This document shows positions 1 through 64,000 of a stretch of DNA of 64,000 nt, in pieces. The notes beneath the pieces were generated by a model. The model did no database searches. It was not told where the DNA came from and saw nothing but the letters and a program-made list of their open reading frames with translations. The translations under genes and the position numbers were made by a program. The DNA comes from Bordetella pseudohinzii (lineage in GTDB: Bacteria; Pseudomonadota; Gammaproteobacteria; Burkholderiales; Burkholderiaceae_B), in assembly GCF_000657795.2 (NCBI RefSeq), contig NZ_JHEP02000002.1, positions 124,001 through 188,000 of the forward strand, given 5' to 3'. Each line of letters begins with the position of its first letter. Position 1 is the first letter of the stretch.

Positions 1-251
1 AGGGCAAAGGACACCCAATCGCCCAGCGCCGCCCCCAGCGAAATCGCCAGCCACACTTCGGCAAAACCGGCCTGGCTCAGGCGGATGGCCGCGCCGATGG
101 ACAGCAGGAGCGCCGTGCCCGGGATGAACAGGGCCACCAGCGGCAGGGATTTGACGAAAGCGAGCACAAAGGCCAGCGGCGCGAGCCAGGGCCCCAGCGC
201 CGGCAACTTGGCGGCCAGGGCGGCATAGAGCGCGTGCAGCGATTCAAGCAT
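1..251 (-). CDS. DedA family membrane protein (N-terminal part, cut by window edge)
   Basis: The visible 83 residues begin MLESLHALYAALAAKL and continue as a very hydrophobic segment containing FIPGTALLLSIGAA, followed by a G-A-A-L-G-D-W stretch. The F-x-P-G turn and the later G-x-x-x-G-D patch are typical of the N-terminal half of DedA/SNARE-associated integral membrane proteins (family knowledge), which are about 200 residues, so roughly 60 percent is missing beyond position 1. DedA proteins are inner-membrane, flippase-like proteins linked to envelope homeostasis and proton-motive force. The ATG is at 249-251 on the minus strand, 22 bases after the stop of the SDR gene upstream, so the two could share a transcript. 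Confidence 0.72.
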   Translation of the reverse strand, partial: MLESLHALYAALAAKLPALGPWLAPLAFVLAFVKSLPLVALFIPGTALLLSIGAAIRLSQAGFAEVWLAISLGAALGDWVSFA

Positions 252-273
252 CTGTGCGCACAGGCCGCGGCTC

Positions 274-1005
274 CTAGGCCAGGCCGCCGTTGGCGCGCAG
301 CACCTGGCCATGGACCCAGCGGCCCTCCGGACCGGCCAGGAAACCGACCACATTGGCGATATCGACCGGCTCGCCCAGGCGTTCCAGCGGCGGGGCCTTG
401 GTGAAGGCGGCGATCTGCTCGGGCGTCTTGCCGGTGAAGAACAGCTCCGTCGCCACGGGGCCCGGCGCCACGGCGTTGACGGTGATGTCGCGGCCGCGCA
501 TCTCCTTGGCCAGCACGCGGGTAAAGCCTTCGACCGCTGCCTTGGTCGCCACATAAATGCCATAACCCGGCAGATTGGTCGCCACCAGGGTGCTGGAGAC
601 ATTGACGATGGCCCCGCCGGCGCGCAGCCGCTGGGCGGCCAGTCTGAGCGTATTGAATACGCCGCGCACATTGACCTCCATCATCTGGTCGAACACCGCA
701 TCGCTGGCATTGGCCAGGGGCACGGTCTGCAGCACGCCGGCATTGTTGACCAGCACATCCAGGCCGCCCCATTCCGCCTCGACGCGCTCGAACAGCGCAG
801 CCGCGCCGGCGGCGTCGGCCACATCGCCCTGCAAGGCGATGGCGCGGCCGCCCTGCTCGCGCAGGCTGGCCGCCAGCGCCTCGGCCTCGCCGCCGCGCGT
901 GGCGTAGTTCAGGGCGACGGCATAGCCGTCCTTGGCCAGGCGGGTGGCGATGGCGGCGCCGATGCCGCGTGAGGCGCCGGTAATGAGTGCGCTACGGAAA
1001 GTCAT
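274..1005 (-). CDS. SDR family NAD(P)-dependent oxidoreductase
   Basis: A 243-residue classical short-chain dehydrogenase/reductase. The Rossmann cofactor motif TGASRGIG is at residues 9-16, the structural NNAG follows later (VLVNNAGV), the catalytic Ser lies in VNVSSTLV, and Tyr and Lys sit in the Y-x-x-x-K motif (YVATK). The tail NAVAPGPVATELF is the usual PG motif region. It resembles 3-oxoacyl-ACP reductase-like SDRs, but the substrate cannot be read from sequence. The start has a GAGG ribosome-binding site about 10 bases upstream. It is divergent from the small gene at 1155 and leads into the dedA-like gene. Family confidence is high; function is unassigned. Confidence 0.88.
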   Translation of the reverse strand: MTFRSALITGASRGIGAAIATRLAKDGYAVALNYATRGGEAEALAASLREQGGRAIALQGDVADAAGAAALFERVEAEWGGLDVLVNNAGVLQTVPLANASDAVFDQMMEVNVRGVFNTLRLAAQRLRAGGAIVNVSSTLVATNLPGYGIYVATKAAVEGFTRVLAKEMRGRDITVNAVAPGPVATELFFTGKTPEQIAAFTKAPPLERLGEPVDIANVVGFLAGPEGRWVHGQVLRANGGLA

Positions 1006-1154
1006 GATGTCAGCCTCGTATTGGGATAGGCAGATGATGAGGGGCTTGCCCAGAAAGATAATCTTGCCAGTTTTGCCATCAAAGTTCCGTTGGCGTCAAC
1101 AATCCCGGGCCGGGCTTGGCTACACTGGGCCTGTCATCAAGCGCAGGAAGCCCT

Positions 1155-1475
1155 ATGAGCTGGCATGTATATCGGATACCCCCTTTGGACGCGGGCTGGA
1201 ATTTCCTGCTGACCGTGGCCGAGGCCATGGCGCTGGCCGAAACCTCGCCGGACCAGGGGCTGGCGCGCGATGATTGGCGGGCCGCTTTCAATGAGGCCCA
1301 AGCCGCGGCCGAAGACGCCGGCTGGGAAGGCGACTTCCGGGGCGAGCCGCATATCCTCATGCTGCCCCTGGCGGACGGGCTGGCGCCGGGCTTTGTCTGG
1401 AAGCAGGACAACGCCGGGCTGTGCTTCGTGGTGAGCCCCTGCGCCCTGCCCTGGCTGCAAGCCGCCCAGGGCTGA
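1155..1475 (+). CDS. Small hypothetical protein, 106 residues
   Basis: Starts MSWHVYRIPPLDAGWN and ends ALPWLQAAQG. I do not recognise a family. The protein is soluble-looking, acidic and rich in Ala and Trp, with no signal peptide or membrane segment. The ATG at 1155 is preceded by an AGGAAG ribosome-binding site 5 to 8 bases upstream; an upstream TTG in frame at 1116 has no such site, so I chose 1155. The gene is divergent from the SDR and converges with the diguanylate cyclase gene whose stop is at 1488. Codon use looks like that of its neighbours, which supports a real gene. Confidence 0.6.
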   Translation: MSWHVYRIPPLDAGWNFLLTVAEAMALAETSPDQGLARDDWRAAFNEAQAAAEDAGWEGDFRGEPHILMLPLADGLAPGFVWKQDNAGLCFVVSPCALPWLQAAQG

Positions 1476-1487
1476 TCCGGCAGGCGC

Positions 1488-3098
1488 CTATTTGGCGCCG
1501 GCAATGATGTCCCGCGCATCGCGCATGCCCTGCGCCGTCATGACGCGCACGCGGTCGCGCCCCATCTCCTTGGCGTCATAGAGCGCCTTGTCGGCGCCCT
1601 TGATGACCGCGTCCAGGTTGGAGCCGTGGTCCGGATAGCGCGCCACGCCGATGGACAGCGTGATGGGGCCGCATTCCTCGACTCGCGCCTGCGCCACCGT
1701 CTGGCGCAGGCGTTCGGCGAAGGCCGCCGCGCCGGCCAGCGAGGTCTGCGGCAACAGCACCAGGAATTCGTCGCCGCCCAGCCGGGCCACGACATCGCCG
1801 CTGCGCACCAAGTCCTCCATCATGTGGCTCACCTGCGTAATCGCCAGGTCGCCGATGTGATGGCCATGCTCGTCGTTGACACGCTTGAAGTAATCGATGT
1901 CAAACGCGATGACGGCCACCGGCGCGCCCTGGGCCTTCAAGCCTTCCAGGGCGACGGCGAGGCCGCGGCGGTTCAGCGTCCCGGTCAGGGGATCGCTGGA
2001 GCTTTCCTTCCGCAGCCGCCCCATGCGCAGCCCGATGGCCGAGACCCCCAGCAACAAACCGCGGCGCAACTCGGCGGCCTCCTGGTACCAGCCGCGGATA
2101 GCACGCAGATGGTCGCTGACATCGCGCTCTTCCATCCGGCTGGCGACGGCGGCCAGCTGCCGCAGCGGCCGGGCGATGAGATTGGACAGCCAGATGATGC
2201 CCGCGATCGCCAGCATAATGGCCGGCAAGGCATAGAGCAGCGTGAGCGCCAGCGCCCGGTCCACGCGCGCCAGGGCCGCCTTGGTGGGTTTTTGCACGAT
2301 CACGCCCCATCCCACCGATGCCACCGGCGCATAGCCGCCCAGCATGTCCACGCCTTCCTGGTTGAGAAAGCGCATGGAGCCATGCTCGCCGCGCCGCACG
2401 GCCTGCTCGGCGGGGTTGTGCACGCTTTCGCCCTCGCGCGTGGAGACCGGGTGGTAGATCAGCATCCCCGAACTGTCCAGCACATAGGAAAAGGAGCCGT
2501 CTTCATGGCTGTGCTCGCCGAGAATGCCGCGCACGATGCTGGGCGCGTGCAGATAGATGTTGCCCGCGATATAGCCCGTGGCCTGCCCGTCGGCGCCGAA
2601 GATAGGTTGCGACAGCGACACCAGCCAGCGGCCGCTATAAGGCGAACGATAGGGCTGGCTGGTCAGCGGCCCCTGGGCCGCCATGGCGAGCTTGGCGAAG
2701 GGATGGATGAGGCGCTGGCCCACCAGTCCCTCGGTATGGGAGGAATCGGCCAGCACCACGCCCTTGGCGTCGACCACGATGATGGAATTGAACAGATCGC
2801 TCAATTGCACCAGGCGGTCAACCATGGCCTGCATGGCATCCCGGTCCAGGGTGGGCTGCCCCCGCAGCTCATCGGCCGAAACGAATAACAGGCGGCGGCA
2901 GCTGCGCAGATAGTTTTCGGTGACGCTCGCCAGTTTTTCGGCGTAGACGCGATTCGCCTGCAGGGTGTCCTGGATCAGCACGTCGCGCTTGACGCGATAG
3001 GTCGCGTAGAAACTGGCCGCCAGCGCCGCGAACAGGAAAAAAAGGCTGCACCAGAGGATCAGACTACGCAAGCGAAAGCGCGAGGGACTGTGCACCAT
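1488..3098 (-). CDS. Membrane diguanylate cyclase with Cache sensor and GGDEF domain
   Basis: 536 residues. An N-terminal membrane helix (about 12-33) is followed by a periplasmic dCache-like sensor (about 40-280), a second membrane helix (about 283-305) with a short HAMP-like linker starting at ARPLRQL, and a C-terminal GGDEF domain (about 365-525). The active-site motif GGDEF is intact at 441-445, and the product-inhibition I-site R-S-G-D is at 432-435, exactly five residues before it. The protein should make cyclic di-GMP in response to a small periplasmic ligand and be feedback-inhibited. The neighbouring gene 3171-4733 has the same architecture and looks like a tandem duplicate. The ligand is unknown. 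Confidence 0.92.
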   Translation of the reverse strand: MVHSPSRFRLRSLILWCSLFFLFAALAASFYATYRVKRDVLIQDTLQANRVYAEKLASVTENYLRSCRRLLFVSADELRGQPTLDRDAMQAMVDRLVQLSDLFNSIIVVDAKGVVLADSSHTEGLVGQRLIHPFAKLAMAAQGPLTSQPYRSPYSGRWLVSLSQPIFGADGQATGYIAGNIYLHAPSIVRGILGEHSHEDGSFSYVLDSSGMLIYHPVSTREGESVHNPAEQAVRRGEHGSMRFLNQEGVDMLGGYAPVASVGWGVIVQKPTKAALARVDRALALTLLYALPAIMLAIAGIIWLSNLIARPLRQLAAVASRMEERDVSDHLRAIRGWYQEAAELRRGLLLGVSAIGLRMGRLRKESSSDPLTGTLNRRGLAVALEGLKAQGAPVAVIAFDIDYFKRVNDEHGHHIGDLAITQVSHMMEDLVRSGDVVARLGGDEFLVLLPQTSLAGAAAFAERLRQTVAQARVEECGPITLSIGVARYPDHGSNLDAVIKGADKALYDAKEMGRDRVRVMTAQGMRDARDIIAGAK

Positions 3099-3170
3099 GG
3101 GTCAGCATGAGGGCGTGGCGTTGCGCCTATCATACCGAGCCCGCGCCGCCGCCTCCTAGGCCTGCTTACC

Positions 3171-4733
3171 CTAGGCGGCGAGATTGGCGGCGTCGCAGAC
3201 CCGGTTGCGCCCGCCTCGCTTGGCCTCGTACAGCGCCTCGTCGGCCCGCGCCAGCACCTCGGTCAGGGAGGCGCCCTCGTGCGGATAGACGGCCACCCCG
3301 ACGGACACGGTGCAGGCGCCCCCGGGCACCGCCTGGAAAGACTCCACGGCGGCGCGGATGCGCTCGGCGGCCTGCAGGGCCTGGGGCCGCTCGGTATTGG
3401 GCAAAAGCACCACGAATTCCTCGCCGCCCAGGCGGCCCAGGATGTCGCTGGCGCGGGCGCGGCTGCGCAACAGCGCCGCGATGCCCCGGATCACGGCATC
3501 GCCCGCCGCATGCCCCAGCTCATCATTGATGGACTTGAAATGATCGATGTCCACGGCCAGCACGGCCATGGCCCGCCCGTATCGGGGTTCGCTTTGCAGG
3601 ATTTCGTCCAGTCCCCGGCGGTTGAGCAAGCCGGTCAGGGCATCGGTCAGGCTGTCCTGGCGCAGCTGGTTGAACTTGGTGCCTATCTTGCGGCTTACGG
3701 CGGCCAGCGCGGCCTTGAGCTGTTCGGCCTCCCGATACCAGGCGCCGACCGCCGACAGCCTGTCGGCCACGCGCGGCTTGTCCAGATCGGCGGCCGCGCC
3801 GGCCAGCTGCGCCAGCGGACGGGCGATGCGATTGGCCAGCCACCACACGCACAACAGCGACAGGCACAACCAGGGCAAGGAGGTCTGCAGGGTGCGCAGC
3901 AGCAAGACCTTGCTGCGCGCGAGCACCGAATCCACCGGCCGTTGCGCCACCACGCCCCAGCCGGTCTCCCGCACCACGGCGTAGCCGCTGAGCATGTCCA
4001 CCCCTTCGGTGTTGAGCAACCGCTGGGCGCCCTCTTCGCTGTTCATGATGGCGCGCACGGCGGGATTCTGCTCGACGATCTGCCCCACGCGGCGCAGATT
4101 GGGGTGAAAGAGCAACACGCCCCGGCGGTCCACGACATACTGGTAGGAGCCGTTGCGATGGATCTGTTCGCCCAGCAGCTCGCCCAGCGCATTGCGCTCA
4201 TGCAGAAACAGCAGGCCCATGATGAAGCCGCCGAAACGGCCGTCCGGCAGGAACACGGGCTGGGACAGGGCGATGATCCAGCGCCCGCCCGGCGACAGAA
4301 AGGGATCGCTGATGCGCGGCAGCCGGCTGGCCAGCGCCTGCTCCATCTCGGCCGTGCTGATGCGCCGGCCTATCACGCCCGGCTCGGCGGGCATGATATC
4401 GGCGATGATCCCCTCCGCATTGACGAAGGCCGCGGCATTGAAGCGCTCGCTCTGGTGCTTGAGGCGCTCGACCTCGCGCCGCACGCCCTGCTCCGTGCCC
4501 CCGTCGCCGCCGATCAGCCGCGCCGAATACGACAACTCATTGAGGCATTCGCGTAGAAAAATATCCGCGCCGCGAGCAAGCTTTTGCGCGAAAGCACGGT
4601 TATCCTCCAGCGAACTGCTCAAGAGTATTTCCCGCTGCACCACGGTGCTGGCATACAGTGCGCCGGCCAAGGCCAGCAGCAAGGACAGTATGCTCAGTCC
4701 CAGGATCAGGCGGCGTAAATCGAGTCGACGCAT
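3171..4733 (-). CDS. Membrane diguanylate cyclase with Cache sensor and GGEEF domain
   Basis: 520 residues with the same plan as its downstream neighbour: membrane helix about 10-30, periplasmic dCache-like region about 35-270, second helix about 280-300, then a GGDEF domain. The active site reads GGEEF (436-440), a fully accepted variant, and the I-site R-A-S-D is at 427-430. Shared blocks with the neighbour include NTEGVDMLSGYA against NQEGVDMLGGYA and the helix-2 exit IARPL. This points to tandem duplication with divergence of the sensor. The 72-base gap suggests possible co-transcription. Predicted role: cyclic di-GMP synthesis controlled by an unidentified periplasmic signal. Confidence 0.92.
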   Translation of the reverse strand: MRRLDLRRLILGLSILSLLLALAGALYASTVVQREILLSSSLEDNRAFAQKLARGADIFLRECLNELSYSARLIGGDGGTEQGVRREVERLKHQSERFNAAAFVNAEGIIADIMPAEPGVIGRRISTAEMEQALASRLPRISDPFLSPGGRWIIALSQPVFLPDGRFGGFIMGLLFLHERNALGELLGEQIHRNGSYQYVVDRRGVLLFHPNLRRVGQIVEQNPAVRAIMNSEEGAQRLLNTEGVDMLSGYAVVRETGWGVVAQRPVDSVLARSKVLLLRTLQTSLPWLCLSLLCVWWLANRIARPLAQLAGAAADLDKPRVADRLSAVGAWYREAEQLKAALAAVSRKIGTKFNQLRQDSLTDALTGLLNRRGLDEILQSEPRYGRAMAVLAVDIDHFKSINDELGHAAGDAVIRGIAALLRSRARASDILGRLGGEEFVVLLPNTERPQALQAAERIRAAVESFQAVPGGACTVSVGVAVYPHEGASLTEVLARADEALYEAKRGGRNRVCDAANLAA

Positions 4734-5113
4734 CAGAACAGAGATCTAAGACGCAAGTCCGCAAGAATTAGGATCATAGCCGCCCGAACGGCGGACACAG
4801 GTAAATCCCCGCCCGTTATCGGCACCGTAATCCGGCCGATGGCCCTGGTCTTCCAACGATTGCGGATTATTTCCATACGCGGGATGACCGGCCGTCGCGA
4901 TTCTACCGGCAGGAGTGTCGCTCAAACCGCCCGGCCCGCCTATTGGCCGCAAGTACCGGTCAGGAAAGGAAGTTGCGCGGGGCGGGCCGGCTTGCGCGGC
5001 GCGCGGGTTCGCGGGATAGTAAACACAGCGGGCCCGGGCGGTTTCCAGGCGCCGCTTGCCCTCGCCGCAAGCGGCGAGGCCCGCGCCCCAGGCGCGTGGT
5101 CAGGGAGAGTGCC
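4734..5113. promoter_or_regulatory. 380-base intergenic region ahead of the universal stress gene, with two overlapping hairpins
   Basis: No convincing gene is present here. Close to the usp start there are two mutually exclusive stems. One pairs gccgcttg (5051-5058) with caagcggc (5068-5075). The other pairs cctcgccgc (5060-5068) with gcggcgagg (5071-5079). They share bases 5068 and 5071-5075, so only one can form at a time. The usp ATG at 5114 lies 34 bases downstream and has a GGGAGAG ribosome-binding site. A leader-RNA switch is possible but unproven. No consensus sigma-70 hexamers stood out. Confidence 0.4.
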
Positions 5114-5953
5114 ATGAAGCAAGTCATCGCCTGCATCGCCGATTCACCGCAAGCCGCCACGGTCTGCGACTATGCCATCTGGGCCGCGCGGCGCCTGGAT
5201 ACCGATCTTGAGCTGCTGCACGTCCTGGAACGCGAACCCGATGTCGTACCCATCGCGGACCTGAGCGGCGGTGTCTGGATGGGCGCCCAGGACACCCTCC
5301 TGAATGAATTGGTCGAACTCGACAAGCAACGCGACGCGCTGGCCGAAGCCCATGGCAAGCAATTGGTGGACGTCGCCGTGGCGCGCGCCCGCGCCCAGGG
5401 CGCCCAGCGGGTCGATGGCAGCCAGCGCCGTGGCGCCCTGGTCGATATCCTGCTGGAGGTCGAGCCCGATACCCGGCTCTTCGTGCTGGGCCGCGATCCC
5501 GACGGCCGGCCGCCCTCGCGCCTGCTGCCCGATCCGCACCTGGAAGCCTCGGTGCGGGCCTTGCGCCGCCCCGTGCTGGTCACCCAGGGCAATTACCGGG
5601 CGCCCAAGCACTTCCTGATCGCTTTCGACGGCAGCCCGACCGCCCGCCATACCGTGGACATGGTTTGCCGCAGCCCCTTGCTGACCGGCCTGAGCTGCGA
5701 CCTTGTCACCGTCGGCAAGGGCGACGGCCTGGACGAGGCCGCCGCCGCCCTGTCCCAGGCGGGCTTCTCGCCGCGCACGGCCGTACTGCCAGGCGAAGTC
5801 GTCCCGGCGCTGACGGCCTACGCGCGCGAACACCAGGCGGATCTGCTGATCATGGGGGCCTACGGGCACTCCCGCATCCGGCAATGGGTGCTGGGCAGCA
5901 CCACGACCGCGCTGCTGCATCATGCGCCCGCGCCGGTGCTGATATTGCGTTAA
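5114..5953 (+). CDS. Universal stress protein, tandem Usp domains
   Basis: 279 residues made of two UspA folds. The second (about 160-279) keeps the ATP-binding signature G-x2-G-x9-G-S/T as GAYGHSRIRQWVLGSTTT. The first (about 1-155) is degenerate at the equivalent place (LGRDPDGRPP), so only the C-terminal half is likely to bind ATP. Usp proteins are cytoplasmic, and tandem forms are common in proteobacteria under starvation or redox stress. The ATG at 5114 has a GGGAGAG ribosome-binding site; an in-frame extension further upstream would translate the hairpin region and was rejected. Monocistronic as far as can be seen. Confidence 0.9.
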   Translation: MKQVIACIADSPQAATVCDYAIWAARRLDTDLELLHVLEREPDVVPIADLSGGVWMGAQDTLLNELVELDKQRDALAEAHGKQLVDVAVARARAQGAQRVDGSQRRGALVDILLEVEPDTRLFVLGRDPDGRPPSRLLPDPHLEASVRALRRPVLVTQGNYRAPKHFLIAFDGSPTARHTVDMVCRSPLLTGLSCDLVTVGKGDGLDEAAAALSQAGFSPRTAVLPGEVVPALTAYAREHQADLLIMGAYGHSRIRQWVLGSTTTALLHHAPAPVLILR

Positions 5954-5981
5954 GCGCCCTCGCCGGCTCGCGCGGGGCTGG

Positions 5982-6410
5982 CTAGCCCGTCTGGCCGCGC
6001 CCGCCCAGCAGGCCGGCCAGCGAACCCAGCAGCTTGCTGGCGTCCAGACCCTGGTCCGGCTCGATCGAGCCCTGCGGCGAGGCCTGGTCCACAAGCTTGG
6101 GCAGGATGGCGCTCAGGCCTTCGAGCACGGCGTTGTGATCCTGACCGGTGCGCTCGGCCAGGTCATTGACCATGCCCGGGCCCAGCGCCGAACCCAGTTG
6201 GTCGGGCGAAACCGATTGATTGGGGCCGGAACCCAGCCAGGAAGCCACGATGGCGCCCAGACCGCCTTGCTGCAGCTGCTGCAGCAGGCCGGACAGGCCG
6301 CCCGGGTATTTGCCGACCATCTCGATCAGCGCGGGGACGAGCGAGGCGGCGCCGCCGCGGTTGTTGTCGTCGCCGCCGGCCAGGGAAGACAAGGTATCCA
6401 GGAGACTCAT
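5982..6410 (-). CDS. YidB family protein (DUF937)
   Basis: 142 residues, beginning MSLLDTLSSLAGG. The body has the Gly/Leu/Gln-rich helical pattern of the YidB/DUF937 family: a GGLSGLLQQLQQGGLG block near residues 37-52, then SWLGSGPNQSVSPDQL and a final LLGSLAGLLGG. Family members are small soluble proteins of unknown function, about 130-150 residues long, so this one is full length. It converges on the usp gene with a 28-base gap and lies downstream of the transglycosylase gene, separated by 114 bases. The family call is firm; the role is unknown. Confidence 0.85.
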   Translation of the reverse strand: MSLLDTLSSLAGGDDNNRGGAASLVPALIEMVGKYPGGLSGLLQQLQQGGLGAIVASWLGSGPNQSVSPDQLGSALGPGMVNDLAERTGQDHNAVLEGLSAILPKLVDQASPQGSIEPDQGLDASKLLGSLAGLLGGRGQTG

Positions 6411-6524
6411 CGCGCACTCCTTCAGGCTTGTGGGGAAGGCCAGTATAGGGGCAGGACCGGCCGGCCGCGCCGGCCGGTTTGCAACCAGTGGTTAGGGCTT
6501 GGCGCGCAAGGCGCGCAGCGTCTT

Positions 6525-7700
6525 CTAGCCGGCGCGGCCGTCATCCGGCAGCCCCAGCTCCCGCTGCACCGCCTGCAGGGCCTGGCGGGTGCGCGCGCCG
6601 ATGACGCCGTCGGGCGTGCCGATGTCATAGCCGCGGGCCACCAGCAGCTCCTGGATTTCCTTGCGCTCGGCCCGCGAAAGGCCCGGATCCTCGGTGGGCC
6701 AGGCGCGCGCGAAAGGCAGGCCGCCGCGCAGGCGATCCGACAGGTGGGCGATCGCCAGGGCATAGCTTTCGGCGGCGTTATAGGAATAAAGCGCGTCGAA
6801 ATTGCGGGTCACGAGAAAGGCCGGGCCCTGCGGCCCGGCCGGCAGCAGCAGCCCGGCCGGCATGTCGCCGGCCGGCAGCGGCTTGCCATCGGCGCGCTTG
6901 ATGCCGCGGGCGGCCCAGGCCGACATGGGCTGTTTATTGCGCCGCCCGGCCGATGAGGTGTCCATGCCCTCCGGCAGGCTCACCTCGAAGCCCCAGGGCA
7001 AGGCATTGTTCCAGCCGGCGCGCTTGAGGAAATTGGCCGTCGAGGCCAGGGCGTCGGGCACGCTGTCGATCAGGTCGCGGCGGCCGTCGCCGTCAAAATC
7101 CACGGCCAAGCGCAGATAAGTCGAGGGCATGAACTGGGTCTGGCCGAAAGCCCCCGCCCAGGAACCTTTCAGGCGGTCGATGGCCACATGCTCGTCCTGG
7201 ACGATGCGCAAGGTGGCCAGGAACTCCCCGCGGAAATACGCCTGCCGCCGCCCGAAGCAGCTCAGGGTCGACAAGGACGTCAGCAGCGGCCGTCCGCCCA
7301 GGTTCTTGCCAAAATTGCTTTCCACGCCCCACACGGCCACGACCGTGGCCGGATCGACGCCATACTGCTCCTGGACACGCGCCAGCTCCTGGCCCCATTG
7401 CGCCAGCCCCTGGCGCCCGTCATCGATGCGCTCGGCATCGACCAGGCCGGCCATATAGTCCCAGATCGGCGTCTTGAACTCCGGCTGGGCATCGAGCAGG
7501 CCGATCACATCCATATCGGGCTGCAGGCCCTCGGTGCAGAGGTCGTAGTTCTTGGAGGCCACGCCCGCTTCCGGCGCCTTGGCGCGCAGATCGGCCAGGC
7601 ATTGGCGATAGGCCGCCAGCTCGGCGGCGGTGGGCTCGGCATGGGCGGGGCCGGCGGCCAGCACGGCGGCCGCGGCAAGCAGGATGGGAAGCGTCTTCAT
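6525..7700 (-). CDS. Lytic murein transglycosylase (MltB-type) with peptidoglycan-binding domain
   Basis: 391 residues. A Sec signal peptide (about 1-21, ending AHA) is followed by an SltB/MltB-type catalytic domain (about 25-320). The catalytic glutamate is in WGVESNFG (E127), and family blocks GSWAGAFGQTQFMPSTY and DFDGDGRRDLIDSVPDA are present. The C-terminus (about 325-391) is a PG_binding_1 repeat (DGVIGARTRQALQAVQ). The enzyme cleaves the MurNAc-GlcNAc bond to make 1,6-anhydro ends in the periplasm. No lipobox is visible, so it is probably soluble rather than a lipoprotein like MltB itself. It lies 32 bases downstream of the DUF455 gene on the same strand. Confidence 0.9.
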   Translation of the reverse strand: MKTLPILLAAAAVLAAGPAHAEPTAAELAAYRQCLADLRAKAPEAGVASKNYDLCTEGLQPDMDVIGLLDAQPEFKTPIWDYMAGLVDAERIDDGRQGLAQWGQELARVQEQYGVDPATVVAVWGVESNFGKNLGGRPLLTSLSTLSCFGRRQAYFRGEFLATLRIVQDEHVAIDRLKGSWAGAFGQTQFMPSTYLRLAVDFDGDGRRDLIDSVPDALASTANFLKRAGWNNALPWGFEVSLPEGMDTSSAGRRNKQPMSAWAARGIKRADGKPLPAGDMPAGLLLPAGPQGPAFLVTRNFDALYSYNAAESYALAIAHLSDRLRGGLPFARAWPTEDPGLSRAERKEIQELLVARGYDIGTPDGVIGARTRQALQAVQRELGLPDDGRAG

Positions 7701-7732
7701 GCGGGCATTCTAAACGCCGCCGCTACCGCCGG

Positions 7733-8539
7733 CTATGCATCCGGGGCTTGCCGCTGCAGGGCGTCGAGCTCGGCCTCGTCAAAGCCGGCCTCGCGCCGCG
7801 CCTGGAGATTGAAGGGCCCGCGCAGCCTGGGCGCGCCATAGTGGCGCGCCAGCTCGGCATAGGTGCTTAGCGGATCGCGCCCCTGCAGGGCGCAAAAATG
7901 GCGATACCAGCGGTTGCCAATCGCCACATGGCCGATCTCGTCGCGCAGAATGATGTCCAGAATGGCCGCGCCTTCGGCGTCCCCCGCCTGGGCCAGCTTG
8001 TCGCGGATCAGCGGCGAGGCGTCCAGGCCGCGCGCCTCCAGGGTGCGCGGCACCAGGGCCAGCCGCGCCAGCAGGTCGTCACGGGTCTTCTCGGCCATTT
8101 CCCAGAGCCCGTTATGGGCCGGGAAATCGCCATAGCCATGCCCCAGCCGCCCCAGATGGCGGTTGAGCAAGTCGAAATGATAGGCCTCTTCGCGGGCCAC
8201 CTTGAGCCAGTCGCGGTAAAAAAGGTCCGGCAGCCCGGAAAAGCGCCAGATCGCATCCAAGGCGAGGTTGATGGCATTGAATTCGATGTGGGCCAGCGCG
8301 TGCAGCAGCGCCGCCCGCCCCGCTTCGGTCTGCACGGAGCGCTGGCGGACCCGCGCGGGCGGCACCAGCTCGGGCCGTGCCGGACGCCCCGGCAGGCCGT
8401 CCGGCGGCGCGAGCGCGCAATCCGCGCCCACGGTCGCGTGATCGTCCAGCGCCGCCACCGCCGCCAGTTTGTCCTGCCAGGACGGGACGGCCAATGCCGC
8501 CATCGCCTGGGCCCTGAGGCTGTCCGCCTGTTCTCGCAT
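7733..8539 (-). CDS. DUF455 ferritin-like domain protein
   Basis: 268 residues. The core matches the DUF455 ferritin-like family: HIEFNAINLALDAIWRF, then DWLKVAREEAYHFDLL, then PAHNGLWEMAEKT, VPRTLEARGLDASP and DEIGHVAIGN. The repeated E-x-x-H pairs (EEAYH, DEIGH) are consistent with a di-iron four-helix bundle. No reaction has been established for the family that I can name; a resemblance to MiaE-like hydroxylases is known only at fold level. The start ATG at 8537-8539 gives the full family length. Divergent from the DUF482 gene, with 52 bases between the starts. Confidence 0.85.
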   Translation of the reverse strand: MREQADSLRAQAMAALAVPSWQDKLAAVAALDDHATVGADCALAPPDGLPGRPARPELVPPARVRQRSVQTEAGRAALLHALAHIEFNAINLALDAIWRFSGLPDLFYRDWLKVAREEAYHFDLLNRHLGRLGHGYGDFPAHNGLWEMAEKTRDDLLARLALVPRTLEARGLDASPLIRDKLAQAGDAEGAAILDIILRDEIGHVAIGNRWYRHFCALQGRDPLSTYAELARHYGAPRLRGPFNLQARREAGFDEAELDALQRQAPDA

Positions 8540-8591
8540 GCTGCTCCCGTCATCAATGTCCGCGCGCCCGCCGGGACTTTATCATTGCGCC

Positions 8592-9725
8592 ATGGACGAC
8601 GCTTACCGCCTGCAGGTCGACACGCCCCTGGCCAGCCTGGATCCCCGCCAATGGGACCGGCTGGCCGGCGGCCGCCCGACGCTGTCGCATGCCTATTTTT
8701 CGGCCTTGCACGAGACCGGCTGCGCCAGCCCCCGCACGGGCTGGACACCGTTCTTCCTGACCCTGCACCGGGGCGAACAGCTTGCCGGCGCGGTGCCGCT
8801 CTATCTCAAGACGCACTCGCGCGGCGAATACGTCTTTGACCACGCCTGGGCCGACGCCTTCGAGCGCCATGGCCTGCGCTACTACCCCAAGCTGCTGGCC
8901 GCCGTGCCCTTCACGCCGGTCGGCGGTCCGCGCCTGCTGGCCGCCGACGGCGAGGCCCGCAACCATCTTGCCCGCGGGCTGGTCGAACTGGCTTCGGCGC
9001 TCAAGCTGTCTTCGCTGCACATCCTGTTTGCCTCCATGGCGGACATCGACACCCTGCGCCGGGCCGGCTGTCTGGTGCGCGAAGGCGTGCAATTCCATTG
9101 GCGCAATGCCGGCTACGCCGACTTCGAGTCCTTTCTGGCGGGCTTCAATCATGACAAGCGCAAGAAGCTGCGCCAAGACCGCAAAAAGGTCCAGGCCCAG
9201 GAGGTGCGCTTCCGGCATTTGCGCGGGCGCGAAATCGGCGCGGCCGAACTGGCGTTTTTCTATGCCTGCTATGAGCGCACCTATCTGGAACATGGAAACC
9301 CGCCCTATCTGACGCGGGGATTCTTCGAGCGCCTGCTGGCCACCCAGCCCGACAGCCTGGTGCTGGTGCTGGCCGAACGCCGCGGGCAGCCGCTGGCCTG
9401 CGCGCTGAATCTGCGCGGCGGCGACACGTTGTACGGTCGCTATTGGGGCACCCTGGAGTTTCTGCCCGGCCTGCATTTCGAAACCTGCTATATGCAGGCC
9501 ATCGAGTACTGCATCGCGCAAGGGCTGGCCAACTTCGAGGGCGGCGCCCAGGGCGAGCACAAGATGGCGCGCGGCCTGATGCCCACCCCTACCTGGTCGG
9601 CCCACTGGATTGCCGACCCGCGCTTTGCCGCGGCCATCGACGACTTCCTGGGCCGCGAAACCCAGGCCGTGAACGAATATCTCGACGAGCTGGCGCGCCA
9701 TACGCCCTTGCGGCGCGGCGCCTAG
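8592..9725 (+). CDS. DUF482 (COG3146) GNAT/FemAB-like N-acyltransferase family protein
   Basis: 377 residues. The sequence shows the COG3146/DUF482 pattern: an opening LSHAYFSALHETGCASPRTG block, then VPLYLKTHSRGEYVFDHAWA, FNHDKRKKLRQDRKKV, FYACYERTYLEHGNPPYL and, near the end, NFEGGAQGEHKMARGLMPT. These proteins have two GNAT-like folds similar to FemAB and are often named peptidogalycan biosynthesis or N-acetyltransferase, but the substrate is unknown. The ATG at 8592 gives the family-typical start. Its stop overlaps the stop of the convergent DUF1854 gene by four bases. Cytoplasmic; no signal peptide. Confidence 0.87.
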   Translation: MDDAYRLQVDTPLASLDPRQWDRLAGGRPTLSHAYFSALHETGCASPRTGWTPFFLTLHRGEQLAGAVPLYLKTHSRGEYVFDHAWADAFERHGLRYYPKLLAAVPFTPVGGPRLLAADGEARNHLARGLVELASALKLSSLHILFASMADIDTLRRAGCLVREGVQFHWRNAGYADFESFLAGFNHDKRKKLRQDRKKVQAQEVRFRHLRGREIGAAELAFFYACYERTYLEHGNPPYLTRGFFERLLATQPDSLVLVLAERRGQPLACALNLRGGDTLYGRYWGTLEFLPGLHFETCYMQAIEYCIAQGLANFEGGAQGEHKMARGLMPTPTWSAHWIADPRFAAAIDDFLGRETQAVNEYLDELARHTPLRRGA

Positions 9726-10201
9726 AGAAAGCGGTCGAGGATCTTGCGGCTATGGCGATCCAGCGCCAGCGCGTCGCGGATCAGGTAGTGGATGCCATGG
9801 CTGTCGGAGATCAGCAAGGTCTGGCCGGCCAGGCGGCGGATATCTTCTTCGCCCCGCAGCACAAAGTGCGTATCGCCCCGGTCGGTCTCGACCTGCCAGG
9901 TCGACGGCGTGGCATAGGTCGACACCGAGGCAATGCGCCGTATCTCGGGCATGAACTCGCGCCCGGCCAGATCCTCTTCGATAAGGGCGCGCGCGGCGGC
10001 CGGCGCGCTGTCCAGGCTGTCCAGCCAGAGCACCTCGCGTCCGTCGCCGGTGACCAGCGACAGGCCGCCGGCCGGGGCGCTGATCGGGAAGGCCCGCACG
10101 GGCATCACCCCCTCGTGCGTCTGCCCATTGAAAGTCAGCACCAGCTTGCCCATGGCGTTGCGCCGCAGCTGGAAGTCCACACCCAAGGCGCGCCCCGTCA
10201 T
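9722..10201 (-). CDS. DUF1854 family protein associated with the cyanophycin cassette
   Basis: 159 residues with the DUF1854 pattern: an N-terminal FQLRRNAMGKLVLTFNGQ strand region, then VRAFPISAPAGGLSLV, RREF-like EEDLAGREFMPEI, TYATPSTWQVETDRG and a final tract IHYLIRDALALDRHSRK. It is soluble and small. Its start codon overlaps the stop of the upstream ABC transporter gene (10198-10201, ATGA), so translation is coupled. The same pair next to cyanophycin synthetases is, to my recollection, a recurrent betaproteobacterial arrangement. A role as accessory or regulatory subunit of the ABC protein is inference. Confidence 0.85.
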   Translation of the reverse strand: MTGRALGVDFQLRRNAMGKLVLTFNGQTHEGVMPVRAFPISAPAGGLSLVTGDGREVLWLDSLDSAPAAARALIEEDLAGREFMPEIRRIASVSTYATPSTWQVETDRGDTHFVLRGEEDIRRLAGQTLLISDSHGIHYLIRDALALDRHSRKILDRFL

Positions 10202-12474
10202 GCCACCGCGGCGATGTCGCCATCGCCGGCCTCGTTCTCGTTGTTGCGGGCCTGGGCCTGGTAGAGCTTGTAATAAGCCCCTTCGGCGGCCATCAGGACT
10301 TCATGCGTGCCTTCCTCGACGATGCGGCCCCGGTCCAGCACGACCAGGCGATCGGCGCGGCGCAGCGTGCTCAGGCGGTGCGCGATGGCCAGCGTGGTGC
10401 GGCCACGCACGAGATTGTCCAGGGCTTTCTGGATTTCTTTCTCGGTGGTGGTGTCCACCGACGAGGTGGCTTCGTCGAGGATGAGGATGCGCGGATCGAT
10501 CAGCAAGGCGCGGGCGATCGAGATGCGCTGGCGCTCGCCGCCGGACAGGGCCTGCCCGCGCTCGCCGACCAGCGAGTCGTAGCCGTGCGGCAGGCGCAGG
10601 ATGAACTCATGCGCATGGGCCGCGCGCGCCGCGGCGATGATTTCCTCGCGGCTGGCGTCCGGCTTGCCGTAGGCGATGTTCTCGGCAATGGTGCCGAAAA
10701 AGAGGAAGGGCTCCTGCAGCACCAGCCCGATGTTGCGCCGGTAGTCGGCCACGCGCAGCGACCGGATATCGATGCCGTCGACAAGAATGGCGCCTTCGGA
10801 GACATCATAAAAGCGGCAGATCAGGTTGATGAGGGTGCTCTTGCCCGAGCCGCTGTGGCCGACCAGGCCTATCATCTCCCCCGGCGCGATGGCCAGGTTC
10901 ATGCCGCGGATGACCGAGCGGTTGCCGTAGCGGAAACCGACATCGCGCAGCTCGATGCGCCCCTGCACCTGGGGCAGCGCCACCGGCTTCTGGGGCTCCG
11001 GCACGCTGGAGACATGGTCGAGGATGTCGAAGATGCGCTTGGCGCCGGCGGCCGCCTTCTGCGTCACCGAGACGATGCGGCTCATGGAATCCAGGCGAGT
11101 ATAGAAGCGCCCGATATAGGCCAGGAAGGCCGCCAGCACGCCCACCGTGATCTGTTTCTGCGATACCTGCCAGATGCCGAAGATCCAGACGACCAGCAAG
11201 CCGATTTCGGTCAGCAGCGTGACGGTGGGCGAGAACAGCGACCAGACGGTATTGACCCGGTCGTTGACCTCCAGGTTGCGGTTGTTGGCCTCGCGAAAAC
11301 GCTGCACCTCGCGCTTTTCCTGGGCAAAGGCCTTGACCACCCGGATGCCCGGAATGGTGTCGGCCAGCACGTTGGTGATCTCGCCCCAGATGCGGTCGAC
11401 TTTCTCGAAGCCATGGCGCAGCCGGTCGCGCACCACATGGATCATCCACATGATGAAGGGCAAGGGCAGCAGCGTGACCAGGGCCAGCCAGGGATTGATC
11501 GAGAACAGGATGACCGCCGTCATGGCGATCATCAGCACGTCGGTGGCGAAATCCAGCAGATGCAGCGACATAAAGACGCAGATGCGGTCGCTCTCGCTGC
11601 CGATGCGCGCCATCAGGTCGCCGGTGCGCTTGCCGCCGAAATACTCCAGCGACAGGGTCTGCAGATGCGCATAGGTGGTGGTGCGCAAGTCGGCGCCGAT
11701 GCGCTCGCTCACCCAGGCCAGGATATAGGTGCGCGCCCAGCCCAGGCCCCAGGCCACCAGGGCGGACGCCAGCAGCCCGCCCAGGTAGAGGCGGACCTTG
11801 CTGTAGTCGATGACCTCGCCGTTCTGGAAGGGTATGAGCACCTCGTCCATGAGGGGCATGGTCAGATACGGCGGCACCAGCGTGGCGGCCGTGGCCAGCA
11901 GCGTCAGGACAAAGCCGCTGATCAGGGCGAATTGATAGGGCCGCGCGAAACGCCACAGGCGCAGCAGCGCCCAAGTCGAGGAAGGCTGCACCTCCTCGTC
12001 GCAGACCGGGCAATCGTCCTGCCCTTCGGGGATGGGGTTCTGGCAGGTCGGGCAGACCGCCGCCTGTTTTTGCTGCACCGCAGCACCGGACAGCCGCAAG
12101 GCCTGCTGGCCCTCGAAGGCCGTCAGCAGCTTGAGCGCGGCGGGGTTGCGGCCCAGCGTGAAGCGCCATTGCGCCAGGCGCTCCTGGCCGTTGTCCAGTT
12201 CCAGGCATACCGCGCCAGCGTGGTCCTGCAGGGCGAGGCGCTGGCCCGGCGCATAAGGAAAATCGCGCCATTGGCCGTCTTCCGGCGCATGGGCGAGCAA
12301 ACGACGGTCCGTCACCAGCACCAGGCCTGGACGAAAGCACAGACGTGCGTCAAGATCGGTCTCAAGCCAGCCCAACAGGGTCTCGCCGGCGGCCAACTGA
12401 GCGTCGACGTCGGTTTGCCACCTGGCGGGTAACTCGCGCCCCAGAGCGCCGGATTTAGGATCGTGTTTTTTCAT
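10198..12474 (-). CDS. ABC exporter (fused permease-ATPase) with N-terminal zinc-ribbon extension, cyanophycin-associated
   Basis: 758 residues, about 170 longer than a standard fused half-exporter. Residues 1-130 form a beta-rich, PH-like segment (ETLLGWLETDLDARLCF, LVLVTDRRLL). Two C-x2-C pairs at 141/144 and 155/158 make a probable zinc ribbon. Six membrane helices follow (about 175-470), then the nucleotide-binding domain with Walker A GHSGSGKST, signature LSGGERQR, Walker B ILILDEATSSVD and the H-loop in AHRLST. All ATPase residues are intact. It is divergent from the cyanophycin synthetases (265-base gap) and coupled to the DUF1854 gene. The substrate is unknown; export of a cyanophycin-related peptide, or membrane placement of synthesis, are guesses. 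Confidence 0.9.
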   Translation of the reverse strand: MKKHDPKSGALGRELPARWQTDVDAQLAAGETLLGWLETDLDARLCFRPGLVLVTDRRLLAHAPEDGQWRDFPYAPGQRLALQDHAGAVCLELDNGQERLAQWRFTLGRNPAALKLLTAFEGQQALRLSGAAVQQKQAAVCPTCQNPIPEGQDDCPVCDEEVQPSSTWALLRLWRFARPYQFALISGFVLTLLATAATLVPPYLTMPLMDEVLIPFQNGEVIDYSKVRLYLGGLLASALVAWGLGWARTYILAWVSERIGADLRTTTYAHLQTLSLEYFGGKRTGDLMARIGSESDRICVFMSLHLLDFATDVLMIAMTAVILFSINPWLALVTLLPLPFIMWMIHVVRDRLRHGFEKVDRIWGEITNVLADTIPGIRVVKAFAQEKREVQRFREANNRNLEVNDRVNTVWSLFSPTVTLLTEIGLLVVWIFGIWQVSQKQITVGVLAAFLAYIGRFYTRLDSMSRIVSVTQKAAAGAKRIFDILDHVSSVPEPQKPVALPQVQGRIELRDVGFRYGNRSVIRGMNLAIAPGEMIGLVGHSGSGKSTLINLICRFYDVSEGAILVDGIDIRSLRVADYRRNIGLVLQEPFLFFGTIAENIAYGKPDASREEIIAAARAAHAHEFILRLPHGYDSLVGERGQALSGGERQRISIARALLIDPRILILDEATSSVDTTTEKEIQKALDNLVRGRTTLAIAHRLSTLRRADRLVVLDRGRIVEEGTHEVLMAAEGAYYKLYQAQARNNENEAGDGDIAAVA

Positions 12475-12739
12475 CAGAACGCGCTTCGAGCCACGCTTCG
12501 ACCCGCCTTGGCGGCATCCCGCCCTTTCCCGGGCGGAACACCTGTCCGTTCCTTACAACAGCGCGAGTTTATATGGCCCAAAAGGCGGCGTATAGTAGCA
12601 GCCGGTTTTCATATTTTCCACCGTAGGAAATCCCCCCGCCCAATCCCGCTTGGCCCTTCGTCTTCTCCGTGCGCCCCCCGGACCTGCTCGCGATCCGGGC
12701 CCCCTGCGCCAGCCAAGCGCTATAACCTAAGAACGAATC
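12475..12739. promoter_or_regulatory. Divergent control region between the ABC transporter and cyanophycin synthetases
   Basis: 265 bases between two divergent start codons, so promoters for both operons must lie here. A TATAGT hexamer at 12591-12596 could be the -10 of the rightward cph promoter, but I cannot pair it with a good -35. The last 60 bases before the cphA-type start are C-rich. No dyad long enough to call an operator was seen, and no gene fits. Confidence 0.35.
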
Positions 12740-15352
12740 ATGAAAAAGAAGGACATTGAATTTCTCGATGTCGTGGCTTTGCGCGGCCCGAATATTTGGA
12801 CCTACCGCCCGGTTCTGGAGGCTTGGGTCGACATCGGCGCGCTGGAGGAGTGCCCGTCCAATGTCATTCCGGGTTTCTACGAACGCCTGACCGCCTGGCT
12901 GCCCTCCCTGATCGAGCATCGCTGCAGCCCGGGCGTGCGCGGCGGCTTCCTGCAGCGTTTGCGCGAAGGCACCTGGCCGGCGCATATCCTGGAGCATGTG
13001 ACGCTGGAACTGCAAAACCTGGCCGGCCTGCCCGGCGGTTTTGGCAAGGCGCGCGAGACTTCCACGGTGGGTGTCTACAAGGTCGTCGTGCGCGCCTGGC
13101 ATGAGGTCGTCACCCGGGCCGCCCTGTCGACGGCCCGCGATCTGGTCATGGCCGCCATCGAAGACCGGCCCTTCGACGTGGACGAAGCCGTGTCCGACCT
13201 GCGCCGGCTGGTGGACCGCCACTGCCTGGGCCCCAGCACGGCCTGCATCGTGGACGCCGCCGACGACCGCGACATCGCCTATACCCGGCTGTTCGAAGGC
13301 AATCTGGTCCAGTTCGGCTATGGCGCCCGCCAGCGGCGCATCTGGACGGCCGAGACCGACCGCACCAGCGCCATCGCCGAAGGCATTTCGCGCGACAAAG
13401 ACCTGACCAAGACCATCCTGGAGACCTGCGGCGTGCCCGTGCCCGAGGGGCATCTGGTCGACAGCATCGAGCAGGCCTGGGAGGCCGCCGAACGCATCGG
13501 CCTGCCCGTGGTGGTCAAGCCCTATGACGGCAACCACGGCCGGGGGGTCTTCACCAATCTGTCCACCCGCCAGGAGGTCGAGTCGGCCTATGCCGTGGCG
13601 GTCGACGAGGGCAGCGGCGTCATCGTCGAGCGCTTCGTGCCCGGCAACGAGCACCGCCTGCTGGTGGTCGGCGATCGCCTGGTGGCCGCCGCCGCCGGCG
13701 AACCCGCCTGGATTACCGGCGACGGGGTCTCCACCGTGGAGGATCTCATCGACAGCCAGATCAACACCGACCCGCGCCGCGGCCGCACCGAAGACCACCC
13801 GCTGAACCCGGTGCGCCTGGATTCGGCCGCGCGCCTGGAAATCGCCCGCCAGGGGCTGTCGGCCGAGGCCGTGCCGGCCGCCGGCCGCCGCGTGCTGATC
13901 CAGCGCAGCGGCAACGTCGCCTTTGACGTGACCGACCGCGTCCACCCGGAGACCGCCGAACTGGTCGCCCTGGCCGCCCGCGCCGTGGGCCTGGACATCG
14001 CCGGCGTGGACCTCGTGGCCGAAGACATCTCGCGTCCCCTGGAAGAACAGCGCGGCGCCATCGTCGAGGTCAATGCCGGCCCCGGCCTGCTGATGCACCT
14101 GAAGCCGGCCGACGGCACGCCGCGTCCGGTCGGACGCGCCATCGTCGATCATCTCTTCCCGGAAGGCGAGGACGGCCGCATCCCCATCGTCGGCGTGACC
14201 GGCACCAATGGCAAGACCGTGGTCGCCCGCCTCATCAGCCGCCTGCTGCATCTGTCGGGCAAGCAGACCGGCCTGGCCTGCAGCGAAGGCCTCTACCTGA
14301 ACAAGCGCCTGGTGCAAAAAGGCGATTGCGCCAACTGGACCGCCGGCCGCCGCGTGCTGATGAACCGCAATGTCGAAGCCGCGGTCATCGAGAATGACAG
14401 CGGCGTGATCCTGGGCCAGGGCCTGGCCTACGATCGCTGCCAGGTGGGCGTGGTGACCAATATCGACGACGGCGACCACCTGGGTGACTTCGACATCAAC
14501 GAGACCGAGCGCCTGTTTACCGTCTTCCGCACCCAGGTCGATGTCGTGCTGCCCACGGGCGCGGCCGTGCTCAACGCGCGCGATCCGCGCGTGGTCGAAA
14601 TGGCCGAACTCTGCGATGGCGAAGTGCTCTTCTTCGGCATTGATCCGCAGCTGCCGCCCCTGGTCCGGCATCGCGCCGAGGGCAAGCGCGCGGTCTTCAT
14701 CCGCGACGGCCAGATCGTGCTGGCGCGCGGCGACCACGAGGAAAAGCTCGCCGACATCGCCGCCGTGCCGCTCACCCATGGCGCGCGCGTGGACTTCCAG
14801 ACCGAAAACGTGCTGGCCGCCGTGGCGGCCGCCTGGGCCCTGGACATTCCGGTCGAGCTCATCCGCGCGGGCATCGAGACCTTTGACATCGACCAGGCCG
14901 ACGCCCCTTGGCAATTCACGCTGTTCCAGCGCGACGCCGTCACCGTCGTGGTCGACGATGTGCACAACGTGCCGGGTCTGCGCGCTCTGTCGGCGGCGGT
15001 GCGCCGCTTCCCCGCCAAGCGCCGCGTGGCCGTGTACTCGGCCGGCGCCGACCGGCGCGACGCCGACCTGGTCGAACAAGGCCGGCTGCTGGGCCAGCTC
15101 TTCGATCTCGTGGTGCTTTATGACGACGCCACCGTGAAAAGCCGCCGTCCGGCGGGCCAGGCGCGCGCGCTGCTGCGCCAGGGCCTGGAGGACAGCGGGC
15201 GGCCGGTGCAAATCCTGGACGAGCCCGACCACGCGCGGGCCATCCAGCATGTGCTCGACGGCCGCGCCAGCGACGATTTCATCCTGCTGCAATCCGATGA
15301 AGCTTTCTCCGGCCCCACCATCGACCTGGTGCGCCGCTGGATTCAACAATAA
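12740..15352 (+). CDS. Divergent cyanophycin synthetase paralog (CphA-prime type)
   Basis: 870 residues with full cyanophycin synthetase architecture: N-terminal domain (about 1-160), ATP-grasp domain (about 190-475, with VVKPYDGNHGRGV and VEVNAGPGLLMHL), and Mur-ligase-like domain (about 480-870) with P-loop GVTGTNGKT at 485-493. Several Mur-domain blocks differ from the neighbour: ETARGGILREG becomes ENDSGVILGQG, APGRFN becomes APWQFT, and DYGHNP becomes DDVHNV. Betaproteobacteria such as Ralstonia eutropha carry a cphA/cphA-prime pair (known), and this fits the less canonical member. ATP-grasp chemistry (Asp addition) looks intact; Mur-type chemistry (Arg addition) may be altered. The gene leads an operon with the canonical synthetase 68 bases downstream. 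Confidence 0.88.
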   Translation: MKKKDIEFLDVVALRGPNIWTYRPVLEAWVDIGALEECPSNVIPGFYERLTAWLPSLIEHRCSPGVRGGFLQRLREGTWPAHILEHVTLELQNLAGLPGGFGKARETSTVGVYKVVVRAWHEVVTRAALSTARDLVMAAIEDRPFDVDEAVSDLRRLVDRHCLGPSTACIVDAADDRDIAYTRLFEGNLVQFGYGARQRRIWTAETDRTSAIAEGISRDKDLTKTILETCGVPVPEGHLVDSIEQAWEAAERIGLPVVVKPYDGNHGRGVFTNLSTRQEVESAYAVAVDEGSGVIVERFVPGNEHRLLVVGDRLVAAAAGEPAWITGDGVSTVEDLIDSQINTDPRRGRTEDHPLNPVRLDSAARLEIARQGLSAEAVPAAGRRVLIQRSGNVAFDVTDRVHPETAELVALAARAVGLDIAGVDLVAEDISRPLEEQRGAIVEVNAGPGLLMHLKPADGTPRPVGRAIVDHLFPEGEDGRIPIVGVTGTNGKTVVARLISRLLHLSGKQTGLACSEGLYLNKRLVQKGDCANWTAGRRVLMNRNVEAAVIENDSGVILGQGLAYDRCQVGVVTNIDDGDHLGDFDINETERLFTVFRTQVDVVLPTGAAVLNARDPRVVEMAELCDGEVLFFGIDPQLPPLVRHRAEGKRAVFIRDGQIVLARGDHEEKLADIAAVPLTHGARVDFQTENVLAAVAAAWALDIPVELIRAGIETFDIDQADAPWQFTLFQRDAVTVVVDDVHNVPGLRALSAAVRRFPAKRRVAVYSAGADRRDADLVEQGRLLGQLFDLVVLYDDATVKSRRPAGQARALLRQGLEDSGRPVQILDEPDHARAIQHVLDGRASDDFILLQSDEAFSGPTIDLVRRWIQQ

Positions 15353-15420
15353 CAACGACCGACAAACACACTGCTGGCGCCGCCCCCGGGCGGCGCGCTT
15401 GGACGACAGGAAAGCCTGCC

Positions 15421-17994
15421 ATGGAAGTCTCCCGAATCCGCGCTCTGCGAGGCCCCAATCTCTGGAGCCGCAATACCGCCATCGAGGCCATCGCGGCCTG
15501 CGCCGACACCGAATGCTCGATCGACGACATGCCTGACTTCGAAGCCAGGCTGCGCGCGCGCTTTCCCCAGATCGGGCTGCTGCGGCCGGAAGGCCATAGC
15601 GATGCCGTATCGATGGCGCATGTGCTGCAGGTCACCGCGCTGGCCTTGCAGGCGCATGCCGGCTGTCCCGTCACCTTCGGCCGCACCTCGCCCACCGTCG
15701 AGCCCGGCGTCTTCCAGGTCGTGGTCGAGTACAGCGAAGAAGAAGTGGGCCGGCTGGCCATGGAACTGGCCCAGGCCCTGATCGATGCCGCGCTGCAAGA
15801 CCAGCCCTTTGACCTGCCCCAGGCGCTGGCGCGTCTGCGCGAGCTCGACGAAGACCTGCGCCTCGGGCCGTCCACGGGCTCCATCGTCAACGCCGCGGTC
15901 GCGCGCGGCATTCCTTTCCATCGGCTGACGCAAGGCAGCATGGTGCAGTTCGGCTGGGGCAGCCGCCAGCGCCGCATCCAGGCCGCCGAAACCGACCACA
16001 CCAGCGCCATCGCCGAATCGATCGCCCAGGACAAAGACCTGACCAAGATGCTGCTGGACGCCGCGGGCGTGCCGGTGCCGCTGGGCCGCTCGGTGGACGA
16101 CGCCGAAGCCGCCTGGGAGGCCGCCCAGGAACTGGGCGGCCCAGTGGTGGTCAAGCCGCGCGATGGCAGCCAGGGGCGCGGCGTGGCGGTCAATATCGAG
16201 ACCCGCGAGCGCGTGCTGGCCGCCTACGAGGCGGCCTCCCAGATCAGTTCCGAAGTCATTGTCGAACGCTACATCCCCGGCCATGATTTCCGCCTGCTGG
16301 TCGTGGGCAACACCCTGGTGGCGGCCTCGCGCCGCGACCCGCCGCAAGTCACCGGCGACGGCGTGCACACGATCCGCGAGCTGGTGACCCAGGTCAACGC
16401 CGACCCGCTGCGCGGCGACGGCCATGCCACCGCCCTGACCAAGATCCGCCTGGACGACATCGCCCAGGGCGTGCTGCACAAGCAAGGCTATACGCCGGAC
16501 TCCGTCCCGCCGGCCGGCACGCTGGTGGTGTTGCGCAACAACGCCAACCTGAGCACCGGCGGCTCGGCCACCGACGTCACCGACGAAGTGCATCCCGAGC
16601 TGGCCGCGCGCGCCGTCACGGCCGCGCGCATGATAGGCCTGGACATCTGCGGCGTGGACGTCGTGGCCGAGACGGTCCACCTGCCGCTCGAAGACCAGCA
16701 CGGCGGCGTGGTCGAAGTCAACGCCGCGCCCGGCCTGCGCATGCACCTGAACCCATCGTTCGGCAAAGGCCGCGCCGTCGGCGAAGCCATCATCAACCAG
16801 ATGTTCGCCGAGGGCGATGACGCGCGCATTCCGGTCATCGCGGTGGCCGGCACCAACGGCAAGACCACTACCGTGCGCCTGTCGGCCCACATACTGGCCT
16901 GCGGCGGCAAGCGCGTGGGCATGACCAATTCCGACGGCGTCTATGTCGGCAAGCGCCGCATCGACACCGGCGATTGCAGCGGCCCGCGCAGCGCGCGCCG
17001 CATTCTGCTGCATCCCGATGTGGACGCCGCCGTCTTCGAAACCGCCCGTGGCGGCATCCTGCGCGAAGGCCTGGCTTTTGACCGCTGCGACGTGGCCATC
17101 GTCACCAATATCGGCATGGGCGACCACCTCGGCCTGGGCTATATCAGCACCGTCGAAGACCTGGCCGTGGTCAAGCGCGTGATCGTGCAGTACGTGCGCA
17201 GCAAGGGCATGGCCGTCCTGAACGCGGCCGACACCCATGTGGCCGAGATGGCCAGCGCCTGCCCGGGCGAGGTCACCTACTTCGCCCAGGACCGCAACCA
17301 CCCCGTCATGGCCACGCACCGCGCCCAGGGCAAGCGCGTGGTCTACCGCGACGGCGACAGCATCGTGGCCGCCGAAGGCAGCACGGAAGTGAGCATCCCG
17401 CTGGCCCAGATCCCGCTCACGCGCAACGGCGTCATCACCTTCCAGGTCGAGAACGCCATGGCCTGCGTGGGCGCCGCCTGGGCGCTGGGCATGGACTGGC
17501 AGGTCATCCGCCAGGCGCTGGCTTCCTTCGTCAACGACGCGCAGACCGCCCCCGGCCGCTTCAATGTGTTCGACTACGGCGGCGCCACCCTGATCGCCGA
17601 CTACGGCCACAACCCGGACGCCATCCTGGCCCTGGTCCAGGCCGTGGACGCGCTGCCCGCAAAGCGGCGCAGCGTCGTCATCAGCGGCGCGGGCGACCGG
17701 CGCGACGAAGATCTGCGCCAGCAGACCGAAATCCTCGGCGACCACTTCGACGACGTGCTGCTCTACGAAGACCAATGCCAGCGCGGACGCGAAGACGGCG
17801 AAGTCATCGCCTTGCTGCGCCAGGGCCTGGTCCAGGCCAAGCGGGCCTCCCACATCGAAGAGATCCGGGGCGAGTTCATTGCCATCGATCGCGCGCTGGC
17901 CCGTCTGGCGCCCGGAGACCTCTGCCTGATCCTGGTGGACCAGGTCGAGGAAGCCCTGGCGCATATCGCCCAGCGCGTGGCCGAGAAACGCTGA
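15421..17994 (+). CDS. cphA: Cyanophycin synthetase
   Basis: 857 residues, normal length for CphA1. N-terminal domain about 1-155, ATP-grasp about 180-470 (VVKPRDGSQGRGV, VEVNAAPGLRMHL) and Mur-ligase-like domain about 475-857, with P-loop AGTNGKTTT at 476-484, ETARGGILREG, DAQTAPGRFN and DYGHNPD all present. The enzyme polymerises L-aspartate and L-arginine into multi-L-arginyl-poly-L-aspartate without a ribosome, using two ATP per dipeptide, in cytoplasmic granules. The start is at 15421 with an AGGAAAG ribosome-binding site upstream. No cyanophycinase gene lies in the window, so degradation must be encoded elsewhere if present. A GC-rich hairpin follows the stop. Confidence 0.95.
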   Translation: MEVSRIRALRGPNLWSRNTAIEAIAACADTECSIDDMPDFEARLRARFPQIGLLRPEGHSDAVSMAHVLQVTALALQAHAGCPVTFGRTSPTVEPGVFQVVVEYSEEEVGRLAMELAQALIDAALQDQPFDLPQALARLRELDEDLRLGPSTGSIVNAAVARGIPFHRLTQGSMVQFGWGSRQRRIQAAETDHTSAIAESIAQDKDLTKMLLDAAGVPVPLGRSVDDAEAAWEAAQELGGPVVVKPRDGSQGRGVAVNIETRERVLAAYEAASQISSEVIVERYIPGHDFRLLVVGNTLVAASRRDPPQVTGDGVHTIRELVTQVNADPLRGDGHATALTKIRLDDIAQGVLHKQGYTPDSVPPAGTLVVLRNNANLSTGGSATDVTDEVHPELAARAVTAARMIGLDICGVDVVAETVHLPLEDQHGGVVEVNAAPGLRMHLNPSFGKGRAVGEAIINQMFAEGDDARIPVIAVAGTNGKTTTVRLSAHILACGGKRVGMTNSDGVYVGKRRIDTGDCSGPRSARRILLHPDVDAAVFETARGGILREGLAFDRCDVAIVTNIGMGDHLGLGYISTVEDLAVVKRVIVQYVRSKGMAVLNAADTHVAEMASACPGEVTYFAQDRNHPVMATHRAQGKRVVYRDGDSIVAAEGSTEVSIPLAQIPLTRNGVITFQVENAMACVGAAWALGMDWQVIRQALASFVNDAQTAPGRFNVFDYGGATLIADYGHNPDAILALVQAVDALPAKRRSVVISGAGDRRDEDLRQQTEILGDHFDDVLLYEDQCQRGREDGEVIALLRQGLVQAKRASHIEEIRGEFIAIDRALARLAPGDLCLILVDQVEEALAHIAQRVAEKR

Positions 17995-18001
17995 ACCACG
18001 C

Positions 18002-18066
18002 GGGCGCGGGCCTGGCCCGCGCCCGGGCCGCCTGAACGGCAATTCCCCGGCAAAACCAGGGAATTG
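18002..18066 (+). repeat. Two consecutive hairpins after cphA
   Basis: The first is a GC-only inverted repeat with 11-base arms gggcgcgggcc (18002-18012) and ggcccgcgccc (18014-18024) around a single base. The second pairs caattccc (18040-18047) with gggaattg (18059-18066). Neither is followed by a T tract, so these are not classical intrinsic terminators. They could protect the 3' end of the cph message or help Rho-dependent termination (inference). Confidence 0.55.
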
Positions 18067-18136
18067 ACTCGCATCAAGCAAATAGACAGCTGACATCCCC
18101 TACGATAGGGGCTCTATCAGCCATGGAACCCTGCCG

Positions 18137-18667
18137 ATGTCCGAGTCAATCGCCGTCCAACGCTATACACGGGGCGCCGTCGCCCTGCATTGGATTACCG
18201 CCGTGCTGGTCGCCCTGGCCTATCTGGCGATCGAGATCCGGGGCCCCAAGGGCGACCCCGGCCGGCCCTTCTGGACCGGCATACACGAATGGGCCGGCGC
18301 CCTGGTGCTCCTGGTGGCGCTGGTGCGCGTGGGCTGGCGGGCCCGCCACGAGCCGCCCGCCGACCTGAACGAATCCGTGCTGCTGTCCATCCTGGCGCGG
18401 CTGGCTCACCTGGCGCTCTACATCTTCATCCTGGCGCAGCCCCTGCTGGGCATGCTGACGCTGAACCTGGCCGATCGCCCCGTGACCCTGATCGGCCTGG
18501 ACTGGAGCTTCCGCATCGCCGGACCCAATCCCGAATGGCGGCCGCTGGTCAAAGAAGCCCACGAGCTCATCGGCAACCTGTTCTACTTCGTGATCGGCCT
18601 GCACGCCCTGGCCGCGCTGTGGCATCACTATGTGAAGCGGGACGACACCCTGCGGCGCATGCTCTGA
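18137..18667 (+). CDS. Cytochrome b561 family protein
   Basis: 176 residues with four membrane helices (about 14-33, 47-66, 83-107 and 145-167). Histidines in the family positions are HWITAVLV, HEWAGALV, HLALYIF and the GLHALAALWHHY cluster, consistent with two b-type hemes. Bacterial b561 (YodB/CybB-like) moves electrons between the quinol pool and periplasmic acceptors, for instance superoxide. The ATG at 18137 follows the stop of cphA by 142 bases, including the hairpins, so it probably has its own promoter. No partner gene such as YceI is adjacent. Confidence 0.9.
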   Translation: MSESIAVQRYTRGAVALHWITAVLVALAYLAIEIRGPKGDPGRPFWTGIHEWAGALVLLVALVRVGWRARHEPPADLNESVLLSILARLAHLALYIFILAQPLLGMLTLNLADRPVTLIGLDWSFRIAGPNPEWRPLVKEAHELIGNLFYFVIGLHALAALWHHYVKRDDTLRRML

Positions 18668-18968
18668 AACCACATCTCGTTACCACGCCGGCTCAAAGCG
18701 GCTCAAAACTTGTCCGCAATGTAACAAGCCCGCGCCCTCCCCGCCCCCGGGGCGCGAGCGCCGGCTTCTCCGCCCGCAGCCTCGCCCCTCCCTCTGAAAA
18801 CCGCCCCGTGGACACCGCCGACCACGAGCTTTGGGTGTCCGTTACATTCGCCCACAGCCAAGTTTGACACCCTCCGCGCCCGGCTCTTAGGGTAGACCCA
18901 TGCCGATCGGCCACCCGGAAGCATCGCCCGGCCAGGCGATCTTCCCAACAGCAACGCAAGGAGGCGAG
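18668..18968. promoter_or_regulatory. 301-base gap with a spaced inverted repeat and a promoter for the small stress genes
   Basis: No gene is supported here. AATGTAAC at 18718-18725 is repeated in inverted orientation as GTTACATT at 18841-18848. Just downstream lies TTGACA (18864-18869), an 18-base spacer and TAGGGT (18888-18893), a plausible sigma-70 promoter for csbD. The csbD ribosome-binding site AAGGAGG is right before its ATG at 18969. The right-hand repeat arm sits 16 bases before the -35 box, a suitable place for an activator (inference). Confidence 0.45.
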
Positions 18969-19169
18969 ATGAACAACGACATCATTGCGGGCAAGTGGAA
19001 GCAACTCAGCGGCAAGGCCAAGGCGGCCTGGGGCGAACTCACCGACGACGAGCTCACCCGCAGCGAAGGCAACGCCGAACGCCTGGCGGGCCTGATCCAG
19101 GAACGCTATGGCAAGACGCGCGAAGAAGCGCAAAAGGAAGTTCGCGAGTTCTTCGACAAAAACCGCTGA
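18969..19169 (+). CDS. CsbD family stress protein
   Basis: 66 residues, starting [18 protein letters not shown], the typical CsbD opening, followed by [21 protein letters not shown] and the end [14 protein letters not shown]. CsbD proteins are small, charged and helical; in many bacteria they are strongly induced by general stress, but their biochemical role is unknown. The ATG at 18969 is preceded by a near-perfect AAGGAGG. An upstream in-frame start at 18900 has no ribosome-binding site and was rejected. First gene of a likely three-gene stress run with the DUF1328 and BON genes. Confidence 0.93.
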
Positions 19170-19210
19170 ACTGACCGCGGCCCAGCGTCAACCCTGCGAG
19201 GAGAATCATC

Positions 19211-19375
19211 ATGCTGTACTACGCGGCTGTTTTCTTCGTGATCGCCATCATCGCCGCGGTACTGGGCTTCGGCGGCATCGCCGCCGGCGCCGCCGGTATC
19301 GCCAAGATCCTGTTCTTTGTCTTCCTGGTGCTCGCGCTGCTGTCCATCCTCAGCGGCACACTAAGAAAGAAATAG
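19211..19375 (+). CDS. DUF1328 (YtjA-type) small membrane protein
   Basis: 54 residues, [20 protein letters not shown] through to LSGTLRKK. It has two hydrophobic helices (about 3-25 and 29-49) with a Gly/Ala-rich turn [12 protein letters not shown] and a basic tail, the DUF1328/YtjA pattern. These short inner-membrane proteins are often near CsbD and BON genes; the function is unknown. The start has GAGGAGA just upstream (19198-19204). The gap to csbD is 41 bases, so co-transcription is likely. Confidence 0.88.
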
Positions 19376-19452
19376 CACCCGGATATGCGGCCTCCCGCCG
19401 CGGCGCTAAAGATCGAGCGTCCCCGAGCCACACAACCATAGGGAGAACGACC

Positions 19453-19785
19453 ATGAAAACTCGTCAACTGTTCGCAGCCATCGCCCTGGGCACGACCGCG
19501 GCATTCGCCACCCTGGCCCATGCCGCCGACGGCAAGCCCAAGCAATCGGTGGGTGAGTACGCCAGCGACGCCGCCATCACGGGCAAGGTCAAGGCCGCCC
19601 TGGTCGCCGACAAGGACCTGAGCGCGCTGGATGTCGCGGTGGAAACCAATAATGGCGTGGTCACCCTGACCGGCACCGTGGGCACGGCCGCCCAGGCCGA
19701 CAAGGCCGCCGTCGTGACCCGAGGCGTCGAAGGCGTCAAGCAGGTCAACAACAATGTGAAGGTCGACCCCGCCAAGGCCAAGTAA
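19453..19785 (+). CDS. Periplasmic single BON-domain protein (OsmY-like)
   Basis: 110 residues. A Sec signal peptide (about 1-24, ending AHA) precedes one BON domain (about 35-104): SDAAITGKVKAALVADKDLSAL, then VVTLTGTVGTAAQ and GVEGVKQVNNNVKV. BON domains bind phospholipid or envelope surfaces; OsmY has two, this protein one. The start has GGGAGAAC upstream. It is the last gene of the csbD-DUF1328-BON run and is closed by a strong terminator at 19823-19850. Role in envelope stress is inference from the family and neighbours. Confidence 0.9.
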   Translation: MKTRQLFAAIALGTTAAFATLAHAADGKPKQSVGEYASDAAITGKVKAALVADKDLSALDVAVETNNGVVTLTGTVGTAAQADKAAVVTRGVEGVKQVNNNVKVDPAKAK

Positions 19786-19822
19786 GCGCCGCGCATCAGT
19801 CGCATGATTGATCGCCGGATTT

Positions 19823-19850
19823 CCCGGGCTCCACGCAGCCCGGGTTTTTT
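19823..19850 (+). terminator. Intrinsic terminator after the BON gene
   Basis: Stem cccgggct (19823-19830) with agcccggg (19837-19844), six-base loop ccacgc, followed by six T. It ends the csbD-DUF1328-BON unit and lies just before the stop of the convergent phzF-like gene. Confidence 0.9.
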
Positions 19851-19862
19851 ATGGCGCGGACC

Positions 19863-20732
19863 TCAAGGCAGGCGGACCACGCCCTCGCCCACGGTGATCA
19901 CCCGCCCGCCGACCCGGATCTGCTGGTCCGGGCCCACATCAAGGAAAAGACGGCAAGGCCGGCGCACCAGGTCGCCCTGCTCCACCAGCACGCCGCCCGG
20001 GACATCGCGCCCCTGCGTCAGCAGCCAGCCGCCCAGATTGGCGCAGGCCGAGCCGGTGCCGGGATCCTCGACCACCCCGGCGCCGCGGGCGCTGAAATAC
20101 CGCGCACACACCACCTCGCGGCCCTCGCGCCGCTGCCCCTCGAAGGCGAAGACATAGAGCACCCGCCGCCCGTCGCGGCTTTGGCCCCAGCGCTGGGCAT
20201 CGTGGGGCGCGGCGCGCTTGACGGCGTCGGGCGAGGCCAGCGGCACGACACATTGCTCGATGCCCGTATCCACCCAGACCGGATCGCCGGCCAGGTCCTC
20301 GGGCGACAATCCCAGGAATGCCGCCACCTCGGCCCGGCTGGCCTCGGCGGGCCGCAGGCGCGGCGCTTGCGCCGCAGGCGCCACCAGGGTCCAGACATCG
20401 CCCCGGGCGCGAACCGGCACGCGCCCGGCGGCCAGCGACAAGGTGACCGTATCCTCGATCGCCAGGCCCAGTTCGCGCAGCACATGGGCCGTGCCCAGGG
20501 AGGGATGGCCGGCGAAGGCCATTTCGTGCGTGGGCGTCATGATGCGCACATCGGCCACGCCGGGCTCGGGGCGCTCCAGCACAAACGTCGTCTCGGAGAG
20601 ATTGAACTGCAAGGCCAGATCGCGCATGACGTCCACGGGCATGCCGCGGGCGTCTTCAAAGACGCAGAGAGGATTGCCGCCGAAGAAGGATTCGGCGAAC
20701 ACATTGACGAGACGATAACGAAAGTCAGGCAT
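19863..20732 (-). CDS. PhzF family isomerase-like protein
   Basis: 289 residues from MPDFRYRLVNVFAESFFGGNPLCVF. Family blocks are NPLCVF, QFNLSETTFV, MAFAGHPSLGTAHVL and DPGTGSACANLGG. The fold is two diaminopimelate-epimerase-like domains. PhzF itself isomerises a phenazine precursor, but most homologues outside phenazine clusters have no known substrate, and no phenazine genes are here. An in-frame ATG 15 codons upstream exists; I chose 20732 because the conserved family start MxxYRxxxVNVF begins there. A 93-base gap separates it from ftrD upstream. Confidence 0.87.
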   Translation of the reverse strand: MPDFRYRLVNVFAESFFGGNPLCVFEDARGMPVDVMRDLALQFNLSETTFVLERPEPGVADVRIMTPTHEMAFAGHPSLGTAHVLRELGLAIEDTVTLSLAAGRVPVRARGDVWTLVAPAAQAPRLRPAEASRAEVAAFLGLSPEDLAGDPVWVDTGIEQCVVPLASPDAVKRAAPHDAQRWGQSRDGRRVLYVFAFEGQRREGREVVCARYFSARGAGVVEDPGTGSACANLGGWLLTQGRDVPGGVLVEQGDLVRRPCRLFLDVGPDQQIRVGGRVITVGEGVVRLP

Positions 20733-20825
20733 GGCGGCGGCGCTGCAAGGAAAACCCCAACACGGGGAAAGCCTCAATATAGCGGCTGGCCGCCGCCGCG
20801 CGACAGATACAGCCGCGCGTGATTT

Positions 20826-22202
20826 TCACCAGGCGGCGAAAAACAGCCACCAGGCCAGACAGAACGGCGCCAGGCCCGCGGCCAGCAGCAGCCACGACAG
20901 GACGCGGCGCGCCAGGCCCGCGGGGCGCTGGCCCAGCACGCGCCAGGCCAGGCGCAGCGTCCAGAGCACCGCCAGGGTCAGCAGGGTGAACCGCAGAGGC
21001 GCCACCCAGCCGGTGCGCACGCCCTCATGCTGCAGCAGCGTCACCGTCGTGGCCGACAGGCCCAGGAAGACGCCGATGCCGGCCGAAGGAATGAGGGCCT
21101 GCGCCAGCTTGTGCACGCCCGCCAGCCCGGCGGCCTGGGCCAGGGGGCTGACGCGATCGGCCAGCCAGAGGCCGACAAAGGTCGCCCCGCCCACGCAGAC
21201 CGTGGCCCCGGCCACGAAGGCCAGGATGCCGGCGCCGTCCAGCCAGGAGAAGCTGTCATTGACTTCGGGATAATGCGTCAGGATGAACCAGGGCGCGCTG
21301 TCGATCAGCGGCCAGGTGATATCGCGCTCGACCAGCCAGGTCGCCGCCCATTGCTTGAAGCTCACGAACCAGGGGCTCGCGCTCCAGAGAAAGGCGCCGA
21401 TGGCCACGCCCATGAGGCCGAAACAGATGAGGGCCGTCTGCCAGCCATCGCCCCGGGCGACGTTGACGATTTCCTGCTCGGGCGAGCGCGGCGTAAGCGC
21501 GATCGCGCCGCGGTAGCCGCTGCAACGGCCGCACATATGGCAGTCGCCGGCGCCCTTCATGTGGCGCAAGGGCACCAGCGGCGCACAGTTGACCGGCTCG
21601 ATGCGGATCACGGGATGGCGCCAGGCCTGTTCGTCGACTTTGTAATGCCAGGGAGCCAGCTTGGCGAGCAGGTTGAACACCCCGTTGACCGGACAGAGGT
21701 ATTTGCACCAGACCCGCTTGCTGTGGCCGTAGCGATAGCCGACGATCATGGCCGCGGCGGTGGAGCCGCCCAGCACCGCCAGCACCGCCAGCGGATATTG
21801 GTAGACGCTGACCAACTGGCCATAGACGGTGGTCAGCGCGAAAGCCACGAAGGGCCAGCCGCCCCAGCGCATCCATTTCGGGATGGCGCGCCCCTGGCCG
21901 CGTTCGCTGGCCCATTCGGTGAGCATGCCTTCCGGACAGAACCAGCCGCACCAGGCGCGCCCCATGATGGGCATGGACACCAGCACGAAGGGCCACCAGA
22001 TACCCCAGAAGGCGAATTGCGCCAGTACGGTCAGGTTATTGAAGACCGATGCCGTATTGCCCGGCAAGGGCAGGAAGACCGGCACGATCAAAAGAAAGGC
22101 GTAAATCGCGACGATGCCCCACTGCAGCTTGCGCAACAGCGGGGCATGATCACGAAGAAAATCGGCAAAGCGGGCGGTTGCCCGCCCGAGCGCAGAACCC
22201 AT
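20826..22202 (-). CDS. ftrD: FtrD-like polyferredoxin of the ferrous iron transport system
   Basis: 458 residues, polytopic membrane protein with about nine helices and cysteine motifs CGWFCPEG, CKYLCPVNG and CHMCGRCSG, the NapH/RdxA-like 4Fe-4S pattern. In Bordetella, FtrABCD is an acid-favoured Fe(II) uptake system; FtrD is thought to accept the electron released when FtrB oxidises Fe(II) for passage through FtrC (published model). Here the gene is last in a four-gene operon, 27 bases after ftrC. The membrane topology and cluster count are read by eye. Confidence 0.88.
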   Translation of the reverse strand: MGSALGRATARFADFLRDHAPLLRKLQWGIVAIYAFLLIVPVFLPLPGNTASVFNNLTVLAQFAFWGIWWPFVLVSMPIMGRAWCGWFCPEGMLTEWASERGQGRAIPKWMRWGGWPFVAFALTTVYGQLVSVYQYPLAVLAVLGGSTAAAMIVGYRYGHSKRVWCKYLCPVNGVFNLLAKLAPWHYKVDEQAWRHPVIRIEPVNCAPLVPLRHMKGAGDCHMCGRCSGYRGAIALTPRSPEQEIVNVARGDGWQTALICFGLMGVAIGAFLWSASPWFVSFKQWAATWLVERDITWPLIDSAPWFILTHYPEVNDSFSWLDGAGILAFVAGATVCVGGATFVGLWLADRVSPLAQAAGLAGVHKLAQALIPSAGIGVFLGLSATTVTLLQHEGVRTGWVAPLRFTLLTLAVLWTLRLAWRVLGQRPAGLARRVLSWLLLAAGLAPFCLAWWLFFAAW

Positions 22203-22229
22203 TGTTAAACCTCGTCGGCTGCCTTTGTC

Positions 22230-23072
22230 TCAGCGCGCCGTCACGTGCGCGGCCTGGGCCTGCGCATCGGTGCGGCGCAGAAGCAGCCACACCACCAACC
22301 AGTAGACCAGCCAGGCCAGCACCGAAATCAATGCCGGATAGGCCCGGTAACCCGCGAAGTCCGCCAGGATCTTGCCCAGCCCGCTGCTGTCGTCGAGCAG
22401 CCAGGCGCTATCCCACACGGGATCGACGATCGTGGGCAGCGCGTCCAGCGAGATCAGGTGATCCAGGCCGCCGATCAGGAGCGAGCCGGCCAAGAGCAGC
22501 AGGAGGACTTCGGTGATGCGGAAAAACCGCCGCCACGTGATCAGCTTGCCGCCCAATTGCAGCAGCCAGAAGGTCAGCAGCGCCACCAGGAAGCCGCCTA
22601 CCCCGGCCAGGGCCAGCATGACGGGGCTGCCGCCGTCCTGGGCCGCCGAAACCGTGCCATACAGAAACACCACGGTCTCGCTGCCTTCGCGCGCCACCGC
22701 GATCATCACCAGGACCAGCAGGCCCCACCAATTGTCATTGGCGACGGACTGCCGAGCCCCGCCTTCAAGCTCGCGCTTGAGCGTGCGGCCGTGGCGCTTC
22801 ATCCAGACCACCATTTGCACGACCAGCACGCAGGCCAGCAGCGACATGCCGGCCTGAAACCACTCCTGGCCGGTGTCGCTCAGCCACTCGGACACGCCCA
22901 GCAGCACCAGGGCCAGCATCAGCGCCAGGCCCAGGCCCGCGGCGACGCCGCCCCACAGATAGGGCAGACCGCGCCGGCCCTCGGGCGTCGCGCGCAGCCA
23001 TGAATAAAGAATGCCCACCACGAGGAGGGCTTCGACGCTTTCGCGCCAGACGATGAATGCGACCTGTTCCAT
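22230..23072 (-). CDS. ftrC: FtrC, FTR1-family iron permease
   Basis: 280 residues with about seven membrane helices. The two REXXE iron-binding motifs of the Ftr1/EfeU family are present as RESVE (residues 10-14) and REGSE (128-132). The family passes oxidised Fe(III) through the inner membrane. The gene sits 10 bases after ftrB and before ftrD, the same order as the Bordetella ftrABCD operon. The start ATG at 23070-23072 places the first REXXE at residue 10, as in other family members. No EfeO-type peptidase is fused. Confidence 0.93.
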   Translation of the reverse strand: MEQVAFIVWRESVEALLVVGILYSWLRATPEGRRGLPYLWGGVAAGLGLALMLALVLLGVSEWLSDTGQEWFQAGMSLLACVLVVQMVVWMKRHGRTLKRELEGGARQSVANDNWWGLLVLVMIAVAREGSETVVFLYGTVSAAQDGGSPVMLALAGVGGFLVALLTFWLLQLGGKLITWRRFFRITEVLLLLLAGSLLIGGLDHLISLDALPTIVDPVWDSAWLLDDSSGLGKILADFAGYRAYPALISVLAWLVYWLVVWLLLRRTDAQAQAAHVTAR

Positions 23073-23082
23073 AAGGGCCCGG

Positions 23083-23415
23083 TTATTCCTTGGGCTTGAC
23101 CACCAGCGTGCCTTTCACGTTCTGGTGGAAATCGTCGAAAAAGGGATACTCGCCGGGCCGCGAAATCGTGATGACGACAAACGATTTCACGCCTGGGCCC
23201 AGCACCTTTTCCTTGCGCAGCGGAATCGACTCGAACTCCACCGGCTCATTGCTCTCGTTGATCAGCTCGATCTTGAAACGGCCGGCCGGCACCTCCAGCC
23301 GGGCAGGCTCGAAGGTGCCGTCAGGCTTGAAGGTGAGCGTAAATGTCGGCATCTCGCCCGCATGCGCGGGCGCCCACAACACCAAGGCCAGCAAGAACGC
23401 CCACAAGCCGCGCAC
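23083..23415 (-). CDS. ftrB: FtrB, periplasmic cupredoxin-like protein
   Basis: 110 residues. Signal peptide about 1-19 (GLWAFLLALVLWAPAHA). The mature part is a small cupredoxin-like beta sandwich: FKPDGTFEPARLEVPAGRF, NESNEPVEFES, RPGEYPFFDDFHQNVKG. A candidate copper site is the late His in DFHQN, but no classic C-x-H-x-M loop is visible, as in EfeO-type cupredoxins. The proposed role is oxidation of Fe(II) before FtrC. The start is GTG at 23413-23415, two bases after the ftrA stop, so translation is tightly coupled. Confidence 0.85.
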   Translation of the reverse strand: MRGLWAFLLALVLWAPAHAGEMPTFTLTFKPDGTFEPARLEVPAGRFKIELINESNEPVEFESIPLRKEKVLGPGVKSFVVITISRPGEYPFFDDFHQNVKGTLVVKPKE

Positions 23416-23417
23416 GA

Positions 23418-23957
23418 TCAGTACCCGCCCTTCTTGCCGGTGCCGGCATAGACGAATTCATATTCGAGTTCGAAGGGCTCGAACCACGGGCCCACGCCGG
23501 TTTCCTTGTCGACGTGGCGGCCGAAGTGCGACATTTTGTCGGCCGTCGGCGGCTGGATGGTGTACTTGAGCTTGTACTTGCCCGGGCCTTCCAGCTTGAC
23601 GTTGTCGCCGTAGTGCGGGCCGTCATTGGCCACCATGGGCATCAGATGGCCTTTTTGCACGTTCTGGCTGCCGACCTTCTGGAGTTCGAAATTCACGACC
23701 AGGTAGGGCATCCACTCGCCTTCCGGGAAACCGGTGGGATTGTTGGCCAAGGCATGGATATCGGCCTCGAGGTGGATGTCGGAATCCTTGGCCGGACGCA
23801 TCACGCCCGGGGGATCCATTTCGATGGGCTGCAGGTAAACCGCGCCGATCTCCATGCCGCCCTTTTCCACCGGCTTGCCGATCGGATACTCGGCGGCCAT
23901 CGCGGCGCCGGAAACAGTCATCGCGGCCGCGGCCAGCCAGAAGGCTTTTTTCAACAT
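23418..23957 (-). CDS. ftrA: FtrA, periplasmic iron-binding protein of the P19/Tp34 family
   Basis: 179 residues from MLKKAFWLAAAAMTVSGAAM. Signal peptide about 1-21 (AMA/AEY). The mature protein has P19/Tp34 signatures: GAVYLQPIEMDPPGVM, DIHLEADIHALANNPTGF, EWMPYLVVNFEL and MVANDGPHYGDNVKL. The Met, Glu and His residues in these blocks form the copper/iron site in P19 (known). It should bind periplasmic Fe(II) and start the ftrABCD operon. I chose 23957 because GAGGATAA precedes it; an in-frame ATG 11 codons upstream would spoil the signal peptide. Confidence 0.92.
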   Translation of the reverse strand: MLKKAFWLAAAAMTVSGAAMAAEYPIGKPVEKGGMEIGAVYLQPIEMDPPGVMRPAKDSDIHLEADIHALANNPTGFPEGEWMPYLVVNFELQKVGSQNVQKGHLMPMVANDGPHYGDNVKLEGPGKYKLKYTIQPPTADKMSHFGRHVDKETGVGPWFEPFELEYEFVYAGTGKKGGY

Positions 23958-24071
23958 CGGGTTTATCCTCGGGTAAGTATCAGCTTGCACAAAACAAAAA
24001 CAAGAACTGTTTTCATTAATGTAGCGGCAACAAGCTGACAGCGACCTTAATAAACCCCGTATCAGACCGGC

Positions 24072-24106
24072 AAAAAAGCAAGACGGCGCCCAATAGGACG
24101 CCGTCT
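24072..24106 (-). terminator. Intrinsic terminator after phaR
   Basis: Read on the minus strand, stem AGACGGCG / CGCCGTCT (24099-24106 and 24081-24088) with a ten-base loop, then GC and six T (24077-24072). It ends the pha transcript 22 bases after the phaR stop and insulates it from ftrA. Confidence 0.85.
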
Positions 24107-24128
24107 TTCAGACTGCTTTCAGAGGCGC

Positions 24129-24689
24129 TTATTTGCGCCCGCCGCCCTGCCCTGGCGGGAAGGGAAAGTTGGCGAACATGGCCCGCGTCTGGTCCTGCAT
24201 CTGGTCCTGCATCTGCACGAACAGATTCTTGCTCTGGTCGATGTAGTTGTTCATCATTTTTTGCAGCATGGGCGTCTGCACATTCATGAACTGCGTCCAG
24301 GCTTCCGGGCCGAACTGGCTGCCATACAGGCCCTTGGACTGCTCCGCCATACGCTGCTGGATCTCCATGAAGGCCTGGATGTTCTTTTCCAGGTAGGAGC
24401 CCATGATGCCCTGCATGGCATGCCCATAGAAGCGGATGATCTGCGACAGCATGGTCGAGGAGAACATCGGCATGCCGCCGCTTTCTTCTTCGAGGATGAT
24501 TTGCAGCAGGATGCTGCGCGTGAGGTCCTCGCCGCTCTTGGCGTCGACCACCTGGAAGTCTTCGTTGGCGAGCACCAGCTGCTTGACGTCGGCCAGCGTG
24601 ATGTAGGTGCTGGTCTGCGTGTCGTACAAGCGGCGGTTCGGATACTTCTTGATCAGACGCTGGGGAGCGTCGGATTGAGCTTGCGTCAT
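24129..24689 (-). CDS. phaR: Polyhydroxyalkanoate synthesis repressor PhaR
   Basis: 186 residues. The N-terminal PHB/PHA DNA-binding domain is clear (LIKKYPNRRLYDTQTSTYIT, residues about 12-31, then LEEESGG), followed by two PHB-accumulation regulatory regions (MFSSTMLSQIIRFYGHAMQG) and a Gln/Met-rich C-terminus. PhaR binds nascent PHB granules and releases phasin promoters when polymer accumulates (known in Ralstonia and Paracoccus). The gene is 95 bases downstream of phaB on the same strand and is closed by a terminator at 24072-24106. No phasin gene is in the window. Confidence 0.94.
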   Translation of the reverse strand: MTQAQSDAPQRLIKKYPNRRLYDTQTSTYITLADVKQLVLANEDFQVVDAKSGEDLTRSILLQIILEEESGGMPMFSSTMLSQIIRFYGHAMQGIMGSYLEKNIQAFMEIQQRMAEQSKGLYGSQFGPEAWTQFMNVQTPMLQKMMNNYIDQSKNLFVQMQDQMQDQTRAMFANFPFPPGQGGGRK

Positions 24690-24784
24690 GGCTGTCCCCG
24701 AGATCGGGAGATCTCTTTAATTCTCAACGATTTTACGTGCTTTGCCGGGTTGGCGTCAGCCCGCCCGGCCCCTTCAACGGGTTA

Positions 24785-25522
24785 TCAACCCATGTGCAAG
24801 CCGCCATTGAGCGAGAAATCCGCGCCCGTGGCGAAGCCTGATTCATCCGAAGCCAGCCACGAGCACATCGAAGCGATCTCCTCGGGCGTGCCCAGACGGC
24901 GCACCGGAATGGTGGCGACGATCTTCTCCAGCACGTCGGGGCGGATGGCGCGCACCATGTCCGTGCCGATATAGCCCGGAGAAATGGTGTTGACGGTGAC
25001 CCCCTTGCTGGCGACCTCCTGGGCCAGCGCCATGGAGAAACCATGGATGCCCGCCTTGGCGGTGGAGTAGTTGGTCTGGCCGAACTGCCCCTTCTGGCCG
25101 TTGACCGAACTGATATTGATGATGCGCCCCCACTGGCGGTCGACCATGGCGTCGAGGACCTGCTTGGTGACGTTGAACAGGCTGTTCAAGTTGGTGTCGA
25201 TCACGGCGCGCCAATCATCGACCGTCATCTTGCGGAACAAGCCGTCGCGGGTGATGCCGGCGTTGTTGACGAGCACGTCCACTTCGCCCAGCTCGGCCTT
25301 GATCTTGTTGAACGCCTGGACCGTGGACTCCCAATCCGAGACATTGCCGACCGAGGCATGAAAGGTGAACCCCTGGGCGGCTTGTTCATCCAGCCATTGC
25401 TGGTAATTGCGGCTGGGCCCACAGCCCGCCACCACACGGAAGCCATCCTTGGCCAGGCGCTGGCAGATGGCGGTTCCGATGCCGCCCATGCCGCCGGTCA
25501 CGTATGCCAGTTTTCCGCTCAT
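24785..25522 (-). CDS. phaB: Acetoacetyl-CoA reductase (NADPH)
   Basis: 245 residues from MSGKLAYVTGGMGGIGTAIC. SDR cofactor motif GGMGGIG, NNAG, active-site Ser in NISSVNGQKGQFGQ and Y-x-x-x-K in NYSTAK. The ending ATGADFSLNGGLHMG is the PhaB signature. It reduces acetoacetyl-CoA to (R)-3-hydroxybutyryl-CoA for PHB synthesis in the cytoplasm. The start at 25520-25522 is preceded by a strong CAGGAGGA. It follows phaC by 50 bases. The thiolase gene phaA, commonly between phaC and phaB, is absent here. Confidence 0.95.
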   Translation of the reverse strand: MSGKLAYVTGGMGGIGTAICQRLAKDGFRVVAGCGPSRNYQQWLDEQAAQGFTFHASVGNVSDWESTVQAFNKIKAELGEVDVLVNNAGITRDGLFRKMTVDDWRAVIDTNLNSLFNVTKQVLDAMVDRQWGRIINISSVNGQKGQFGQTNYSTAKAGIHGFSMALAQEVASKGVTVNTISPGYIGTDMVRAIRPDVLEKIVATIPVRRLGTPEEIASMCSWLASDESGFATGADFSLNGGLHMG

Positions 25523-25572
25523 ATTGACTTCCTCCTGATTCGACGCAAGCTTTGAATGAAATAGGTTGTCTT

Positions 25573-27198
25573 TCAGACTGCCCTGACTTTGACGTACCTG
25601 CCGGGCGCCGGTTCTATGGGCGCGTACTTTTTGCTGCCCAGTCTGCGGCGCGCGGCGACTTGCTTGCCTGCGCGTCCGGCCAGCCACTGTGACCAATCGG
25701 GCCACCAGCTGCCGGGGTGCTCCACGGCGCGCGCCAGCCAGGCATTGGGATCGCCTGGCAGGGCCGCGCCTGATTCGTCCGCCCAGAAGCTGCGGCGCTT
25801 CTTGGCGGGCGGATTGACGACCCCGGCAATATGGCCCGAGGCGCCCAGCACGAAGCGCATGGGACCGCGCAGCAACTGGGTGCTCGCATAGGCCGATTGC
25901 CAGGGCACGATGTGATCTTCGCGCGAACCGTAGATATAGGCCGGCATGGTCAGGCGGCTCAGGTCGAGCGGCGTGCCGGCCGCCTGGGCCACGCCCGGCA
26001 CCTTGAGGTTGTTCTCGAGATAGGTATTGCGGAAATACCAGGAGAAAAACGGGCCGGGCAGGTTGGTGCTGTCCGCGTTCCAGAACAACAGGTCGAAGGC
26101 CGGCGGTGTCTGGCCCTTGAGATAGTTGGCGACAACGTAGTTCCAGACCAGCTCGTTGGGGCGCAGAAAGGAAAAAGTGGTGGCCAGGTCGCGCGCGGGC
26201 ATCAGCCCGCCCTGCCCGAGCTGCTGGTCGCGCAGCAGCGCGTGGCCCTCGTCGACGAAGACCTTGAGCACGCCCGTGTCATGGAAATCCAGCAGCGAGG
26301 TCAGCAGCGTCAGCGCGGCCACGGGCTTGTCGCCGCGCGCATCGGCCAGCGCCAGCGCCGCGGCCAGCATGGTGCCGCCCACGCAGAAGCCCAGGCCATT
26401 GACCTGCTCCTGGCCCGTGATGTCCGCGGCCACCGACAGCGCCTTGAGCACGGCCTCGTCGAGATATTCGCTCCAGCCGGCGGTGTCCACGCCATCACGG
26501 TCGGAGGCCAGCGGATTGCGCCAGGAAATGATGAACACCGTGTGCCCCGCCTGCACCGCGTGGCGCACGAAGGAGTTCTCGGGCTGCAGGTCGAGGATGT
26601 AGTACTTGTTGATATTGGGCGGCACCACCACCAGCGGCCGTTCATAGACCTGGTCGGTCTGCGGCGCATACTGGATCAGCTGCATGAGACGGTTTTCGTA
26701 GACCACCTCGCCGGGCGTGATCGCCACATTGCGGCCGATCTCGAACTGGCTCTCGTCGGTCTGGGTAATGCGGCCTTTGCGCAGGTCGGCCATCAGATTG
26801 GCCAGGCCCGCGTTCAAGGCGCGGCCGGCCGTCTCGACGATGGACTGCTGGGCGTCGGGATTGAAGGCCAGGAAATTGGCCGGCGACAGCGCATCGACCC
26901 ATTGCATGATGGAAAAGCGCAGCCGGCTGCGCAGCTGCTCGCTCACCTGGGCGGCCTCGACCATGCGATGCAGCACCCGGGCGGACAGCAGGTAGGCATG
27001 GGCCATCAGCAGATGACGCTTGTCGGCCAGCCAGGCCGGACTCGCAAAGCGCTTGTCGGCCGGCGCGGGCAATATGCCGCGCTGGGCCTCATCGCAAATG
27101 CGCAGCCACTCTCGGGAAAACTCGGCCTGTATCTCTGCCAGAGCATCCGGCGCCACGCTCACCGGGACAGGCCATGCGGCGGAAAGATGGGCGGTCAC
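25573..27198 (-). CDS. phaC: Class I polyhydroxyalkanoate synthase
   Basis: 541 residues. The lipase-box-like nucleophile motif G-F-C-V-G-G places the catalytic cysteine at 272; the catalytic Asp and His are in REDHIVPW and ASGHIAGVVNPP. The N-terminal domain and the WNADSTNLPGPFFSWYFRN block are typical of class I enzymes, which polymerise short-chain 3-hydroxyacyl-CoA at the granule surface. The start codon is GTG at 27196-27198, with AAGGTG six bases upstream. A TTGACA promoter candidate is at 27232-27260. First gene of phaC-phaB-phaR. Confidence 0.95.
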   Translation of the reverse strand: MTAHLSAAWPVPVSVAPDALAEIQAEFSREWLRICDEAQRGILPAPADKRFASPAWLADKRHLLMAHAYLLSARVLHRMVEAAQVSEQLRSRLRFSIMQWVDALSPANFLAFNPDAQQSIVETAGRALNAGLANLMADLRKGRITQTDESQFEIGRNVAITPGEVVYENRLMQLIQYAPQTDQVYERPLVVVPPNINKYYILDLQPENSFVRHAVQAGHTVFIISWRNPLASDRDGVDTAGWSEYLDEAVLKALSVAADITGQEQVNGLGFCVGGTMLAAALALADARGDKPVAALTLLTSLLDFHDTGVLKVFVDEGHALLRDQQLGQGGLMPARDLATTFSFLRPNELVWNYVVANYLKGQTPPAFDLLFWNADSTNLPGPFFSWYFRNTYLENNLKVPGVAQAAGTPLDLSRLTMPAYIYGSREDHIVPWQSAYASTQLLRGPMRFVLGASGHIAGVVNPPAKKRRSFWADESGAALPGDPNAWLARAVEHPGSWWPDWSQWLAGRAGKQVAARRRLGSKKYAPIEPAPGRYVKVRAV

Positions 27199-27231
27199 TT
27201 CGACACCTTGTTATCGGAACTGCGCGATTCG

Positions 27232-27260
27232 ATGTTGCATGTCAGCAAAATGGCTGTCAA
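27232..27260 (-). promoter_or_regulatory. Candidate sigma-70 promoter for phaC
   Basis: On the minus strand a perfect TTGACA (-35) lies at 27260-27255, followed by a 17-base spacer and CAACAT (27237-27232) as a weak -10. The phaC GTG start is about 33 bases further on, a normal leader length. The -10 matches consensus at only three positions, so the call is tentative. Confidence 0.45.
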
Positions 27261-27341
27261 TGCGGGTAATCCAAGGCTGAATCCGGCCAGCATAACCCGG
27301 CTTCCCAGGCTGCCCGCTCGCGCGGCTTGACGCGGATCAAA

Positions 27342-28103
27342 TCAGACGGCGGACAACCAGGCCAGCATGGCCATGCGGCCGGTTTCGCGATCGCGGCGAT
27401 AGGAGAAAAAGCGCGCCCTGTCGCCATAGGTGCAAAGACCGCTCAGTTCGACCCGGGCCACTCCGGCCCGTTCCAGGCGCAGGCGGGCCAGCGCCGGCAG
27501 GTCGGCCATCCATTTGCCGGGCGCATGCGGGCGGAAACAGGCGGCCGCCTCGGCATCGCCCGGCGCGCCGAAAGCTTCGAGCACGTCGGCGCCCACCTCG
27601 AAGAAGGCGGGCCCTATCCCCGGGCCCACCCAGGCCCGCCAGCCGCCGGCGGCCGGTTTTTTGCGGCGCATCAATTCCAGCGTGTTCTCCAGCACGCCGG
27701 AGGACAGGCCACGCCAGCCGGCATGCGCGGCGCCCAGCACCTGGCCGGCCTCGTCGGCCATGAGCACGGGCAGGCAATCCGCCACCAGGACGGCCAATAC
27801 CTGGCCCGGCCGGGTGGTGACGCTCGCGTCGGCGGCGATCTCGCCGGACGGCGGCGGCAGATCGGCATCGTGCACGGCATTGGCGTGCACCTGCCGCAGC
27901 CAGCGCGGCTCGCCCGGCAGCGCGGCCGCCAGCCGGCGGCGGTTCTCGGCCACCGCCTCGGGGCGGTCGCCGGCGCGGATGCCGAGGTTGAAGGTGTCAA
28001 ACGGCGCCACGCCCGCCCCGCCCTCGCGGGTGGTGCAGAAATAGGCCACGCCAGGCCAGTCCTGGCCGCTGACCACGGGCAGGCCGGCAATCACGCGATC
28101 CAT
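27342..28103 (-). CDS. pgeF: Peptidoglycan editing factor PgeF (YfiH/DUF152, laccase-domain)
   Basis: 253 residues. The metal-site signature of the family is H73 in QVHANAVHD, C110 in VADCLPVL and H127 in AAHAGWRGL. The family was called multicopper polyphenol oxidase, shows purine nucleosidase-type activity in some members, and in E. coli PgeF keeps L-Ser out of peptidoglycan precursors (known). The ATG at 28101-28103 lies inside the end of rluD, overlapping by 13 bases. The rluD-pgeF pair next to bamD matches the E. coli order. Confidence 0.93.
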   Translation of the reverse strand: MDRVIAGLPVVSGQDWPGVAYFCTTREGGAGVAPFDTFNLGIRAGDRPEAVAENRRRLAAALPGEPRWLRQVHANAVHDADLPPPSGEIAADASVTTRPGQVLAVLVADCLPVLMADEAGQVLGAAHAGWRGLSSGVLENTLELMRRKKPAAGGWRAWVGPGIGPAFFEVGADVLEAFGAPGDAEAAACFRPHAPGKWMADLPALARLRLERAGVARVELSGLCTYGDRARFFSYRRDRETGRMAMLAWLSAV

Positions 28104-29050
28104 GTCACAGCTCCCTGTACGTCTTGCATGTCCGACGGCACGGCCGCCGCGAAAGCCAGTTCGCCGCGCCCGCCCGGGTCATCGAAGTGCAGCGCCCGGG
28201 CGTGCAGCATCTGGCGCGTGGCGCCCGCCAGCGCCCGCCCGCCATAAAGCGTGTCGGCCAGCAGCGGATGCCCCAGGCTGGCCAGATGCACCCGGATCTG
28301 GTGGGTGCGCCCGGTTTCCAGGCGGCAGATCACTTCGGTTACATTTTCTTCGCCGGCCTGGCCCTGGCGCGCGGGCCGGTAATGGGTGACGGCCGGCTTG
28401 GGCGCGATGGGGCGCTCGACGCTCATGCGCACGGGCACGCGGGCATCGCGGCCGATGGGCCGGTCCACCGTGCCGGGCGCGCGCAGCCATCCATGCGCCA
28501 GGGCGATGTACTCTCGCCCCATGCTGCGCGCCTGCAATTGGCGCACCAGATGGGTCTGCGCCAGCTCGTTGCGGGCCACGACCATGAGACCCGAGGTATC
28601 CTTGTCCAACCGGTGAACAATGCCGGCGCGCGCCACCCGGGCCAGTTCGGGGTAGCGGTACAGCAGCCCATTGAGCAGGGTGCCGCTCCAGTTGCCGGCT
28701 CCGGGATGGGTCACCAGCCCGGCCGGCTTGTTGACGACGATCCAGTCCGAACTGGCGTCCACCACCTCAAAATCGACCGGTTCCGGTGAAAATGCCAGAC
28801 TTTCGGGCGCGGGCTGCTCCCATACCGTCAGCTGGTCGCCCGGCCCCACCGGCTGGCGCACCTTGGCCGGCGCGCCGTTGACCAGCACGTGGCCGGCTTC
28901 GATCCAGCCCTGCAGGCGGCTGCGCGAATGCCCGGGCATCAGGCCGGCCAGCACCTTGTCCAGGCGGTCGGCGGGGATGTCCGGAGGGATGAAAATCGCC
29001 AAAGGCTCGTCGTCGGAGAGCGGCTCGGCGCTGGCGGCTGTATCGGACAT
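28091..29050 (-). CDS. rluD: 23S rRNA pseudouridine synthase RluD
   Basis: 319 residues. An S4 domain (about 26-80) precedes the RluA-type catalytic domain, with HRLDKDTSG at 146-154 (catalytic Asp149), VVNKPAGLVTHPG and the late GRTHQIRVHLASLGHPL. RluD makes pseudouridines in helix 69 of 23S rRNA. The start is uncertain: I chose the ATG at 29048-29050, but an ATG four codons upstream (29060-29062) and longer in-frame extensions exist, and no clear Shine-Dalgarno favours any of them. A start further upstream than 29102 would overlap the divergent bamD. Translation of pgeF is probably coupled. Confidence 0.9.
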   Translation of the reverse strand: MSDTAASAEPLSDDEPLAIFIPPDIPADRLDKVLAGLMPGHSRSRLQGWIEAGHVLVNGAPAKVRQPVGPGDQLTVWEQPAPESLAFSPEPVDFEVVDASSDWIVVNKPAGLVTHPGAGNWSGTLLNGLLYRYPELARVARAGIVHRLDKDTSGLMVVARNELAQTHLVRQLQARSMGREYIALAHGWLRAPGTVDRPIGRDARVPVRMSVERPIAPKPAVTHYRPARQGQAGEENVTEVICRLETGRTHQIRVHLASLGHPLLADTLYGGRALAGATRQMLHARALHFDDPGGRGELAFAAAVPSDMQDVQGAVTWIA

Positions 29051-29102
29051 GGCACAAATCATATAATCAGCCCAGCATGCTAACACCAAGGAAACGACTC
29101 TC

Positions 29103-29951
29103 GTGATTCTCCGCAACGCTGCTCCCATGAATCCCGCCTCCCGCCGCGGGAAGGCCCTGAGCGCTGCATTGGCGCTCGCCGCCGTGCTCCTGGTCTCCGG
29201 TTGCGGCTCATCCGACAACAAGTACGACAAGACCGCCGGCTGGAGCGCCGAGCAGCTCTATGCCGACGCCAAGCAGGAAGTCGCGGCCGGCAACTGGAAA
29301 GAAGCCCGCGATCGCCTGACCGCCATCGAGAGCCGCTATCCCTTTGGCACCTATGCCCAGCAGGCCTTGATCGAGCTGGCCTATGTCAACTGGAAAGACG
29401 GCGAGAACGAACAGGCCCTGGCCGCCATCGATCGTTTCCAGCAGCTCTATCCCAACCATCCCGGCACGGATTACGTGCTCTACCTGAAGGGGCTGATCAA
29501 TTTCACGCCGGCCAGCGCCTTCATGACCAATGTCACCGGCCAGGACCCGGCCGAACGCGATCCCAAGGGGCTGCGCGCCTCCTATGACGCCTTCAATGAC
29601 CTGATCAAGCGCTATCCGCAAAGCAAGTACACGCCGGATGCCGAAAAGCGCATGACCTGGCTGGTCAACGCCATCGCCATGAACGAAGTCCACGTCGCGC
29701 GCTATTACTACACGCGCGGCGCCTATATCGCGGCCATCAACCGCGCCCAGACCGTCATCACCGACTTCGAAGGCGCGCCCGCCACCGAAGAGGCGCTCTA
29801 CATCATGATGCTGTCCTACGACAAGCTGGAGATGAAGCAGCTCAAGGAAGACACCGAGCGCGTGCTGGACAAGAACTTCCCCAACAGCAAGTTCAAGACC
29901 GAAGGCTTCAAGGACGACAAGAGCTGGTGGAATCCCTTCCAATTCCGCTGA
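29103..29951 (+). CDS. bamD: Outer membrane assembly lipoprotein BamD
   Basis: 282 residues if started at GTG 29103, 274 from ATG 29127. A signal peptide ends in lipobox LVSGC, so the Cys is lipidated. The rest is TPR-like: WSAEQLYADAKQEVAAGNW, ESRYPFGTYAQQALIELAY, DRFQQLYPNHPGTDYVLYLKG and DLIKRYPQSKYTPDA. BamD is an essential part of the BAM complex that folds beta-barrel proteins into the outer membrane. I preferred GTG because AAGG (29088-29091) is at workable spacing; the ATG has no ribosome-binding site. A strong terminator follows at 29969-29998. Confidence 0.95.
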   Translation: MILRNAAPMNPASRRGKALSAALALAAVLLVSGCGSSDNKYDKTAGWSAEQLYADAKQEVAAGNWKEARDRLTAIESRYPFGTYAQQALIELAYVNWKDGENEQALAAIDRFQQLYPNHPGTDYVLYLKGLINFTPASAFMTNVTGQDPAERDPKGLRASYDAFNDLIKRYPQSKYTPDAEKRMTWLVNAIAMNEVHVARYYYTRGAYIAAINRAQTVITDFEGAPATEEALYIMMLSYDKLEMKQLKEDTERVLDKNFPNSKFKTEGFKDDKSWWNPFQFR

Positions 29952-29968
29952 CCGTCTCCGCAATGAAC

Positions 29969-29998
29969 AACGGCTCCCAAAGGGAGCCGTTGTTTTTT
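29969..29998 (+). terminator. Intrinsic terminator after bamD
   Basis: Perfect ten-base stem aacggctccc (29969-29978) with gggagccgtt (29982-29991), loop of three A, followed by TG-TTTTTT. A textbook Rho-independent terminator. Confidence 0.95.
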
Positions 29999-30012
29999 CA
30001 AGCGAAGAAACA

Positions 30013-30837
30013 TCAGAGCAGCGGCGCGGGCATCGACGGATAGGGCTCGGCGGCCGGATGGGCGGCGCGCCAGGCCGCGGCCAGCGCATCGGCGCGATAA
30101 AAGGCCACGCCGGGGCGCGCGCCCAGCTCGCGCAAGAACTCGCCCACGCGGCGCGCGCGCGGCAACCGCCCCGAACCGCTGTCGCCGCGGGTATGCAGCG
30201 TCAGGTTGACATAGCCTCCGGCGCAATACTGGGCATCGGCCTCCTCGCGCCAAGCCTGGGCGGCGCGGGCGTCGCTGTGGCGCTGGGCAAAGAAATTGCT
30301 GTCGTTCAGATAATCGAACACCGGCAGCTCCACCAGGGTGGGGCCATCGCCCTGGCCCATGACGTAGGGCTTGTCATCGTCCTGGGCGCTGCTGTCGTAG
30401 GCATAGCCCGCCTGGGCCAGCGCCGGCAGCGTGGCCTGCGTCACCAGGCCGTTGAGCGAGCGCCACCCCTGGCTGCGCACGCCGGTCACCCGGGCCAGGG
30501 CCTCGCGGTCGCGCGCCAGCTGATCGAGCTGCTCGGCGGCGCCGGCGCGCTCGCGCACCCAGCCCCGCACCGCCACTTCGTGTCCGCCGTCGAGAATGGC
30601 GGCCAGCACCCGCGGATGCCGCTCCATGTCTTGCGGAATGACGAAGAAACTGGCCTTCACCCCGTTGTCCTCCAGCGCCTCGAACAGGTTCCAGATACCT
30701 TCGCGCGCGCCGTAGCGGCCATAGGAATAGCGGCCGAACAAACCGGCCTGGCCGGCGTTGGCCGCGTCCACCGCGTCGATGTCGACATTGATGCCCACCA
30801 TCACCGGGCAGGCGGCAAGCCCTTGCTTCGCGCTCAT
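30013..30837 (-). CDS. Polysaccharide-deacetylase-like protein lacking metal-binding histidines
   Basis: 274 residues of the NodB-homology/HpPgdA-like family. It keeps the general layout: VDIDA near residue 18, GGHEVAV (H86), GWRSLNG, YAYDSSAQDDDKPY and LTLHTRGD. The metal motif that reads H-G-Y-V-H in the partner gene is R-G-W-V-R here (R91 and R95), and the RGWRSP block is QGWRSL, so the usual zinc site is lost. It is probably not a normal deacetylase. Its ATG overlaps the stop of the intact paralog by four bases. A non-catalytic subunit of a heteromer is plausible; a different metal-free chemistry cannot be excluded. Last gene of the cassette. Confidence 0.82.
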   Translation of the reverse strand: MSAKQGLAACPVMVGINVDIDAVDAANAGQAGLFGRYSYGRYGAREGIWNLFEALEDNGVKASFFVIPQDMERHPRVLAAILDGGHEVAVRGWVRERAGAAEQLDQLARDREALARVTGVRSQGWRSLNGLVTQATLPALAQAGYAYDSSAQDDDKPYVMGQGDGPTLVELPVFDYLNDSNFFAQRHSDARAAQAWREEADAQYCAGGYVNLTLHTRGDSGSGRLPRARRVGEFLRELGARPGVAFYRADALAAAWRAAHPAAEPYPSMPAPLL

Positions 30838-31688
30838 ACTCGCACCTCATCGAATTGCTCGCTGGCGCTGGCGACCCAGCGCCGGATCTCGCTCAGCGTG
30901 GCGAATTTCACGTCCTCGTGACGCTGGATATGGCGCAAGGTCTCCTCGACCGCGCGCACACGTCTCGGCGTGCCCGAGCCCCAGCCGGCGCGCGGATGCA
31001 CGGTCAGCATGAAAAAACCGCCGCGCGCATAACGCTCGTCGAACTCGTCGCGCCACTGCGCCTGCACTTCGGACACCGGCGTCATGGAAAAGTGGAAGAA
31101 CGGGAAATCGTCCAGGCTGTAGGTATTGTTGGGGATCTCGACCATGCTGCGCCCCTGCCCCAGGTCCAGCAGATAGGGACGGTCCGCGTCCTTGTCGCTG
31201 CTGTCATACTCATAGCCCAGTTCGTGCAGCACCGGCAGCGTCACGCCGGTCTTCTGCCCGGACGGCGAGCGCCAGCCGCGCGGCGCCGTCCCAAGCAGGT
31301 CCGACAAGATGCGATGCGTCAGCCGCAGGCGCTGGGTTTCTTCGGCCGGCTCATACAGCGTGCCTTCATGCACATAGCCGTGGGCGGCGACTTCATGGCC
31401 ATCGGCATGAATGGCGCGCACCGCCTCCGGCGAGCACTGGGCGTCGTAGCCGGGCACGAAGAAGGTCGCCGGGATGTCCAGGCGCTCAAGCATGTCCAGA
31501 TGGCGCGGCACGCCGCGGCGCGCCGAATAGCAGCCGGCCGAATACATGCCGAAGGGCTCCAGGCCTTTGCCGACCTCATTGCCGGTGCCGTCGAAATCCA
31601 CGGTATAGGCCACCACGCAGCGCGCGCCGGCCAAGGTGGCCAGGGCCTCGGGCCGGGCCGCCAGGCGGGTCAATTGGGGATATGACAT
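30834..31688 (-). CDS. Polysaccharide deacetylase family hydrolase (HpPgdA/PuuE-like)
   Basis: 284 residues from MSYPQLTRLAARPEALATLA. Metal and catalytic motifs are intact: VDFDG (D31, D33), GHEVAAHGYVHEG (H103 and H107), RGWRSPSGQ, then EYDSSDKDADRPY and MLTVHPRAGWGSG. Relatives such as H. pylori PgdA and PuuE allantoinases hydrolyse amide or imide bonds (known), so a small amide substrate is as likely as a polysaccharide. No signal peptide, so it acts in the cytoplasm, against a cell-wall role. I chose ATG 31686-31688 because the upstream in-frame extension would run through the C45 gene. Coupled to the degenerate paralog. Confidence 0.88.
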   Translation of the reverse strand: MSYPQLTRLAARPEALATLAGARCVVAYTVDFDGTGNEVGKGLEPFGMYSAGCYSARRGVPRHLDMLERLDIPATFFVPGYDAQCSPEAVRAIHADGHEVAAHGYVHEGTLYEPAEETQRLRLTHRILSDLLGTAPRGWRSPSGQKTGVTLPVLHELGYEYDSSDKDADRPYLLDLGQGRSMVEIPNNTYSLDDFPFFHFSMTPVSEVQAQWRDEFDERYARGGFFMLTVHPRAGWGSGTPRRVRAVEETLRHIQRHEDVKFATLSEIRRWVASASEQFDEVRV

Positions 31689-31705
31689 CGTTGCTCCTTG
31701 CCGGC

Positions 31706-32821
31706 TCAGTCGGCAAAACCGTAAGCGGTGAACTCGGCGGATACGGCGGGCAGCGCCGCGACCTCCATGAGGCGCGCGGCCGGCTGTATCACGACGGTGG
31801 CGACCGTGGCGCTCAGATTGCTGGCCAGGTTCAGCCTCGGCGGGCGGCAGACCGACCAGGGCGAGGCAAAATCGTCCAGCAAGGCGGCCTTGACGTGCGC
31901 CACCTCGATGGCGCCGTGATGCGGCTCGAGCAGCTCGCGCACGCGCGTATCCCGATACAGGGTATCGGGCGTGGAGGCAATGCCGGTGTCGCGCAACTTG
32001 CCCAGCGCGACGGGGCTGAGCCAATGGTTGGCGTGCACCAGCAGGCCGCCGCTGGGATGCAGCAGAAAGGTCTCTTCGGGTGCGCACTCGAAATTGACCG
32101 CCACGCCGCCCGCGTGGCTGACCATCATATTGTTGGAGCCGGACTTGCGCGTCACATAGGCCGCGCGCATGGCCAGCGCCAGGTGCTCCTGTTCGAGGAT
32201 CTTGCGCCGGATGAGCGGCAGCGGCACGCCGACCTTGCGGTAGTCCAGGTTGGACTCCAGGAAGTTGGCGGTCAGCGCGATGCCGGCTGCGTTCAGGCCC
32301 GACCGGGCCAGGCCGCCGGCCTCGGTGAACGTCAGGATGTCCGGCCCGTCCTCGCGGCGCACGCGCAGCACCACCGCGGTCTCCGCGCACTCGTGCTTCC
32401 AGTCCCAATTCTGCGCGTGCAGCAGCTGGCCGCGCGCGGTGGCGCCCGGCATGACGACCACGCCGGTGCAGCCGTCATCGACTTCGCCGGCGGCCTGCAG
32501 GCGCTCGCGCAGCGCCGGGCTGGCCGCCAGCTTGAGGACTTCGCTGCGCGCGTTAAGCAGCACCACATCCTCGAACGGGATGCCGGCGCCCTCGGCGATG
32601 CCGCGCATCTCCTCGACGTGCGCGGCGTCGAAGCCCTCCATCACCGGCAGATAGTCGCGGATCACCGCGGCCAGCTTGGGCTGGTCCAGGCCGAGCTTCT
32701 GTATCTGCGCCGAATAGTGGCTGACGCCCTTGACGATGCGCTCGGCGGCCTGGCGCCCGTATTGCCGGCCCCGCTCCCGCGGCGCGCCCGATATCTCGAT
32801 CAATGGAAATGCCTGGGTCAT
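31706..32821 (-). CDS. C45 family peptidase / acyl-CoA:6-aminopenicillanate acyltransferase-like hydrolase
   Basis: 371 residues. The N-terminus has the family lead IEISGAPRERGRQYGRQAAE, and the nucleophile is in DDGCTGVVV (Cys118), which becomes the N-terminal residue after self-cleavage in the fungal penicillin acyltransferase and related Ntn hydrolases. QNWDWKHE and SGSNNMMVSH support the family. The cleavage between G117 and C118 is inferred. The enzyme probably hydrolyses or transfers an N-acyl group on an amide substrate. It lies between the Bug gene (34-base gap) and the deacetylase (17-base gap), in one leftward operon, which suggests a shared amide-degrading pathway. Confidence 0.87.
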   Translation of the reverse strand: MTQAFPLIEISGAPRERGRQYGRQAAERIVKGVSHYSAQIQKLGLDQPKLAAVIRDYLPVMEGFDAAHVEEMRGIAEGAGIPFEDVVLLNARSEVLKLAASPALRERLQAAGEVDDGCTGVVVMPGATARGQLLHAQNWDWKHECAETAVVLRVRREDGPDILTFTEAGGLARSGLNAAGIALTANFLESNLDYRKVGVPLPLIRRKILEQEHLALAMRAAYVTRKSGSNNMMVSHAGGVAVNFECAPEETFLLHPSGGLLVHANHWLSPVALGKLRDTGIASTPDTLYRDTRVRELLEPHHGAIEVAHVKAALLDDFASPWSVCRPPRLNLASNLSATVATVVIQPAARLMEVAALPAVSAEFTAYGFAD

Positions 32822-32855
32822 AGTCTTCCTTGCATGAGGCGCGCTGCGCCCTGGT

Positions 32856-33839
32856 TCAGATCAGTTTGGCGCGACGCAACTGCTCGCCGCTGCTTTCATA
32901 GGCCTCGCGGGCGTAAGCCGCGAAACCCTGGGGGTCGCGATACCAGGCGGGCTGGTTGAGCACGGCCAGCGCCTCGGCGACCGCCGGCGCCTGCATGGCG
33001 CGCCTGAATCCCTGGTGCAGCGACGCCACGATATCGGGCGCCATGCCCTTGGGGCCCACCAGGCCCATGGGCGCGCTCAGCACGACCTCGAAGCCCTGCT
33101 CGCGCGCCGTGGGCACCTGCGGCCAGGCCGCGAAACGGTTCTCGCCCAAGGCCGCCAGCAGCCGCAGTTTGCCGCTCTTGATCTGCGGCACATAGGTGCC
33201 CACCGAATCGATCACGACCGCCACATGCCCGCCCATCACGGCCGTCACCATGTCGGAGCCGCTTTTGAACGGAATATGCTGGAACTTCGCGCCATAGCGG
33301 GCTTCGATGTCGACCATGGACACCGGCACCAGCGTGGTGGGATCGCCCGCGGCGTACTGGACCTGGCCCGGACGCTGCTGGCCGGCCCGCATGAAATCGG
33401 CGAAGGTCTTGAACGGCGAGTCGGCGCGCACCACCGCGCAGAACTCCAGGCTGGTCATGCCGATGACATAGCTGAAGTCGGTCAGGGGGGAAAACCCGAT
33501 CTGCGGTTCCAGCCAGGGGGCGCGGAAGGTCGAGCCCGTGGTCATGGCCAAGGTGTAGCCATCGGGGCGCGCCCGGGCCACGACGGCGGCCGACAGCGTG
33601 CCGCCCGCGCCAGGTTTGTTTTCGACCAGGACGTTCTGGCCGAAGACCGGCATGGCGGCCATGCTCAAGGCGCGCATGTACTGATCCACCGAGCCGCCCG
33701 CGCCAAAGGGGCACAGCAGGGTGATGGGACGGCTGGGGAAGTCGGCCGCGCGCGCCTGGCGGCCCAACAGGGAGGCGGCCAGCGGCGCGCCCAATGCGGC
33801 CAGCGCGCGGCGGCGCCCGGCGGAAAATCGGCTCGGCAT
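32856..33839 (-). CDS. Bug family (TctC-like) periplasmic substrate-binding protein
   Basis: 327 residues. A signal with an RRR twin-arginine-like start (SAGRRRALAALGAPLAASLLGRQARA) precedes the TctC fold: [47 protein letters not shown] and MGLVGPKGMAPDI. Bug proteins bind small carboxylates, and Bordetella genomes hold very many, most without adjacent TctAB membrane genes, as here. The start at 33839 has AGGAG at good spacing; the ATG two codons upstream is too near. The ligand cannot be read from sequence. Confidence 0.92.
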   Translation of the reverse strand: MPSRFSAGRRRALAALGAPLAASLLGRQARAADFPSRPITLLCPFGAGGSVDQYMRALSMAAMPVFGQNVLVENKPGAGGTLSAAVVARARPDGYTLAMTTGSTFRAPWLEPQIGFSPLTDFSYVIGMTSLEFCAVVRADSPFKTFADFMRAGQQRPGQVQYAAGDPTTLVPVSMVDIEARYGAKFQHIPFKSGSDMVTAVMGGHVAVVIDSVGTYVPQIKSGKLRLLAALGENRFAAWPQVPTAREQGFEVVLSAPMGLVGPKGMAPDIVASLHQGFRRAMQAPAVAEALAVLNQPAWYRDPQGFAAYAREAYESSGEQLRRAKLI

Positions 33840-33865
33840 ATGCATAGCTCCTGACGGATGCGGCT

Positions 33866-34873
33866 TCAGCCCGCGGTCACTTTGCCGGCCTTCACCAGGC
33901 TGCCCCACTTCTCCGACTCCCGAGCGATGAACTCGCCCATCTCCCGCGGCGTGGTGTACTGGGTTTCCAGGCCGGCCGCCTTCAAGGCGTCGAAGGCATT
34001 GCCATCTATGGTCTTGCGTATGGCTTCGTTCAAGGCCCGGATGGCGGCATCGGGCGTGCCCGCCGGCGCCATCACCCCGCCCCAGCCTATGGCCACGATG
34101 GAAGGGAAATCGCTCTCTGCGATCGTGGGCACATCGGGCAGCACGGGCGAGCGCTGCGCGCCCGTGGTCGCCAGCGCCAGCACCTTGCCGGCGCGGATAT
34201 GGGGCAATTGATTGATGACCGTGTCCATGAGGACCGGGAACTGGCCGCCCAGGAAGTCACTCACCGCGGCCGAGGCGGAACGGTACGGCACGCCGGGCAG
34301 GTCCAGCCCGGCCTCGCTCTTGAGCAATTCCATGGCGAGGTGGCTGGAACTGCCATTGGCCGTGATGCCATAGAAAAACTTGCCCGGGTGCTTGCGCAGC
34401 AGCGCGACCAGGTCCTTGAGCGTCTTGGCCTCGAAGTCGGGGCGCACGACCAGCACATTGTTGTATTTGCAGACCAATGAGACCGGCGCGAAATCCTTGA
34501 CCGGGTCATACGGCAGGTCGGGATAGAGAAACTGGTTGACCGTATGCGTGCCGGTGATGGCAAACAGCAGACTGTGCCCGTCGGGCGTGGCGCGGGCGAC
34601 GGCCTGGGCGCCGATGATGCCCGCGGCGCCGGGCATGTTCTTGACCACCACCGCCTGGCTGATGCCCTCGCTCAAGCCCTTGGCCGTCACGCGGGCCACC
34701 ACATCGGTGCCCGCGCCCGGACCGCCGGGCACGACCATTTCCACCGGTCCCTGGCCGGCCAGCCCTTGCGCCAGCGCCTGGCGCAGCGGCAAGGCCAGCG
34801 CCGTGGCCGCGGCCAGGCCCAGCGCCTGGCGACGCGACATGGAAATACCGCTCAACAATGATTTGTCCAACAT
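33866..34873 (-). CDS. Bug family (TctC-like) periplasmic substrate-binding protein
   Basis: 335 residues. Signal peptide with SRRQALGLAAATALALPLRQALA, then PVEMVVPGGPGAGTDVVAR, VVKNMPGAAGIIGAQAVA, ATPDGHSLLFA and GWGGVMAPAGTPDA, all Bug-family hallmarks. It leads the cassette and is 26 bases before the second Bug gene. Two binding proteins in one operon suggest two related ligands or a duplicated gene, but the sequences are clearly divergent. The promoter should lie in the AT-rich gap shared with the divergent LysR gene. Confidence 0.92.
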   Translation of the reverse strand: MLDKSLLSGISMSRRQALGLAAATALALPLRQALAQGLAGQGPVEMVVPGGPGAGTDVVARVTAKGLSEGISQAVVVKNMPGAAGIIGAQAVARATPDGHSLLFAITGTHTVNQFLYPDLPYDPVKDFAPVSLVCKYNNVLVVRPDFEAKTLKDLVALLRKHPGKFFYGITANGSSSHLAMELLKSEAGLDLPGVPYRSASAAVSDFLGGQFPVLMDTVINQLPHIRAGKVLALATTGAQRSPVLPDVPTIAESDFPSIVAIGWGGVMAPAGTPDAAIRALNEAIRKTIDGNAFDALKAAGLETQYTTPREMGEFIARESEKWGSLVKAGKVTAG

Positions 34874-34925
34874 GGCTTCCCCTGCGCGATCGATCGCGTT
34901 TCTTTGGAGGCGCCACTGTGAGTCA

Positions 34926-34951
34926 ATTCTTATAGAAAGTAAAACTAGAAT
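34926..34951. promoter_or_regulatory. Candidate LysR operator in the divergent AT-rich gap
   Basis: The 118-base gap between the Bug and LysR starts is notably AT-rich. It holds the dyad TTCT-TAT-AGAA (34927-34937) and a wider ATTCT-N16-AGAAT (34926-34930 with 34947-34951). LysR-type proteins bind T-N11-A style dyads at such divergent gaps (known). The site would sit near the promoters of both transcripts. Confidence 0.5.
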
Positions 34952-34991
34952 ATATTTTCATTATCAAAAGAAAATCTTGTGTAGGTGGGGC

Positions 34992-35876
34992 ATGAGCAGC
35001 ATCCGCGTTTTCCGCAGTTTCGTGGCCGTGGCCACGCATGGTTCTTTCGCCGCCGCATCCGAGCATGTCAGCCTCACCCCGGCCGCCGTGGGCCTGCAGA
35101 TACAGACGCTGGAAAAAGACCTGGGCTACACCGTCTTTGACCGCGTGGGCAAGACCGTGGTGCTCAATCAGCGCGGCCACCGCCTGCTGCCGCGGGCGCG
35201 GCAATTGCTCGTGATGTACGAAGACATGCAGCATATGCAGCTTGACCAGCGGGAGCTGGCCGGCACGGTCAAGGTGGCCTGCATCGCCACGGCCATGAGC
35301 ATGGTGGTGCGCGCGGTGCTGCGTATCCGCGAACACTATCCGCGCCTGAGCATCGAACCCGGCATCAGTTACTCGGGCGCGCTGGTTTCACGCATCAAGG
35401 AGGGCGAGATCGACGCGGCGGTATCGGTGCGAAGCCCGCACAAGTTGCCGGCCGGCGTGCTCTACACCCAGCTCTACCGCGAGCCGCTGGTCTTTGTCGC
35501 CAATGCCCGCACGCCCCGCGCTGATCCGCGCGAGGTCCTGGCCACGCGCATGTTTCTGCGGGTGTCGCGCAGCTCCAATACGGGCACGCTGATCGACGAG
35601 TTCATGCGCCGCCTGCACCTGCGCACCCGCGATGTGCTGGAGATGAATGCCATGCGCACCATCATCGACATGGTCAAGGAGGACCTGGGCGTCACCTTGC
35701 TGCCCCTGCCCCGCGGCACCGATTGGGACCGCGATCCGGACCTGCGCCTGGAATACTTCGACGATCCGCAGGCGCACCGCAACATCGGTCTGTTCGAGAG
35801 CGAGAGCCGCAGTTTTCTCACCAGCATCCTGCGCGAGCATCTGCAGGACCTGGCCGCGCCGGCCGGCGCGGCTTAG
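34992..35876 (+). CDS. LysR family transcriptional regulator
   Basis: 294 residues. Winged HTH at about 1-60: RVFRSFVAVATHGSFAAASEHVSLTPAAVGLQIQTLE (core in two parts), FDRVGKTVVLNQRGHRLLPRA. The rest is a periplasmic-binding-like effector domain (about 90-290). It is divergent from the five-gene cassette and very probably controls it. The ATG at 34992 is behind GTAGGTGGGG; longer in-frame extensions were rejected as they would cross the operator gap. Its stop overlaps the stop of the convergent helicase by three bases (35873-35876 span). Confidence 0.92.
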   Translation: MSSIRVFRSFVAVATHGSFAAASEHVSLTPAAVGLQIQTLEKDLGYTVFDRVGKTVVLNQRGHRLLPRARQLLVMYEDMQHMQLDQRELAGTVKVACIATAMSMVVRAVLRIREHYPRLSIEPGISYSGALVSRIKEGEIDAAVSVRSPHKLPAGVLYTQLYREPLVFVANARTPRADPREVLATRMFLRVSRSSNTGTLIDEFMRRLHLRTRDVLEMNAMRTIIDMVKEDLGVTLLPLPRGTDWDRDPDLRLEYFDDPQAHRNIGLFESESRSFLTSILREHLQDLAAPAGAA

Positions 35877-37930
35877 TCCTCGCCCGTGTGCCGCCGATAG
35901 AAGGCCAGCGCCTCGCCCATGTCCCGGGTGCGCGCAAACGGCGGCAGGCCGCGCCACAGGCGCTTGCCATAGGGTTTTTCGACCAGCCGGGGGTCGCCCA
36001 CCATCAGCACGCCCCAATCCGTCTCGGTGCGGATCAGCCGGCCGGCGCCCTGCTTGAGCGCAAGGGCCGCTTCGGGCAATTGGTATTCGGCAAAGGGATT
36101 GCCGCCCTGGGCCCGGCAGGCCCGCAGGCGCGCTTCGATGACGGGATCATCGGGCGGCGCGAAGGGCAGTTTGTCGATGGCGACCAAGGTCAGCATATCG
36201 CCGGGCAGGTCTATCCCTTCCCAGAAACTCGCGCTGCCGACCAGCACCGGATGCTCAAGACGGGCAAACTTGTCCAGCAGATCGCGCCGCGTGGACTGGC
36301 CTTGCTTGAGCAAGGGCCATTCGTGGCCGGCATCCTCGAAGGCCTCGGCCAGCAACTCGGCGGTCCGGTCCACGGCCCGCAAGGTGGTGCACAGCACCAG
36401 CGCTCCGCCGGGATTGGCCTCCAGCAGCGGCAGCAGGCTGTCGACAAAGCGTTGCGGGAATTGCGGCGCCTGCGGCTCGGGCATGTCGCGCGGCACGAAC
36501 AGCAGGCCCTGCTCGGCATAATCAAAAGGGGACTCCCAACGGCCCGTGCGGGCGTCGGACAGGCCCAGCTGTCGCGTAAAGTGGCCGAAATCGCCCTGCA
36601 CCGACAGCGTCGCGGACGTCAGCACCCAGGCCTGGCTGGGCTTGCGATAGCGCGAAAACGCCTGGGCGACCGACAGCGGCGCGGCGTGCAGGCGCACATG
36701 GTGCTGGCCTTGCTCGACCCAGCGCACCGCCGGGCCGCTCCAGGACGGCGCGCTCTGCGCCAGCTGCGCCATGTCCTCGGCCACCGGCGCATTGGCATCC
36801 TCGCCCCAGCCTTCATCGCCGCCCTGGCGCGGCGGCGTGGCCCAGCGCGCGAGTTTCACACAAAGGTCGGCGCCTTGCCGCGCCGCGACCGCGAGATCGG
36901 GGTGTTTTTCCGCCACCTGGGCCAGGGCCCGCGTGGCCGCGTCCAGCACGGTGCGCAGTTGCGCCAGCGCCGCGTCGAAGGCCTCGGGTTCGGGCATGGC
37001 TTCGAAGGTGGCCTTGCGCCCCGGCATGCGCTCAAGCGGCGCGCACACCAGACGCAACTCGCGCGCGGCCGTCTCGACCTGGCGGCTGACATCGCTCCAC
37101 TTGGCGGCCTCGCGCGCATAGGCCAGGCCGGCGGCCTCCAGCGCGCGCGAAAAATCCAGCAATTGATGCGTCGACACACTGCTGCCCAGAAAGCGCGTGG
37201 CCGTGTCGGGCAATTGATGCGCCTCATCGAAGATCACGGTGTCGACTTCGGGCAGCAGATCGGTCACGCCCTCCTCGCGCAAAACCAGGTCGGCCATGAA
37301 CAAGGCGTGGTTGACGACCACGATGTCGGCCTCCTGGGCCTGGCGCCGCGCCTTGACCACAAAACAGTCGCGGATGCGCGGGCAGTCCTGGCCCAGGCAG
37401 TTTTCGCGCGTGGATGTCACGCGGTGCCAGATATCGGCGTCCTCGGGGATCTGCGCCAGATCGGCGCGGTCGCCGGTCTTGGAAATGCCGGCAAAGACCT
37501 GGATCTGGCGCAACTGGGCGATTTCGCTGCGCGACTTCAGCGCCCGCTCGTCGCCTTGCATGCGGTCCAGGTGATAGTGGCAGACGTAATTGCCCCGGCC
37601 TTTGAGCAGCGCCGCCGTCACCGGCGCGGCCAGCGCGGCGCGCACCTTGGGCAGATCGCGGGCAAACAGCTGGTCCTGCAGGGTGCGCGTACCGGTGGAT
37701 ATCAGGACCTTGCCGCCCTGCACGATGGCCGGCACCAGATAGGCCCAGGTCTTGCCCGTGCCCGTGCCCGCCTCCGCGACCAGGGTGGCGCGGTCGGCCA
37801 TGGCGCGCTCGATGGCCTGGGCCAGCTCGACCTGGGCGTGGCGGGGCCGATAGCCGGGCATGGCCTGGGCCAGCGGGCCGTCGGCATCGAAAAATTCTGA
37901 AATATCCAGGTCCAGCATCGGGAATGACAT
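35873..37930 (-). CDS. DinG/YoaA-type ATP-dependent DNA helicase
   Basis: 685 residues, superfamily 2 XPD-like helicase. Walker A AEAGTGTGKT (52-61), four cysteines for a 4Fe-4S cluster (C117, C178, C183, C189), DEAH box at 235-238, motif LTSATLSVQGDF, and C-terminal VGSASFWEGIDLPGD and QGAGRLIRTETDWG. Length and motif spacing are nearer to E. coli YoaA than to DinG itself. It should unwind DNA 5' to 3' and act in repair. It is convergent with the LysR gene. The start at 37930 is accepted, with a second ATG at residue 5. Confidence 0.9.
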   Translation of the reverse strand: MSFPMLDLDISEFFDADGPLAQAMPGYRPRHAQVELAQAIERAMADRATLVAEAGTGTGKTWAYLVPAIVQGGKVLISTGTRTLQDQLFARDLPKVRAALAAPVTAALLKGRGNYVCHYHLDRMQGDERALKSRSEIAQLRQIQVFAGISKTGDRADLAQIPEDADIWHRVTSTRENCLGQDCPRIRDCFVVKARRQAQEADIVVVNHALFMADLVLREEGVTDLLPEVDTVIFDEAHQLPDTATRFLGSSVSTHQLLDFSRALEAAGLAYAREAAKWSDVSRQVETAARELRLVCAPLERMPGRKATFEAMPEPEAFDAALAQLRTVLDAATRALAQVAEKHPDLAVAARQGADLCVKLARWATPPRQGGDEGWGEDANAPVAEDMAQLAQSAPSWSGPAVRWVEQGQHHVRLHAAPLSVAQAFSRYRKPSQAWVLTSATLSVQGDFGHFTRQLGLSDARTGRWESPFDYAEQGLLFVPRDMPEPQAPQFPQRFVDSLLPLLEANPGGALVLCTTLRAVDRTAELLAEAFEDAGHEWPLLKQGQSTRRDLLDKFARLEHPVLVGSASFWEGIDLPGDMLTLVAIDKLPFAPPDDPVIEARLRACRAQGGNPFAEYQLPEAALALKQGAGRLIRTETDWGVLMVGDPRLVEKPYGKRLWRGLPPFARTRDMGEALAFYRRHTGED

Positions 37931-38083
37931 GCGCTAAATTGGATGCCATATTAACGCGCCGCCGCAGCCCCGTCCCCGACCGGAGGCGGACCATATTGCG
38001 TCGGTCGCCCTGCTTGGCACGGATGGCTTATGGCACAATCCGGCCCTTGCTTACCCCTCTTTTTCCCTTGTCGACGTATCGAG

Positions 38084-40465
38084 ATGTCTGAAACTTCCGC
38101 CCTCACGAACGCCGCGCCGGGCGTCGATCATGCCCGGATCATCGAGCAGCTCGCCACCGAACTGACGGTGCGCGCCAGCCAGGTGGCCGCGGCCGTGGAA
38201 CTGCTGGACGACGGCGCCACCGTGCCCTTCATCGCGCGCTACCGCAAGGAAGCCACCGGCGGCCTGGATGACGGCGCCCTGCGCACGCTTGAAGTCCGCC
38301 TGTCCTATCTGCGCGAGCTCGAAGAGCGCCGCCTGGCCATCCTGGACTCCATCAACCAGCAGGGCAAGCTGACCCCCGAGCTGCAACAGGAAATTGCCAG
38401 CGCCGACACCAAGCAGCGCCTGGAAGACCTCTACGCCCCCTACAAGCCCAAGCGCCGCACGCGCGCCCAGATCGCCCGCGAGGCGGGCCTGGAGCCGCTG
38501 GCCGACGCCATCCTGGCCGACACGGCCTGCGATCCGGCCGCGCTGGCCGCGCAGTATGTCAACGCCGAGGCCGGCGTCAACGACGCCAAGGGCGCGCTGG
38601 ACGGCGCGCGCGACATCCTGGCCGAACGTTTCGCCGAGAACGCCGACCTGCTGGCCAATATGCGCGAATACATCTGGTCCACCGGCCTCTTGTACTCCAA
38701 GATGGTCGACGGCAAGGAAGCCGAAGGGGCCAATTTCCGCGACTGGTTCGATTTCAACGAACCCCTGCGCACCCTGCCCTCCCACCGCGTGCTGGCGCTC
38801 ATGCGCGGCCGCCAGCAGGGCGTGCTCGAACTGCGCGTGGGCCTGCAGGAAGAACTCGAAGCCCAGACGCCCCACCCCTGCGTGGCGCGCATCGCCGGCT
38901 TCCTGAAGCTGGGCAACGATCTCTTCGCGCTGGACGCCGCGCCGCGCGCGCGCTGGCTGGGCGAGGTCTGCCGCTGGACCTGGCGCGTCAAGCTGCTCAC
39001 GGCCTTCGAGAGCGAATTCTTCGGGCGCCTGCGCGAAGACGCCGAAGCCGAGGCCATCCGGGTCTTCGCCGCCAATCTCAAGGATCTGCTGCTGGCCGCC
39101 CCGGCCGGTCCCAAGACCGTGCTGGGCCTGGACCCGGGCATCCGCACAGGCTGCAAGATCGCCGTCATCGACCGCACCGGCAAGGTGGTGGACACCGCCA
39201 CCGTCTACCCCTTCGAGCCGCGCATGGACCGCAAGGGCACCATCCACACGCTGGCCGCGCTGTGCGCCAAGCACAAGGTCGAGCTCATCGCCATCGGCAA
39301 CGGCACGGCCTCGCGCGAAAGCGAAAAGCTGGTGGGCGACATGATGAGCCAGTTCCCCGAACTCTCGCTCACCCGCGTGGTGGTCTCCGAGGCGGGCGCC
39401 TCGGTCTATTCCGCCTCCGAAGTGGCCGCGCTCGAATTCCCCGACCTGGACGTGACCTTGCGCGGCGCGGTGTCCATCGCCCGCCGCCTGCAGGACCCGC
39501 TGGCCGAGCTGGTCAAGATCGATCCCAAGGCCATCGGCGTGGGCCAATACCAGCATGACGTCAACCAGCGCGAGCTGGCCCGCTCGCTGGACGCCGTGGT
39601 CGAGGACTGCGTCAACGCCGTGGGCGTGGACGTCAACACCGCCTCGGCCGCCCTCCTGGCCCGTGTCTCGGGCCTGAACAGCTCGCTGGCCAAGAACATC
39701 GTCAGCTGGCGCGACGAAAACGGCGCCTTCCCCACGCGCGAGACCCTGCGCAAGGTGCCGCGTTTCGGCGAAAAGGCTTTCGAGCAGGCTGCCGGCTTTC
39801 TGCGCATCCCCGACGGCGAAAACCCGCTGGACGCCTCGGCCGTCCACCCCGAAGCCTATCCCGTGGTCGAGCGCATCGTGGCCCGCATCAAGGCCGATGT
39901 GCGGCAGATCATCGGGCAGCGCGAGGCCCTCAAGGGCGTCTCGCCGGCCGACTTCACCGATGAGCGCTTCGGCCTGCCCACGGTGCGCGACATCTTCGCC
40001 GAGCTGGAAAAACCCGGCCGCGATCCGCGCCCCGAGTTCAAGACCGCCCAGTTCAAGGAAGGCGTGGAGACCCTCAACGACCTGCATCCCGGCATGCTGC
40101 TCGAAGGCGTGGTGACCAACGTGGCCAATTTCGGCGCCTTTGTCGATATCGGCGTGCATCAGGACGGCCTGGTGCACATCTCCGCGCTGGCCGAGAAGTT
40201 CGTCAAGGATCCGCGCGACGTGGTGCGCGTGGGCCAGACCGTGACGGTCAAGGTGCTGGAGGTCGATGTGCAGCGCAAGCGCGTGGCGCTCACCATGCGC
40301 CTTAACGACGCCGCCGAACCGCGCCGCGCCGCGGCCCCGCGCCCGGAACGCAGCAACGCGGGCGCCCAGCGCGGCGGGCCGCGCCGCAACGACGGCGGCG
40401 GCGCGCGCAGCGCCCCGCCGGCCAATAGCGCCATGGCCGACGCCTTCGCCAAGCTCAAGCGTTAA
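38084..40465 (+). CDS. tex: Tex family RNA-binding transcription accessory protein
   Basis: 793 residues from [20 protein letters not shown]. Domains in order: N-terminal HTH-like helical region (about 15-320), YqgF/RNase H-like domain (about 340-470: [18 protein letters not shown]), helix-hairpin-helix (about 505-600: [19 protein letters not shown]) and S1 RNA-binding domain (about 660-730: [20 protein letters not shown]), then a basic, Arg/Gly-rich tail. Tex was first described as a regulator of toxin expression in Bordetella pertussis. I chose ATG 38084; the upstream in-frame start gives an unlike N-terminus. Confidence 0.96.
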
Positions 40466-40468
40466 GCG

Positions 40469-40504
40469 CAAAAAAACCGCCCCCCAACGGGGCGGTTTTT
40501 TTTG
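40469..40504. terminator. Bidirectional intrinsic terminator between tex and trpS
   Basis: Stem accgcccc (40476-40483) with ggggcggt (40489-40496), five-base loop, flanked by an A tract on the left (40470-40476) and T tract on the right (40496-40504), so it can stop transcription of both convergent genes. Confidence 0.92.
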
Positions 40505-40513
40505 CCGCTTTCT

Positions 40514-41833
40514 TTATTCCTGGCGCAGGCTGTCCAATGCCTGCCGCACCTTGTCGGCCTGGCCCGGCCCGCGGGCCACCACGGCGCCCTCCAACAGGAT
40601 TTCCACGCCGTCCGCCTGCTCGCGCAGTTGGACATCGGCCTGCTGCAGGCGCCGCATGAGCGCGCCGGCCGCCTTGGGATCGGCATGGCTGTCCGACAGC
40701 AGCAACTCTTCGCCGTCGGCGGCCAGCAGGCGGAAACGGAAGCTGCCGTCGGTATCGCGGAAACTGACAAAACGCGCGTCCTTGGCGGCCTTTTTGCCCG
40801 CGCCCTTGCCGGCCGCCGGACCCGCGCTCAGGGTGCGCAAGCCCACGGCATCGCGCAAGCGCGCCATGAGCGGGCTGGCCAGCTTGCGCGCCTTGCTCGC
40901 GCCAGCCTGCAGGATGTCCTCGATGCGGGCCGGATTGGCCATCAATTCGTTGTACTTCTCGCGCATGGGCGCAATATCGCGCTCCAGGCGGTCGCCCAGA
41001 ATCTGCTTGGCATCGCCCCAGCCCAAGCCGGTCTCGAGCTCGCGGCGGAAGGCGGCGACTTCGTCGGGCTGGGCAAAGGCGCGATACAGCGTGAACAGAT
41101 GCGAGGCCTCGGCGTCCTTGGGCTCGCCGGGCTGGCGCGAATCGGTCACGATGCGCGAAATCGCCCCGCGCAAGGCCTTGGCGCCGCCTTCGAACAGGGG
41201 AATGGTGTTGTTGTAGCTCTTGGACATCTTGCGGCCATCCAGGCCGGGCAGCGTCGCGACTTCTTCTTCGACCTGCACCTCCGGCAGCACGAAGAAATCG
41301 CCCTGGTACAGGTGGTTGAAGCGCTGGGCGATGTCGCGGGCCATCTCCAGGTGCTGCACCTGGTCGCGTCCGACCGGCACTTTATGCGCATTGAACAGAA
41401 GGATGTCCGCGGCCATGAGCACGGGGTAGGAGAACAGCCCCATGGTCACGCCATCATCGGGCTCCACCCCCTTGGCCTCGTTCTGGTCCACGGCGGCCTT
41501 GTAGGCATGCGCGCGGTTCATCAGGCCCTTGGCCGTCACACAGGTCAGAAACCAGCAAAGCTCGGTCGTCTCCGGAATATCGGACTGGCGATAGAAGGTC
41601 ACGCGCTCCGGGTCCAGGCCGACGGCCAGCCAGGTCGCGGCGATCTCCAGGCGCGAACGCGCCACGCGGGCCGGATCATCGCACTTGATCAGAGCGTGAT
41701 AGTCCGCCAGGAAGAAGAAAGCGTCCACGCCAGGCTGTTCGCTGGCGCGCACCGCGGGACGGATGGCGCCCGCGTAATTGCCCAGGTGGGGGGTGCCGGT
41801 GGTGGTGATGCCCGTAAGAACGCGAATAGTCAT
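40514..41833 (-). CDS. trpS: Tryptophan-tRNA ligase with C-terminal YegP-like (DUF1508) extension
   Basis: 439 residues from [20 protein letters not shown]. Class I synthetase motifs are PHLGNY (HIGH equivalent, 15-20) and KMSKS (202-206). The catalytic and anticodon-binding parts end near residue 335. A Gly/Ala/Lys-rich linker (340-352) leads to a region 354-399 that resembles the YegP/DUF1508 repeat (G-S-F-R-F-R-L, then D-G-E-E-L-L-L-S, then K-A-A-G). The typical bacterial enzyme is about 330-350 residues, so the extension is roughly 90 residues. It charges tRNA-Trp in the cytoplasm. Lies 43 bases after the DUF3325 gene, same strand. Confidence 0.93.
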
Positions 41834-41876
41834 GAGACGAAAAAGTAAGCGGCCGAAGACAGAACAAGCCCTCAGT

Positions 41877-42215
41877 TTACCGTGCCAGGCCTGCCAGGGC
41901 GGCAAACAGGGGCGCCGCGGCCAGGCAGGCCGCGCCGCCGCCCCAGGCCAGGCGCGGACGGTAGGTCATGACCCAGATGAGCAACAGGCCCGCCAGCGTG
42001 AGCATGCCGGTCCAGAGCACGATGCCATAAGACCAGCCATCCATCCGCGCGCACAGAAACAGCGACAATCCCAGGGCCAGGGCCCCGGCCGCTCTCAGAG
42101 CGCGGCGCAGGCCGGTTCGCAGCCCACGGCCAAAGACCGCCTCGAAATGGCGCGCCATGGCCATGGAAAGCGCGCAGAAGCCGGCGTAGGCGAGGCAAAA
42201 AGCGGCAGCGCTCAT
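41877..42215 (-). CDS. DUF3325 small membrane protein
   Basis: 112 residues with three to four hydrophobic helices (about 3-20, 40-56, 62-84 and 90-108). The pattern [23 protein letters not shown] is the DUF3325 opening. The ATG overlaps the stop of the PepSY gene by four bases (ATGA). DUF3325, PepSY and DUF3649 proteins occur together in iron-regulated loci of proteobacteria, as here. The biochemical role is unknown. Confidence 0.82.
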
Positions 42216-43822
42216 CCCCGCCCCTCCAGCGCGCGCGGCTCGATCGCGGCCCGCGAGGGGCGCGGCGCGACGGCCTTGCCGCGGGCGCAGCGGCGCGCGA
42301 CCCAGGCCAGCAGCAGCCCCGCGGCCAGGCAGCTGAGGTCAAAGCCGGCCATGACCCAGTCTCCGGCGGGCAAGGACAAGCCCAGGTGGCGCGTGGTCGT
42401 CATGGCATTGACCACGGGCACCAGCACGAAGGCCAGCGCGGCCAGCGCCATCAGATCGCGCCATTTGCTGCGATAGCGGATAAAGGCGTAGACCAGGCTC
42501 GCGCCCCAGGCGATGAAAAAGCTGCGCGATTCCCATAGCTCATGCCTGGGCAGGTCCAGGGGCAGAAGGCGGTTGGCGAGGAAAAAGGCCGCCACGCCCA
42601 GGCATACCCCGGCCACCGTGCCGGCGTTCAGGGCATCGACCACGCGCAAGGATAGTGTGTCGCCCCGCCCCGCCGGCAGCTTCTGGCGGCGCTTGGCGAC
42701 CCAGAGCACCAAGCCGCTGCCCACCATGGCCGTGCCGGCCAGGCTCACCAGAAAGTACAGCCAGCGCAACACCGGCTGGGCGAACACCCCCAGGTGCAGC
42801 CCCACGATAGTCCCTGCCGTGGCGGCCACGGCGCTTTCAGCCTCGCGATTGGCGAGCAGCCGGCCCGTGACGCCATCAAAGGACACCGTGGGCGCCAGGC
42901 GCCCATAGGAGACGCGGTCGGCGGTCGAGCGCGACACCGTCACCAGCGCCCCGGCATCGCCCGGGTGGTTGACGACCACACGGCCAGCCTGCCCGCCCGG
43001 CCAGAGATCCTGGGCCGCCCGCAGCAGCGGCGCCAGCGGCGTCAAGGGCGCGGCCGCGTTCTGTGCCGGTGTCAGGGCGAAAGCCGGAAAAAGCTCATCG
43101 AAATAGGCCCGCTCATTGTCGTAGGCGGCGACGATGCCGGCCGGCATCAGCATGGCCATGAAAAGCACCAGGCCGCTGAAGGTGATCATCAGATGAAAGG
43201 GCAGGCCCAGCACCGACAAGACGTTGTGGCCGTCCATCCAGGCGCGCTGCCCGCCCTTGCGCGGCCGGAAGGTAAAGAAATCCGCGAAGATCTTCTTGTG
43301 GGTGATGACGCCGCTGATGATGGCCACCAGCATGAACATGCCGGCGATGCTCGCCAGCCAGCGCCCCCACGGAAACCCCATTTCGAGCTCGAAATGGAAG
43401 CGGTAGAAGAACTCGCCTCCCCTCGTGGCGCGGGCGGTGATTTCCTGGCCCGTGGCCGGATCGAGCTTTACGCGCTTGAAAGCGCGTTCGCCCGGCGGCG
43501 GCTTGGGGCGCTGGTAAGAGACGGAGATAAAAGGCTCGCGCGGCGTGGGGATGCTGATGAACCAGCGCGTGGCGTCGGCGGCATGCTCGCGCAGATAGCG
43601 CTCGGCGGTCTGGACCGACTCTAGCGGCGAGGCCATCCGCGAGGTGATTTCGGGCTGCATCCAGCGGCTGATCTCGGGCCGGAAGAAGGCCAGCGAGCCC
43701 GTCAGGAACATGGCGAACAGCACCCAGCCGAAAATCAGCCCCGACCAGGTATGCAGCCAGGACATGGCCTGGCGCAGGCCCTCGGCCTGCGGATGCCGGC
43801 GGGCGGCCTTGGCGGCCCTCAT
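42212..43822 (-). CDS. PepSY-associated TM helix protein (iron-uptake type)
   Basis: 536 residues. Helix about 22-46 (LHTWSGLIFGWVLFAMFLTG), periplasmic PepSY region about 55-150, helix pair about 158-180 and 205-230 (GHNVLSVLGLPFHLMITFSG), a second PepSY-like periplasmic part about 240-340, and five or more helices to the end. The conserved W-H-T-W-S-G and H-N-x-L-S-V-L histidines suggest a heme or quinone-linked reductase. Relatives reduce or release iron from ferric siderophores at the inner membrane in some bacteria. Start and stop overlap the flanking genes by four bases each. A Fur box lies upstream of the operon. Confidence 0.88.
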   Translation of the reverse strand: MRAAKAARRHPQAEGLRQAMSWLHTWSGLIFGWVLFAMFLTGSLAFFRPEISRWMQPEITSRMASPLESVQTAERYLREHAADATRWFISIPTPREPFISVSYQRPKPPPGERAFKRVKLDPATGQEITARATRGGEFFYRFHFELEMGFPWGRWLASIAGMFMLVAIISGVITHKKIFADFFTFRPRKGGQRAWMDGHNVLSVLGLPFHLMITFSGLVLFMAMLMPAGIVAAYDNERAYFDELFPAFALTPAQNAAAPLTPLAPLLRAAQDLWPGGQAGRVVVNHPGDAGALVTVSRSTADRVSYGRLAPTVSFDGVTGRLLANREAESAVAATAGTIVGLHLGVFAQPVLRWLYFLVSLAGTAMVGSGLVLWVAKRRQKLPAGRGDTLSLRVVDALNAGTVAGVCLGVAAFFLANRLLPLDLPRHELWESRSFFIAWGASLVYAFIRYRSKWRDLMALAALAFVLVPVVNAMTTTRHLGLSLPAGDWVMAGFDLSCLAAGLLLAWVARRCARGKAVAPRPSRAAIEPRALEGRG

Positions 43823-44115
43823 CGCGCGCCCAGACAGTAGAGCCCGGCCAAGAGCAGCGCCGGCGCCATCACGCCGGCCCAGGCGCGCCAGGCGCTATAG
43901 GTCGCAAAGACCCAGATCACCGCGCAGGCATAGACCACGAAAGACAGCATTTGCGCCGCGACCACGGCGTCGACGCGCGGCAGGGGCAGCCAGACGGCCA
44001 GGCAGGCCGCCGCGGCCGACGCCAGCGCATAGCCGCCGCCGATGGCGGCCACGGCGCGGGAGGCCACGGCAAGACGGTAGCGCAGCAGGCCCGCGCCGGT
44101 ATTGGGAGCTTTCAC
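43819..44115 (-). CDS. DUF3649 small membrane protein
   Basis: 98 residues from a GTG start at 44113-44115. Contains RYRLAVASRAVAAIGGGYALA, then AAQMLSFVVYACAVIWVFAT and the ending WAGVMAPALLLAGL, the DUF3649 pattern with three membrane helices. The true start is uncertain: TTG at 44157 in frame gives 112 residues, but neither has a clear ribosome-binding site. The stop overlaps the PepSY start. It is first in an operon of three that I infer is repressed by Fur. Confidence 0.8.
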   Translation of the reverse strand: MKAPNTGAGLLRYRLAVASRAVAAIGGGYALASAAAACLAVWLPLPRVDAVVAAQMLSFVVYACAVIWVFATYSAWRAWAGVMAPALLLAGLYCLGAR

Positions 44116-44167
44116 ATTGATGCCAGGGAAGGAACGGCCTCGGTGCAGGCAGGCCAAAATAGATTTT

Positions 44168-44186
44168 GCAAATTATAATCATTCCT
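44168..44186. promoter_or_regulatory. Candidate Fur box ahead of the DUF3649-PepSY-DUF3325 operon
   Basis: The sequence gcaaattataatcattcct matches the 19-base Fur consensus at about 13 positions by eye, including the run ATAATCATT. It lies about 50 to 70 bases upstream of the DUF3649 start in an AT-rich patch that stands out from the surrounding DNA, a good place to cover the promoter. Confidence 0.65.
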
Positions 44187-44235
44187 AATTGCAATAATCC
44201 AGACATCCCCTATCCTGGCTGCCCGGCCGCCTGGC

Positions 44236-44264
44236 AAAAAAACACCCCGCGCAAAGGCGGGGTG
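44236..44264 (-). terminator. Intrinsic terminator after zapE
   Basis: On the minus strand, stem caccccgc / gcggggtg (44264-44257 and 44250-44243) with six-base loop, followed by seven T (44242-44236). It is ten bases past the zapE stop at 44274 and upstream of the Fur box. Confidence 0.9.
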
Positions 44265-44273
44265 CGTGGCGGA

Positions 44274-45365
44274 CTAGAGCGTGCCGATCTGCCGGCGCTC
44301 GGATTCCAGGTATTCGCGCGATTGCATCTCCAGGATGCGCGACACCGTGCGATGGAACTCGTTGGCCAGCGCGCCTTGCGTGTAAAGCTCCTCGGGCGGG
44401 CATTCGGCCGACATGATGAGCTTGACCTTGTGATCATAGAAAACGTCGATCAGCCAGGTAAAGCGGCGCGCTTCGGAGGCCTGGCGCGGCCCCATGCGCG
44501 GCACATCCGAAAGAATGACGGCATGAAAGCGGTTGGCCAGCTCCAGATAGTCGTTCTGCGAGCGCGGGCCGCCGCAAAGCGTGGCGAAATCGAACCACAC
44601 CACGGAGCCGGCCAGCGCCTGGGCGCGGATCTCCCTATGCTCGATATGCAGCACCGGATCCTGGGGCGCCGTATCGGCCAGCTTGCCAAAGGCTGCGTCC
44701 AGCGCCTGGCGCGAGGCCGCATCCAGCGGATAGTGATACGACTGCACCTGCTCCAGCGAACGGCGCCGGTAATCGATGCCCGAATCCACGTTGAGCACGT
44801 CCATGCGGTGTTGGATCAGGTCGATGGCCGGCAGGATGCGATCGCGATGCAGCCCATCGGGATAGAGCGTGGCAGGCTCGTAGTTCGAGGTCATGACAAA
44901 GGACGTGCCGTACTCGAACAGCTTGAGCAGCAGCCGGTACAAAATCATCGCATCGGCCACATCGGAGACGTGGAACTCATCGAAGCAGATGAGGCGATAG
45001 CGCCTGGCCACCCGCCGCGCGACTTCATCGAGCGGGTCCTGCATGCCCTTGACGTTCTCGAGCTCGCGGTGAACGCCGCGCATGAACTCATGGAAGTGCA
45101 GGCGCGTCTTGCGGACCACCGGCACGGTGGCGTAGAAGGCATCCATGAGGAAGCTCTTGCCGCGTCCCACGCCGCCCCACAGATAGACGCCGCGCGGGAC
45201 GTCCGGGCGGTTCAGGAGCTTTTTCAGGGCATTGGAGCGCATCGCCTTGAAGCGCACCCAATCGTCGTAGTACTTCTGCAGGCGGTCGATGGCGCGCAAC
45301 TGCGCCTCATCCGGCTTGTAGCCCCGTTCAGCCAGGGCATTCTCGTAGTATTCGCGGGCGTTCAT
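44274..45365 (-). CDS. zapE: Cell division protein ZapE (AFG1-like ATPase)
   Basis: 363 residues. Walker A GGVGRGKS (64-71), Walker B LICFDEFHV, sensor region VMTSNYEPATLYPDGL, and the late RRFTWLIDVFYDHKVKLIMSAE, all typical of the AFG1/ZapE family. ZapE is an ATPase that binds FtsZ and affects Z-ring stability, mainly under anaerobic or heat stress in E. coli. The ATG at 45363-45365 gives the full length. Downstream of lpdA by 77 bases on the same strand, but it has its own terminator. Often found next to odh genes in betaproteobacteria. Confidence 0.94.
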   Translation of the reverse strand: MNAREYYENALAERGYKPDEAQLRAIDRLQKYYDDWVRFKAMRSNALKKLLNRPDVPRGVYLWGGVGRGKSFLMDAFYATVPVVRKTRLHFHEFMRGVHRELENVKGMQDPLDEVARRVARRYRLICFDEFHVSDVADAMILYRLLLKLFEYGTSFVMTSNYEPATLYPDGLHRDRILPAIDLIQHRMDVLNVDSGIDYRRRSLEQVQSYHYPLDAASRQALDAAFGKLADTAPQDPVLHIEHREIRAQALAGSVVWFDFATLCGGPRSQNDYLELANRFHAVILSDVPRMGPRQASEARRFTWLIDVFYDHKVKLIMSAECPPEELYTQGALANEFHRTVSRILEMQSREYLESERRQIGTL

Positions 45366-45442
45366 GTCGGAAATCTAAGAGCGCAAACGCCGCCAACCCT
45401 TGCGGATTGACGGCGTCGCGATGGATCAGGACGCGAGCGGAA

Positions 45443-46870
<1,428 letters not shown>

Positions 46871-46940
46871 AGTGTTCTCGCGGGGGAAATAGGAAGAAAG
46901 ACGGGCCGGACGCTCGCGCCCGGCCCCGCCCGAGGCTGGA

Positions 46941-48155
46941 TTACAGGTCCAGCAGCAGGCGTTGCGGGTCTTCCAGCGCTTCCTTCATGGCGACCAGGCC
47001 CAGCACGGCTTCGCGGCCGTCGATGATGCGGTGGTCATAGGACATGGCCAGGTAGTTCATCGGGCGGATGACGATCTGGCCGTTCTCGACAACCGGACGC
47101 TCCTTGGTGGCGTGCACGCCCAGGATGGCCGATTGCGGCGGGTTGATGATCGGGGTCGAGAGCATCGAGCCGAACACGCCGCCGTTGGAGATGGAGAAGG
47201 TGCCGCCGGTCATTTCTTCGATGCCCAGCTTGCCGTCGGCGGCGCGCTTGCCAAAGTCGGCGATGGTCTTCTCGATTTCAGCGATGGTCAGCTGGTCGGC
47301 GTTGCGCAGGATGGGCACCACCAGGCCACGCGGGCTGCCGACAGCGATACCGATGTCGAAATAGCCGTGGTAGATGATGTCCTTGCCGTCGACCGAGGCG
47401 TTGATCACCGGGTACTTCTTCAAGGCGGCGACGGCGGCCTTCACGAAGAAGGACATGAAGCCCAGCTTGACGCCGTGTTCCTTCTCGAACTTGTCCTTGT
47501 ACTTGTTGCGCAGGTCGATGACGGCCTGCATGTTGACCTCGTTGAAGGTCGTCAGGATGGCGTTTTCCTGTTGCGATTGCAGCAGGCGCTCGGCCACGCG
47601 GGCACGCAGGCGGCTCATGGGCACGCGCTGCTCCGGACGGCCGTCCAGCGACAGGGTCGGGGGAGCGACCGGGGCGGCCGGGGCCTTGGCGGGCGCGGCG
47701 CCGGCGGCCAGGGCATCGGCCTTGGTCACACGGCCGTCGCGGCCGCTGCCGGCCACGTTGGCGGCGTCCACGCCCTTCTCGGCGAGGATCTTGGCGGCGG
47801 CGGGCGAAGCCACGCCGGCGGCCGAGGTGCTGGCGGCGGCGGGCGCGGCGGCAGCGGCGGCCGGCGCGGCGGCAGCCGGAGCAGCGGCGGCGGCGGGCGC
47901 GGCGGCGGCCTTGGCGGCGGTGTCGATGCGGGCGATCAGCTCGCCCGAGGTCACGGTGCTGCCGTCACCCTTGACGATCTCGGCCAGCACGCCAGCCGAG
48001 GGCGCCGGCACTTCCAGCACGACCTTGTCGGTCTCGATTTCGATCAGGATCTCGTCGGCCTCGACAGCGGCGCCGGGCTGCTTCTTCCAGGTCAGCAGGG
48101 TGGCTTCCGAAACCGATTCGGACAGCTGGGGGACAACAACGTCAGTAATAGCCAT
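46941..48155 (-). CDS. sucB: Dihydrolipoamide succinyltransferase, E2 of 2-oxoglutarate dehydrogenase
   Basis: 404 residues. One lipoyl domain (1-75) with lipoylated Lys44 in ETDKVVLEV, a long Ala-rich linker (about 80-115), a peripheral-subunit-binding domain (about 120-160: [21 protein letters not shown]), a second linker, and the catalytic domain (about 175-404) with the active site [10 protein letters not shown]. It transfers the succinyl group to CoA. The gene is 46 bases after sucA. Confidence 0.96.
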
Positions 48156-48201
48156 GATGATGAATTCCGTTAGATAAGTATTCTGTGGTCCGCGACCGCG
48201 C

Positions 48202-51072
48202 TCACTTGGTCAGCATAAAGCCCTTGAACTTGGGCGCGAAAGCCTGTTCGATCAGCGCCTTCTGCTGCTCCTGGTGCTTGGCCAGGTAGCCCACGGCCGG
48301 CGAGGCCGAGGCGGCGCGCCCGGCGTAGCCCAGCTTCTGGCCTTCGGCCATGTTCTCGTACAGGTGGTGCTGGATGTAGAACCACGAACCCTGGTTCTGC
48401 GGCTCGTCCTGGACCCAGATCACTTCGGTAGCCTTCGGGTACTTGCGCAGTTCGGTTTCGAAGGCCTTGTGCGCGAAGGGGTAGAGCTGCTCGACGCGGA
48501 CGATGGCGATGTTGTCGGCCTCACGTTCGCGGCGCGCGTTGACCAGGTCGTAATAGACCTTGCCCGAGCAAGCCAGCACGCGCTTGACCGAGCCGGCCTT
48601 GATGCTGTCGTCCAGTTCGCCGATGACCGGGCGGAAGCTGCCGCCGGCCAGTTCGGTGAGGGGCGAGCCCGCATCCTTGTTACGCAGCAGCGACTTGGGC
48701 GTGAAGATCACCAGCGGCTTGCGGAACGGACGGATCATCTGGCGGCGCAGCAGATGGAAGATCTGCGAGGCCGTGGTCGGCTGAACGACCTGGATGTTGT
48801 TGTCCGCGCACAGCTGCAGGAAGCGCTCGATACGGCCCGAGGAGTGCTCCGGACCCTGGCCTTCGTAGCCGTGCGGCAGCATCATGGTCAGGCCGGACTG
48901 GCGGCCCCACTTGGCTTCGCCGGCGGTGATGAACTGGTCGATCACGACCTGGGCGCCGTTGACGAAGTCGCCGAACTGGGCTTCCCAGATGGTGAGCGTA
49001 TTGGGCTCGGCCGACGAATAGCCGTATTCGAAGGCCAGCACGGCCTCTTCGGACAGCACGGAATCGATCACGGTGAACGGGGCCTGGCCTTCCGAGACAT
49101 TCTGCAGCGGAATATAGGTGCCGTCGTTCCAGCGCTCGCGGTTCTGGTCATGCAGCACGGCGTGGCGGTGGGTGAAGGTGCCCCGGCCCGAATCCTGGCC
49201 GGTGATGCGCACGGCATAGCCCGAGGCCACCAGGGTGGCGAAGGCCAGATGCTCGCCCATGCCCCAGTCGAGGTTCTGCTCGCCCTTGGCCATGTTGCGG
49301 CGGTCGTTCAGCAGCTTGGCCACCAGCGGGTGCACGGTGAAGCCTTCCGGAACGGTCGTGATGCGTTCGCCGATGCGCTTGAGTTCGGCCAGCGGCACCG
49401 CGGTGTCGGCCTGGTCGGTCCACTTGGCGCTCAGGAAGGGCGACCAGTCGATGGCGTACTTGCTCTTGTAGTCGGTCAGCACCGGCTCGATGGTGCGCTG
49501 GCCGTCTTCCATGAGCTGGCGGTAATCCTTGACCATCTGGTCGGCGTCGCCCTCGGCCAGCACGCCCTGCGTGGTCAGCTTGTCGGCGTACAGCTTGCGG
49601 GTGCCCGGATGGTGGCCGATGCGCTTGTACATCAGCGGCTGCGTCAGCGACGGGGTGTCCTGCTCGTTGTGGCCCAGCTTGCGGAAGCACACGATGTCCA
49701 GCACCACGTCGTGGCGGAACTGCATGCGGTAGTCCAGCGCCAGGCGCGTGGCGAACACCACGGCTTCGGGATCGTCGCCGTTGACGTGGAACACCGGGGC
49801 CTCGATCATCTTGACCACGTCGGTGCAATACAGCGTCGAACGCGAGTCACGCGGATCCGAGGTGGTGAAGCCGATCTGGTTGTTGATGACGATGTGCAGC
49901 GTGCCGCCCGTGCCGTAACCGCGCGTCTGGGCGAGGTTCAGGGTTTCCATCACGACGCCCTGGCCGGCGAAGGCCGCGTCGCCGTGCACCAGCACCGGCA
50001 GGACCTGCTTGCCTTCCTGGTCGCCGCGGCGCTCCTGGCGGGCGCGGACGCTGCCCTCGACCACCGGGTTGACGATTTCCAGGTGGGAGGGGTTGAACGC
50101 CAGCGACAGGTGCACCGGACCGCCACGGGTCGAGACATCGCTGGAAAAACCGTTGTGGTACTTCACGTCGCCGTCGGTCAGGCCTTCGGCGTGCTTGCCT
50201 TCGAATTCGGCAAACAGGTCGCCGGGCATCTTGCCCATGATGTTGACCAGCAGGTTCAGGCGGCCGCGGTGGGCCATGCCGACCACGATCTCCTGGACGC
50301 CCGAGTCACCGGCGTGGTTGACCACTTCGTCCATCGAGGCAATGAAGCTCTCGCCGCCTTCGAGCGAGAAGCGCTTCTGGCCGACGTACTTGGTGTGCAG
50401 GAAGCGCTCCAGGCCCTCGGATTCGGTCAGCTGCTGCAGGATGTGGCGCTTTTCTTCGGTCGAGAAGGCGGGCGCGGCCAGCGTCGATTCCAGGCGCTGC
50501 TGGATCCAGCGCTTGGCGGTCGGATCGGAGACATGCATGAACTCCGCGCCGATCGAGCGGCAATAGGTGTCGCGCAGCGCCTTCAGGATGTCGCGCAGCG
50601 TCATCGTGCTGGCGGTCGTGAAGTAGGTGTTGGTCGCGGAGTAGGTTTGATCGAGATCGGCTTCGGTCAGGCCGTAGAAGGCCGGATCGAGCTCGGGGAT
50701 CGGGGGACGTTCCTGGCGCTTGAGCGGGTCCAGATCGGCCCAGCGCGAGCCCAGCGAACGGTAGGCGGCGATCAGCGACTGCACCGAGACCTGCTTCGAG
50801 GCCACCGACAGGTCGGGCTCGGCGGCGCGCTGCAGGAAGGCATTGGCGCGGGCGCGTTGCGCGAAGGATTCGACGATGGGAGCGTGCGCCTGATCGCGCG
50901 TGGATTCTTGCCCGTCGGTGGCCGGCGTATGCTGCAGCTGGTCAAAGTACTCGCGCCACTGATCGGGCACCGAGCCGGGGTTGTCGAGATAGGCTTCGTA
51001 AAGCTCTTCGACGTATGGGGCATTACCCCCAAACAGATAGGAGGTAGATAGGGATTCTGATTCCGTAGACAT
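48202..51072 (-). CDS. sucA: 2-oxoglutarate dehydrogenase E1 component
   Basis: 956 residues, normal length. The N-terminal E2-binding segment reads [18 protein letters not shown], then the ThDP domain with [29 protein letters not shown] and [11 protein letters not shown], and a transketolase-like C-terminal half with [20 protein letters not shown]. It decarboxylates 2-oxoglutarate and passes the succinyl group to SucB lipoamide. First gene of the sucA-sucB-lpdA operon; a 339-base gap to the OPT gene upstream holds its promoter. Confidence 0.97.
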
Positions 51073-51411
51073 AATGTCGCTTCACCTTGACGAGTGCTTC
51101 ACTCGCATACGATGCAGGAAAACCTTCCGCGACACGGGCTTCCCGGTTAGCGGATAGCAGGGGCAGAAGGCACGTACAAGCCTCGAAAGCCGTGCGATGA
51201 GTATACTCCTTCGAGTTTGCCCCCGTCTCGCTGCAATCGCATGACAGGACAGGAAAGTCGGGCATGCCGATATTCCTGGGCAGAATGCCTGCGCCAAGCT
51301 GCGGGTTACAGGCGTCTACGCGGCCCTTACGGGCGGCTTCATGGCCGCATCTCGCGGCGCGCATCCTGGCGCGCCGCCCGGCCCTGACGTGACGAGGATA
51401 CGACGCCGGCC
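51073..51411. promoter_or_regulatory. 339-base region upstream of sucA
   Basis: No gene is convincing here. The sucA promoter must lie in this stretch. The palindrome GAGTATACTC (51199-51208) contains a TATACT on the minus strand that could be a -10 about 130 bases before the sucA start, but no good -35 accompanies it. No terminator of the OPT gene with a T tract was recognised. Confidence 0.3.
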
Positions 51412-53451
51412 CTAGGCCGCCAAGTCCCCCCGCCCCAGCACCCGGCGGCCAAAGCCGGCCACCACCAGGGCGAAAGCCGCCAGGCCCAGCCATTGCGCCG
51501 TCCGGGCAAAATCGGGCCCGACCAGGGCCAGGGGGGCGTCCTGCTGGGTGGCCCCGATCACGGCGGCCATGAGCACGCCGACCAGGCTTTCGCCCACGAT
51601 CAGTCCCGAGGCCAGCAGCACCCCGCGCCGCCGCGCCGGCGCCGCGTACTCGGCCAGGGGCCGGCCCTGCGCCCGGGCCCGTCGGCGCAGCAGCCGGTCC
51701 AGCACCCAGGCGAGGACCGCGCCGACCACGATGGGCGCGCTCACCGAGGGCGGCAGATAGATGCCTATGCCCACCGCCAGCACCGGCATGCGGGCGAGCC
51801 GGCAAGAGCGCTTGAGGAGCTGATCAAGGAGGATCAGCGCCACCCCCACCCCCATGCCGATCACTATCATGGTCCAGTTCAGGTCGCGCAGAAAGATGCC
51901 GCGCGCAATGGCCAGCATGAGTGTCGCCTGGGGCGCGGACAAGGCCCGGTCCGGATCCATGTCCGGCCTGGGCAGGGCGCCGCTGAAACCATAGGCGTTG
52001 TAGAGCAGATCCAGGACCGGGGAGATGACCGCCGCCCCGACCAGGCAGCCTATCAGCAAGGCCACCTGCTGGCGCCAGGGCGTGGCGCCCACCAGCCAGC
52101 CGGTTTTCAGGTCCTGCAGGTTGTCATTGGCGATGGAGGCCACGGCGATCACCGCGGCCGTGGTGAAAATGGCCAGCGCCGTGGCCAGGCGCAAGCCTTC
52201 GGGGCTGGCCAGCAAGCCGTCCTGGCGATGCGTGGCCACCATGAGCAGGGACACCAGCACGATGGCGACAATGCCCACCCCGGAAATCGGGCTGGTCGAG
52301 GACCCCACCAGCCCGGCCATATAGCCGCAGGCCGCCGCCACCAGGAAACCAAAGACAAAGGCGAACAGCACGGCATAGGCCACCAGCGGCCAGAGGCGGC
52401 CCTGGGCGGCGGGGGCCTGGCCCAGGAAGCTGGCGAACACCGCCACCAGGACGGCCGCCAGGCCCAGCGTGAGCAGCGCGATCCAGATACCGGGCAGATC
52501 GCGTTCGGTGCGCGGCAGCTCGCCGCGAGGCCGCCCGCCCCCGGCCAGGGAACCGAACATGGCGGCCATGCCCCGCATCATGGGCAGGAACAGCAGGGCC
52601 AAGGTCCAGATCGCGCCCACGCCGATCACCCCCGCGCCGATGAAGCGGACCTGCGAACTCCAGACCTCGGTGCCGAACGCGGCCAGGCTCTGGCCGGCGG
52701 CCGGCGCCGCCTGCAGGGTCAGCAGCGGCACGGCCACGCCCCAGGCGATGAACAGCCCGGTCAGCATGGCCAGGCCGGCGACGATGCCGATCAGATAGCC
52801 CGCGCCCAGCAGCGCCAGGGAAAAACCCATGGGCAGGCGCAGCACGGCGCCGCCCAGCGACCACCAGCCGTTGACGGCGTCGCCCAGCACGCGCAGCCCG
52901 CCGGAGGCAAAGCTGAACAGGGCGGCCACGCCGCCGCCGGCCAGGATATGGCTCATGCCGGTGGACGCCGCCGCGCCCGAGGCCGCCCGGGCGCTGCTGC
53001 CCACGCGCAGGATTTCGGCGGCCGCCACCCCTTCCGGATAGGGCAGCGGACTCTTGACCACCATCAGGTGGCGCAGGGGAATGGAAAACATCACCCCCAG
53101 CATCCCGCCGGCCGCGCAGATGGCCAGCGTCTGCCAGAACGGGAAATGCTGCCAATGCCCCAGCATCACCAGCGAAGGCAGGATGAAGATGATGGACGAC
53201 AAGGTGCCGGCCGCCGAAGCCTGGGTCTGCACCATATTGTTTTCCAGGATGTTGGCCCCCGGAAACATGCGCAAGACCGACATCGAGATCACCGCGGCCG
53301 GAATGGCCGAGGAAAACGTCAGCCCGACCTTCAAGCCCAGAAAGACATTGGACGCCGTGAAAATCACCGTAATGACCGCGCCCAGCAAAACCCCGCGCAC
53401 GGTCAGCTCCGGCAAGGACATCGCATCCGGAACCCGCAAACCCTCGGCCAT
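51412..53451 (-). CDS. OPT family oligopeptide transporter
   Basis: 679 residues from MAEGLRVPDAMSLPELTVRG. About 15 membrane helices. Family blocks: SNVFLGLKVGLTFSSAIPAA, ILENNMVQTQASAAGTLSS, PLPYPEGVAAAEIL and SSTSPISGVGIVAIV. OPT proteins carry small peptides or metal-peptide complexes through the inner membrane using the proton gradient; bacterial members are little studied. The start has AGGGAGAG; an in-frame longer start at 53499 was rejected. Single gene, divergent from the AceE-like gene. Confidence 0.92.
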   Translation of the reverse strand: MAEGLRVPDAMSLPELTVRGVLLGAVITVIFTASNVFLGLKVGLTFSSAIPAAVISMSVLRMFPGANILENNMVQTQASAAGTLSSIIFILPSLVMLGHWQHFPFWQTLAICAAGGMLGVMFSIPLRHLMVVKSPLPYPEGVAAAEILRVGSSARAASGAAASTGMSHILAGGGVAALFSFASGGLRVLGDAVNGWWSLGGAVLRLPMGFSLALLGAGYLIGIVAGLAMLTGLFIAWGVAVPLLTLQAAPAAGQSLAAFGTEVWSSQVRFIGAGVIGVGAIWTLALLFLPMMRGMAAMFGSLAGGGRPRGELPRTERDLPGIWIALLTLGLAAVLVAVFASFLGQAPAAQGRLWPLVAYAVLFAFVFGFLVAAACGYMAGLVGSSTSPISGVGIVAIVLVSLLMVATHRQDGLLASPEGLRLATALAIFTTAAVIAVASIANDNLQDLKTGWLVGATPWRQQVALLIGCLVGAAVISPVLDLLYNAYGFSGALPRPDMDPDRALSAPQATLMLAIARGIFLRDLNWTMIVIGMGVGVALILLDQLLKRSCRLARMPVLAVGIGIYLPPSVSAPIVVGAVLAWVLDRLLRRRARAQGRPLAEYAAPARRRGVLLASGLIVGESLVGVLMAAVIGATQQDAPLALVGPDFARTAQWLGLAAFALVVAGFGRRVLGRGDLAA

Positions 53452-53686
53452 AGCTGCTCTCCCTGTCAGCCCGGCGGGACGGCGCCGGCTGCCCACCATG
53501 GTAGCGCCGGCGGCGGCGGCGCGGTTTCAGGGGAAAGGAAAACCCGGATGGCAGCATATTCGTCCGCCAAACCGGGCTTGCGCGGCAGGCCGTGCCGCAG
53601 CGGCCCGCGCCGCCGCGCCGTTTTCGGTCACTCATGCTGGGGACTCGGATCTAGGATTACAAGAAAAAGCCCTATCGGAGACAGCC

Positions 53687-56344
53687 ATGCCCGCCCGCCC
53701 AGCCGCCCTCGACAGCGACGCCATCGAAACCGCCGAATGGCGCGACGCCCTGAGTTCGCTGCTGCATGCCGATGGCGGCGAACGCGCCGCCTATGTGCTG
53801 CATTGCCTGCTGGAGCACGCGGACAAACTGGGCCTGCGGCTGCCGCGCCGCGTCAACACCCCCTACCTGAACACCATCGCCCCCGCCGATGAGCCGGTTT
53901 TCCCGGGCGATCTGGCGCTGGAGTCGCGCCTGGCCTGCATCAACCGCTGGAATGCCCTGGCCATGGTGGTGCGCGCCAACCAGGCGCATGGCGAACTGGG
54001 CGGCCATATCGCCAGCTATGCCTCGGCGGCCGATCTCTTCGAGGTGGGCTTCAACCATTTCTTCCGCGCGGGCTCCGCCCAGCAGGGCGGCGACCTGGTC
54101 TATATGCAGCCGCATTCGGCGCCCGGCATCTACGCCCGCGCCTTTCTGGAAGGTTTTCTCGACGAAGCGGACCTGGCGCTGTTCCGCCAGGAAATCACCG
54201 CCCGCGCCCAAGGGCGGCGCGGCCTGTCATCCTACCCCCACCCCTGGCTGATGCCGGACTTCTGGCAATTTCCCACCGGCTCCATGGGGATAGGCCCGAT
54301 CAATGCCATCTACCAGGCGCGCTTCATGCGCTACCTGGAGCACCGGGGCCTGGCCGCTCCCTCCGAACGCCGCGTCTGGGGGATTTTCGGCGACGGCGAG
54401 ATGGACGAGCCCGAATCCATCGCCGCCCTGACCCTGGCCGCCCGTGAAAAGCTCGACAACCTGGTGTTTGTCATCAACTGCAATCTGCAGCGCCTGGACG
54501 GCCCGGTGCGCGGCAATGGCCGCATCATCGATGAGCTGGAAACGCTGTATGCCGGCGCGGGCTGGAACGTCATCAAGCTGCTGTGGGGCGGCGACTGGGA
54601 TCCGCTGCTGGCGGCCGACCGCGACGCCGCGCTGGCCCGCGCGTTCTCGCACACAGTGGATGGGCAGTTCCAGACCTTCGCCGCCAAGGACGGCGCCTAC
54701 AACCGCGAACACTTCTTCGGCCAGGACCCGGCGCTGGCCGCCCTGGTCGCCGATCTGGACGACGCGGCCATCGACCGCCTGCGCCGGGGCGGCCACGACA
54801 TGGTGAAGATCCATGCCGCCTATCACCGGGCCGTGCGCCATCGCGGCCAGCCCACCGTGATCCTGGCCCAGACCAAGAAGGGCTTCGGCATGGGAGAAGC
54901 CGGCCAGGGACGCATGACCACCCACCAGCAGAAAAAACTGGACGACCAGGCCCTGCTGGCATTTCGCGACCGGTTTGCCCTGCCGCTGTCCGATGAGGAC
55001 TGCCTGGGCCTGCGCTTTTACCGGCCGGCCCAAGACAGCCCGGAACTGCGCCATCTGCACGCGCGGCGCCAGGCTCTGGGCGGATATATCCCGCGCCGCC
55101 CGCGCGGCGGGCAACCGCTGGCCACGCCCACGGCGGCGCAGTTCGCTCCCTTTGCCCTGCGGGCCCAGGGCAAGGAGATGTCCTCGACCATGGCGGTGGT
55201 GCGCATGCTCACCCAGCTGCTCAAACATGCCGAGCTGGGCCCGCGCATCGTACCCATCGTGGCTGACGAAGCGCGCACCTTCGGCATGGCCAATCTCTTC
55301 CGCCAGATCGGCATTTATTCCGCTCAGGGCCAGCTCTACGAACCCGAGGACATCGGTTCGGTGTTGTCATACCGCGAGGCCCGCGACGGCCAGATTCTCG
55401 AAGAAGGCATCACCGAGGCCGGGGCGATCTCCTCCTGGACGGCCGCCGGCAGCAGCTATTCCACGCATGGCCTGCCCACCCTGCCCTTCTATATCTACTA
55501 CTCGATGTTCGGCTTCCAGCGCATCGGCGACCTGATCTGGGCCGCGGCCGACCAGCGTTGCCGCGGTTTTCTGGTCGGCGCGACCTCGGGGCGCAGCACC
55601 CTGGGCGGCGAAGGCCTGCAGCACCAGGACGGCGCCAGCCACCTGATCGCCTCGACCGTGCCCAATTGCCGCGCCTACGACCCTGCCTACGCCTATGAGG
55701 CGGCGGTGATCATCGAGGCGGGCATGCGCCGCATGCTGACCGAACAATGCGATGAGTTCTACTACCTGACCGTCACCAACGAAAACCTGCCCCAGCCCGA
55801 TATGCCCCAGGACGCGGCGGATGGCATCCTGCGCGGCATGCACCGCGTGCGGGCGCCGTCGGCGCCGCGGCTGCGCCTGCTGGGCGCCGGCCCCATGCTG
55901 CCCGAAGCCGAGGCCGCCGCCGCGCTGCTGCAGGCGCGCCATGGCATCGAGGCCGAGGTCTGGAGCGTGACCAGCTTCAGCGAACTGGCCCGCGACGGCC
56001 GGCGCGCCGAACGCGAGGCCGCCCTCGGCCTGAACGGCCAAGCCTCATGGCTAGGGCAATGCCTGGACACCGCCCTGCCCACCGTGGCGGTCTCGGACTA
56101 TGTGCGCGCCGTGCCCGAGCAGATCCGCGCCTGGGTGCCCGGCCCTTACCGCTGCCTGGGCACCGACGGTTTCGGACGCAGCGACAGCCGCCAGCGCCTG
56201 CGCGATTTCTTCGAAATCGGCGCCGAATGGGTCGTGCTGCATGCCCTGGACCTGCTGGCCGGCCAGGACGGCGCCTGGCAGGCGGCCCGGGATGCCCAGC
56301 GGCAGCGCCTGGACATCCGGAACGACGCTCCCTGGCAGTGCTGA
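53687..56344 (+). CDS. Homodimeric pyruvate-dehydrogenase-type E1 (AceE paralog, orphan)
   Basis: 885 residues from MPARPAALDSDAIETAEWRD. AceE blocks are RVNTPYLNTI, ESRLACINRWNALAMVVRAN, the ThDP motif GDGEMDEPES (235-244) ending N-C-N-L-Q, and later ILEEGITEAGAISSW and QHQDGASHLIAS. Partner genes aceF and lpd for this complex are absent nearby. Second AceE-like proteins such as MdeB in Pseudomonas act on 2-oxobutyrate (known), so a 2-oxo acid other than pyruvate is possible. The start at 53687 follows CGGAG; longer in-frame ORF upstream overlaps the OPT gene and was rejected. Confidence 0.88.
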   Translation: MPARPAALDSDAIETAEWRDALSSLLHADGGERAAYVLHCLLEHADKLGLRLPRRVNTPYLNTIAPADEPVFPGDLALESRLACINRWNALAMVVRANQAHGELGGHIASYASAADLFEVGFNHFFRAGSAQQGGDLVYMQPHSAPGIYARAFLEGFLDEADLALFRQEITARAQGRRGLSSYPHPWLMPDFWQFPTGSMGIGPINAIYQARFMRYLEHRGLAAPSERRVWGIFGDGEMDEPESIAALTLAAREKLDNLVFVINCNLQRLDGPVRGNGRIIDELETLYAGAGWNVIKLLWGGDWDPLLAADRDAALARAFSHTVDGQFQTFAAKDGAYNREHFFGQDPALAALVADLDDAAIDRLRRGGHDMVKIHAAYHRAVRHRGQPTVILAQTKKGFGMGEAGQGRMTTHQQKKLDDQALLAFRDRFALPLSDEDCLGLRFYRPAQDSPELRHLHARRQALGGYIPRRPRGGQPLATPTAAQFAPFALRAQGKEMSSTMAVVRMLTQLLKHAELGPRIVPIVADEARTFGMANLFRQIGIYSAQGQLYEPEDIGSVLSYREARDGQILEEGITEAGAISSWTAAGSSYSTHGLPTLPFYIYYSMFGFQRIGDLIWAAADQRCRGFLVGATSGRSTLGGEGLQHQDGASHLIASTVPNCRAYDPAYAYEAAVIIEAGMRRMLTEQCDEFYYLTVTNENLPQPDMPQDAADGILRGMHRVRAPSAPRLRLLGAGPMLPEAEAAAALLQARHGIEAEVWSVTSFSELARDGRRAEREAALGLNGQASWLGQCLDTALPTVAVSDYVRAVPEQIRAWVPGPYRCLGTDGFGRSDSRQRLRDFFEIGAEWVVLHALDLLAGQDGAWQAARDAQRQRLDIRNDAPWQC

Positions 56345-56512
56345 GGCCATCACCGCGTCCGAGCCGCGCTGCATTGCAACAGCGCGGGCCCAAGCACGAT
56401 TGCGCGCTTTCTGTTGAAATACGTAGTTATTCCGCAGATTTGGGACGGGTCTAGGCGCCCGTTCAACGTTTTTTCATAGTTGGCGCACGCGCGCGCACAA
56501 AGGCAGTACCTC

Positions 56513-58795
56513 ATGGACGAAACCCTCACCAAGCTGGCGTTGGACTACCACGCCTATCCCACCCCCGGCAAAATCTCCGTCACCCCGACCAAGACGCTGG
56601 CCAACCAGGACGATCTGTCGCTGGCCTACTCGCCCGGCGTGGCCGCGGCCTGCATGGCGATCTACGACCAGGGCAACGAGGCTGCCTCGATGTACACCTC
56701 GCGCGCCAACCTGGTCGGCGTGATCACCAACGGCACGGCCGTGCTGGGCCTGGGCAATATCGGCCCGCTGGCCGCCAAGCCGGTCATGGAAGGCAAGGGC
56801 TGCCTGTTCAAGAAATTCGCCGGCATCGATGTGTTCGACATCGAACTGGCCGAAAACGACCCGGACAAACTGGTCGACATCATCGCGGCGCTGGAACCCA
56901 CCCTGGGCGGCGTCAACCTCGAGGACATCAAGGCCCCCGAGTGCTTCTATATCGAGAAGAAGCTGCGCGAGCGCATGAAGATCCCCGTCTTCCATGACGA
57001 TCAGCACGGCACCGCCATCATCTCGGCCGCCGCCATCCTCAACGGCCTCAAGGTGGTCGGCAAGGACATGGACAAGGTCAAGCTGGCCTGCTCGGGCGCC
57101 GGCGCCGCCGCCATTGCCTGCCTGGACCTGCTGGTGCACCTGGGCATCAAGCGCGAGAACATCTATGTGGTCGATTCGCGCGGCGTGATCTGGGAAGGCC
57201 GCGAAGAAAACATGGAGCCCAACAAGCGCCGCTACGCGCAGAAGACCGATGCGCGCACCCTGGCCGATGTGGTCAAGGACGCCGACGTCTTCCTGGGCTG
57301 CTCGACCGCGGGCGTGATGACCGGCGACATGGTCAAGACCATGGCCGCCCGGCCGCTGATCCTGGCGCTGGCCAATCCCGAGCCGGAAATCCGCCCGGAA
57401 ATCGCCCGCGCCGCGCGCCCGGACTGCATCATCGCCACCGGCCGCTCGGACTATCCCAACCAGGTCAACAACGTCCTGTGCTTCCCCTTCATCTTCCGCG
57501 GCGCCTTGGACGCCGGCGCCACGCGCATCACCGAAGAGATGAAGCTGGCCTGCGTCAAGGCCATCGCCGAACTCGCCCAGGCCGAACAAAACGATGAAGT
57601 GGCCCGCGCCTACGCCGGCCAGGAACTGTCGTTCGGCCCCGAATACATCATCCCCAAGCCCTTCGATCCGCGCCTGATCGTGCAGATCGCGCCGGCCGTG
57701 GCCCAGGCGGCCGCCGATTCGGGCGTGGCCAGCCGTCCGATCGAGGACATCGAGGCCTACCGCCAGAAGCTGATGGGCTTTGTCTATCACTCGGGCCAAT
57801 TGATGCGCCCGCTGTTCAAGCAGGCCAAGGCCGCGCCCAAGCGCGTGGTCTACGCCGACGGCGAAGACGAGCGCGTCCTGCGCGCCGTGCAGGTGGTGGT
57901 CGACGAGAAGCTGGCCCGTCCCATCCTGATCGGCCGTCCCGCCGTCATCGAGATGCGCATCAAGAAGTTCGGCCTGCGCCTGACCGCCGGCCAGGACATC
58001 GAGATCGTCGATCCCGAGGACGACAGCCGCTTCAATGACACCTGGCAGGCCTACTACCAGCTGCAAGGCCGCAATGGCGTCACGCCGACCGTGGCCAAGG
58101 CCATGATCCGCAAGCACAACACGCTGATCGGCGCGATGCTGCTGCGGCGCGGCGACGCCGACGCCCTGCTGTGCGGCGTGGCCAGCAAGTACGACAACCA
58201 GCTCAAGTACATCGACGAAGTCATCGGCACCAAGCCGGGCCAGACCTTCGCCGCCCTGAACGTGCTGATGCTGCCCGACCAGACGCTGTTCGTGGCCGAT
58301 ACCCACGTCAACGAGAACCCCTCGGCAGAAGAAGTCGCCAACATCACCATCCAGGCCGGCGAAGAAATGATGCGCTTTGGCGTGGTCCCCAAGATCGCGC
58401 TGCTGTCGCACTCCAACTTCGGCAGCCGCCCGACCGAGTCCTCGCGCAAGATGGCGCACGCCCGCCGCCTGGTGGCCGAGCGCGCGCCGCACCTGGAGGT
58501 CGACGGTGAAATGCATGCCGACGCCGCGCTGTCCGAAAAGATACGTGTGCAGGCCTATCCCGACAGCTCGCTCAAGGGTCCGGCCAATCTGCTGGTGATG
58601 CCCAATCTGGATACCGGCAACATCACCTACAACATGCTCAAGATGACCGGCAGCAACGGTGTGGCCATGGGCCCCATCCTGCTGGGCGCCGCCCGTCCGG
58701 TACACATCCTGACCACCAGCGCCACGGTGCGCCGCATCGTCAACATGACGGCGCTGGCCGTGGTGGATGCGCAGCAGGAAGCCGAAACCCGCTAA
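56513..58795 (+). CDS. maeB: NADP-dependent malic enzyme with phosphotransacetylase-like C-terminus
   Basis: 760 residues from [20 protein letters not shown]. Malic enzyme N-terminal domain (about 15-160: [25 protein letters not shown]), catalytic [13 protein letters not shown]-binding domain (about 165-405: [12 protein letters not shown]), then a PTA_PTB domain (about 425-755). It converts malate to pyruvate and CO2 with NADPH. The C-terminal domain usually is regulatory, binding acetyl-CoA (known in E. coli MaeB). NADPH supply could support the PHB pathway nearby. The start is after AAAGGCAG. A 168-base gap separates it from the AceE-like gene. Confidence 0.95.
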
Positions 58796-58815
58796 CACCA
58801 GGTATCAGCAAGAAA

Positions 58816-58843
58816 AACCGGGGCCGCCGCCCCGGTTTTTTTT
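58816..58843 (+). terminator. Intrinsic terminator after maeB
   Basis: Stem aaccggggc (58816-58824) with gccccggtt (58829-58837), four-base loop, followed by T to 58843. It lies 20 bases beyond the maeB stop. Confidence 0.93.
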
Positions 58844-58962
58844 GTCCCTGGGCAATCGGACCAACGCCCAACACCAAGGAAATTTCTCTCATAAATAAAA
58901 GAATCAACTGATACCTCAGCAATCTGGCCGACCACATCATCGTGTCTCCCCGGTTCTTGAAT

Positions 58963-58981
58963 ACAAATGCGTATCAGTTGC
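58963..58981. promoter_or_regulatory. Candidate Fur box abutting the TonB-receptor start codon
   Basis: The sequence acaaatgcgtatcagttgc matches the Fur-type dyad GCAAATGATAATCATTTGC at about 14 of 19 positions by eye. It ends two bases before the receptor ATG at 58984, so a bound repressor would cover the translation start region and no ribosome-binding site is visible between them. Confidence 0.5.
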
Positions 58982-58983
58982 AT

Positions 58984-61167
58984 ATGTCTACTCCTGCTAT
59001 CCGTGCCACTGCCCTGCCGCCGTCCTGCCGCCTGGGCAGCGCCTTTGTCGCCCTGAGCCTGTCGGCCGCCACCAGCCATGCCGCCGCCAATCCGCCGCCA
59101 GTCGAGCTCGCTCCGGTCGAGGTCAACGCGACAGCGGGTCCCAAGGTGGATCATTCGGCCTCCCCCAAGTACACCCAACCCCTGCTCGACATCCCGCAAA
59201 CCATCAACATCATCCCGGACAGCCTGATGGAGGAGCAGAACGCCCATGGCCTGCGCCAGGTGCTGTCCAATGTGTCCGGCGTGACCTTCAACGCCGGCGA
59301 AGGCGGCGGCGGTTCGGGCGACAACATCAATATCCGCGGCTTCAACGCCAGCGCCAATATCCAGTTCGACGGCCTGCGCGACAGCGCCCAGGCCTATCGC
59401 AACGACCTCTTCAACATGGAGTCGGTCGAGGTCATCAAAGGCCCCAATTCGGTCTTCGGCGGCGCGGGCACCACGGGCGGCAGCATCAACCTCATCAGCA
59501 AACGTCCCCGGCAAGAGGACTTCATCCGTGCCGAGACCGGGCTGGGCACCGACCACTATCGCCGGCTGACCCTGGACGCCAACCAGACACTGCCGGCGGC
59601 CGGCGCCGCCTGGCGCCTGAACGTCATGGCCCACGGCAATGATGTCCCCGGGCGCGGGCCGGTGGACCGCAAGCGCTGGGGTTTCGCGCCTTCGCTGAAA
59701 CTGGGCCTGGACGGCCCCACGCAATGGACGCTGAGCTACTTCTACCAGACCGACCGCAACCTGCCCGACTACGGCGTGCCGGCGCGCGACGGCCGGCCTC
59801 TGGCGGGCCGCCATGCCTATTTCGGCTGGCGCAACCTGGACCGGGAGCGCGTCCATTCGCATATCGCCACCTCGGAAATCCAGCATCGTTTCGATTCCGG
59901 GCTCACCCTGCAAAACCTGACCCGCTATTCGCATCTGGACCGCGACACCGTGGTCTCGGCTTCGCACATCAACGTGGCCGGCCTGCCGGCCGGCCGCTAC
60001 AAACCCGCCGGGCCGCAAGGCTATGGGCGCAACACCGCCACCACGCTGTTCGCCAACCAGACCCATCTGAACATGAAGGGCGAGCTGCTGGGGATGGCGC
60101 ACGAGCTGGGCGCCGGTCTCGAACTCTCGCGGGAAACCTATCGCCTGCAGAACTCCAGCTACAACCTGGGCAGCCACTTCCCCGCCAACGGTTATCCGCT
60201 GGCCGACCCGCCCGGCTATTGGTCCGGCCCGCGCGTGCGCACGAATTCGTCGTGGCTGCGCTCCACCCTGCTCACCCGGGCGCTCTACCTCACGGACAGC
60301 ATCGCCCTGGCGCCCGCCTGGGACCTGTCCCTGGGCCTGCGGCATGACTGGATCGAAGGCCGGGCGCGCGCGCCCGGCCGTTCCGCCGGCACGGAAAACC
60401 GCCATACCTCCAAGACCCGCGCCTTCAGCGGCCGCGCGGCGCTGAGCTACAAGCCCGCCGACAATGGCCGCGTCTATCTGGCCTATGGCAGCTCCTTCAA
60501 CCCCTCCTCCGAAAACCTGGTCACCAATGGACGCGGCCTGAGCGCGGCCACCAGCGACCTGGCGCCCGAGCGCAACCACAGCTGGGAACTCGGCACGAAA
60601 TGGGATGTGCTGGAGCGTCAGCTCGCCCTGAACGCCGCCCTCTTCCAGGTCACCAAGCAGAATGCCCGCGAACGGCAGGTCGACGGCAGCAACACCCTGA
60701 GCGGCAAGCAAAGAGTGCGCGGCCTGGAACTCGGCGCCACCGGCAAGCTGACGCCGCAATGGGAAATCTACGCCGGCTATACCTATCTGCACAGCCGCAC
60801 CGTGAAGTTCGCCACCCGGCCGGCCCAGGAAGGCAAGGCGCTGGCCAATACGCCCAGCCACAGCCTGAGCCTGTGGACCAGCTATGCCTGGCCCTCCGGC
60901 TGGAAGGCCGGCTATGGCATACGCGCCGTCGGCAAGCGCGCCGTCAGCTCATCGGGCGGAGGAGACATCCCCGGCTATGCCGTGCATAGCCTGATGGTGG
61001 GCTATACCGTCAACGCCAATCTCAGCCTGCAGCTCAATGTCGACAACCTGACCAACAAGGCCTATATCGAAAGGGCGCGCCTGACCACGGGCAGCGATAC
61101 GCGCTCCTCGGCGGTCGAGTTCGGCGATGGGCGATCGGCCATGTTGAGCGCTTTCTGGCGCTATTGA
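58984..61167 (+). CDS. TonB-dependent siderophore receptor
   Basis: 727 residues from MSTPAIRATALPPSCRLGSA. Signal peptide about 1-33 (ATSHA). Plug domain about 60-170 (LLDIPQTINIIP, GVTFNAGEGGGG, NINIRGFNAS, VEVIKGPNSVFGG), then a 22-strand barrel ending at the terminal aromatic in LSAFWRY. A TonB box may lie near APVEVNA. It imports a ferric siderophore through the outer membrane. The start is uncertain: GTG at 58942 also fits, but it would place the Fur box in the coding sequence. Gene piuC follows 9 bases later, so both are one iron-regulated unit. Confidence 0.92.
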   Translation: MSTPAIRATALPPSCRLGSAFVALSLSAATSHAAANPPPVELAPVEVNATAGPKVDHSASPKYTQPLLDIPQTINIIPDSLMEEQNAHGLRQVLSNVSGVTFNAGEGGGGSGDNINIRGFNASANIQFDGLRDSAQAYRNDLFNMESVEVIKGPNSVFGGAGTTGGSINLISKRPRQEDFIRAETGLGTDHYRRLTLDANQTLPAAGAAWRLNVMAHGNDVPGRGPVDRKRWGFAPSLKLGLDGPTQWTLSYFYQTDRNLPDYGVPARDGRPLAGRHAYFGWRNLDRERVHSHIATSEIQHRFDSGLTLQNLTRYSHLDRDTVVSASHINVAGLPAGRYKPAGPQGYGRNTATTLFANQTHLNMKGELLGMAHELGAGLELSRETYRLQNSSYNLGSHFPANGYPLADPPGYWSGPRVRTNSSWLRSTLLTRALYLTDSIALAPAWDLSLGLRHDWIEGRARAPGRSAGTENRHTSKTRAFSGRAALSYKPADNGRVYLAYGSSFNPSSENLVTNGRGLSAATSDLAPERNHSWELGTKWDVLERQLALNAALFQVTKQNARERQVDGSNTLSGKQRVRGLELGATGKLTPQWEIYAGYTYLHSRTVKFATRPAQEGKALANTPSHSLSLWTSYAWPSGWKAGYGIRAVGKRAVSSSGGGDIPGYAVHSLMVGYTVNANLSLQLNVDNLTNKAYIERARLTTGSDTRSSAVEFGDGRSAMLSAFWRY

Positions 61168-61176
61168 GACCGGCCC

Positions 61177-61860
61177 ATGCTGCTCCACATACCGGGTGTG
61201 CTGGAGCCGGCCGTCGCGCGCCAATACCTGGCCGACCTGGAAGGCGCCGAGTGGGAGGACGGCGCCCGCACGGCGGGCTTCCAGTCCACCCTGGTCAAGC
61301 ACAATCGGCAATTGCCGGCCGGCAGCGCGGTCGGCCAGCGCATCGCCGCCCATATCGAGCAGCAGTTGCTGCGCCATCCGCTGTTCATCTCGGCGGCCCT
61401 GCCCGCGCGTATCTTCCCGATGCTATTCAACCGCTACAGCGCCGGCGACGCCTTCGGCATGCATGTGGACAACGCGATCCGCTATCCGCCGGGCGAGACG
61501 CGCGGGCTGCGCACCGACCTGTCGGCCACGCTCTTTCTGTGCGAGCCGGGGCAATACGATGGCGGCGAACTGGTGATCCGCGACACCTATGGCGAGCATA
61601 GCGTCAAACTGCCGGCTGGCGACATGGTGCTCTACCCGGCCACCAGCCTGCACCGCGTGACCGAAGTCACCCGCGGCGCGCGCGTCGCGGCCTTCTTCTG
61701 GGTGCAAAGCCTGGTGCGCGACGATGGCCAGCGCACCCTGCTCTTCGAGCTGGACGGCGCCATCCAGCAAACCGCAGGCGCATTGGGCGCGGGCAGCGCG
61801 CAGGCCGTCGCCCTCACCGGCGTCTACCATAACCTGCTGCGCAGATGGGCCGACCCCTGA
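61177..61860 (+). CDS. piuC: Fe(II)/2-oxoglutarate-dependent dioxygenase PiuC (YbiX family)
   Basis: 227 residues. Iron-binding triad H96, D98 (GMHVDNAI) and H159 ([11 protein letters not shown]), with the 2-oxoglutarate-binding Arg nearby (R169). Family start [21 protein letters not shown] and length agree with PiuC/PKHD hydroxylases (about 225). The genes sit beside TonB receptors in many proteobacteria, and piuC is iron-repressed in Pseudomonas (known). The substrate is unknown. Short intergenic distance (9 bases) supports joint transcription with the receptor. Confidence 0.94.
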
Positions 61861-61944
61861 GCGCCAGATTCCGAGTCCCGCTGTTTTAAGGTACAAACAG
61901 CGCATGGCCGGCGCCCGCCGGCCACCAAGGACAAGGAAGTTCCC

Positions 61945-62397
61945 ATGTTGCAAGACGCTTTGCTGGCCTGGCTGCACTATCTGGCCATCTTTCTCGTCGT
62001 GGTGCTGATCACCGCCGAATCCGTGCTGCTGCGCCCCTCATTGAGCCGCGAATCCATCGGCCGCCTGGTCAAATACGACCGGATCTACCTGCTGGCGGCC
62101 CTGCTGGCGCTGGGCACCGGCGTGCTGCGCTTTGCCTTCGGAGCCAAGGGCGGGCTCTTCTACATGGTCAATCCCTGGTTCCACGCCAAGCTCACGGTGT
62201 TCATCATCATCGGCCTCTGTTCGATCAAGCCGACGCTGACCTATCTGCGTTGGCGCGACGCGGCCGCCAAGGATGCGGGCTTCCTGCCTTCGGCCGAGGC
62301 CATACGCGGCGCGCGCCGCTGGGTGCTGATCGAGGCGCACCTGCTTATCCTGCTGCCGCTGTTCGCGGCGCTGATGGCCCGCGGCATCGGCATCTGA
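61945..62397 (+). CDS. DUF2214 family membrane protein
   Basis: 150 residues, four membrane helices (about 8-28, 48-66, 80-98 and 128-147). DUF2214 pattern: LAWLHYLAIFLVVVLITAES, VKYDRIYLLAALLALGTGVLRF and NPWFHAKLTVFIIIG, with conserved histidines in helix 1 (H12) and before helix 3. The function of the family is unknown; the histidines could bind heme. The ATG at 61945 is preceded by AAGGAAG. An 84-base gap to piuC allows its own promoter. Confidence 0.85.
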   Translation: MLQDALLAWLHYLAIFLVVVLITAESVLLRPSLSRESIGRLVKYDRIYLLAALLALGTGVLRFAFGAKGGLFYMVNPWFHAKLTVFIIIGLCSIKPTLTYLRWRDAAAKDAGFLPSAEAIRGARRWVLIEAHLLILLPLFAALMARGIGI

Positions 62398-62430
62398 GGT
62401 CACGCCCCGCCCCCGACCGGCCGCCCACGA

Positions 62431-62456
62431 AAAAGCCCGGCCAAGGCCGGGCTTTT
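62431..62456. terminator. Bidirectional intrinsic terminator between the DUF2214 gene and gltA
   Basis: A twelve-base perfect stem aaaagcccggcc (62431-62442) with ggccgggctttt (62445-62456) and a two-base centre. The A and T ends make it usable on both strands, for two convergent genes. Confidence 0.9.
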
Positions 62457-62493
62457 GCGCCGGCCGCCTGCAACAGGCGGCCAGGGACTGCGA

Positions 62494-63795
62494 TCAGCGC
62501 TTCGGAACGTTGCGCACGACCGAGCCGGTGTAGAGCTGGCGCGGACGGCCGATCTTGTAGTCGGGATCGGACAGCATTTCGTTCCACTGGGCGATCCAGC
62601 CCACCGTGCGGGCCAGCGCGAAGATGGCCGTGAACAGCGAGGTCGGGATGCCGATGGCGCGCTGCACGATGCCCGAGTAGAAGTCCACGTTGGGGTAGAG
62701 CTTGCGCTGCACGAAGTAGTCGTCTTCGAGGGCGATGCGCTCCAGTTCCATGGCCAGCTTGAACAGCGGGTCGTTTTCCAGGCCCAGGGCGCCGAGCACT
62801 TCCTTGCAGGTTTCCTGCATGAGCTTGGCGCGCGGATCGTAGTTCTTGTAGACACGGTGGCCAAAGCCCATCAGGCGCACGCCCGAGTTCTTGTCCTTGA
62901 CCTTTTCCATGAACTCGCCGACCTTGGCCACGCCGCCGTTGGCCTGAAGGTCTTCGAGCATCTGCAGGCAGGCTTCGTTGGCGCCGCCGTGGGCCGGACC
63001 CCACAGGCAGGCCACGCCGGCGGCGATGGCGGCGAAGGGGTTGGTGCCCGACGAACCGCACAGACGCACGGTCGAGGTCGAGGCGTTCTGCTCGTGATCG
63101 GCATGCAGGATGAAGATGCGGTCCAGCGCGCGCTCGACCACTTCGTTGACCTTGTACTCTTCGCAAGGCGTGGCGAACATCATGCGCAGGAAGTTGCCGG
63201 TGTACGACAGGTCGTTCTGCGGATAGATGAAGGGCTGGCCTTGCGAATACTTGTACGCCATGGCGACCAGCGTCGGCATCTTGGCGATCAGGCGGATCGC
63301 GGAGACGTGGCGATGCTGGGCGTTGGTGATGTCGGTGGAGTCGTGATAGAAGGCCGACAGCGCGCCCACCAGGCCGGTCAGCACGGCCATGGGGTGAGCA
63401 TCGCGGCGGAAGCCGCGCAGGAAGAAATGCAGCTGCTCGTTGACCATCGTGTGATGGGTCACTTGCGAGTCGAAATCGGTCTTCTGTTCGCCGTTGGGCA
63501 GCTCGCCATTCAGGATCAGGTAGCAGATGTCGAGGAAGTCGCAATTGACGGCCAGCTGTTCGATCGGATAGCCGCGATACAGCAGTTCGCCCTTGTCGCC
63601 GTCGATATAGGTAATGCCCGAGGAAGTCGCAGCGGTCGACATGAAGCCGGGGTCATAGGTGAACATGCCCGTCTGGCCATACAGCTTGCGGATGTCGATG
63701 ACATCCGGGCCGAGGGTGCCCTTGTACACCGGGAGTTCGATAGGTGCGCTGCCATCCGATAGGGATAGAGTGGCTTTTTTGTCAGACAGGTTCAT
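62494..63795 (-). CDS. gltA: Citrate synthase
   Basis: 433 residues, the size of the type II hexameric enzyme of Gram-negative bacteria. Active-site His in [13 protein letters not shown], His in [14 protein letters not shown] and Asp in [10 protein letters not shown] are all present. It condenses oxaloacetate with acetyl-CoA; type II enzymes are inhibited by NADH. The ATG at 63793-63795 follows AGGAAACAG. The gap to sdhE upstream is 20 bases, so gltA is probably the last gene of an sdh-gltA operon that runs off the window. Confidence 0.97.
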
Positions 63796-63815
63796 CGCTG
63801 TTTCCTCGTAATGAA

Positions 63816-64000
63816 TCAGAGCTCTCGCATCCGGGCAATGATGGCGCGCAGCCTGGGGGTGTCCAATGCGCCCTCCAGCTCCTTGCGCGCCAGCAGCAGG
63901 TCGAGCAGATCGTTGTCTGCAAGCTCGAAGAGCTGCGTTAGCGCCGATACGTCTTCGTCGGTAAGCTGGAGTTCATTGGCATCCAGGTACCGGGTGATGA
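63816..64000 (-). CDS. sdhE: SdhE, succinate dehydrogenase flavinylation factor (C-terminal part, cut by window edge)
   Basis: The last 60 or so residues are visible: [20 protein letters not shown], then [14 protein letters not shown] and a final [12 protein letters not shown] before TGA at 63818-63816. D-x-D-L-L-D-L-L-L-x-R-K-E-L is the signature of the SdhE/YgfY family, about 85-95 residues, so about a third is missing beyond 64000. SdhE helps attach FAD to SdhA. It would follow sdhB in the usual operon, which lies outside the window. Confidence 0.88.

Follow-up and report, generated by a model that had tools for sequence, protein, structure and literature searches.

Overlapping NodB-fold genes of Bordetella pseudohinzii and its relatives encode an intact putative amidohydrolase and a degenerate paralogue that is probably its partner subunit

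Results

Organization of the locus

The window, the whole stretch of 64,000 nucleotides from Bordetella pseudohinzii that was analysed here, carries on its minus strand two open polysaccharide-deacetylase-like (NodB-fold) reading frames, designated U and D in the order of transcription, the ends of which overlap. These genes and their neighbors are as follows.

30834..31688, minus strand: U, 284 aa, NodB fold (PuuE/HpPgdA type), with the intact triad D33/H103/H107, base D31, and H231
30013..30837, minus strand: D, 274 aa, NodB-fold paralogue, in which the base Asp is replaced by N17 and the metal His by R91 and R95; D19, R126, D148 and H215 retained
30834..30837, minus strand: ATGA, the four bases in which the end of U and the beginning of D overlap
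31706..32821, minus strand: C45 autoproteolytic acyltransferase/hydrolase (AAT), 5' of U and in the same direction (NCBIfam NF040521, E 2.4e-86; Pfam AAT)
32856..33839, minus strand: TctC/Bug-type periplasmic receptor (Pfam TctC, E 1.8e-61)
33866..34873, minus strand: second TctC/Bug-type periplasmic receptor (Pfam TctC, E 2.6e-68)
34968..35876, plus strand: divergent LysR-type regulator (profile match), likewise placed in L027-L031

U and D are 38% identical, and both match Pfam Polysacc_deac_1 (PF01522) above the Pfam cut-off (E 2.7e-17 and 3.8e-13, respectively). The nearest named relative that was retrieved is Bordetella hinzii LMG 13501, the D of which is 94% identical to that of the window. 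An earlier reading made from the DNA alone, termed here the sequence-only reading, had described two adjoining deacetylase-like genes with a 4-base overlap and divergent motifs, and this description is correct: ATGA lies at the junction, and U contains HEVAAHGYVHE (H103, H107) and RGWRSP while D contains HEVAVRGWVRE (R91, R95) and QGWRSL.

Active-site residues of the two proteins

Active-site positions were mapped by a profile alignment to PDB 3qbu together with excerpts of the paper on HpPgdA (PMC3084791), which describe a homotetramer in which Zn is bound by Asp14, His86, and His90. In this alignment the three zinc ligands correspond to D33, H103, and H107 of U, while Asp12 and His247 correspond to D31 and H231. 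In D of the window these columns hold N17 in place of the base, D19 as the metal Asp, R91 and R95 in place of the metal His, and H215, and D also has the motif-3 Arg (R126) and the motif-4 Asp (D148). The statement that both metal ligands are replaced in D is right in that both His are Arg, but there are three ligands, and the third (D33 of U) survives as D19. The sequence-only reading had also overlooked that the catalytic-base Asp of motif 1 (D31 of U) is Asn in D (N17), which is the most constant change of all (23/23 of the D sequences aligned below). The change from RGWRSP to QGWRSL, on the other hand, leaves the motif-3 Arg in place, since R140 of U is retained as R126 of D. Judged by the residues of metal-dependent CE4-type enzymes, an Asp-His-His triad and a base Asp, U of the window has all four, while the triad is complete in 0/23 D sequences, all of which have Asn in place of the base Asp.

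Recurrence of the pair in relatives

The alignment comprised 23 U and 23 D sequences from the window, other genomes of the same family or order, named contigs (Achromobacter denitrificans, Bordetella genomosp. 13, and Bordetella sp. BOR01), and two alphaproteobacterial plasmids (Rhizobium etli IE4803 and Microvirga sp. VF16), with the omission of three near-copies having the same motifs (L035, L037, L038) and of three contigs (L026, L029, L030) identical to L005, L006, and L007. The U triad and H231 are present in 23/23, and the base Asp and the motif-3 Arg each in 20/23. In the three exceptions, which are the same for both residues (L017, L019, L116), the base Asp is His and the motif-3 Arg is Cys, with the metal triad retained, and U of this branch may carry out a different chemistry.

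In D, N17 is found in 23/23 and the metal Asp in 19/23. The first metal-His position is Arg (19/23) or His (4/23), the second metal His is lost in 22/23, its position taking seven different residues, and the motif-5 His is His in 16, Asn in six, and Ser in one. In D of R. etli both His are present, but the metal Asp is replaced by Gln, the base by Asn, and the motif-5 His by Ser, so the damage differs among D proteins. The expectation that a degenerate form recurs next to an intact paralogue across species is therefore borne out by the 23 pairs, but not in the exact R-x3-R form, which occurs in only five of the 23 rows, all of them within the tree's Bordetella/Achromobacter branch, and which was dropped as a conserved state of D. 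The contrast between an intact and a degenerate protein is more than chance, as it is seen again in the 23 aligned pairs.

The two genes occur together. A D-profile search of 399 genomes of the order gave ten with matches above 340 bits and a further 16 with matches at E 1e-30 but of no more than 184.4 bits, which are other deacetylases, including the second lineage (U2/D2) described below. A U-profile search at E 1e-70 found the identical ten genomes, the best candidates (up to six) of each genome being scored in both searches. At the class level 4/369 genomes matched D at E 1e-30, and at the phylum level 65/398 at E 1e-25; both counts include the genome of the window, and the remaining genomes matched more weakly, through members of other families or of the second pair lineage. 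In the genomes picked for carrying pairs (16 entries, 15 different genomes, all candidates scored), U and D are adjacent and one to one, with 20 rows of each, or 18 of each when the genome entered twice is counted once.

U precedes D, and the U stop overlaps the D start, in 26/26 loci. With the ATG nearest the junction taken as the start, the overlap is 4 bases in 18 loci, 17 bases in seven, and 1 base in one (computed for 20 loci and taken from coordinates for L008-L013). Among the ORFs of loci L001-L090 there was no two-domain ORF that would be a U-D fusion. An obligate heteromer of a catalytic subunit and a pseudoenzyme was to be recognized by joint occurrence with an intact paralogue and by coupling to it, and both are found for D. 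The U and D distance matrices agree (Mantel r 0.95, 0/5000 permutations), while the nearest row is identical for the two proteins in just 15/23, a result that was counted against D being a partner subunit. Matching trees and joint presence do not require contact between the proteins, because linked genes alone give both.

Residues conserved in D and selection

Residues invariant in D were compared with the U columns in a joint alignment. Most of them, such as G35, Y42, R126, D148, D153, D155, and R217, are conserved in U as well, and six positions conserved in D differ in U. N17 (23/23) stands against Asp (20) or His (3) in U, R36 (22/23) against a variable position, R186 (22/23) against Ser (20) or Gly (3), R191 (23/23) against Glu (22) or Asp (1), which is a change of charge, D219 (23/23) against Gly in 23/23, and R224 (23/23) against Thr in 21/23; differences at H86, L137, G218, and L252 are less telling. 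Such D-specific conserved residues are as expected, from the sequences, for a protein with its own kept role. By a counting method, seven comparisons gave dN/dS of 0.13-0.37 for D and 0.09-0.28 for U, with D evolving somewhat faster and dS exceeding 1 for the deepest comparison. U and D form a conserved pair that is under selection. Neither of the signs by which recent decay was to be recognized is seen, in that an intact triad occurs in 0/23 aligned D proteins and there is no inner stop in the D matches above 340 bits, a profile search of this kind being one that would partly miss broken copies.

Predicted fold and characterized relatives

The predicted single-chain models of D (pLDDT 85.8, pTM 0.88) and U (pLDDT 84.6, pTM 0.88) match the PuuE/HpPgdA group, the closest solved structures being 3rxz, 3qbu, 1z7a, 3cl6, and 3s6o. 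The best match for both is 3rxz, a putative deacetylase of Mycobacterium smegmatis, which differs from D in that its His pair is retained in the alignment. HpPgdA (HP0310, PDB 3qbu) resembles the pair in its fold group and in the metal, base, and H231 residues of U, and the genes of its homologues are found near importers; it differs in having identical Zn sites in a homotetramer, and a degenerate partner is not mentioned in the excerpts of its description. PuuE allantoinase (PDB 3cl6) belongs to the same fold group and, according to excerpts of PMC10967932, is a member that is not metal-dependent, in which Trp stands at the second metal His and neither Asp of motif 1 is present, and which acts on a small ring amide. 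These changes, with the first His retained, are different from those of D, and PuuE-like rows form a separate clade. Membership of U and D in the PuuE family was rejected on this ground and because they score 80.5 and 59.8 bits, respectively, against the TIGR03212 equivalog cut-off of 424.6 bits. The CE4 proteins BA3943 (6hm9/7bkf), BA0150 (4m1b), and EcCDA (2vyo) are likewise NodB folds that are termed pseudoenzymes or probably inactive, but they are more distant NodB domains, and coupling to an intact paralogue is not mentioned in the excerpts of their descriptions. A search of open-access full texts found no described pair of the U/D kind.

A second pair lineage

Six loci (L108-L113; for example, the pair at L111:7514-9374) contain an intact gene, U2 (FD-x-DGPT, YHG-x-x-HE), followed by a degenerate one, D2. 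An MmgE/PrpD-type gene is nearby in 6/6, while 5/6 also have a family 3 solute receptor and an argininosuccinate-lyase-like gene, the stretch of L113 starting at the pair so that its preceding genes lie outside the data. Such clusters are reminiscent of iminodisuccinate or EDDS breakdown. The first metal His of D2 is replaced in 6/6 (by Ser, Ile, or Ala), the second being retained in two (L110, L113). As read by eye, the metal Asp of motif 1 is Asn or Ser in 5/6 and the base Asp is retained in 5/6; the automatic columns place motif 1 of D2 differently in some rows, which makes this reading less sure.

In a careful tree, made after the removal of ten loci whose rows were long or near-copies, with a wider copy put in for one of these, U and D are joined with support of 98/98 and U2 and D2 with 100/96. 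A single clade of D and D2 was rejected (p-AU 0.013), the groups having been named once a first tree had been inspected. In the initial, quick tree with more long rows U and D were not joined, which was counted against the partner role. Because of the two separate joins and the rejection of a D + D2 clade, the same division between an intact and a degenerate protein seems to have evolved twice, by apparently separate duplications as judged from the trees. In the double-pair genomes G114, G100, and G120, each D tracks its own U in the tree. The U clade and the D clade each include the Rhizobium and Microvirga plasmid copies, and therefore either the U/D split is old or the pair has moved as a unit.

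Gene neighborhood

With wider flanks and tblastn at E 1e-12, a C45 gene is found within the stretch in 12/15 pair loci (the exceptions being L103, L104, and L116), and a Bug-type or dipeptide-type solute receptor in 15/15. Flanking the R. etli pair are genes for a class III aminotransferase and, by annotation, for succinate-semialdehyde dehydrogenase, and release of an amino acid or amine is suggested by their presence. On plasmid pRetIE4803c (L115:3175-9188), the genes for the C45 hydrolase, the aminotransferase, U, D, and the annotated dehydrogenase are consecutive, and this locus is a good place to search for the substrate. From the C45 genes, the solute receptors, and the R. etli flanking genes we infer the uptake of a small molecule and the hydrolysis of an amide.

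M81/MlrC-type metallopeptidase genes are also close to the pair at L103:12182-13681 and L105:1100-2608. On a plasmid of Chelatococcus sp. CO-6, genes for an amino acid ABC transporter and an annotated argH are close to a deacetylase-like gene in which the His pair is intact (L117:4839-8124), with no degenerate partner in the stretch shown.

Discussion

Together, U and D probably constitute a PuuE/HpPgdA-type hydrolase of small amides that is hetero-oligomeric, in which U would be catalytic and D a metal-less partner. The two-gene arrangement recurs in many relatives, and for this reason the role of a partner subunit is the most likely one for D. The most economical explanation is that a zinc enzyme and its metal-less sister assemble into a hetero-oligomer, which would be a variation on two known kinds, NodB-fold amidohydrolases and pseudoenzyme partners. 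Counted against it is the retention in D of R126, D148, and, in 16/23, the motif-5 His, which would not be required of a pure scaffold, and so are the sharing of most invariant D residues with U and the altered base and motif-3 residues of U itself in L017, L019, and L116.

The main rival, which we consider unlikely, is that D is itself an active, metal-independent enzyme that catalyzes a separate step beside U. PuuE is a precedent within the fold (PMC10967932, in the excerpts used), D has invariant polar residues (N17, R126, D148, R191, R217, D219, R224), and purifying selection is consistent with an enzyme in its own right. However, the positions that would have to act are those that vary in D, with Asn (6) or Ser (1) for the motif-5 His, seven residues at the second metal position, and Arg (19) or His (4) at the first. 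In the searches of the order and of the pair-carrying genomes, moreover, D is found only beside U, for which a free-standing enzyme would have no need, and D lies outside the PuuE clade. Alternatively, D could bind a ligand or have a regulatory role, sensing the substrate of U or its product but not joining U in a stable complex. The arginines conserved next to the lost catalytic residues would suit such a sensor, but adjacency, overlap, and one-to-one copies point to a fixed stoichiometry, and this seems distinctly improbable. That D is a decaying duplicate with no role, to which the loss of metal and base residues and its somewhat faster evolution might point, is barely credible and was rejected on its dN/dS (0.13-0.37), the recurrence of N17 and of the intact/degenerate contrast in the 23 aligned pairs, and its D-specific conserved residues, the plasmid copies in both clades also indicating an old split or transfer as a unit.

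In the proposed hetero-oligomer, U would bear the zinc site and perform the chemistry, while D, a paralogue born of a local duplication, would have lost the metal and with it the activity. The gene overlap would allow U and D to be made in step, and D may have been kept as a partner in assembly and in the pocket of a PuuE/HpPgdA-type ring, the solved relative HpPgdA being a homotetramer in the excerpts of its description. In most D proteins R91, at the former first metal His, would lie beside D19 and probably neutralizes it in place of zinc. D19 accompanies R91 in 19/19 rows, and in the rows with His instead of R91 the residue at D19 is His or Gln (4/4); this pattern goes back to about one deep split within the D tree, which was counted against the partner role. 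The fuller proposal, that arginine replaces zinc in the D barrel (R91 held by D19), that this metal-free site works with the zinc site of U in one hetero-oligomer, and that the division arose at least twice, is doubtful as a whole. The Bug receptors would import a small molecule, and the C45 hydrolase and the U/D enzyme, which is presumably cytoplasmic, would cut its amide bonds.

Both genes are labeled polysaccharide deacetylase by Pfam-type profiles and in the single annotated plasmid record that contains such a pair. If the above interpretation is true, the pair is instead a two-subunit small-amide hydrolase, and U expressed alone may fail. The two apparently separate duplications, with metal ligands lost in the same downstream gene, would then be a natural replicate of the question of why enzymes keep a dead sister subunit.
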